Source: Melioribacter roseus (GTDB lineage Bacteria; Bacteroidota; Ignavibacteria; Ignavibacteriales; Melioribacteraceae). From it: 32,857 bases of DNA. Positions 1-32,857 of this stretch are shown here, piece after piece. The notes under the pieces are model-generated. The model was not told the DNA's origin, did not search any database, and was given only the letters and a program-made list of their open reading frames with translations. How positions within the stretch are numbered: the stretch's first letter is position 1; every line of letters begins with the position of its first letter. The stretch lies in assembly GCA_020726285.1 (NCBI GenBank), contig DYSW01000016.1, forward strand, positions 1 through 32,857. The letters run 5' to 3'. The position numbers and the translations under genes were made by a program.

Positions 1-1735
1 TTATAGTTGGGATGGAATTTGGTGGGGAAAGTCAGAAAAATATGATTGGGGGTTTGTAATTGAAATGAAAATTCCATTTAATTCAATTCGTTATGATAAA
101 TCCGCAAAAGAATGGGGATTAGATTTTGATAGATGGATTCCAGCAATTTCGCAAGATATTTATTGGGCAAAATACGATCAACATTCTGGAATGCGTGTTT
201 CAAATTTTGGAAAAATGATTTTTGAAGATCCTCTTCCCGGTTCACAAGGAATGAATTTAGAATTTTATCCCGTCGCATTAATAAACACAAAAATGCTTGA
301 AAACAATAAATATGAATCAAATCCTCATGTTGGTTTAGATGTTTTTTACAATCCTTCTCCGCAATTAACATTGGCGGTTACTTTAAATCCAGATTTTGCA
401 CAAATTGAAGCTGATCCTTTCAAACTAAATGTTTCGCGGTACGAAACATATTTTTCAGAACAAAGAAATTTTTTTATAGAAGGAACGGGCGTTTTCAGAC
501 CAGAAGCAACAGGGAGTTTTGACGATTTGGAATTATTTTACAGTCGTAGAATAGGAAAAAAACTACCAAATGGCGATGAAGTTCCGTTGAATTTTGGTGG
601 GAAAATATTTGGTAGAATCGGCGACTTTGAATATGGCGGTTTGGTTGCAACAACCGGCTCGACAAATTGGTCGCTTGATGGCGATAATTACAACGAATCT
701 GACGCAATTTTTAGTAATGTTAGATTAAAGAAAAAAATATTCACAAATTCTACATTAGGTGGAATGTTCGTTGGAAAATGGACATCAGAAAGCGTAAATG
801 CTGTTTTAGATATTGATGGTTCTTACAGAAATGGTGATTTGCAACTTGGGTATCAGTTTGCAAAATCTTATACTGACACAACTTCGGATTATGCATTTTC
901 TGCGGGATTTACTAACTTTACTAACAATTGGGTAACTTTACTAGAGGTTCGATATATTGGTGAAAATTTTAATGTGGATCAAATCGGTTATGTTCCGTGG
1001 AAAGGTTCGTCGAAAATTGTTTTTGCAAGCGGACCAAGATGGTATTTTGAAAATGGTGAAATCAAATCAATTGATACTTGGTTCGGCGGTTATTTGAACC
1101 ACGAAAAATTTGATGACTACATTGACAAAGGACTATTGGCGGGAATGCACATTGATTTTAAGAAACTTTGGGGTTTTGAAATGGAAGGAATTTATGGAAA
1201 ATCGAAAGATGAAAACGTTATCTATAATTTTTTAGAACTCCGCAACTTCTTTTATTTTAATACTTCGCCAACTTGGTCGCTTAATGCAAGTTATGGCTAT
1301 TCCCGTTTATATAATTTTGCGAGAGAACAATATGCACCATTTTCGTGGTTTAACACAAGTTATAATTATTATTTATTTCATTGGTTAAATGTTGGCTCTT
1401 CAGTAAATATTTGGTGGGAAGGTAATCAAGACAATGAAACAGAAGAGCTTACCATAAATACTCGTCCTTTTTTGTCAATTTCTCCAATAAACTATATGAA
1501 AATTAGATTATTTGTAGATAATCTGTTTTTCAATTCAACTCAACAGGCTGACCACTGGTTGTTTGGCGTTTATTTCGGATATAATTTTTCGCCTAAAAGT
1601 TGGGTTTATTTTTCTTATAGTGAATTACAAGACAGAACCGAACAACGTGATGAATTTGATAATTTAATGCCAAACAAAATGCACGTAGTAGAAAGAGATG
1701 CTACATTGAAAATCAAATATCTTTATTATTTCTAA
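1..1735 (+). CDS. DUF5916 outer-membrane beta-barrel protein (5' end outside window)
   Basis: The frame is open from base 2 with no start, so the gene begins before the window; the ATG at 65 is internal because the residues before it (ending WGFVIEMKIPF) continue the CBM9-like fold typical of this family. The remaining ~577 residues carry family hallmarks: NPDFAQIEADPFKLN followed by ETYFSEQRNFFIEG, then YSRRIG. After these comes a long run of alternating aromatic/polar beta strands ending in YLYYF, an aromatic C-terminal residue as is usual for outer-membrane barrels. DUF5916 proteins are widespread in Bacteroidota and relatives and combine an N-terminal CBM9-like domain with a barrel. Their substrate is unknown, and nothing here identifies it. 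The family call is firm; a transport or surface role is inference. Confidence 0.85.
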   Translation, partial: YSWDGIWWGKSEKYDWGFVIEMKIPFNSIRYDKSAKEWGLDFDRWIPAISQDIYWAKYDQHSGMRVSNFGKMIFEDPLPGSQGMNLEFYPVALINTKMLENNKYESNPHVGLDVFYNPSPQLTLAVTLNPDFAQIEADPFKLNVSRYETYFSEQRNFFIEGTGVFRPEATGSFDDLELFYSRRIGKKLPNGDEVPLNFGGKIFGRIGDFEYGGLVATTGSTNWSLDGDNYNESDAIFSNVRLKKKIFTNSTLGGMFVGKWTSESVNAVLDIDGSYRNGDLQLGYQFAKSYTDTTSDYAFSAGFTNFTNNWVTLLEVRYIGENFNVDQIGYVPWKGSSKIVFASGPRWYFENGEIKSIDTWFGGYLNHEKFDDYIDKGLLAGMHIDFKKLWGFEMEGIYGKSKDENVIYNFLELRNFFYFNTSPTWSLNASYGYSRLYNFAREQYAPFSWFNTSYNYYLFHWLNVGSSVNIWWEGNQDNETEELTINTRPFLSISPINYMKIRLFVDNLFFNSTQQADHWLFGVYFGYNFSPKSWVYFSYSELQDRTEQRDEFDNLMPNKMHVVERDATLKIKYLYYF

Positions 1736-1832
1736 ATAGAAAGCAAGAATAGTTGATAATTTTTTCATTATTGGAATTTGAAATTGGGTGTTTACGTAAC
1801 TTAGTAGTAATACAAATTAATTATTAATAGTG

Positions 1833-2603
1833 ATGGAAAATATTAAAAAAATCTATTTTGGACTAGCGTTTGCTCTAGCTGTTGCGGCATTTGAATTGAT
1901 AAAAACACAAGCAAATACCGAAATTTTTATTTCTTTTAACTCAATCTCGTTATTATTTCCGAAATGGATTTGGGCAAACATTACTTTTTTGGGTGATGGA
2001 TTATTTGTTTTTCTTGTGTTGTCGTTTTTTGTAAGAAAAAATATGCAAGTTCTTTGGAGCGGTTTTTTTGCTGGTTTAATAACTCTTTTACTTGTAAATT
2101 TTCTGAAATCTTATTTTGATGTTCCACGTCCAGCAGGCGTTTTAGATATTAACTCTTTTAATATTATTGGACCAATGCTAAAAAAACGGGCATTTCCATC
2201 GGGGCACACGGCTACAATTTTTACATTAGTTGGAATTCTTGGTTTGTATTTAAAATCTGCAAAAATCAAAATTATATTATTGAATTTGGGATTATTAGTT
2301 GGCTTTTCACGAATTGCAGTTGGGGCACATTGGCCTTCGGATATTCTATTCGGAATTTCAATTGGATTAATTTCAAGTTTGATAGCTTATTCTCTAGTTC
2401 AAAACCTAAAAATTAAATCATCAACAAATGTTGATTTAATCTTTGCAGGAATGTTACTTTTTTCTGCAATTTATTTTATTACATTTTATGATTCTTCATT
2501 ACAAGAAGTCTTTCTTTTACAGCTAATTTTCGGAATGATTTTCCTGCTCAAATTAAGTTTTGATTTATTTATTCTAATAAAGAACAAACGCAAAAATCCA
2601 TAA
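1833..2603 (+). CDS. PAP2-family membrane phosphatase
   Basis: This 256-residue multi-pass membrane protein has the three type 2 phosphatidic acid phosphatase motifs in order. They are KSYFDVPRP (Kx6RP, near residue 92), FPSGHTA (near 121) and SRIAVGAHWPSD (SRx5Hx3D, near 159), so all the expected catalytic His and Arg residues are present. Roughly six hydrophobic helices surround them. The family removes phosphate from lipids such as phosphatidate, phosphatidylglycerophosphate or undecaprenyl pyrophosphate at the outer face of the inner membrane; the sequence does not say which. I place the start at the ATG at 1833 rather than the GTG directly before it. It stands alone, 97 bp after the barrel gene and about 330 bp before the next gene. 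Confidence 0.88.
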   Translation: MENIKKIYFGLAFALAVAAFELIKTQANTEIFISFNSISLLFPKWIWANITFLGDGLFVFLVLSFFVRKNMQVLWSGFFAGLITLLLVNFLKSYFDVPRPAGVLDINSFNIIGPMLKKRAFPSGHTATIFTLVGILGLYLKSAKIKIILLNLGLLVGFSRIAVGAHWPSDILFGISIGLISSLIAYSLVQNLKIKSSTNVDLIFAGMLLFSAIYFITFYDSSLQEVFLLQLIFGMIFLLKLSFDLFILIKNKRKNP

Positions 2604-2680
2604 AATCTGTTTAATCATTTCTAAAGATTGGTTGAATTATTAGAAATATTGTTACATAAGTTCTTGTCGTTTATTTTATT

Positions 2681-2803
2681 CGTCATGCTTGAATTCTTCT
2701 GTCGGGCATCTGCTTATGAAAAACAGTGAACAGAAAACAGCAAAGAATTAAAAGTGAAAAATATCTGAATCAAGATTTACAAGATTATTGGATTTTCAAG
2801 ATT
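2681..2803. repeat. Degenerate intergenic repeat-like sequence
   Basis: The interval 2604-2935 has no supportable gene. It contains an 8-bp imperfect hairpin (ATGCTTGA at 2685-2692 with TCGGGCAT at 2702-2709, two G-U pairs) inside a CGTCATGC...GGCATCTG context. Further on, 2769-2803 is built from near-repeats of CAAGATT (TCAAGATTTACAAGATT, then TTTCAAGATT). Both look like decayed copies of dispersed intergenic repeats, but only one copy of each is in the window, so dispersal cannot be shown here. Confidence 0.3.
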
Positions 2804-2898
2804 AAAACATAAAGACAAAAGCAGTTTAAGTTTTAAAAACTATTCGCCTAAACAAAAGAATTTTTCCTATAAAACTATATTTTTATACTTCCGTCTTT

Positions 2899-2906
2899 TA
2901 TTTTTG
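2899..2906 (+). promoter_or_regulatory. Possible -7 promoter element of the prolyl oligopeptidase gene
   Basis: TATTTTTG matches the Bacteroidetes -7 consensus TAnnTTTG and ends 29 nt before the chosen start codon. I see no TTTG about 19 nt upstream, so only half of the promoter is supported. In DNA this AT-rich an 8-mer match is weak evidence alone. Confidence 0.3.
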
Positions 2907-2935
2907 TAATGCCAACAAATAAAAAAGGTTATCAA

Positions 2936-5032
2936 ATGAAATATTTATTAATTATTTTTTTAGCAACTTTAATTTCAATGAACGCACAAATTAAGTATCC
3001 AACTCCCCAAAAAAGAGATGTTGTAGATAATTATCACGGGAAACAAATTTCAGACCCATACAGATGGATGGAAGATTTGAATTCACAGGAAACTCAAGAT
3101 TGGATTTCTGCCGAGAACCAAATTACGGATAATTATTTAGCAAAAATTCCATTTCGCGAGAAAATCCAAAACAGATTAACAGAATTATTCAATTATGAAA
3201 GATTTTCTGCTCCTTCAAAAGAAGGTGATTATTATTATTTTTATAAAAATGATGGTTTGCAAAATTTCTCAATTTTGTATCGCCAAAAAGGATTAGATGG
3301 AAATTCCGAAGTGTTTTTAGACCCAAATCAATTTTCTGCTGACGCTTCGGTTAGTTTAGCGGAACTTTCTTTTTCTAAAAATAATAAATTTGCTGCATAC
3401 GCAATTTCAAAAGGTGGATCTGATTGGAGAGATGTATTTGTAATTGATGTTGCAAGTAGAGAACTATTATCAGATAAAATAGAGTGGGTGAAATTTTCTG
3501 GAATGTCGTGGTTTGAAGATGGATTTTTCTACAGTCGCTATGATGAACCGTCTGATGAAGAAAAACTTAAAGCGGCTAATGAATTTCAGAAATTGTATTA
3601 TCACAAAGTTGGGACAAAACAATCTGAAGATATTTTAGTTATGGAAGATAAGATGAATCCCAAAAGAGGTTTTTCTGGTTCGGTAACCGACAACGAAAAG
3701 TTTTTAGTTATTTCTGGTTGGGAAGGTTCATCTGATTACAATTTATTGTTTTACAAAGATTTATCCAAAAAGTTACCAATTAAAACAATTTTCGGTGAAC
3801 TTGAAGCTGAATATTCGGTTATAGATAATTGGGAAGAAAATTTGATAATTCAAACAAATTATAAAGCCCCCAATTATAAAATTGTATTGGTGAATCCTGA
3901 AAAACCCGATAAATCAAATTGGCAAACAATAATTCCCGAGACTGAAAATCCCATTAGTTCTGTTTCATTTGTAAATGGAAAATTGATTGTTGCTTATCTA
4001 AAAGATGCAAATACCAAAGTTTATGTTTACAGCACAAATGGGAAATTGGAGAGCGAAATTATACTTCCGGGAGTAGGAACTGCATTCGGGTTTGACGGAA
4101 AACAAACAGATTCTGAAGTTTTTTACACATTTACTTCATTTACTTACCCACCAACAATCTATAAATACGATATCGCAAAAAACGAATCTTCTCTATTTAG
4201 AAAATCGGAATTAAAGTTTAATCCAGATGATTACGAAACAAAACAAGTTTTTTATACAAGTAAAGATGGCACAAAAATCCCACTTTTTATTACTTATAAA
4301 AAGGGAATTAAATTAGATGGAAATAATCCAACTTTGCTTTATGCTTATGGTGGTTTCAATATTTCGTTAACACCAAGTTTTTCTGTAACATATTTACCTC
4401 TTTTAGAACAGGGTGGAATTTACGCTTTGGCAAATATTCGTGGTGGTGGTGAATATGGCGAAACTTGGCATAAAGCCGCTATGAAAGAAAATCGACAAAT
4501 AGCTTATGATGATTTTATTTCAGCTGGTGAATATCTGATTAAAGAAGGTTATACTTCATCAGAAAAATTGGCAATTCAAGGTGGTTCAAATGGTGGATTG
4601 TTGATGGGTGTTATTGTAAATCAAAGACCAGATTTAGCAAAAGTTGCATTTCCTATGGTTGGAGTTATGGATTTATTGCGATTTCAAAATTTTACAATCG
4701 GTTGGGCGTGGGTTCCAGAATTTGGTTCAAGTGAAGTTCCAGAAGAATTTAATTATTTAATCAACATTTCTCCTCTTCACAATCTGAAGAAAATTGACAA
4801 TTATCCCGCAATTATGGTTACAACCGCCGATCACGATGACCGCGTTTTTCCTGCACATTCATTTAAGTATGCTGCTACTTTACAAGAAATGAATCAAGGA
4901 AAAAATCCCACATTAATTCGCATTGAGACAAAAGCTGGTCACGGAGCAGGAACAAATGTTAACAAAACAATTGAACTTTACACAGATATTTTATCTTTTT
5001 TAATGTTCAACACAAATACAGATTACAAATAA
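2936..5032 (+). CDS. Secreted prolyl oligopeptidase (S9A)
   Basis: This is a serine peptidase that cleaves short peptides after proline. The 698-residue protein has a signal peptide (MKYLLIIFLATLISMNAQ), the N-terminal DPYRWMED signature, a seven-bladed propeller and a C-terminal alpha/beta hydrolase domain. The catalytic triad is visible: Ser551 in GGSNGG, Asp634 in the DHDDRV motif and His669 in AGHGAG, with spacings close to porcine POP (554/641/680). I chose the ATG at 2936 over the one at 2909 because it is followed directly by the signal peptide and preceded by AAAAGG; the longer form would add nine polar residues before the signal. Expected location is the periplasm or cell surface. 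The DUF971 gene follows after 7 nt, so the two are probably co-transcribed. Confidence 0.93.
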   Translation: MKYLLIIFLATLISMNAQIKYPTPQKRDVVDNYHGKQISDPYRWMEDLNSQETQDWISAENQITDNYLAKIPFREKIQNRLTELFNYERFSAPSKEGDYYYFYKNDGLQNFSILYRQKGLDGNSEVFLDPNQFSADASVSLAELSFSKNNKFAAYAISKGGSDWRDVFVIDVASRELLSDKIEWVKFSGMSWFEDGFFYSRYDEPSDEEKLKAANEFQKLYYHKVGTKQSEDILVMEDKMNPKRGFSGSVTDNEKFLVISGWEGSSDYNLLFYKDLSKKLPIKTIFGELEAEYSVIDNWEENLIIQTNYKAPNYKIVLVNPEKPDKSNWQTIIPETENPISSVSFVNGKLIVAYLKDANTKVYVYSTNGKLESEIILPGVGTAFGFDGKQTDSEVFYTFTSFTYPPTIYKYDIAKNESSLFRKSELKFNPDDYETKQVFYTSKDGTKIPLFITYKKGIKLDGNNPTLLYAYGGFNISLTPSFSVTYLPLLEQGGIYALANIRGGGEYGETWHKAAMKENRQIAYDDFISAGEYLIKEGYTSSEKLAIQGGSNGGLLMGVIVNQRPDLAKVAFPMVGVMDLLRFQNFTIGWAWVPEFGSSEVPEEFNYLINISPLHNLKKIDNYPAIMVTTADHDDRVFPAHSFKYAATLQEMNQGKNPTLIRIETKAGHGAGTNVNKTIELYTDILSFLMFNTNTDYK

Positions 5033-5039
5033 GGTAAAA

Positions 5040-5369
5040 ATGCAACCAATTAAAATTAATTTAAACAAAGAAACAAACGAATTGCAAATTACTTGGGAAA
5101 ATTCAGTTGTTCATAATTTTCCTCTTAATTTTTTGCGTGATGAATCGCCAGATGCACAAAATAAAGGCGAACATATATTATGGAAAACAATACCCGCCCC
5201 GCCAAAAGGTCCAGATAGAATTGGTAAATATGAAATTGCAAAAATTGATTTGATAGGAAACTACGCAATTCAAATTACCTGGAAAGATGGCTACGATTAT
5301 GGAATATTTTCCTTCGAACTACTTCAGAAATGGGGCAAATTACTTGAAGTAAGCTCAAATCCAGAATAA
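5040..5369 (+). CDS. DUF971 protein
   Basis: This 109-residue protein matches the DUF971 (gamma-butyrobetaine hydroxylase N-terminal-like) fold: an N-terminal strand pair ending in ITWENS, then FPLNFLRDESPDAQN, a second half with GNYAIQITWKDGYDYGIFSFELL and a C-terminal LL helix. Many family members carry a CPCA-type cysteine motif after LR. Here the equivalent is ESPDAQ, and the protein has no cysteine at all, so metal binding at that site is unlikely. Stand-alone DUF971 proteins have no settled function, although the domain often occurs with Mrp-type iron-sulfur carrier ATPases. It follows the prolyl oligopeptidase by 7 nt and ends just before a strong terminator, which closes a two-gene unit. 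Confidence 0.85.
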   Translation: MQPIKINLNKETNELQITWENSVVHNFPLNFLRDESPDAQNKGEHILWKTIPAPPKGPDRIGKYEIAKIDLIGNYAIQITWKDGYDYGIFSFELLQKWGKLLEVSSNPE

Positions 5370-5396
5370 AAAATTAAACTAAATTACAAGCAAATT

Positions 5397-5422
5397 AACC
5401 CGCAAAATCTAGCGGGTTTTTT
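5397..5422 (+). terminator. Rho-independent terminator after the DUF971 gene
   Basis: A 7-bp perfect stem, AACCCGC (5397-5403) with GCGGGTT (5412-5418), has an 8-nt loop and runs into six T residues (5417-5422). It lies 28 nt after the DUF971 stop codon. Confidence 0.9.
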
Positions 5423-5502
5423 ATTATATGAAACAAATTTGAAATTCACATTATTTTAATAGATTTCACAAATATTCAGCAACAGATTAACTTCTAAAAA
5501 GT

Positions 5503-5510
5503 TATTTTTG
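5503..5510 (+). promoter_or_regulatory. Possible -7 promoter element of pta
   Basis: TATTTTTG matches TAnnTTTG and ends 32 nt before the pta ATG. This is the same 8-mer, at about the same distance from the start, as upstream of the prolyl oligopeptidase gene. No matching -33 TTTG is present at about 19 nt. Confidence 0.3.
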
Positions 5511-5542
5511 ATATGTAAATCTTATTTAATTTAGAGGAAAAT

Positions 5543-6526
5543 ATGTCAGAAGTACAATTATTAAAAGATATTAGAGCAAAAGCAAAAACACAAAAAAGAA
5601 TTGTGGTTCTACCCGAAAGTCACGATGAAAGAGTTTTGAAAGCTGCTGAAATGATAATCGCGGAAGGTTTTGCATCAGTTATTACAATTGGGAATGAAGA
5701 AAAAATCTATGCAAAAGCAAATGAATTAAATTTAACATTAAACGGATTAAGAATATACAACCCCGAAAAATCTGAATTAACAAATGATTTTGCCAATTAC
5801 TTTTTCAATTTAAGAAAAAGCAAAGGAATTACTTACGAAGAAGCAAAAGCGACAATGAAAAAAGACTTGTTTTTTGGGGCAATGTTAGTTCGCGAAAATA
5901 TGGCACAAAGTTCTGTTGCTGGTTCAACTGCATCAACCGGAGATGTTCTGCGGGCTGCTTTTCAGGTTGTTGGAATGGACGAAGGAATTTCGATTGTTTC
6001 AAGCTTCTTTTTGATGATTTTTCCAGAACGAGTTTTTAGTTTTGCCGATTGTGCAGTTGTGCCAAATCCAAATGCGCAACAATTGGCTGATATTGCAATA
6101 ACTACAGCCGATAATCACAAAATTCTAACTGGCGAAGAACCACATGTTGCAATGTTGTCGTTTTCAACAATGGGAAGCGCCAAACACGAATTGGTTGACA
6201 AAGTTTTGGAAGCTACAAAAATAGCGAAACAAAAACGTCCAGATTTATCGCTCGATGGTGAATTGCAATTTGATGCTGCAATTATCGATTCCATCGGTAA
6301 ACGCAAAGCACCACAAAGTTCTGTTGCTGGAAGAGCAAATGTGCTAGCTTTTCCAGACTTGAATTCTGGAAATATCGGCTACAAAATTGCCGAAAGACTT
6401 GGTGGAGCAATTGCAGTTGGACCAATTGTTCAGGGCTTGAAAAAACCTTTGTTCGATTTAAGTCGTGGTTGTAGTGTAGAAGATATTGTAAATACTGCAG
6501 CCATTTCTTGTTTAATGGCAAAATAG
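5543..6526 (+). CDS. pta: Phosphate acetyltransferase
   Basis: The enzyme interconverts acetyl-CoA plus phosphate with acetyl phosphate plus CoA, the first step of the acetate pathway, in the cytoplasm. At 327 residues it has the length of the short, single-domain form. Recognisable segments are RIVVLPESHDERVLKAA near the N-terminus, the substrate-site region SVAGSTASTGDVLRAAFQVVG, and PNPNAQQLADIAI followed later by GELQFDAAI and the C-terminal VNTAAI. The start is preceded by AGAGGAAA, a good ribosome-binding site. No acetate kinase gene is within the window. It is transcribed alone and shares a bidirectional terminator with the convergent sdh operon. Confidence 0.93.
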   Translation: MSEVQLLKDIRAKAKTQKRIVVLPESHDERVLKAAEMIIAEGFASVITIGNEEKIYAKANELNLTLNGLRIYNPEKSELTNDFANYFFNLRKSKGITYEEAKATMKKDLFFGAMLVRENMAQSSVAGSTASTGDVLRAAFQVVGMDEGISIVSSFFLMIFPERVFSFADCAVVPNPNAQQLADIAITTADNHKILTGEEPHVAMLSFSTMGSAKHELVDKVLEATKIAKQKRPDLSLDGELQFDAAIIDSIGKRKAPQSSVAGRANVLAFPDLNSGNIGYKIAERLGGAIAVGPIVQGLKKPLFDLSRGCSVEDIVNTAAISCLMAK

Positions 6527-6557
6527 TTTACAAATTCTCAACTAAAATTTAAAATAA

Positions 6558-6585
6558 AAAAAGACGGAAATTTCTCCGTCTTTTT
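6558..6585. terminator. Bidirectional terminator between pta and sdhB
   Basis: GACGGA (6563-6568) and TCCGTC (6575-6580) form a GC-containing stem with a 6-nt loop, extended by flanking A and T runs (AAAAA before, TTTTT after). The symmetry lets it end transcription of pta from the left and of the sdh operon from the right. Confidence 0.88.
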
Positions 6586-6611
6586 AATTTTAAATCTTTT
6601 TGAAATAATTA

Positions 6612-7382
6612 TCAAAAATGTAAAGCGTGCGAACTAATTTTAGCATTCAAGAAATCTCGATTCATTCGCGCAATATTTGTAATTGAAACACCTTTTGGAC
6701 ATTCAGCTTCGCAAGCATAAGTATTTGTGCAACTACCAAATCCCATTTCATCCATTGTATTAACCATTGCTTGAACTCTATCATATCGTTCTAGTTGACC
6801 TTGAGGAAGAACTGCAAATTGTGAAACTTTGGCGCTTACAAATAGCATTGCAGAAGCATTCTTACAAGCAGCAACGCAAGCTCCACAACCAATGCATTCA
6901 GCCGCTTCAATAGCAATAGTAGCCGTTTCTTTAGAGATTGGATGAATGTTTGCGTCTGGGGCACTTCCTGTATTAATAGAAATGAAACCACCAGATTGAA
7001 TAATTTTATCCAAAGGTGAGCGATCGACAATTAAATCTTTAATGATATTATAAGCTTTTGCGCGGAATGGTTCAATATATAGATTTTCACCATTTTTGAA
7101 TGTTCGCATATGCAATTGGCATGTAGCAATTTTAGGCAAAGGTCCGTGTGGATGTCCGTTAACAACAACACCACAAGTTCCGCAAATTCCTTCACGGCAA
7201 TCACTTTCAAATGCAATTGGTCTTTCGCCTTTTGCTTCTAAAGTATTATTTAGTTCATCTAACATTTCGAGAATAGAAGCATCTGGCGAAGTAGAAACCT
7301 TAAATTCATCGAATCTACCTTCAGTAGATGGATTTTCTTGTCTCCAAATATTCAAAGTTAAATTGATATTATGATTTTCCAT
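6612..7382 (-). CDS. sdhB: Succinate dehydrogenase/fumarate reductase iron-sulfur subunit
   Basis: This subunit carries electrons between the flavoprotein and the membrane cytochrome. The 256-residue protein has cysteine sets for three clusters: Cys62, Cys67, Cys70 and Cys88 for the 2Fe-2S cluster (CREGICGTCG motif), Cys163/166/169/173 in CIGCGACVAAC, and Cys218/224/228 in CTNTYACEAECP. Its nearest relatives are the subunits that work with single-polypeptide cytochrome b558 anchors. The ATG overlaps the sdhA stop codon by one base (TAATG), which suggests translational coupling. It is the last gene of sdhC-sdhA-sdhB and is followed by the shared terminator. Whether the complex runs as a dehydrogenase or a fumarate reductase cannot be told from sequence alone. 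Confidence 0.95.
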   Translation of the reverse strand: MENHNINLTLNIWRQENPSTEGRFDEFKVSTSPDASILEMLDELNNTLEAKGERPIAFESDCREGICGTCGVVVNGHPHGPLPKIATCQLHMRTFKNGENLYIEPFRAKAYNIIKDLIVDRSPLDKIIQSGGFISINTGSAPDANIHPISKETATIAIEAAECIGCGACVAACKNASAMLFVSAKVSQFAVLPQGQLERYDRVQAMVNTMDEMGFGSCTNTYACEAECPKGVSITNIARMNRDFLNAKISSHALHF

Positions 7383-9292
7383 TACTTGTAGCTCCTTGTT
7401 GCTAATTTTACATATTCAAAGGCAAGTGGTTCTTTATTCAATTCCCATTGTCCAACATTTTTGAAATCCCACGCAGAAACGGAAGCATATTCTTCATCAT
7501 TTCTTAATGCTTCGCCTTCTTCGGTTTGATATTCTTCTCTAAAATGACCACCGCAAGATTCGTTTCTGTTTAACGCATCAATTGCCATTAGTTCACCAAG
7601 TTCAAGAAAATCAGCAACTCTTCCGGCTCGCTCAAGTGTTTGGTTAAGATCTTTATCTTGCCCAACCACATTTACATCTTTCCAGAATTCTTCTCGTAAA
7701 GCTGAAATTTCGGAAATTGCTTCTTTTAAGCCTTTTTCGTTTCTTTCCATACCTACTTTGTCCCACATAATCTGACCAAGTCGTTTGTGGATACTATCAA
7801 CAGTTTGCTTTCCTTTAATTGACATAAGTTGTATAACTTGTTCTTTCACTGCATTTTCTGATTCAACGAACGCAGGATGTTCGATTGTAACTTTAGCTGG
7901 TTTTTCAGTGCTAAAATAATTTCCAAGTGTGTAGGGAATTACAAAATAACCATCAGCCAAACCTTGCATAAGTGCCGAAGCTCCAAGTCGGTTTGCTCCG
8001 TGATCTGAAAAATTTGCTTCGCCTAAAACAAATAGTCCTGGAACATTGCTCATCAAATTATAATCAACCCACAATCCACCCATTGTGTAATGTGGAGCTG
8101 GATAAATTTGCATAGGAATTTTGTATGGATTTTCGCCTGTGATATTTTGGTACATATCGAACAAATTTCCATAACGTTCGCGAATTACGTTTTCGCCAAG
8201 TCTGTTGATTGCATTACTAAAATCGAGATAAACGGAATTATTGCCTTTTACTCCGCGACCTTCATCGCAAGCTTCTTTTGCACTTCTGGAAGAAATATCA
8301 CGTGGGGAAAGATTTCCGAACGAAGGATATTTTCTTTCGAGATAGTAATCTCGCTCTAATTCTGGAATGTCAGTTGCTTCACGCATATCATTTTTTTGCT
8401 TCGATACCCAAATTCGTCCATCGTTACGCAAACTTTCGCTCATCAAAACTCGTTTGGATTGTAATTCTCCGTGAATTGGTAAACTTGTTGGGTGAATTTG
8501 AGTGTAGCAAGGATTTGCAAAAGCAGCACCTTTTTTGTGAGCTCGCCAAACCGCTGTTGCATTAGAATTCATTGCACTTGTTGAAAGATAGAACACTCTG
8601 GAATAACCACCAGTAGCTAAAATTACTGCTTGTGCGGAATATCTTTCGGTTTCGCCAGTTAAAAGATTTCGAACAATAATTCCTTTAGCTTGTCCATCTA
8701 CAATTACAACGTCAAGCATTTCGCGGTGTGTGTACATTTCAACAGTTTTTAAACCAATTTGACGAGAAAGTGAAGAATAAGCACCAAGAAGAAGTTGTTG
8801 TCCTGTTTCACCGCGTGCATAAAAAGTTCTTGAAACTTGAGCACCACCGAATGAACGATTGGCTAAAGTTCCACCATATTCACGTGCAAACGGAACTCCC
8901 TGAGCAACAGCTTGATCAATGATATTTCCGCTTACTTCAGCTAATCTGTATGTATTTGCTTCGCGGGAACGGAAATCTCCGCCTTTAATTGTGTCGTAGA
9001 AAAGTCTAAAATCGGAATCGCCATCATTTTGGTAATTTTTCGAAGCGTTAATTCCACCCTGTGCAGCTATTGAATGTGCTCTTCGTGGGCTATCGTGAAA
9101 AGTAAACGCTTTTACTTTATAGCCAAGTTCGGCTAAAGTTGCGGCTGCGGAAGCTCCAGCTAATCCTGTACCAACAACAATTACATCATATTTCCTTTTA
9201 TTTGATGGATTCACAAGTTTCATATTGAATTTGTGATTTGTCCACTTTTGCGAAATATGTCCTTCCGGAATTTTTGCATCTAATTTAATCAT
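7382..9292 (-). CDS. sdhA: Succinate dehydrogenase/fumarate reductase flavoprotein subunit
   Basis: This is the catalytic subunit, oxidising succinate to fumarate with covalently bound FAD. The 636-residue protein has the dinucleotide motif GTGLAG (residues 41-46), the FAD-attachment motif HSIAAQGG with His73, the substrate-loop [15 protein letters not shown], and [18 protein letters not shown] take the start at the ATG at 9292, which overlaps the sdhC stop by one base (TAATG); the frame stays open for 23 more codons upstream, but those lie inside sdhC and read as an unrelated basic stretch. A glutamate-rich C-terminal third with [12 protein letters not shown] is as expected. It acts at the cytoplasmic face of the inner membrane. 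Confidence 0.96.
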
Positions 9293-9954
9293 TAGTTGCC
9301 TCCTATTGCACTGAAATAAAAATAAATTGGAATTAGAGAAAAACCTAATCCGAATAACCAAGCGATAAAAGTACCTAATTTTTCAATAATTGGTGTGAAT
9401 TTTGGGTGTGTCCACCCCAATGTTTGAAATGCACTTTGAAATCCGTGTTGAAGATGAATTCCAAGTGCAATCATAATTATAATATAAAATAGCGAGTAAA
9501 GAGGATTTGCAAACCAAGTTGTAACAATTTCAAACAACTCGCGACCTTCGCCACCAAATTTATACAAGTACCAAAATGTGATTAAGTGAACAACTAGAAA
9601 AACTAAAATTAAGACTCCGGTTTGCCATGTGTATCTGGCACTGAAATCAATAAGATTGTTAGATTCGTATACTTTATATTGTATTGGTCTTTTTTCTGCA
9701 TTTTGCAATGCAAGACGTAAACCAAAAAAGATATGAACAATAAAAAGTAGAGCTAATCCAACTTCAATAAAGTGAGTAAAATTACCAAGTGATTCGAGAG
9801 TTGAAACATATCGAGTAAAAAATGCTTCGCCTCCCCAAATAGTAAAATTACCTGCAAGATGAACAAACAGAAAGAAAAAGAGTAATAGACCTGTAATTGT
9901 CATCACTAATTTTTGACCGATAGAAGTTTTAAAACTTCTTGACAACCAGCTCAT
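9292..9954 (-). CDS. sdhC: Succinate dehydrogenase cytochrome b558 subunit
   Basis: This is the single-polypeptide, di-heme membrane anchor that passes electrons to or from the quinone pool. The 220-residue protein has five hydrophobic helices, several containing histidines that could ligate the two b hemes (numbered from this start: His32, His61, His74, His123, His167 and His170). The N-terminal [18 protein letters not shown] and the central [18 protein letters not shown] are characteristic of the B. subtilis/Chlorobi-type family. The ATG at 9954 has a perfect AGGAGG (9961-9966) six bases upstream; the in-frame TTG one codon earlier is not needed. It is the first gene of the operon, about 105 nt from the predicted transcription start. 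Confidence 0.94.
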
Positions 9955-10063
9955 CAAAAGCCTCCTATAATTAGATTTTGTAAAACAAATTTGGGGATTT
10001 TTGTTTGATTTTTTGAATATTTCATTTCAGTAACTATTAATGCTTTTCTCAAAATTTTTGCTC

Positions 10064-10094
10064 CAAAATTAAGGCTTCAGGACTAAATATCAAA
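10064..10094 (-). promoter_or_regulatory. Bacteroidetes-type promoter of the sdhCAB operon
   Basis: Read on the minus strand, TTTG (10094-10091) is followed by exactly 19 nt and then TAATTTTG (10071-10064). This is a full match to the Bacteroidetes primary sigma consensus, TTTG at -33 and TAnnTTTG at -7. Transcription would begin near 10058, giving a leader of about 100 nt before sdhC. It is the best promoter in the window and supports the taxonomic placement. Confidence 0.75.
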
Positions 10095-10223
10095 GATGTT
10101 TTTATCTTATTTTAATCCAATTGTTTATTAACTTACAATTAATAATAGAATATTCATAAATATCTAAACTTTCATATGATTTTTCTGAAAATCTAAAAAC
10201 CAATAAAAAAATATGAGATTTTA

Positions 10224-11783
10224 ATGTTAAAAAGAATAATGACATCATTAAAGACGCAGATAATTATTGGCTTAGTTCTTGGCGTTAGCGTATTGGTATT
10301 ATCAATAGTATGGATTTTCAGTCAGATTTTGAAAGAGAATCTTCAAATTTCAGTTGCTAAAGACAAAAAAGCAATTGAAATGAATTATGAAGATCGATTA
10401 AGCCAAAGAATTGGGTTATTAAATAGATCATTAGAAATGATAATGGGAAACAAAACCGTTATGAGAGCATTTTCAGAAAGGGATAGAGATGCCTTAATTT
10501 CGGAATTGCTTGAAGATTACGAAACAAAGTTGAAAAAACAGGGAATTGTTCAATTTCAATTCCACACTCCAGATAACCATTCCTTTTTACGATTACATCA
10601 ACCAGCAAAATTTGGCGATGATTTATCTTCGTTCAGGCAAACGGTTGTTAGATGTAATGCAACTAAAAAACAAATTACAGGTTTGGAAATAGGAAAATTT
10701 GGTCCTGGAATTAGAATTGTTTATCCAGTAATTATTAATGAAATTCATTACGGTTCTATTGAATTTGGAGTAGAATTAGAAGGGCTGCTTAAATCAATTG
10801 CTGAAGAATTTAATGTCGATTATTCTATCGGACTTAAAACAGATTTAGTCAAAAATGCTGAATTCAAAAAGCAAGAAACTGATAAAGAAATTGGAGAATA
10901 CATTTTTATCTACGAACCAACAGAAGATTTACAAGAAATAATTGCCAAATATCCGCCTTCTGATAGCATACATATAGTAGAACGAAACGGCAAAATGTTT
11001 TCGTTTTTTTATATCCCAATGAAAGATTTTGATGGAAAACAAATTGGATATATTGTAATAAATGAAGATCTAACTGCTGTTTATGAAAGTAAGTATAGCA
11101 GTTTAAGAAAAGTTGGAATATTTACAACGGTATTTGTAGGAATTTTTCTTCTCCTAGCTGCTTTATGGATTACAAGAAATATTACAACTCCAATTTCAAA
11201 AAGTGCTAATTTTGCCACTGATATCAAAAACGGAAATTTTGATGCAACTATTTTAGTTAAATCAAGAAATGAAATTGGTCAACTTGCTGAAGCATTATTA
11301 GCAATGAAAACAAATTTAGTACAAATGTTTGATGAAGTAAGAAAACTTGCCGAAAGAACTATAAAAGCTACAAAAGAAATTGGCGAAATGATAGTTGAAA
11401 TTCAAAAAGAAAGTGCGCAAGCAAATAATTCTGTTGATTCTGCCAACGAATCAGTAAATGTTGGAAAAATTAAAACCGAAGAAGTTGAAATTGCACTTAA
11501 CGAAATTTTGGGTGGTACAGAAAAAGTTGAAAATGAAATTGCTCAATTAGCAACCGCAAGCGAAGAAGAATCTTCTACAGCAAGAGAAATTGCACATAAT
11601 ATGGAAGTGATAAATAATGTTGCACAGGAAACAGCTTCTGGAATTCACCAAATTGCTCATGCATCTGAAGATTTAATGAGATTAACAGAAAATCTAAAAG
11701 ATATGATTTCTTCCTTTAAGATAGGTCGTGATGTTGATGTAAAAAGAAAGTTGAAAACAAATGAGTTAAAATTGAAAAAGTAA
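10224..11783 (+). CDS. Chemoreceptor-like protein with dCache sensor and HAMP but a truncated signalling domain
   Basis: The 519-residue protein has TM1 (about 11-34), a large periplasmic double-Cache sensor (about 40-290; FHTPDNHSFLRLHQP, FGDDLSSFRQTV and GLEIGKFGPGIRIVYPV match the dCache_3 type), TM2 (about 296-316) and a HAMP domain (about 317-369). What follows is only the descending half of a methyl-accepting signalling domain: DEVRKLAERTIKATKEIGEMI, then ATASEEESSTAREIA and ETASGIHQIA. The ascending helix and the hairpin tip, which should contain the QTNLLALNAAIEAARAGE-type CheA/CheW contact site, are absent. The join falls at residue 369/370, near base 11331. The frame is intact, so it may still be expressed, but CheA control looks impossible. 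No che genes are near. It ends at a strong terminator. Confidence 0.85.
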   Translation: MLKRIMTSLKTQIIIGLVLGVSVLVLSIVWIFSQILKENLQISVAKDKKAIEMNYEDRLSQRIGLLNRSLEMIMGNKTVMRAFSERDRDALISELLEDYETKLKKQGIVQFQFHTPDNHSFLRLHQPAKFGDDLSSFRQTVVRCNATKKQITGLEIGKFGPGIRIVYPVIINEIHYGSIEFGVELEGLLKSIAEEFNVDYSIGLKTDLVKNAEFKKQETDKEIGEYIFIYEPTEDLQEIIAKYPPSDSIHIVERNGKMFSFFYIPMKDFDGKQIGYIVINEDLTAVYESKYSSLRKVGIFTTVFVGIFLLLAALWITRNITTPISKSANFATDIKNGNFDATILVKSRNEIGQLAEALLAMKTNLVQMFDEVRKLAERTIKATKEIGEMIVEIQKESAQANNSVDSANESVNVGKIKTEEVEIALNEILGGTEKVENEIAQLATASEEESSTAREIAHNMEVINNVAQETASGIHQIAHASEDLMRLTENLKDMISSFKIGRDVDVKRKLKTNELKLKK

Positions 11784-11803
11784 TCGCAGTTAGATATTTA
11801 ATT

Positions 11804-11843
11804 AAGTCCGAAAATGAATTAGTTTGTTTTCGGACTTTTTTTT
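11804..11843 (+). terminator. Rho-independent terminator after the chemoreceptor-like gene
   Basis: AAGTCCGAAAA (11804-11814) pairs perfectly with TTTTCGGACTT (11827-11837) across a 12-nt loop and runs into an eight-base T tract. It lies 21 nt after the stop codon. Confidence 0.9.
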
Positions 11844-11864
11844 GAGATAAAATAAGGGAAAGTA

Positions 11865-12068
11865 TTAAAAAGTGCCGAAATAGATGGTTTTTCCAGTTGG
11901 AAATTCAGAGCATGATTTTGGTTCGATGGTTGCCCTAAAAAGCTCAATTTCTTCAAAAGGAATTAATGGAATTTCAGATAAATCATAAAAATTTTGATTG
12001 TTTGCTGGCTGAATAATTCCAATTGAAAAAGATTGTCCTTTACTTATTGTCCAAAATTGAAGAATTTT
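11865..12068 (-). pseudogene. Remnant of an RskA-type anti-sigma factor (C-terminal part)
   Basis: On the minus strand an open frame without a start reads KILQFWTISKGQSF, then SIGIIQPANN, and near its end ATIEPKSCSEFPTGKTIYFG before a TAA at 11865. That is the C-terminal signature of RskA-family anti-sigma factors: a YQLW-like strand with SKGQ, then a VTLEP-GGS-PTG-like end. The N-terminal zinc-finger or cytoplasmic domain and the transmembrane segment are missing. The sequence begins exactly where the sigma-factor remnant ends, in a different frame, so a deletion has joined the two. The family assignment is from motif recognition only. Confidence 0.65.
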
Positions 12069-12345
12069 TTCTTATCACGAAGATTATATAATGCCGAATT
12101 AATTTTGCTGCGAACGGTTTGAATTGGGTATGATAAATTTATCTTCATATTCATTATCATAATAAGTTGAAGAGGAAAGGGAATTTCGATTTCTACGGGA
12201 GGCTATCAACAGCTCGGTTTCTTGCCAAAGCAATCAACATTGAATAAGGATTATCGGCTTCGTTGAGTAAAATTGCGGTTTTCTTCCAAATTATTAAAAA
12301 TACTTTTTCAAGCAAAGCAGCAGCAATCTCTTCATTACTTGTAAT
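12060..12345 (-). pseudogene. Remnant of an ECF (sigma-70 family) sigma factor
   Basis: Minus-strand pieces in successive frames read NEEIAAALLEKVFLIIWKKT and NPYSMLIALARNRAVDSL (both sigma region 2), then, after a frameshift near 12200, RRNRNSLSSSTYYDNEYED, and after another near 12110, SKINSALYNLRDKKKF, which resembles the start of region 4. The FLIIWKK and ARNRAVDSL signatures are typical of SigK-like ECF factors. There is no start codon, the N-terminus is gone, and most of region 4 is missing where it runs into the anti-sigma remnant. This cannot make a working sigma factor. The pair accounts for most of the gene-free stretch 11844-12380; I see nothing further in it. Confidence 0.72.
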
Positions 12346-12380
12346 TTATTTTAGATTTAATATAAATTCTAATTAAATAT

Positions 12381-13199
12381 TTAGTTAGCAAAATGTTTAA
12401 GATAAATTAATACAAAAGGCGAAGCAAAAATCAAGGAATCAAATCTATCAAAAATTCCACCGTGTCCTGGTATTATATTTGACGAATCTTTAACATCGGC
12501 ATCTCTTTTCATCAGACTTTCAGACAAATCGCCAATTTGACCAAAAATCCCGATTATCACGCCAATAATTAATGAATCTTTTATTGATAGAAAAGTAATA
12601 AGATATTCACGTAAGACTATAATTGAAATAATTCCGAAAACAAATCCAGCGACTGCTCCTTCCCAACTTTTTTTTGGGCTTACTCGTACAAATAAACGGT
12701 GTTTTCCGATTGCAGTTCCAATAAAATATGCAGCCGAATCAATTACCCAAAGTGTAACTAAAATTGAAATAATCAACAATCCACCTTGTTCGTAAAAAAA
12801 AGTCCCATAAAATTCACGAATTTGAATAAGTGTAGTTGTAAGCAATCCGGGATAAAAAATTGCAAGTAACGTCGCTCCAATATTTTGAATTGCCGAACCG
12901 TTATTTCTAAAAAGTTCAAATAGAATCACTATTATTACTGAGGCAAGAATGATAGTTTCTGGTTCAACATATTTGAAATATGTATTTAGAACAAGTGTGT
13001 TAACAATCACCAATCCTAAATGCTTGGCTACATAAATTCCCTTTTTTTCAACCATTTTTGAAAATTCAGAAAAAGCGAAAAGTGCAATTATCATTACAAA
13101 TATAAGAAAAACCCATTTTCCGTAATAACTTGCAAAAATTAGAAAGGGAATTGCTATAACGGCGACTAATATTCTAATAAATCTGTTGCTTAATTCCAT
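12381..13199 (-). CDS. cdsA: Phosphatidate cytidylyltransferase
   Basis: The enzyme makes CDP-diacylglycerol from phosphatidate and CTP, the entry point to phospholipid head-group synthesis, in the inner membrane. The 272-residue protein has about eight hydrophobic helices and the complete CDS signature near the C-terminus: SPKKSWEG (174-181), DLSES, then KRDADVKDSSNIIPGHGG and FDRFDS. The ATG at 13199 is preceded by AGGATA. It starts 6 nt after the DUF2007 gene, so CPBP protease, DUF2007 and cdsA form one minus-strand operon with this gene last. Confidence 0.95.
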   Translation of the reverse strand: MELSNRFIRILVAVIAIPFLIFASYYGKWVFLIFVMIIALFAFSEFSKMVEKKGIYVAKHLGLVIVNTLVLNTYFKYVEPETIILASVIIVILFELFRNNGSAIQNIGATLLAIFYPGLLTTTLIQIREFYGTFFYEQGGLLIISILVTLWVIDSAAYFIGTAIGKHRLFVRVSPKKSWEGAVAGFVFGIISIIVLREYLITFLSIKDSLIIGVIIGIFGQIGDLSESLMKRDADVKDSSNIIPGHGGIFDRFDSLIFASPFVLIYLKHFAN

Positions 13200-13205
13200 A
13201 TTATC

Positions 13206-13529
13206 CTATTCGTTTATCATTTGATCAATTAATTTCATTGCGTTGTCGGAATCTTCTTCTCTTACTTTAATTTTAATTATAGATAAATCTCCCGGAATTG
13301 GGAAACTACTAGATTGTTCATTCAAAATAATGGCATTTATTCCTTCGTTTTCAAGAATATCTTTTATCATTGTTGCTTGGATGATTTCGCTTGTAATATA
13401 AACAACAACCCAATTAGTTTTTCTTAAAAAAAGAAGTTCAAAAGCATCTTCGCTTATTAATTCTTGCAAACATATTGGACAAATTTCAACATTATTTGCA
13501 TATTCATTTTCACACTTCGGACAAATCAT
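13206..13529 (-). CDS. Zinc-ribbon plus DUF2007 protein
   Basis: This 107-residue protein has a short N-terminal zinc ribbon (Cys3, Cys6, Cys17 and Cys20 in CPKC...CPIC) followed by a ferredoxin-like DUF2007 domain (about 37-105; WVVVYITSEIIQATMIKDILENEGI, here split as VYITSEIIQA and KDILENEGI, then DLSIIKIKVREED). The DUF2007 fold is labelled a putative signal-transducing domain, but its role is unknown. Its start overlaps the CPBP protease stop by four bases (ATGA) with GGAGG just upstream, and cdsA follows after 6 nt. The tight packing between two membrane-protein genes suggests co-translation, not a known shared function. Confidence 0.85.
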   Translation of the reverse strand: MICPKCENEYANNVEICPICLQELISEDAFELLFLRKTNWVVVYITSEIIQATMIKDILENEGINAIILNEQSSSFPIPGDLSIIKIKVREEDSDNAMKLIDQMINE

Positions 13530-14458
13530 TTTTCCTCCATTTTTCGGTAATTTCTATTAATTGCAATTAACACCAAAACCATCAAAAAAACTACAATTCC
13601 CAATTGTGCTAAAGTTGTATTTAAATCAAAATTCCCCAATTCGCTATATGAAGTAAATTCTTCTCCCAAAAACATAAACATTAGTGTTGAAAAAATATTA
13701 TTAATAAAGTGCAGAATTATAGTTAAGAAAAGTGTTCGGCTTTTATATGCAATGTAACCGAAATAAAATGATAAAATAAAAAGTGGCGGAACACCATATG
13801 GATTAAAATGATAAATTGCAAAAAATAAAGAAGTTAGCGCAATTGCCCAATAAGGTTTCAATCTTAATTCAAAGCTTTTTTGAACATAACCGCGGAAGAA
13901 AACTTCTTCGCAAATTGCAGGTGTTACTGAAACGACAAAAACTATAAGAATAACTTCAATAGGATTATTTGGTGTTAAAAGTCCGCTATAACCTTCGGAT
14001 ATCATTTTATCAAGAAAATCTAAACTTTTCTTAAAACTTAATATAATTGTACTAACTTTTGATAATTCGGAAATTAGATAAACATACAACGAAAGTACTA
14101 ATTGAGCAATCGGAACGACAAAAATCAATCCTAATATTGAAAGGAAAATTTCTTTTAATGTTGGGAATCGGCGAACACGAAGAATTGTTGAAATGTCGGT
14201 ATATACAAACTTTGTTATTAATAAAGCTGGCAAAAGAATGAACAAGAATTGCGACGCCATTGTTAATAATCTTATAGAATTATTGTCGATTTTATTAATA
14301 TCAAAACCAAAAATTGCAAGCGTTATTAAACTTCCAAATAATTGGAAAGCTACAGCAACGAAAATAACTCCGATAATTCCAGCTGTAATTGGCTTTATAG
14401 TTGGATTTAATAAATTATCAAATTCTGGAATTTTCTTGTAGTCTGTTTCAAAATTCAT
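13526..14458 (-). CDS. CPBP-family intramembrane metalloprotease
   Basis: This 310-residue polytopic membrane protein belongs to the CAAX-protease/bacteriocin-processing (Abi, Rce1-like) family. Its conserved active-site motifs are EEVFFRGYVQ (Glu184, Glu185, Arg189), FAIYHF (His217) and HFINN (His250, Asn253/254). I place the start at the ATG at 14458 (MNFETDYKK). The frame is open for 40 more codons upstream, but those read as an unrelated basic, cysteine-containing stretch and nearly reach the divergent LOG gene. Substrates in this family range from prenylated proteins to bacteriocins; none can be inferred here. It heads the operon with the DUF2007 protein and cdsA. Confidence 0.9.
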   Translation of the reverse strand: MNFETDYKKIPEFDNLLNPTIKPITAGIIGVIFVAVAFQLFGSLITLAIFGFDINKIDNNSIRLLTMASQFLFILLPALLITKFVYTDISTILRVRRFPTLKEIFLSILGLIFVVPIAQLVLSLYVYLISELSKVSTIILSFKKSLDFLDKMISEGYSGLLTPNNPIEVILIVFVVSVTPAICEEVFFRGYVQKSFELRLKPYWAIALTSLFFAIYHFNPYGVPPLFILSFYFGYIAYKSRTLFLTIILHFINNIFSTLMFMFLGEEFTSYSELGNFDLNTTLAQLGIVVFLMVLVLIAINRNYRKMEEK

Positions 14459-14587
14459 TATTAGTTCGATTACCTTTGTTGCTGTAGATGTAAATGGCTG
14501 ACAATTAGAATTATATAAGATTTTATTGCAAGTTACATAAAATCTGTTAAATTGCTTTCCCTTTTTTCTAAAAAACAATGAAAATTA

Positions 14588-15406
14588 ATGAAAAAGAAAA
14601 TAAAAGCTACAAAAGCTTACAAAGACTTTGCGTTTCTAACATCGCATGAAGCTCGCGAAATAAGAGTACTGAGCGAATTTATTCAACCCGAAAAAGTGTT
14701 TCGGGAAAATAATATTACAGATACATTTGTTTTTTTTGGTTCTGCAAGAATAAAATCGGAACAAGATTCAAAAAAAACTTTGAGTGATTTAAAGAAAATT
14801 AAGAATGAATCGAAATCACATCAAACAAAAATTAATGAAGCTGAAAAAGCGCTTGAGCTTTCTCGTTATTATGAAGATGCACGCGAACTTGCAAAAAAAT
14901 TAACAATCTGGTCAAATTCCCAGAAAACAATAAATCGTAATTTTATTGTTGCAAGTGGTGGCGGTCCTGGAATTATGGAAGCCGCAAATCGCGGGGCAAA
15001 AGAAGCAAAAGGCAAATCGATTGGTATGAATATCAGTCTGCCGTTTGAACAATATGTAAACGATTGGGTTGACACAAATTTAGCATTTGAATTCCATTAT
15101 TTCTTCATCAGAAAATTTTGGCTTGTTTATATGGCAAAAGCATTAATCGTTTTTCCAGGTGGTTTTGGGACTTTGGATGAACTTTTTGAAGTGCTAACAT
15201 TAATTCAAACAGAAAAAATTAAGAGAGAAATAAAAATTATTGTTTACGGAAGTGATTTTTGGAAAAATGTTCTAAATTTCGAAACATTAATTCAAGCTGG
15301 AACAATTAAAAAAACTGATATGAAACTTTTTGATTTTTGCGATAATGTTGACGATGCTTTCCAAAAAGTAACTTCTTTTCTTGAAAGCAAATACAGTAAA
15401 AAATAA
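14588..15406 (+). CDS. LOG-family Rossmann protein (TIGR00730 type)
   Basis: The 272-residue protein has the lysine-decarboxylase-like/LOG fold: VFFGSARIKS in the first strand, GGGPGIMEAANRGAKEA (GGGPG at 124-128) and the catalytic PGGFGTLDE (180-188). Characterised relatives hydrolyse the N-glycosidic bond of nucleoside 5'-monophosphates or cytokinin nucleotides; the 'lysine decarboxylase' label sometimes given is wrong. It is longer than the shortest LOG proteins because of a charged helical insertion at about 55-110 (SKKTLSDLKK, KSHQTKINEAEKAL). It is divergent from the CPBP operon and precedes the methyltransferase by 118 bp. Confidence 0.9.
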   Translation: MKKKIKATKAYKDFAFLTSHEAREIRVLSEFIQPEKVFRENNITDTFVFFGSARIKSEQDSKKTLSDLKKIKNESKSHQTKINEAEKALELSRYYEDARELAKKLTIWSNSQKTINRNFIVASGGGPGIMEAANRGAKEAKGKSIGMNISLPFEQYVNDWVDTNLAFEFHYFFIRKFWLVYMAKALIVFPGGFGTLDELFEVLTLIQTEKIKREIKIIVYGSDFWKNVLNFETLIQAGTIKKTDMKLFDFCDNVDDAFQKVTSFLESKYSKK

Positions 15407-15524
15407 TTAAAAACATTTTTGTTTTGATGAAGACATTTTTAATTACAAACTAAAATATTTCTAAATTTCTTTTGCAATTTAGAGATAAGAAAAAACTTTA
15501 CTGAACTTAATAAACGGAAAATTT

Positions 15525-16277
15525 ATGCCATTAAGAGAAGAATTCCAATCCTATGGAAATATTTTATTCAAACATCGAAGTTCGCTACCAATTATTTTTT
15601 TGGTAATTGCTTTAATTGCACATGCGTACTATCAATATTTTAATTTTCCAAGATATTCACCTTTTACACGATTTCAATATGAAATAATTGCTCTGTTAGT
15701 TTCGGTTATCGGACAAATTATTCGAGCTTATACTGTCGGCTACACTCCTGATGGAACTTCTGGCAGAAATACCGCAACACAAGTAGCAAGCGAAGTTAAT
15801 CAAACGGGAATTTATTCCATCGTTCGCCACCCACTTTATATTGGGAATTATTTTATGTGGTTGGGCGTTGCAATGCTAACCGAAAACTTCTGGTTTGCTA
15901 TGGCATTTACCTTTTTATATTGGGTTTACTACGAAAGAATAATGTTTGCTGAAGAAGAATTTCTTCGCGAGAAATTTGGTGAAATTTACACTACTTGGGC
16001 GGTAAAAACTCCAGCCTTTTTTCCTTCATTCAAAAATTTAAAAAAACCAAGTTTGCCATTTAGTTGGAAAAAAGTAATAAAAAAAGAAAAAAATGGCATT
16101 GTTGGAATTTTCGTTATTTTCTACTTGTTTGAAATTGTTGGAAAAGTAGCTAAAAATCTTTCAATCAACATAAACACTTCAACATGGTTTTATCCCGCAA
16201 TTGCAAGTATTTTAATTTATTTCTTTTTGAGATACTTAAAATATAATTCATCATTTTTCAAAGAAGATGGTAGGTAA
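15525..16277 (+). CDS. Isoprenylcysteine/phospholipid-type membrane methyltransferase
   Basis: This 250-residue integral membrane protein has the ICMT/PEMT signature: GIYSIVRHPLYIGNYFMW (Arg101, His102, Pro103) and YYERIMFAEEEFLREKFGE followed by TPAFFP, which bind S-adenosylmethionine and orient the substrate. GRNTATQVASEVN precedes the motif. There are two N-terminal helices, and two further helices follow the core (about 188-240), which not all relatives have. The methyl acceptor is unknown; lipid head groups, quinone precursors or lipid A phosphate are possible by homology to the wider family. The stop overlaps the start of the btpA-like gene by one base (TAATG), so the two are translationally coupled. 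Confidence 0.82.
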   Translation: MPLREEFQSYGNILFKHRSSLPIIFLVIALIAHAYYQYFNFPRYSPFTRFQYEIIALLVSVIGQIIRAYTVGYTPDGTSGRNTATQVASEVNQTGIYSIVRHPLYIGNYFMWLGVAMLTENFWFAMAFTFLYWVYYERIMFAEEEFLREKFGEIYTTWAVKTPAFFPSFKNLKKPSLPFSWKKVIKKEKNGIVGIFVIFYLFEIVGKVAKNLSININTSTWFYPAIASILIYFFLRYLKYNSSFFKEDGR

Positions 16278-17074
16278 TGTCTGTAAAATTTGATTCAAAA
16301 AAACTTTTTGGAATGATTCACACACAAGCTCTGCCTGGAACTCCAAAGAATAATCTTTCGGTTAAAGAAATAATTTCGCAAGCCAAAAAAGAAGCAGTTT
16401 TATTAAAAAACAACGGAATTGATGGTATTATAATCGAAAACATGCACGATATTCCATATTTAAACAGAACGGTGGGCGATGAAATATCAACTTTACTTTC
16501 CATAATATGCTATGAAGTTAAAAATGAAACCAAACTTTCTATTGGTTTACAAATTTTAGCAGGCGCTAATAAATCGGCAATTGCAGCTGCTAATTCTGCG
16601 GGAATTGATTTTATTCGAGCTGAAGGATTTGTTTTTTCGCACGTGGCTGATGAAGGTTTATTCAATTCTGATGCTGGAGAATTATTACGATACCGAAGAC
16701 AAATTGGCGGCGAAAATATTTCTGTTTTTGTTGATATTAAAAAGAAGCATAGTTCTCATTCAATTACAAATGATATTTCAATAGACGAAACAGCAAAAGC
16801 CGCAGAATTTTTTATTGCCGACGGAATAATTGTAACAGGCAAAGCAACCGCCGAAAAAGTAGATGCATCTGAATTACTTTCCGTTCGTAAAGCAGTAAAA
16901 CTTCCAATTTTAATTGGTTCTGGAATTACACCAACAAATTTTTCAGAATATTACAATTTAGCAGATGGTTTTATTGTTGGTTCGTATATCAAAAAGGATG
17001 GAATTTGGAATAATCCTCCGGACGCAAAGAGAATCCGAACTTTAGTCAAATCCTTCGAAAAACTTATGAAATAA
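16277..17074 (+). CDS. BtpA/SgcQ-family TIM-barrel protein
   Basis: The 265-residue protein matches the BtpA family along its length: FGMIHTQALPGTP at the N-terminus, GIDGIIIENMHDIPY, LQILAGANKSAIAAANSAG and FIRAEGFVFSHVADEG, VFVDIKKKHSSH, and a phosphate-binding-like end (LIGSGITPTNFSEY, DGFIVGSYIKKDG). Cyanobacterial BtpA affects photosystem I stability and SgcQ is an uncharacterised sugar-cluster protein; neither role fits here. The barrel resembles phosphate-binding aldolase or isomerase folds. Coupled translation with the upstream methyltransferase suggests the two act in one pathway, which is inference. It converges with the glycosyltransferase gene, 29 bp away. Confidence 0.85.
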   Translation: MSVKFDSKKLFGMIHTQALPGTPKNNLSVKEIISQAKKEAVLLKNNGIDGIIIENMHDIPYLNRTVGDEISTLLSIICYEVKNETKLSIGLQILAGANKSAIAAANSAGIDFIRAEGFVFSHVADEGLFNSDAGELLRYRRQIGGENISVFVDIKKKHSSHSITNDISIDETAKAAEFFIADGIIVTGKATAEKVDASELLSVRKAVKLPILIGSGITPTNFSEYYNLADGFIVGSYIKKDGIWNNPPDAKRIRTLVKSFEKLMK

Positions 17075-17103
17075 TCTAATTAATTAGCCGCAAAGTATTT
17101 ATT

Positions 17104-18189
17104 CTAATTGTGATTAATAATTTTAAGCAAATTCTCGGCTGATTTTTGCCAAGTATAATTCTTCATAAACTCGCCTGCATTTTTACCAATTTTGCGAATT
17201 TCTTCACGATTGTGGTAAGCAAATTCTAATTGGGAAATAATTTCATCTAAATCTGGTTCGCTCCAATCTGCCCAAAGAGTTTTATTATCGCTGTACAATT
17301 TAAACGGTTTGTGATCTTTAATTAAAATGGAATTTTCTGAATTCAACACATCTTTTTGTCCCGAATTATAAGCACCAATTACGGGTTTTCCGCAAGCCAT
17401 ATATTCCATCAAAACAAGATTTGTTCCACCTTCACAACGATTTGGGAAAATTCCAATGTCTGTTGTTTTATATATATTTCGCAAAACTGAATTTTGAACA
17501 ATATCCAAAGTGATAATCTTTTCTTCGTTTAAGCCATTTATTTTGTAAAGATTCTTCATAATTTCCTGCCAGGAATTGCCAGACGCTTCAAAAATGAAAT
17601 TCGGTGCATAGTGAAATAATTCCATTGATTGTGGCCACATATTGAACCATGCATTTATTAAAATAATATTTGGATATTTTTGTTGAAGAGTTTTTACGGC
17701 TTTTAGAACTAAATCTTGTCCTTTTCTCAATTCAAATTTTCCACCAGAAAAAATCACAAAAAGTTCATCAGTTTTTCTTTCTTCAATGGGATAAAATATT
17801 TCGGGATCAATTCCTTGAATCAAATAATCTGAATTATCAATTCCAATTTCTTTTAATTTTTCAAGATTCCAACTCGAACCACCAATAACTTTTGTGAATT
17901 TCCCTGCGTTTTTCAGTGAATTTATATTTAGTTCATTTTCAAAAAATGTGTAACCATAATTTTCATCACCCCATATTTTTGAAATTGGCTGAAAATCTAC
18001 GCCAGTTAATGCATGAAAAACTTTGCCAGGAACTTTCTTGAAATTTTGTGATTCATGTTCAGTAAATTCCCAAATTTTAGTTTGTTCGTGTATTTTACCA
18101 ACTTCATGCTTTAGATATTTACTGCAAACTCCCCAACCAAAATTTTCTCCTTTTGATAAAGCCAGAGTTATATCATTCAATTCATTCAT
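17104..18189 (-). CDS. Glycosyltransferase (GT4-like)
   Basis: The 361-residue protein has a GT-B fold. The N-terminal domain begins ITLALSKGENFGWGVCSKYL; the C-terminal domain starts at FVIFSGGKFELRKGQDLVLKA and holds the nucleotide-sugar motif around CEGGTNLVLMEYMACGKPVIG (Glu253 and Glu262). DIGIFPNR precedes it, as in the GT4 family. Donor and acceptor are unknown. On the same strand it lies 17 nt downstream of a broken glycosyltransferase tail and a broken wecB, so it is probably the surviving member of a former polysaccharide or glycoprotein gene group. It has no terminator of its own before the convergent btpA-like gene. Confidence 0.85.
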   Translation of the reverse strand: MNELNDITLALSKGENFGWGVCSKYLKHEVGKIHEQTKIWEFTEHESQNFKKVPGKVFHALTGVDFQPISKIWGDENYGYTFFENELNINSLKNAGKFTKVIGGSSWNLEKLKEIGIDNSDYLIQGIDPEIFYPIEERKTDELFVIFSGGKFELRKGQDLVLKAVKTLQQKYPNIILINAWFNMWPQSMELFHYAPNFIFEASGNSWQEIMKNLYKINGLNEEKIITLDIVQNSVLRNIYKTTDIGIFPNRCEGGTNLVLMEYMACGKPVIGAYNSGQKDVLNSENSILIKDHKPFKLYSDNKTLWADWSEPDLDEIISQLEFAYHNREEIRKIGKNAGEFMKNYTWQKSAENLLKIINHN

Positions 18190-18206
18190 ATTTTACCATT
18201 TACTAT

Positions 18207-18359
18207 TCAATAATTCATTAATTCATTAATTTCTTCAAAAACAGTCGACCAATTACCGAGGACTTTCTGACGAAAAATTGTTGTTTTCGGATACCAAATT
18301 GATGTTTTTTTTTCAATTCCCCAACGCCAATCCGAAGTTTTATGAAGAAGAAGCCAAGT
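18207..18359 (-). pseudogene. C-terminal remnant of a TPR-type glycosyltransferase
   Basis: The minus-strand frame reads TWLLLHKTSDWRWGIEKKT, then SIWYPKTTIFRQKVLGNW and ends STVFEEINELMNY before a TGA at 18207. The DWRW...SPWYP...LFRQ...W pattern is the C-terminal end of TPR-containing GT9/GT41-like glycosyltransferases. No start or upstream domain is present: the sequence begins inside the broken wecB, in a different frame, within a few bases of its last family-like residue. It is a scar of a larger gene, not a small gene. Confidence 0.65.
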
Positions 18360-18840
18360 TTTCTTTCAGCAAACGCTCTTTGTAAAGTGGAGTATAAACA
18401 AAAACTTGATCAGAATAGTAATCGCACACAACTCTATTTACTTCTTCAGGCATTCTTCTATCATAAGAACGCATTCCGCCTTCGATGTGACCAATTTTAT
18501 AACCTTGCTTAAATAATGGCAAACTTGCAGCCGCCGAATGTGAATCGCCAAGGGAAAGAATAATTTCTGGTTGAATTTTTTGATTTTGTAGCAGACGAAT
18601 TATTTCTGTTGGAAGATATGAAAGTTGCTCATAATGAGATGTGCTATTTTTTCCTGTAGATAAAGTAAAATCTGGTTTTCTGATATTCTATTCATCGAAG
18701 AATATTTTACTCAATTCATCATCATAATTCTGCCCAGTATGAAGCATAATATGTTCAAAATGAGCATCAAGTTTTTCAAATACTTTGCTCATTCTAATAA
18801 AATCGGGTCGAATGCCTGTAATCGTAACAACTTGTTTCAT
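18340..18840 (-). pseudogene. wecB: Broken UDP-N-acetylglucosamine 2-epimerase
   Basis: The minus-strand frame starts with ATG at 18840 (MKQVVTITGIRPDFIRM) and continues with HIMLHTGQNYDDELSKIFFDE, the N-terminal GT-B domain of non-hydrolysing UDP-GlcNAc 2-epimerases. A TAG at 18688-18690 interrupts it where relatives have Leu (FFDEL). Past the stop the same frame resumes as NIRKPDFTLSTG, SLGDSHSAAASLPL, GHIEGGMRSYDRRMPEEVNR and YKERLLKEN, and then ends abruptly at about residue 160 of an expected ~360. The entire C-terminal nucleotide-binding domain is missing, replaced by the tail of another glycosyltransferase. A one-codon stop plus a large deletion makes this clearly inactive. Confidence 0.85.
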
Positions 18841-19085
18841 AAAATCCATAAATTTTGCCTGCTTATTGCAATAATTAAGCCAAATTGTAATCAACAATCT
18901 TCTTTATAAAAATTTGATTGATATTAAACATTTTACCAAAACGCCAATAACTGACAAAGAAATATAAACTTATAATTAGTCAATTGTGTAATATTAACCA
19001 ATATTTATGCGTTCATTCCGTAAATTGCCAACAAATACTATTTCAATTTATTTGAGTATTTTTAATTCAACAAATAATTTTAATT
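18841..19085. other. Intergenic region between wecB remnant and rnhB
   Basis: These 245 bp separate divergent genes. I find no open frame, RNA gene or strong hairpin. TTTATTTG at about 19049-19056 is a one-mismatch fit to TAnnTTTG and might serve rnhB, but that is weak. Confidence 0.4.
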
Positions 19086-19685
19086 ATGTCTCTTAAAGAA
19101 TTCGACAATCAATTTTACACTGAAAATGTTCAGTTTCTTGCTGGAATAGATGAAGCTGGACGAGGTCCACTTGCTGGTCCGGTTGTTGCGGCTTGTGCTG
19201 TGTTTTCCCAAAATACTTTTATTGATGGAATTAACGATTCGAAACAACTTTCTGCAAAAAAAAGGGAATTTCTTTTTAACCTGATAATCGAAAAAGCTGT
19301 TGAGATCAAAATTGAAGTAATTTCTGTTCAAAAAATTGAAGAAATGAATATTTTAAGAGCAAGTTTATTTGGAATGCAAAAATCAATTGAAAAATGTTCT
19401 AACAAAATTGATTTGATATTAGTTGATGGAAATCAGATTTTCGAGACACAAATACCGCTTAAAACCATTGTTAAAGGAGATGAAAAATCTTTTGTTATTG
19501 CTGCTGCGTCAATTCTTGCTAAAGTTGCAAGAGACAAAATAATGGCGGAATTAAGTGACATTTTTCCAAAATACTATTGGCACAAAAATAAAGGTTATGG
19601 AACAAAACAGCACATTGAAGCTATTCGGGAATTTGGTGTTACAGAACATCACAGAAAAAAATTTCTAAGAAAGATTATAGATTAA
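19086..19685 (+). CDS. rnhB: Ribonuclease HII
   Basis: The enzyme cuts the RNA strand of RNA-DNA hybrids, including single misincorporated ribonucleotides, in the cytoplasm. The 199-residue protein carries the type 2 RNase H active site: Asp22 and Glu23 in GIDEAGRGPLAGPVVAA, Asp114 in LVDGNQ, and Asp132 in KGDEKSF; SILAKVARDKIM and the C-terminal GYGTKQH match the family. The spacing agrees with E. coli RNase HII (Asp16, Glu17, Asp108, Asp126). It opens a plus-strand run with yraN and the Mla-type genes. Confidence 0.96.
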   Translation: MSLKEFDNQFYTENVQFLAGIDEAGRGPLAGPVVAACAVFSQNTFIDGINDSKQLSAKKREFLFNLIIEKAVEIKIEVISVQKIEEMNILRASLFGMQKSIEKCSNKIDLILVDGNQIFETQIPLKTIVKGDEKSFVIAAASILAKVARDKIMAELSDIFPKYYWHKNKGYGTKQHIEAIREFGVTEHHRKKFLRKIID

Positions 19686-19719
19686 TTTGCATTATTGTAA
19701 GGAAAAAGCAATTCAGACA

Positions 19720-20082
19720 ATGGTTAAACGAAATCAAGAAATTGGATTAATTGGTGAAAATCAAGCTGTTATTTATTTGGAAAAATTAGGTTATAGAATT
19801 ATTCAAAGGAATTACCGTTTTTCTCACGGCGAGATTGATGTAATTGCGGTGAAAGAAAATATTCTTGTCTTTGTAGAAGTAAAAACAAGAAGAAATGACA
19901 ATTATGGCGACATCAAATTTGCTATCGATCCCAAAAAGCAGAAACAAATCAGAAAAATCGCAGAATCTTTCATATTTGAATTTGCCGACACACTAACATT
20001 CGAAGAAATTCGTTTTGATTCTATTTTTGTAATGTATGAAAACAATCGACATCAAATTGAGCATCTTGAAAATGCTTTTTAG
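19720..20082 (+). CDS. YraN/UPF0102-family predicted endonuclease-like protein
   Basis: This 120-residue protein has the YraN fold, related to Holliday-junction resolvases and restriction nucleases: EIGLIGENQAVIYLEKLGY, then HGEIDVIAVKENILVFVEVKTRR, which contains the Asp...Glu-x-Lys (EIDVI, VEVKTR) arrangement, and IRFDSIFV near the end. The biological role is not established. The frame is open from a TTG at 19687, directly after rnhB, but relatives begin at about MVKRNQEIG, so I use the ATG at 19720. The rnhB-yraN order is common in bacteria. Confidence 0.9.
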   Translation: MVKRNQEIGLIGENQAVIYLEKLGYRIIQRNYRFSHGEIDVIAVKENILVFVEVKTRRNDNYGDIKFAIDPKKQKQIRKIAESFIFEFADTLTFEEIRFDSIFVMYENNRHQIEHLENAF

Positions 20083-20124
20083 TTTGTTTCTTAAACGTTA
20101 TCTTTAATTAATTAAAAAATATTA

Positions 20125-20919
20125 ATGAATTTACCCAAAATTAAATATAGTCTGAATTTAAGTTTAACCGAGAAATTGCTGAATTTCTTTTTGCTTTTAA
20201 GTGGATTGGCAATTTTCACAATTCATTTCTTCAAAGAAATGTTAGTTCCTCCTTATGAAATTGAAGAAACCAAAAAACAAATGTATGATTTTGGGCTAAA
20301 AAGTTTGCCCATTGTTGGCACAATGGGAATTATTATTGGATTTGTGTTGGCTTTACAAAGTTATTTTATTCTTGAACCTTTTGGTGCAACCGATTTTATT
20401 CCCGCTTCTGTTGGGATTTCAATTTTACGGGAATTCGCACCAATTTTAACCGCATTGTTATTTGCCGGAAGAGTTAGTTCTGGCATCGGAGCAGAAATTG
20501 GCTCGATGAAGGTAACTGAACAGATTGATGCGATGGAAGTTTCCGGGACAAATCCTTTCAAATTTTTGGTTGTAACTCGTGTAATTGCAACAACTTTCAT
20601 TCTACCACTTCTTACAATTTATGTGATTTTCATTAGTTTATTAGGCTCATTTTTAGCTCTACTAATAGAAGAACAAATGAGCTTGGTTTATTTTTTTAAT
20701 TCTGTTACTTCATACCTTGATTTGAGCGATATTTCTGCTGGACTTATCAAGACATTCTTTTTTGGATTTATTGTTGGAATAGTTGGTGCTTTTCAAGGTT
20801 ACACAACAGAAGGCGGAACCGTTGGCGTTGGAAGATCTACAACAACTTCGGTTGTAATTTCTTCATTGTTTATCCTTTTTGTTGATATGATTTTAGTAAA
20901 AGTCTCAATGATGTTATAA
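20125..20919 (+). CDS. mlaE: MlaE-type ABC transporter permease
   Basis: This is the inner-membrane permease of an MCE-type lipid transporter that moves phospholipids between inner and outer membranes. The 264-residue protein has about five to six hydrophobic helices, an amphipathic N-terminal helix and the family signature EFAPILTALLFAGRVSSGIGAEIG, followed by MKVTEQIDAMEVSGTNP, the coupling-helix region that contacts the ATPase, and QGYTTEGGTVGVGRSTTTSV near the end. The stop overlaps the ATPase gene's start by one base (TAATG). Confidence 0.94.
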   Translation: MNLPKIKYSLNLSLTEKLLNFFLLLSGLAIFTIHFFKEMLVPPYEIEETKKQMYDFGLKSLPIVGTMGIIIGFVLALQSYFILEPFGATDFIPASVGISILREFAPILTALLFAGRVSSGIGAEIGSMKVTEQIDAMEVSGTNPFKFLVVTRVIATTFILPLLTIYVIFISLLGSFLALLIEEQMSLVYFFNSVTSYLDLSDISAGLIKTFFFGFIVGIVGAFQGYTTEGGTVGVGRSTTTSVVISSLFILFVDMILVKVSMML

Positions 20920-21683
20920 TGGATAGTATTTTGTTGAATATCGAAAATGTTTCAAAAAATTTTGATGAAAATCAAGTACTAAAAAATGTTTCTGTTAATG
21001 TTTATGAAGGCGAAAATTTAGTGGTTTTTGGCAGAAGCGGAACTGGAAAAAGTGTTTTACTTAAACTAATTGTTAAATTATTAGAACCAAATAGTGGAAA
21101 TATTTTTTACCGCAATAAAAATCTAAATTCTCTTTCAGCAAAAGAAATTGCCCAAATTAGAAAACAGATTGGCTTCCTTTTTCAAAGTGGAGCATTGTAT
21201 GATTCAATGTCCGTTCGCGAAAATCTATCTTTTCCTCTAAAAAAAATATTCAATCTATCTGAAAAAGAAATTATTGAGAAAATTAACAAAACGCTTGAAC
21301 TTGTTGGTTTGGTTTCGGCAATTGACAAAATGCCTGCCGAACTTTCTGGCGGAATGAGAAAAAGAATTGCATTAGCTCGAACAATAATTACCGAACCGGA
21401 AATAATTCTTTATGATGAACCAACAACCGGACTCGATCCAATTACTTCAAAGGAAATAAGTGAATTAATTTTATCTTTACAACATCAGCTAAAAATGACT
21501 TCGGTTGTTGTTACACACGATTTAATTTGTGCCGAAATTATTGCTGATCGCGTAATTTTCTTAAAAGATGGCGAGATTTATAAAGAAGGTTTATTTGATG
21601 AAATAAAACAATCGAACGACTTGTTTATTAGGAATTTCTTTAGTGCAAAAATTTTAAAAGATGTTGGAGAAAGTGATGTTTAA
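20919..21683 (+). CDS. mlaF: MlaF-type ABC transporter ATPase
   Basis: This is the cytoplasmic ATPase powering the MlaE permease. The 254-residue protein has Walker A GRSGTGKS (38-45), Q-loop FLFQSGALYD, ABC signature LSGGMRKRIALART (from 142), Walker B with Asp166/Glu167 in LYDEPTTGLDP, and H-loop VVVTHD. GALYDSMSVRENLSFPL matches Mla/Ttg2A ATPases more closely than other importers. It overlaps the permease gene by one base and the MCE gene by eight, so the three are translationally coupled. Confidence 0.95.
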   Translation: MDSILLNIENVSKNFDENQVLKNVSVNVYEGENLVVFGRSGTGKSVLLKLIVKLLEPNSGNIFYRNKNLNSLSAKEIAQIRKQIGFLFQSGALYDSMSVRENLSFPLKKIFNLSEKEIIEKINKTLELVGLVSAIDKMPAELSGGMRKRIALARTIITEPEIILYDEPTTGLDPITSKEISELILSLQHQLKMTSVVVTHDLICAEIIADRVIFLKDGEIYKEGLFDEIKQSNDLFIRNFFSAKILKDVGESDV

Positions 21684-22704
21684 ATCGTTTGCTGGAGCAA
21701 GACTAGGAATATTTCTGTTTTTGGGAACAATTTTGATGATTATAATGCTTTTTGTTATTGGCAACAAGGAATCATTATTCACACAATCAATCGAAATAAA
21801 AACATTTTTTAGAAATGTAAATACCTTAAAAAGTGGTGCTCCTGTAATGTTAAGTGGTTATCAAATTGGCTCTGTTAGTTTAATAAATTTGATGCCCGAT
21901 TCGCTTGGATTGGTTGAAGTTAAAATGAAAATTAATTACGATGCCCAAAATTTTGTTCGTTTAGATAGCAAGGCAATTATTGAAACAAAAGGTTTTATCG
22001 GACAAAAGTACATTTCCATTTCACCCGGAAGAAGAGAATATGAAGTAGTGAAAAATGGTGGAACAATTCTCGCAGAAGAACCTCTTGATGTGCAGCAAAT
22101 GATTGTTCAAACCACCGAAATTATGACTTTTACAAAAGAAATAACTGAAGATTTAGCGGAAATTGTTAATAAAGTGAATGAAGGAAAAGGAACAATTGGG
22201 TTGCTTGTAAACGATACGAGACTTTATAACGCTTCAGTAAAGGTCGTACAAAGTGGCGATTCATCTCTTTCTAAAATCAGCAAAAATTTGAATGTTGTTG
22301 CTGAAATGGTAACAAATCTTGGTGCAAATCTAAATGGAATTCTTTCAAATGTTGATACAACAAGCAAAAATATTAATCAACTGATACAGAATATTCGAGA
22401 TGGAAAAGGAGCAATTGGAAAGTTGGTTGCCGATAAATCTGTAGAAGATTCTGTGTCTTCCGTCATAACAAATTTAACTTCTTCTGTTCGCCAACTTGAA
22501 GTAACATCCAATCGATTTGCTGAAAATATGGAAGCCCTGAAACATAATTGGCTTTTTAAAGATTATTTTGAAGCTCGCGGATATTGGGATTATGATTCTT
22601 ACAAAAAAGAAATTGATACTAAAATTATAGAACTAGAAAAGAAAATAAGTGAATTAAAAGAGATGGAAGAAAATTTCAAGGCGAATAATCCACAGAAAAA
22701 ATAG
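21676..22704 (+). CDS. mlaD: MlaD-type MCE-domain lipid-transport protein
   Basis: This periplasmic, membrane-anchored subunit forms the lipid-binding ring of an MCE transporter. The 342-residue protein has one N-terminal transmembrane helix (about 9-28), an MCE domain (about 35-120: TFFRNVNTLKSGAPVMLSGYQIGSV, here in parts VNTLKSGAPVML and KGFIGQKYISISPG), a long helical region with DNIRDGKGAIGKLV-like repeats (EGKGTIGLLVND and DGKGAIGKLVAD), and a charged coiled-coil tail (about 305-342). It is longer than E. coli MlaD (~183), as is usual outside Proteobacteria. I prefer the ATG at 21676, with GGAG six bases upstream, over one five codons earlier. No MlaB or MlaC homologue is present nearby. 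Confidence 0.9.
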   Translation: MFKSFAGARLGIFLFLGTILMIIMLFVIGNKESLFTQSIEIKTFFRNVNTLKSGAPVMLSGYQIGSVSLINLMPDSLGLVEVKMKINYDAQNFVRLDSKAIIETKGFIGQKYISISPGRREYEVVKNGGTILAEEPLDVQQMIVQTTEIMTFTKEITEDLAEIVNKVNEGKGTIGLLVNDTRLYNASVKVVQSGDSSLSKISKNLNVVAEMVTNLGANLNGILSNVDTTSKNINQLIQNIRDGKGAIGKLVADKSVEDSVSSVITNLTSSVRQLEVTSNRFAENMEALKHNWLFKDYFEARGYWDYDSYKKEIDTKIIELEKKISELKEMEENFKANNPQKK

Positions 22705-22777
22705 TAATTGTACTGTTTTTTGTATAAATCCAGATAATCAAAATATTTGGAAGAAATTGTTGAAATTGTAAATTCAA

Positions 22778-23035
22778 TTATGGTACAGGGTCGTAACCAT
22801 GTCCGCCCCACGGATGACAACGAGCAATTCTTTTAATTCCCAACCAACCACCTTTTAAAATCCCATATTTTCTTAGCGATTGTATTGCATATTCTGAACA
22901 TGTTGGCTGATATCTGCAACTTGAAGGAAGAATTGGAGAAATAAATAATTGATAACTTCTTATAATTAATGCAAATGGATAAGCCAAAATCTTCGCAATT
23001 ACAAGGTAATATTTTTCAAATTTTGTGAGTTTCAT
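22778..23035 (-). CDS. yidD: Membrane protein insertion efficiency factor YidD
   Basis: This 85-residue protein has the YidD signature in full: an N-terminal hydrophobic/amphipathic segment ([20 protein letters not shown]) followed by [38 protein letters not shown] and GGHGYDPVP, with all three conserved cysteines. It assists YidC-dependent insertion of membrane proteins at the inner face of the membrane. In many bacteria it sits with rnpA and yidC; here it is isolated, convergent with mlaD and divergent from alaS. Confidence 0.95.
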
Positions 23036-23112
23036 ATCATAGATTGATGGTTGTTTATCTTTTATAATTGAAAAAATAGTGTTTTTCTGCTTTTCCCATT
23101 GAAAAATCTAAT

Positions 23113-23120
23113 CAAATATA
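23113..23120 (-). promoter_or_regulatory. Possible -7 promoter element of yidD
   Basis: On the minus strand TATATTTG fits TAnnTTTG, about 78 nt before the yidD start. The nearest TTTG upstream (23148-23145) is 24 nt away, longer than the usual spacing, so support is partial. Confidence 0.3.
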
Positions 23121-23221
23121 CTGCTTTCTTAAAACTTCATCATACAAATTTGATGGGTTTTATCTATAAATTTTCATCTTTTCATATATTTATTTCCTTG
23201 AATAAAATAAAATAGGTAAGC

Positions 23222-25813
23222 ATGAAATCTTCTGAAGTTAGACAGAAATTCTTCGATTTTTTTGAAAATAGACAACATAAAATAGTTGCAAGTTCCCCTG
23301 TTGTACCATTTGACGACCCAACTTTACTTTTTACGAATGCAGGTATGAATCAATTCAAAGATGTTTTTTTGGGACAAGGTTCACGCGATTATTCGCGAGC
23401 CGCCGACACACAAAAGTGTATTCGAGTTAGTGGAAAACATAACGATTTAGAAGAAGTTGGGCACGATACTTATCATCACACACTTTTTGAAATGCTCGGA
23501 AATTGGTCTTTTGGCGATTATTACAAAAAAGAAGCGATTGTTTGGGCGTGGGAATTGCTAACTGAAATCTACAAATTGCCCAAAGAACGACTTTGGGTTA
23601 CTATTTACAGAACTGACGAAGAAGCAATGGAATTCTGGAAAACAGAAACTGATATTAATCAAAATCATATATTAAAATTTGATGAAAAGGATAATTTTTG
23701 GGAAATGGGCGAAACTGGACCCTGCGGACCTTGTTCCGAAATTCATATAAATCTTACTGAAGATTATGACAAACCAGATTTAGTAAATGCTGGAAGTCCC
23801 GATTGCATTGAACTTTGGAATCTTGTTTTTATTCAATACAATAGAAATAAAGATGGTGTTTTGGAAGAATTGCCCAACAAACACATTGATACTGGGATGG
23901 GATTTGAACGAATTGTTGCGGTTTTGCAAGAAAAAAAATCAAATTATGATACAGATTTATTTTTACCAATTATTCAGGTTGTAGAAGAAATTTCTCAAAT
24001 TCCTTATGCTGCCGAAAATCAAATTCCGATGAGAGTAATTGCCGACCATATTAGAACATTAACTTTTGCAATTGCCGATGGTGCAATCCCAGGAAATGAA
24101 GGAAGAAGTTATGTTTTACGCCGAATTTTACGCCGAGCTTTGCGATATGGACGAAAATTAAATCTGAACGAACCGTTTTTATACAAATTAGTTGAAGTTG
24201 TAGTTGAAAAAGCTGGCGGTGGAATGGGAAAAGTATTTCCTGAAGTGATTGAACATCGCGAAAATATTGAAAAGATAATTAAAGCTGAGGAAGAAAGTTT
24301 CAACCAAACTTTGGATAGAGGTTTAGCGTTATTTGAAGAAATCGTTTCCGAAGTTGAGAAAACCACAAAAATAATTTCTGGTGAAGATGTTTTTAAAATG
24401 TATGATACATTTGGTTTTCCAACGGATTTGGTTGAATTGCTTGCTCGCGAACGAAATCTGAATGTGGATATTGACAAATTTACAGAATTAATGGACGAAC
24501 AAAAGCAAAAGGGAAGAGAAACTACGAAAAAACAAATTTCTGATGCTTACGATACAAGTGGAATTGAAAAAATGTTTGATTTCGATTTGCTTCCAGTTAC
24601 AAAATTTTTGGGTTATGAAGATTTAACTTCTGAATCGACAATAGTCGCGGTAAATAATCACGAAAATATTTCTTATTTAGTTTTAGACTCAACGCCATTT
24701 TATGCAGAATCTGGTGGACAAATTGACGATAAAGGGGAATTATATTGTTGTGATAAATCATTTGAAATAATTGGTTTACAGAAAATTAAAAATATTGTTG
24801 TTCACATTGTAAAGAATGAATATCAACACCAATTTGAAAAAAAACAACAAGTTTATGCAAAAGTTGATGAAGAAAATCGCTGGCATATTATGCGAAACCA
24901 TTCTGCAACACACTTTTTACATGCAGCTTTGCGTAAATATTTGGGAAATCACGTAAAACAATCAGGTTCGTATGTTGGTGCAGATCGGTTGCGTTTTGAT
25001 TTCACACATTTTCAGAAAGTTACTGAAGAAGAACAATTGCTAATAGAAAATGAAATAAATAACGAAATTCGCAAGAATATCCAACTTACCCATCATCGCG
25101 AAATAGCTTTTGAAGAAGCAAAAAACAAGGGAGCGATGATGTTTTTTGGTGATAAATATGGCGATAAAGTGAATGTTGTTCAGTTTGGCGATTATTCTTT
25201 AGAATTTTGCGGTGGAACTCACGTGAAAAATTCCGCTGAAATTAATTTTTTCAAGATTATTCACGAATCTTCTGTCGCAAGTGGAATTCGCCGAATTGAA
25301 GCAGTTACTGGAAAAGGAACCGAAGAATTTTTTGCTAAAGAGAAAGAAAAATTAGAACAAGCTTTCGAAAAGATTAATGAACTTCTTGATGAAAAAAAGA
25401 AATTGGAAAAACTTGTTGCTGAGTTCCAAATCAAAGAAAAGTTAGGTGGAATTGATTCAGTTTTAAAAAATTCATCCAAAATAAATGGAGTAAATGTTTA
25501 TAAATCAGAAGTGAATGCAAATTCAATGGATGAACTTAAATCGTTTGGCGATGAACTCCGAGGAAAAATGAAAAATGGAATAGGTTTGTTAATATCTCAA
25601 ATAGAAGATAAAGTTGGAATTGTTTGTGTGGTTTCTGATGGATTAATAAAAGAAAAAAACTATTCTGCTGGTAAAATTATTGGAGAAGTTGCAAAAATAG
25701 TTGGTGGTGGTGGCGGAGGAAGATCGCATTTAGCAACTGCTGGCGGTAAAGATGTTTCTAAAATCGAAGAAGCTTTTTTCAAATTTGAAGAAATAATTTC
25801 GGCTCTAAAATAG
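23222..25813 (+). CDS. alaS: Alanyl-tRNA synthetase
   Basis: The enzyme charges tRNA-Ala and edits mischarged serine or glycine. The 863-residue protein has the class II core (GNWSFGDYYKKEA, MGETGPCGPCSEIH, and MRVIADHIRTLTFAIADG with GRSYVLRRILRRALRYGR), the editing domain with His560/His564 (NHSATHFLH) and Cys663/His667 (FCGGTH), and the C-Ala/DHHA1 domain ending in GGGGGGRSHLATAGG. The editing site is intact. The ATG is preceded by AGGTAAG. The 186-bp leader shows no T-box-like structure that I can support. Confidence 0.97.
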   Translation: MKSSEVRQKFFDFFENRQHKIVASSPVVPFDDPTLLFTNAGMNQFKDVFLGQGSRDYSRAADTQKCIRVSGKHNDLEEVGHDTYHHTLFEMLGNWSFGDYYKKEAIVWAWELLTEIYKLPKERLWVTIYRTDEEAMEFWKTETDINQNHILKFDEKDNFWEMGETGPCGPCSEIHINLTEDYDKPDLVNAGSPDCIELWNLVFIQYNRNKDGVLEELPNKHIDTGMGFERIVAVLQEKKSNYDTDLFLPIIQVVEEISQIPYAAENQIPMRVIADHIRTLTFAIADGAIPGNEGRSYVLRRILRRALRYGRKLNLNEPFLYKLVEVVVEKAGGGMGKVFPEVIEHRENIEKIIKAEEESFNQTLDRGLALFEEIVSEVEKTTKIISGEDVFKMYDTFGFPTDLVELLARERNLNVDIDKFTELMDEQKQKGRETTKKQISDAYDTSGIEKMFDFDLLPVTKFLGYEDLTSESTIVAVNNHENISYLVLDSTPFYAESGGQIDDKGELYCCDKSFEIIGLQKIKNIVVHIVKNEYQHQFEKKQQVYAKVDEENRWHIMRNHSATHFLHAALRKYLGNHVKQSGSYVGADRLRFDFTHFQKVTEEEQLLIENEINNEIRKNIQLTHHREIAFEEAKNKGAMMFFGDKYGDKVNVVQFGDYSLEFCGGTHVKNSAEINFFKIIHESSVASGIRRIEAVTGKGTEEFFAKEKEKLEQAFEKINELLDEKKKLEKLVAEFQIKEKLGGIDSVLKNSSKINGVNVYKSEVNANSMDELKSFGDELRGKMKNGIGLLISQIEDKVGIVCVVSDGLIKEKNYSAGKIIGEVAKIVGGGGGGRSHLATAGGKDVSKIEEAFFKFEEIISALK

Positions 25814-25937
25814 TACTTTTTAATAAAGTAGAAGTGTTTTCAGATTAAAAGCCAAACTTGGAAAAGTTGTAATAACGGAAAAAAACAATAATTTATAAAT
25901 TGCTTTTGTCATTTTAGACTCAAATCTTTGTTTTATT

Positions 25938-26288
25938 TTATATTCTTTTAACAAGATATCTGATAATTTCTGCGTGTTCTATTGTAATTAAACCACCGCA
26001 ATTTGAAGTTTCGAAAAGTGAATTGATAATTGGAAGGAAGTTATCAATTTTTTCTTTGCCATCAACTATTTCAATAATAATTGGCAAATCTTCAGATAAT
26101 CTTAAAATTTTGGTTGTGTGAATTCTACTTGTTCCACCAAAACCCATAATTCCTTTGTAAACAGTTGCCCCAGCTAATCCAAAATTTTTAGCTTCAAGAA
26201 CTATGCTTTCATAAAGCGGAATTGAATTAATTTTATCAGAATCACCGATAAAAACTCTAAGTAATTTTGCGTCTTTTTTAATTTCCAT
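25938..26288 (-). CDS. DUF190 protein
   Basis: This 116-residue PII-like protein of the DUF190 family has LLRVFIGDSDKINSIPLYESI, GLAGATVYKGIMGFGGTSRI and LRLSEDLPIIIEIVDGKEKI, followed by a C-terminal GGLITIEHAEII. DUF190 proteins are commonly encoded beside CrcB/FluC fluoride channels and may act in their regulation, though this is not demonstrated. The ATG at 26288 overlaps the fluC stop by one base (TGATG). The frame extends 55 codons further upstream, but that stretch lies inside fluC and is not family-like. Confidence 0.92.
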   Translation of the reverse strand: MEIKKDAKLLRVFIGDSDKINSIPLYESIVLEAKNFGLAGATVYKGIMGFGGTSRIHTTKILRLSEDLPIIIEIVDGKEKIDNFLPIINSLFETSNCGGLITIEHAEIIRYLVKRI

Positions 26289-26671
26289 CACACACCGCCA
26301 AAAATTTTTGATAAATAATAAGCCAACAGAATTGCAAAAATTGTTAAAATTAAATTCAAAAAAATGTTGATAACTGCCCAAAATATTTGGGAATTTCGTA
26401 GTAATTCGAAAGTTTCGTAGGAAAATGTAGAAAAGGTAGTAAAACCACCGCACACACCAATTGTTAATAATAATCGCATTTCAGATGAGATTAATTCCTT
26501 TGCATCAAGATAAAAAATGATTATTCCAAGCGCAAAACTTCCCAAAATATTAACAGAAAGTGTTCCAATTGGAAAATTAAGAATAGTAAATTTTTGCACA
26601 AAACCCGACATCCAATAACGAAACATTCCGCCAAACGCTGCTCCAACTGCTACTAAAAGATAGTTATTCAT
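26288..26671 (-). CDS. fluC: Fluoride channel FluC/CrcB
   Basis: This 127-residue, four-helix membrane protein exports fluoride as an antiparallel dimer. Key residues are present: GGMFRYW at the N-terminus, the pore asparagine in VNILGSFALG (Asn41), and GVCGGFTTFSTFSYETF holding the paired phenylalanines (Phe80, Phe83) and the central sodium-site threonine (Thr79). I place the start at the ATG at 26671 (MNNYLLVAVGAAFGG). Only one fluC copy is seen, consistent with a homodimer. I could not find a fluoride riboswitch in the leader. Confidence 0.94.
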   Translation of the reverse strand: MNNYLLVAVGAAFGGMFRYWMSGFVQKFTILNFPIGTLSVNILGSFALGIIIFYLDAKELISSEMRLLLTIGVCGGFTTFSTFSYETFELLRNSQIFWAVINIFLNLILTIFAILLAYYLSKIFGGV

Positions 26672-26738
26672 AGAAATTACTGTATTTATTAACAAAAAAT
26701 ACAAAAATGATTGTTATAAAGTATATAATAAAGCATGA

Positions 26739-26778
26739 TAATTGATAAATCGCTGTTTTAAGAGTGATTTATCAATTA
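26739..26778. repeat. 13-bp perfect inverted repeat upstream of fluC
   Basis: TAATTGATAAATC (26739-26751) is exactly complementary to GATTTATCAATTA (26766-26778), with a 14-nt loop that can add three more pairs including one G-U. It lies 16 nt after the end of the STAS-like pseudogene and about 70 nt before fluC on the minus strand. Neither side has a T tract, so a standard terminator is doubtful; a regulator-binding site, an RNA-stabilising hairpin or a small repeat element are alternatives. Confidence 0.6.
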
Positions 26779-26794
26779 CTTGAAGGAAACTAAT

Positions 26795-27135
26795 TTATTG
26801 GAAAATCAACCAAGCCATTGCTTCTTCGCGAGTTTTTACTGAATTAATCTTTCTTACAGTAAACATATTAATTGCCGAAAGATAGCTCGCATACCTTCGG
26901 CACCAACAACTAAATGGCGTATTGCTCGAAGCAAATGAACAAATTATTTCATTTGTATCTTTTGAAAAAGCATCATTGAAACATCAGTTATTAACAAAAC
27001 ATTTTTAGGTGCGTGAGTTGTAATTTGTTTCTGTGGTTCCTTAAAAATGCGAATTGATTTTTCGGTTTGCAAGTTAGAAATATCGACCATATAAATTGTT
27101 TTACCTTTGTAGGGTTGACTTAGTAGTGCAGACAT
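26795..27135 (-). pseudogene. Frameshifted small STAS/SpoIIAA-like protein
   Basis: From an ATG at 27135 the frame reads YKGKTIYMVDISNLQTEKS and KNVLLITDVS, then shifts near 26975. The next frame reads NDAFSKDTNEIICSFASSNTPF and, after a middle section, VRKINSVKTREEAMAWLIFQ to a TAA at 26795. The middle is family-like only in a third frame (HLVVGAEGMRAIFRQLI), implying two compensating shifts near 26915 and 26880. Read together the pieces form a ~113-residue protein resembling small STAS-like proteins common in Bacteroidota and relatives (YKGK-IYY-DFSNL, LTDVS, NTP, AVVGAEGL, EEA-WL). At least three frameshifts make it non-functional as written, unless the sequence has errors. Confidence 0.65.
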
Positions 27136-27213
27136 TTTTTCTCGGATTTGTTAGTAACTAGTAAAATATTATCGAAATGATAACTCAAAATCTTCAATTC
27201 TGTAATTTTTTGT

Positions 27214-27221
27214 TAATTTTG
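27214..27221 (+). promoter_or_regulatory. Possible -7 promoter element of yajQ
   Basis: TAATTTTG matches TAnnTTTG, is identical to the -7 box of the sdh promoter, and ends 31 nt before the yajQ start. No TTTG is found about 19 nt upstream. Confidence 0.35.
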
Positions 27222-27252
27222 CAACAAAAATTTTAGAAAGAGAGAAAATAAA

Positions 27253-27750
27253 ATGTCAAAAACAGCGTCATTCGATATTGTTTCAGAAGTAGATTTTCAG
27301 GAAGTTGATAATGCGGTAAATCAAGCAGTTAAAGAAATTATCCAGCGTTATGATTTGAAAGATTCCAAAACAGAAATTGTTTTAAACAAAGCAGATAAAA
27401 ATATTACAATAAACACACAAGATAATTTTTCATTAAAATCGTCGGTGGAAATATTAAATGCAAAATTCATTAAACGAGGAATTTCTATAAAAGCATTAAA
27501 AGCCGATAATCCCGAACCAGCTTCCGGAGGAAGAGTCCGCCAGAAGATAAATTTGTTAAGTGGAATTTCTAAAGAAGATGCGAAGATAATTACAAAGTTG
27601 ATAAAAGACTCGAAATTGAAAGTTACTGCTCAAATTATGGATGAAAAAGTACGAGTTCAAGGAGCAAAAATTGATGATTTGCAAGCAGTTATTCAAGCAG
27701 TAAAAGATGCAAATTTATCTTTTCCCACACAATTTACAAATTATAAATAG
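27253..27750 (+). CDS. YajQ-family nucleotide-binding protein
   Basis: This 165-residue cytoplasmic protein matches YajQ end to end: SFDIVSEVDFQEVDNAVNQA, RYDLKDSKTEIVLNKADK, SGGRVRQKINLLSGI, AKIITKLIKDSKLKVTAQI and VQGAKIDDLQAVIQ. The two tandem ferredoxin-like domains bind nucleotides, and some relatives bind cyclic di-GMP. KDSK replaces the more usual FKGS-type segment after the first helix, a minor variation. It stands alone, followed by a long hairpin shared with the convergent protease gene. Confidence 0.94.
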   Translation: MSKTASFDIVSEVDFQEVDNAVNQAVKEIIQRYDLKDSKTEIVLNKADKNITINTQDNFSLKSSVEILNAKFIKRGISIKALKADNPEPASGGRVRQKINLLSGISKEDAKIITKLIKDSKLKVTAQIMDEKVRVQGAKIDDLQAVIQAVKDANLSFPTQFTNYK

Positions 27751-27757
27751 TTTTATA

Positions 27758-27811
27758 ATAAATTTACGGATTTTCTAATTCCATCAAAAAACAGAGAATC
27801 CGTAAATTTAT
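27758..27811. terminator. Long hairpin between yajQ and the convergent protease gene
   Basis: ATAAATTTACGGATTTTCT (27758-27776) pairs with AGAGAATCCGTAAATTTAT (27793-27811): 15 perfect pairs, one G-U and three more, with a 16-nt loop. It lies directly between two convergent genes. There is no clean T tract beyond the stem, but the stem itself ends in A/T runs on both sides, so bidirectional termination is likely. Confidence 0.7.
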
Positions 27812-27825
27812 AGCAAAATAACAGT

Positions 27826-29853
27826 TTATTTCTTTCTTGTTTGAAGAATGAAGTCTGATAAAATTCTTTTCGATTCCGATAAAAAAGGATCTTCATCTTT
27901 TTTGAAATTTTCCCTTTCTACCTTTCTGATTTCCTTTATTTTATCATTTTCATCACGTTCTTTTTTGCGTTCCTTTTCATTCAACGAAAAGAATTTCTGA
28001 TTTTTTGTTTTATTGTATTTGTCAATATCTTCATAAATGTATTTGAATTCAGGATTATTTTTGATTCTTTCTTTGTAATTCTTTTCTAAAACGGGAATTA
28101 CATTTGTCAAATCGTCATATTTGGGAAATTGTGAGGAAACAATTTTATCCCAAGGAAGCGCCGATTTTATTGAACTTTCACCAGATTCCTTTGGGTCGTA
28201 AACAGATGGAAATGAAATATCTGGTATTACACCTTTATTCTGTGTGCTACTTCCTGTAACTCTATAAAATTTAGCGATTGTCATTTTTAGTGAACCAATT
28301 TGTTGTTGCGGAGTTTCTTTAACCAATTTATCTAAACCAATCAGATTTTGTACAGTCCCTTTTCCGTATGTTTGCTCGCCGATAATTAATCCGCGACCAT
28401 AATCTTGAATCATTCCCGCAAAAATTTCAGAAGCTGAGGCAGAATATCTGTTTACTAAAACAAGTACAGGTTTTTCAAAAGTAATATTTGGATTTGGATC
28501 TTTTTCAATATCAATTCTTCCAGTTGAATTTTTTATCTGGACAATAGGTCCTTCTTTGATAAATAATCCACTCATTTCAATTGCTTCGGGAAGAGAACCA
28601 CCTCCGTTATTTCGTAAATCGATTATTACTCCATCAACTTTGGCTTTTTTCAAATCATTAAGCAATCTCTGAACATCTTCAGTTGTGCTGGAACTTTTTT
28701 CGTCAGTATTTCCGTAATTTGTGTAGAAGTCTGGAACTTTAATTACCCCGATTTTAAAATTCGTGTTGTTTAATTTTATATCAATAGTATCAGCTTTCGC
28801 AGCTCTTTCAGTTAGTTTAATTTTATCACGCACAAGTTCAAGTTCAATTGGTTTGGAATTCAAACTCATATCACCGTGAAGAATTTGCAAACGAACAATT
28901 GTCCCTTTTTTACCTCTAATCAATTGAACAACATCGTCAACTCGCCAGCCAACAACATCTACCCATTCTCCAGTTTTACCTTGAGCAACTGCAACAATTT
29001 TATCTTCTTCTTTCAAAATTCCACTTTGTGAAGCTGGTCCGCCTGGGATAATTTGCATAATGGTTGTGTAATCATCTTGATTGGACAGAGTTGCTCCAAT
29101 TCCTTCGAGTGAAAGACTCATATTTATTTTAAAATCATCTGAAGTTTTTGGCGAAAAATAGGAAGTGTGTGGGTCGATATTATAAGTAAAACTATTTATA
29201 AAGAGTTGAAAAACATCTTCGGCGTCATATTGAAGAATAAATTTATGGAATTGATGATAACGATTTGTTAGAGTTTTTTGAATATCATTATACTCTTTTC
29301 CGTTCAATTTTAGATTCAATGCATCATTTTTTAAGCGAGTTCGCCAAAGTTCATATACTTCTTTATCGGTTTTAGGAAAATTGGCTTTGCTTCTATCAAG
29401 TTCAAATTGTTCATCGCGTGAAAAATCGAAACCTTGTGCTAATATTTTATCAATTATAGGAATTGATTTGGTTAAATTTTTCTTAAATCTGTTAAAAATG
29501 AAATATGCAGAATAAAGACTTCCGCTTTTAATATTATCATCAAGTTCAGTTCTGAATTTTTTGAAATCATTTATATCTTTTTCTGTAAAATAGATTCTGT
29601 TATTATCTAATCGGTCAATATATTCATCAAAAATTAATGAAGAAACTGAATCGTTTAGATCAACTTTCTTGAAGTGATATCGTTCCAAAATTGTTTGAAT
29701 TGTTTTTGTAATTTCGGGATGTAAATCCCACGCTGTAATTACTTTATTTGTGTCTATTTGAGCATTTTTTTCAATTAAATCTTCTGTTGTTTGAGCTGTT
29801 AAAACTACAATTGTGCTTAACAAGAAGCCAAAAACTCTTAAAATTTTATTCAT
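27826..29853 (-). CDS. Carboxy-terminal processing protease (Prc/Tsp type, S41)
   Basis: This periplasmic serine protease degrades or trims proteins from their C-termini. The 675-residue protein has a signal peptide (MNKILRVFGFLLSTIVVLTA), an N-terminal helical region (about 40-220), a PDZ domain (about 240-330: SLEGIGATL, GGPASQSGILKEEDKI) and the S41 core. The catalytic Ser/Lys pair is Ser473 (SASASEIFAG) and Lys498 (EQTYGKGTV), with Asp484; spacing agrees with E. coli Prc. A C-terminal DUF3340-like charged tail follows. The ATG has GAGGAAA upstream. It is divergent from cmoA, with 96 bp between. Confidence 0.94.
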   Translation of the reverse strand: MNKILRVFGFLLSTIVVLTAQTTEDLIEKNAQIDTNKVITAWDLHPEITKTIQTILERYHFKKVDLNDSVSSLIFDEYIDRLDNNRIYFTEKDINDFKKFRTELDDNIKSGSLYSAYFIFNRFKKNLTKSIPIIDKILAQGFDFSRDEQFELDRSKANFPKTDKEVYELWRTRLKNDALNLKLNGKEYNDIQKTLTNRYHQFHKFILQYDAEDVFQLFINSFTYNIDPHTSYFSPKTSDDFKINMSLSLEGIGATLSNQDDYTTIMQIIPGGPASQSGILKEEDKIVAVAQGKTGEWVDVVGWRVDDVVQLIRGKKGTIVRLQILHGDMSLNSKPIELELVRDKIKLTERAAKADTIDIKLNNTNFKIGVIKVPDFYTNYGNTDEKSSSTTEDVQRLLNDLKKAKVDGVIIDLRNNGGGSLPEAIEMSGLFIKEGPIVQIKNSTGRIDIEKDPNPNITFEKPVLVLVNRYSASASEIFAGMIQDYGRGLIIGEQTYGKGTVQNLIGLDKLVKETPQQQIGSLKMTIAKFYRVTGSSTQNKGVIPDISFPSVYDPKESGESSIKSALPWDKIVSSQFPKYDDLTNVIPVLEKNYKERIKNNPEFKYIYEDIDKYNKTKNQKFFSLNEKERKKERDENDKIKEIRKVERENFKKDEDPFLSESKRILSDFILQTRKK

Positions 29854-29949
29854 TATTTCCTCAGAATATTTTGTTAGTTTACATTTTTAGTAAATAAAAG
29901 TTTGTCAAAATAGTTTATTTTATTCAATTAGAAAATCCTTTACCATTTT

Positions 29950-30672
29950 ATGATTAAAAAAGATAATGTTTACAATAATCCTTTAGAGCAAATAGTTGAC
30001 TTTAAGTTCGATGAAAAAGTTGCAATTGTTTTTGAAGATATGCTTAAACGCTCGATTCCGGGCTATGCTTTATCCATTAATTTAATTGGATTACTTGCAA
30101 GAAAGTATTTTATAACAGACACAAATTGCTATGATTTAGGAAGTTCACTCGGAGCAAGTTCGTTGGCAATATTCGAAAATATTAAGCAAATGAAGGGAAA
30201 AGTATTTGCTGTAGATAATTCAGTAGAAATGATAAATCGCTCAAAAACATATTTAAGATCGAATGAAAATGTTGAAATTGTACTTTTGAATGAAGATATT
30301 TTACAGACTACAATTGAAAATGCTTCAATTGTTGTGCTGAATTACACTTTGCAATTTATTCCAAAAGAAAAACGTGATTTATTAATTCAACAGATTTATA
30401 ACGGTCTTGTTGATGGTGGTGTTTTGATAATAAGCGAAAAATTGTATTTTGAGCAAAAAGAAAACGAGTTAATGACAAACTTGTACTACGATTTCAAGAA
30501 AATGAACGGCTATTCTGAAATGGAAATATCGCAAAAGAGAGAAGCTTTGGAAAATGTTCTAATCCCAGAAACATTGGAAATTCATCAAGAAAGAATTTAT
30601 AAAATGGGTTTCTCTGAATTTTATCTTTGGTTTCGTGCATTTAATTTTGCGTCATTTTTCGCAATAAAATAA
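29950..30672 (+). CDS. cmoA: Carboxy-S-adenosyl-L-methionine synthase
   Basis: The enzyme converts S-adenosylmethionine and prephenate to carboxy-SAM, the donor for wobble uridine modification. The 240-residue protein has the CmoA pattern: DFKFDEKVAIVFEDMLKRSIPGY at the N-terminus (quoted in parts FDEKVAIVFEDM and KRSIPGY), the SAM-site YDLGSSLGASSLAI, VFAVDNSVEMI, LNYTLQFIPKEKRD and ISEKLYFE. It is followed after 11 nt by cmoB, its pathway partner, so the two form an operon. Confidence 0.95.
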   Translation: MIKKDNVYNNPLEQIVDFKFDEKVAIVFEDMLKRSIPGYALSINLIGLLARKYFITDTNCYDLGSSLGASSLAIFENIKQMKGKVFAVDNSVEMINRSKTYLRSNENVEIVLLNEDILQTTIENASIVVLNYTLQFIPKEKRDLLIQQIYNGLVDGGVLIISEKLYFEQKENELMTNLYYDFKKMNGYSEMEISQKREALENVLIPETLEIHQERIYKMGFSEFYLWFRAFNFASFFAIK

Positions 30673-30683
30673 AGCAATTTATT

Positions 30684-31643
30684 ATGATTAAAGAGCAAAT
30701 TACAAATAAATTGCTGGAATTTAACCTTCCGAAATTCTTAGATGAAACTACTAATTTATTCGGTAGATTTGAAAATTCGAGTGATTTTAATCTATTCTCG
30801 GGAATTCTCAACAATTTCCCTCAAATTCAAACCAACCATTTCATTCCGTTTGCAAACACCGTTGAAATTGGAAATCGGGAAGAAATTGAAGATTCTGAAA
30901 ATAGAATAATTATACAAAATCTTAAAAAATTAAGTCCTTGGCGAAAAGGTCCTTTTTCTATTTTTGGTAATTTTATTGATTCGGAATGGCAATCGTGGAT
31001 GAAATGGGAAAGAGTGGAAAAAAATATAAAACCATTAAAAGGAAAATCAATTTTGGATATTGGTTGTGGCAACGGATATTATTCGCTTAGAATGCTTGCT
31101 CAAAATCCGCGATTAATAATTGGTTTAGAGCCATTTTTGTTAAATCTATTTCAATTTTACGCCGTTTCATCTTTTCTTGAAAAGACAAATATTGCAGTTT
31201 TGCCATCAACTTTTGAGGAAATTCCACAAGATTTACGCTATTTTGATATCGTTTTTTCAATGGGAGTTCTTTATCATCGCCGTTCACCTTTTAAACATCT
31301 TCATCAACTTAAACAAGCAGCAAAATCCGGTGGACAAGCAATTCTTGAGACTTTGGTAATTGATGGGAAAAATGGCGAAGTTCTTGTTCCACAAGATAGA
31401 TATGCCAAAATGCGAAATGTTTGGTTTATTCCAAGTATTTTAACTTTAGAAAGTTGGTTAAAAAAAATGAATTTTACTGAAATTCAACTTGTAGACGTTT
31501 CGGTAACAACAACTTCTGAACAAAGAAAAACGGAATGGATGCAATTTGAATCGCTCGAAGATTTTTTATCTGAAGATAAAACAAAAACTTTAGAAGGACT
31601 TCCACTACCAAAACGTGCTACATTTGTGATGGAAGTCCCATAA
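30684..31643 (+). CDS. cmoB: tRNA U34 carboxymethyltransferase
   Basis: The enzyme transfers a carboxymethyl group from carboxy-SAM to 5-hydroxyuridine at position 34 of several tRNAs, giving 5-carboxymethoxyuridine (cmo5U), which widens codon reading. The 319-residue protein has LSPWRKGPFSIFGNFIDSEW, WMKWERV, the SAM motif ILDIGCGNGYYSLRM, FSMGVLYHRRSPFKHL, and the C-terminal RNVWFIPS and TTSEQRKTEWM, all CmoB signatures. TrhO/TrhP-type hydroxylation genes needed for the preceding step are not in the window. It converges with the DUF3078 remnant, only 4 bp away. Confidence 0.95.
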   Translation: MIKEQITNKLLEFNLPKFLDETTNLFGRFENSSDFNLFSGILNNFPQIQTNHFIPFANTVEIGNREEIEDSENRIIIQNLKKLSPWRKGPFSIFGNFIDSEWQSWMKWERVEKNIKPLKGKSILDIGCGNGYYSLRMLAQNPRLIIGLEPFLLNLFQFYAVSSFLEKTNIAVLPSTFEEIPQDLRYFDIVFSMGVLYHRRSPFKHLHQLKQAAKSGGQAILETLVIDGKNGEVLVPQDRYAKMRNVWFIPSILTLESWLKKMNFTEIQLVDVSVTTTSEQRKTEWMQFESLEDFLSEDKTKTLEGLPLPKRATFVMEVP

Positions 31644-31647
31644 AAAA

Positions 31648-32157
31648 TTATAGCAATCTGTATGAAATTCCTATTTCTAAAACTTCTTTTGTTTGAGTCG
31701 TAAATGATTCTGAAACATCATAAACCATTAAAAATGTTAGATTTACGTGCAACCAGCTATTTACATTTGCTGTAACAATATTATCCCAACGAACATCCCA
31801 AGTGTCCAATCTTTCAAATCCTGAATACAATCTTAAAAATGAACCGTAAGTAATATTTTCTTCAATTTTTAAACTTAGTTTTGAAATTGATTCAATTCCC
31901 ATTTCTGATTTGAAGGTTTCAATTTCAGCAGTTTTTGTGTCATCCGTTTTAGCAGTAAACTCATTTCCAAAAATTTGATGAAAACCAACACCAACTTGTG
32001 TTGTAAAAATTGAATTTGGTTCATAAATCAAACCGAAAGCTTCGGTTAAATCTGCAGGATCAAACATTGCTGAAACCTGAATTGGTTCATCAGAATCGTA
32101 ATTGTAGCCTGGTGCATTCTGCGTAATTAGGTTTATGCCAGCAAAGTAATTGAAAAG
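31648..32157 (-). pseudogene. C-terminal remnant of a DUF3078 protein
   Basis: The minus-strand frame reads [20 protein letters not shown], then QVSAMFDPADLTEAFGLIYE, GVGFHQIF, GSFLRLYSGFERLDTWDVRWDN and ends EVLEIGISYRLL. This is the second half of a DUF3078 outer-membrane-like protein, a Bacteroidota/Ignavibacteriota family. The part upstream of FNYFAG is replaced by the front of mscL in another frame, joined at about 32157. An internal ATG at 32067 could start a 139-residue product, but it would lack a signal peptide and half the barrel. It is most simply a deletion product. Confidence 0.75.
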
Positions 32158-32384
32158 CCATATTTCAATAATACAGCAGATTCGGTTCCAAAAGGTTCTT
32201 TTAATGTGAGAGAAAGATTGCTAAAATCTACACCGCCAAGTAAAATTCCAATTAGCGGCATAATTACATCAGAAACCAACGAAGAGACAATTTTACCAAA
32301 AGTGGCGCCAATTATAATTCCCACAGCCATGTCAACTACATTTCCACGCATTGCAAAGATTTTAAATTCTTTAACAAGACTCAT
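32133..32384 (-). pseudogene. mscL: Truncated large-conductance mechanosensitive channel
   Basis: The first ~76 residues are a faithful MscL N-terminus: [55 protein letters not shown], then the periplasmic loop to AVLLKYG. After this the frame reads seven unrelated residues (FSITLLA) to a stop at 32133. TM2 and the cytoplasmic helix, about the last 50-60 residues, are missing. At the break the DUF3078 tail begins in a different frame. Without TM2 the pentameric channel cannot form, so I treat it as a pseudogene although start and ribosome-binding site (AGGAG) are intact. Confidence 0.82.
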
Positions 32385-32455
32385 TTTTTCTCCTTTTTTA
32401 TGGTTTTAAAAGATATTTTCTTCAGATAAATTAATTAATTTTTGAAAAAGAATTT

Positions 32456-32857
32456 ATGGAAAAACCCAGATTATATATCGGAACGGCTGGTTGGTCTTAC
32501 GAAGATTGGCAAAATATATTTTACCCTTTTTCGCATAGTAAAACTTTTAGTTGGCTAAAATACTATTCAAGATTTTTTAATATTGTTGAAGTTAACGCAT
32601 CTTATTATAAATATTTACCAAAGCAAATTGTGGCAAGTTGGCAAAACCAAATTGATTCTGATGATTTTCAATTTTCATATAAATTACACATGGATTTTAC
32701 ACACAAGAAGAGTTACAGCGAAAAGCAAGTTGATTTGGTCTGCGAAAATCTTGAATTATTAAGAGAAAAAAATTTACTGTCGGGATTATTAATTCAATTT
32801 CCAAATTCATTTACCGCAATAAATGAAAATGTGGAATACTTATCGCAATTAGTGGAA
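32456..32857 (+). CDS. DUF72 (YecE-family) protein, 3' end outside window
   Basis: The ATG at 32456 opens a frame that runs off the window after 134 codons. It begins MEKPRLYIGTAGWSYEDWQN and continues with FYPF, YYSRFFNIVEVNASYYKYLP, WQNQIDSDDFQFSYKLHMDFTH (in parts) and GLLIQFPNSF, matching the DUF72 TIM-barrel family (IGTSGWSY-W, FYP, F-tVEiN-tFY, F-F-K---TH). The function of the family is unknown. It is divergent from the truncated mscL. Confidence 0.88.
   Translation, partial: MEKPRLYIGTAGWSYEDWQNIFYPFSHSKTFSWLKYYSRFFNIVEVNASYYKYLPKQIVASWQNQIDSDDFQFSYKLHMDFTHKKSYSEKQVDLVCENLELLREKNLLSGLLIQFPNSFTAINENVEYLSQLVE

Follow-up and report, generated by a model that had tools for sequence, protein, structure and literature searches.

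Remains of an ECF sigma factor gene and its membrane anti-sigma partner in a Melioribacter roseus genome

In the 32,857-nucleotide stretch of Melioribacter roseus DNA analysed here (the window), the gap between a methyl-accepting chemotaxis protein (MCP) gene (10224–11783, plus strand) and cdsA (12381–13199, minus strand) holds pieces of a sigma factor and of an anti-sigma factor in three frames. An earlier note, made from the sequence alone, read them as a fossil ECF sigma/RskA pair joined by deletion, and held that an envelope or stress regulon had thereby lost its regulator. What these pieces were, how and when they were broken, and whether anything is left of a regulon, are the questions that this locus raises.

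Translation of the minus strand of 11784–12381 recovered all the peptides that had been quoted, in at least three frames. FLIIWKK and ARNRAVDSL share one frame, the RskA-like tail SKGQSFSIGII...GKTIYFGTF lies in a second, and the region 4 piece TVRS...NLRD in a third. The longest start-to-stop frames in the remnant are of 45 codons or fewer. Two pieces, the region 2 piece and the anti-sigma tail, were submitted to the domain libraries. Neither reached any Pfam model; NCBIfam sigma models matched the region 2 piece with a best E of 6e-5, far below their cut-offs, and NCBIfam returned no match for the anti-sigma tail.

We then used the cdsA protein to search the window's own genome (G000) together with 57 relatives, 58 genomes in all, and found a same-genus genome, G001, whose cdsA product is 94% identical in amino acids to that of the window. 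Its locus (L038) carries, between cdsA and the succinate dehydrogenase genes, an intact sigma gene of 195 amino acids (L038:6388–6975) followed by an anti-sigma gene of 396 amino acids (6972–8162), with an overlap of 4 bp. This is the same place and order as the remnant, and the order of sigma then anti-sigma, which had been said to match living operons, is indeed that of the living pair. The G001 sigma consists of Sigma70 regions 2 and 4 only, in about 190 amino acids, which makes it an ECF sigma (PF04542, Sigma70_r2, and PF04545, Sigma70_r4, at 27.4 and 52.1 bits, over the Pfam cut-offs; TIGR02937, sigma70-ECF, at 70.6 bits against a cut-off of 42.9). The anti-sigma is of RskA type, with an RskA_C domain (PF10099; 46.0 bits against 29.4, E 7.8e-12, residues 275–388) beyond a single membrane helix predicted at residue 231 by simple hydropathy. 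Its N-terminal block is conserved across 28 aligned orthologues. No RskA chain was found among solved structures, either with the G001 anti-sigma protein or with a profile.

In tblastn against the window's genome, the intact G001 sigma matched 12196–12354 (E 6.7e-21, 79% identity) and 12111–12209 (E 1.6e-9, 67% identity), and the remnant ends at about 12353, slightly past the 12345 given earlier. Minus strand 11865–12353 thus holds the remains of an ECF sigma gene and of an RskA_C-type anti-sigma gene that overlapped its end, closed by a stop codon at 11865–11867. On the bare fragments Pfam gave no match, and NCBIfam was weak for one of the two. At the level of sequence, then, the identity of the remnant is proven by the intact relative, domain libraries alone being insufficient, and the collinear G001 locus rules out chance resemblance. 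The features are as follows, G001 coordinates being those of L038.

12381–13199, minus strand: intact cdsA-like cytidylyltransferase gene, next to the pair on its upstream side, as in G001 (PF01148, E 2e-60; collinear with L038:5473–6291).
12352–12353, minus strand: deletion junction 1, 184 bp gone (about L038:6327–6510): candidate promoter, start codon and the first 41 or so sigma codons (block offset and junction alignment).
12128–12353, minus strand: remnant of ECF sigma region 2 and the linker start, codons about 42–116 (90.3% DNA identity to L038:6509–6734; tblastn as above).
12197–12202, minus strand: 1-bp insertion in a C-rich run, which shifts the frame just after ARNRAVDSL (pairwise alignments).
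12127–12128, minus strand: deletion junction 2, 167 bp gone, with sigma codons about 117–171, which are about half or more of the linker and most of region 4 (block offset and junction alignment; region borders from Pfam matches).
12072–12127, minus strand: remnant of the sigma region 4 end, TVRS...NLRD, codons about 171–190 (89.5% DNA identity to L038:6900–6956).
12070–12072, minus strand: deletion junction 3, 999 bp gone, with the last sigma codons and anti-sigma codons 1 to about 328 of 396, including the N-terminal part and the membrane helix (block offset and junction alignment).
11865–12070, minus strand: what is left of the anti-sigma's extracytoplasmic tail, namely the end of RskA_C with the stop codon (part of the 86.3% DNA block matching L038:7957–8275).
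11804–11837, plus strand: terminator-like hairpin that follows the dead gene and has a plus-strand T-run (hairpin scan).
10224–11783, plus strand: convergent MCP gene, absent from this place in G001 (dCache_3, HAMP and MCPsignal domains).

The window and G001 aligned by blastn in three collinear blocks of 227 bp (90.3%, 1e-84), 57 bp (89.5%, 3e-15) and 321 bp (86.3%, 4e-103). The surviving pieces are 86–90% identical to G001, the surrounding blocks 92% and cdsA 92.5% at the DNA level. Deletion lengths were taken as the change of offset between these blocks, and the junctions were resolved by alignment; the losses relative to G001 are 184, 167 and 999 bp and the gain is one base. A weak promoter-like site of G001 (L038:6339) falls within the first deletion, which removed the original start as well. 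The anti-sigma tail is also 3 bases shorter than in G001. Judged from these alignments, the window's lineage lost both genes through three deletions and a one-base insertion. With an intact orthologue in a close relative, disabling changes in the window and no other copy found, the remnant is a pseudogene pair, and we put the probability that this stretch is a recently dead two-gene regulatory unit, an ECF sigma with its membrane anti-sigma, at about 95%.

It is very improbable that the deletions and the extra base are assembly artefacts in an organism that has the intact pair. The window does come from a 140-contig assembly, and from one assembly only. However, the error would have to comprise three separate deletions and an insertion within 0.5 kb, whereas cdsA and sdhC align over their full length with 57 and 55 substitutions and the surrounding blocks keep their 92% identity. 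The remnants differ by about 10–14% from G001, so that a chimera with G001 is not the source, and the missing RskA_C part and a full sigma are found nowhere else in the assembly.

That the remnant has been kept for a new role (as a short regulatory RNA, as the 3' part of the cdsA transcript or as a small region 2 peptide) is extremely unlikely: a 40-codon ORF with a TTG start does lie in the region 2 frame (12315–12193), and an RskA remnant in Nocardia, often annotated as a pseudogene, still inhibits SigK according to the available text of PMC7509140, but that remnant is the N-terminal part, whereas here the outer tail survives without N-terminal part or helix, the candidate promoter is deleted, minus strand 11600–12600 has no E. 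coli-type promoter-like site (the type that the scan covered), and the best Rfam scores (21.5 bits against a gathering score of 45, and 20.5 against 38) come nowhere near an RNA gene.

We next considered the age of the loss from nonsynonymous/synonymous ratios between the window and G001, corrected for opportunity. The ratio is 0.44 for the sigma remnant (15 nonsynonymous and 11 synonymous changes; 0.40 and 0.63 in its two blocks) and 0.23 for the anti-sigma tail (9 and 12). Among the live neighbours it is 0.16 for cdsA, 0.15 for sdhC, 0.25 for a CAAX protease and 0.50 for a DUF2007 gene; the sigma remnant thus exceeds all of these except DUF2007. In a copy that had been dead for long, a higher ratio would be expected. 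The 15 residue differences were also checked against 38 orthologues. At five of them (75, 80, 92, 180 and 184) the window has the common residue of the family and G001 a rare one; at four (57, 181, 182 and 190, the last at the junction) G001 keeps the common residue and the window has the rare one; six are undecided. As the remnant shows no clear excess of amino-acid change over its live neighbours, the sequences suggest that death was recent, well after the split of the window and G001, and came mainly through deletions; the numbers are small. The age is uncertain, since the ratio of the sigma remnant rests on 26 changes and exceeds those of cdsA and sdhC.

No second copy of either gene was found elsewhere in the window's genome. 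RskA_C gave no match there even at E 1, and the best matches to the sigma are the fossil pieces themselves, with no intact copy found. Takeover by another sigma is possible, since seven genes with sigma region 2 remain in this genome. For one region 2 match (G000:C40, locus L004), a comparison of scores and lengths by eye showed no evident counterpart in G001. It is no obvious substitute: its protein and its neighbours differ, and it is absent from the strong matches to the G001 sigma. The window's genome measures 2.06 Mb; of the 58 compared, a single one, which is incomplete, is smaller.

The living pair is widespread. The sigma has an orthologue scoring at least 126 bits in 47 of the 58 genomes, and the best match below these scores 97 bits; because of this distribution we concluded that the pair is old. 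The 11 genomes that lack it are the window's own, G002, G006, G008, G013, G021, G023, G030, G039, G053 and G054, among which G002 (77%), G008 (88%), G013 (86%) and G023 (68%) are incomplete, and only G002 has an RskA_C match, near a contig end. Further losses of the pair in other genomes are likely. We read the surroundings at all 47 sigma loci. At 45, the next ORF lies on the sigma strand and begins between −26 and +12 bp from the end of the sigma ORF, and one membrane helix is predicted in 44 of these unfused ORFs (the exception is G011). RskA_C was found at E ≤0.01 in all 28 following ORFs scanned, a selection of the 45, and a genome-wide search found it in 39 of the 58 genomes, in 34 of them over the cut-off. 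By these counts, the outer RskA_C domain is less constant than the sigma.

At the two remaining loci (G031 and G045), sigma and anti-sigma form a single ORF, of 552 and 648 amino acids. Turned to the sigma strand, these ORFs lie at 5987–7645 of L154 (G031) and 3174–5120 of L218 (G045), and both run from the sigma through an N-terminal anti-sigma part and one predicted membrane helix to an outer tail. RskA_C is weak in G031 (22.4 bits, under the cut-off) and was not detected in G045. The two genomes belong to different families, and the ORFs are either natural membrane-tethered sigma factors or assembly slips. In G011 (L219, 2902–3887 on the sigma strand), a frameshift at about the helix splits the anti-sigma into ORFs of 165 and 162 amino acids while the sigma is open; this is either damage or a sequencing error. 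Four further anti-sigmas, in L168 (G037), L222 (G048), L176 (G035) and L221 (G046), end within about 60 residues of the helix start, with no room for an RskA_C domain.

Of 40 loci, 17 have alaS, recognised with the window's alanyl-tRNA synthetase, within the flanking sequence retrieved, and in 16 of them it is the divergent neighbour of the sigma. A PspC-domain gene stands beside the pair in three other genera checked (G007, G010 and G020); in G010, one of the loci with alaS, it is one of two genes convergent with the anti-sigma gene. Four genomes of this genus (the window's own, G001, G003 and G004) each gave a single PspC match, within a frame of 180–190 amino acids, and lack a gene with two PspC matches of the kind seen beside the pair in those three genera. 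G002 has no PspC match. There are only two pointers to the envelope, namely the membrane-spanning anti-sigma and the PspC-domain gene beside the pair in the three other genera.

Ahead of most sigma genes we observed a two-part motif, TTGATTTTT-N12-TTTA(C/G)TTTT. When spacers of 9–15 were allowed, 29 of 40 loci matched, and 27 of the 29 have a spacer of exactly 12; one of these 27, in L175, is far upstream and doubtful. From 26 spacer-12 sites, of which two are poor, we built a matrix and ran it over 487,081 bases (the window, L038 and L139–L176; L137 was left out). It gave 43 matches at 12 bits or more, and all 28 from 17.2 bits up lie at a sigma gene, including two where an over-long sigma ORF begins; the strongest match away from a sigma gene (16.9 bits) is inside an ORF. 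High scores at the training sites arise by construction, and the information lies in the fixed spacing and in the lack of strong matches elsewhere. Of the 11 exact motifs among the matches listed, 10 are at a sigma gene and one is elsewhere (G035:C1:2568183). A housekeeping promoter was rejected as the source of the motif: TTG-N20-TAnnTTTG occurs before 181 other genes 0 times in sense and 6 times in antisense, and TAnnTTTG alone 50 and 45 times. The 6 antisense cases may be the sigma promoter seen from its divergent neighbour.

With one mismatch allowed, the motif occurs 179 times in the 58 genomes and its reversed control 170 times; in the window's genome the counts are 3 and 3. As the motif is barely commoner than its control, no orphaned promoters could be named across the 58 genomes, and the proposal that an envelope or stress regulon lost its regulator is not borne out. 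From its placement, the motif resembles a promoter under autoregulation, of which close copies are few or absent. In G001 it is weak and differently spaced, and the circuit may therefore have been loosening already before the loss. The motif lies in the part deleted from the window.

SigK/RskA of Mycobacterium tuberculosis is the nearest known system, in which the sigma is sequestered at the membrane, released on a signal and activates its own expression; sigK precedes rskA, and RskA has a single membrane helix. The G001 pair shares this gene order, the single helix and the RskA_C domain of the partner, and SigK (4nqw_A) is, in sequence, the closest solved sigma structure (E 2.6e-13 with the G001 protein, 5e-30 with the family profile). 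It differs in that its anti-sigma matches no solved RskA chain, and both genes of the window are dead. The G001 sigma also has no cysteine, and each of the 45 unfused orthologues has 0 or 1, whereas two cysteines are conserved in 94% of ECF18 and 56% of ECF19 members (PMC7509140, in the text available). Judged by its sequence, the G001 sigma is thus not a SigK in the strict sense, although, by the same part of that source, the cysteines are not universal in ECF19. Natural damage to a sigK-rskA pair, as seen in the RskA truncations and variants of Nocardia, M. bovis and M. orygis, is the other likeness; there, by the available text of PMC7509140, the sigma remains active and is still subject to the RskA remnant or variant, whereas in the window both genes are destroyed.

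Judged by its anatomy, the living pair should work like SigK/RskA. In G001, as in most genomes of the order that were searched, the ECF sigma gene is followed by an overlapping or near-abutting gene for a single-pass membrane anti-sigma, whose outer part in G001 and many others has an RskA_C domain. As long as no signal arrives from outside, the anti-sigma would keep the sigma at the membrane; the signal would bring about destruction of the anti-sigma, and the sigma, once released, would guide RNA polymerase, probably to the sigma's own promoter among others, as the conserved motif suggests. With both genes lost from the window's lineage, neither transcription of the fragment from a promoter of its own nor a working protein would be expected, and the targets of the sigma would now be uninduced or under other control. 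Since both halves are gone, no unrestrained sigma remains, and the likely outcome for the targets is silence rather than constant expression.

The surroundings of the pair also differ between the two genomes. The hairpin at 11804–11837 would end the convergent MCP gene; as a terminator of the anti-sigma itself it was rejected, since its T-run is on the other strand. A similar hairpin with the T-run on the same side is present in G001 (sequences read by eye). Window 10142–11753, 1612 bp with the MCP gene, corresponds to 31 bp in G001, whose best-scoring match to the window's MCP is 34% identical. The MCP gene was either gained in the window's lineage or lost in G001; the T-run of the G001 hairpin, which faces the missing gene, is a weak hint of loss. 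An MCP-like match at G000:C8:3043–4161 has two stops inside it, whereas a similar one in G001 (C3:164–1291) has none, and it may be another gene in decay. Collinearity with G001 is broken or shifted at window 18358, 23146, about 25842–25946 and 32158; near the last, some 590 bp of G001 are missing from the window, and window 26810–27196 has about 390 bp against about 46 in G001.

We found no paper treating sigma factors together with their anti-sigma in Ignavibacteria, and none joining ECF anti-sigma factors with gene loss, deletion or pseudogenization. The loss is an ordinary case of gene decay that can be followed in unusual detail, and what it left is a genuine, apparently recent pair of pseudogenes of a familiar type. 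A wider view, which we offer tentatively and hold to be rather doubtful, is that of a self-contained sigma/anti-sigma circuit, widespread in the order, whose own promoter stands almost only before itself, which has been fused into a single membrane-tethered protein in two lineages and which others, this one recently, have discarded whole without evident replacement. Set side by side, the window's genome and G001 amount to a knock-out experiment done by nature on a pair retained in 47 of the 58 genomes, and the conserved motif supplies a testable promoter for this sigma group.
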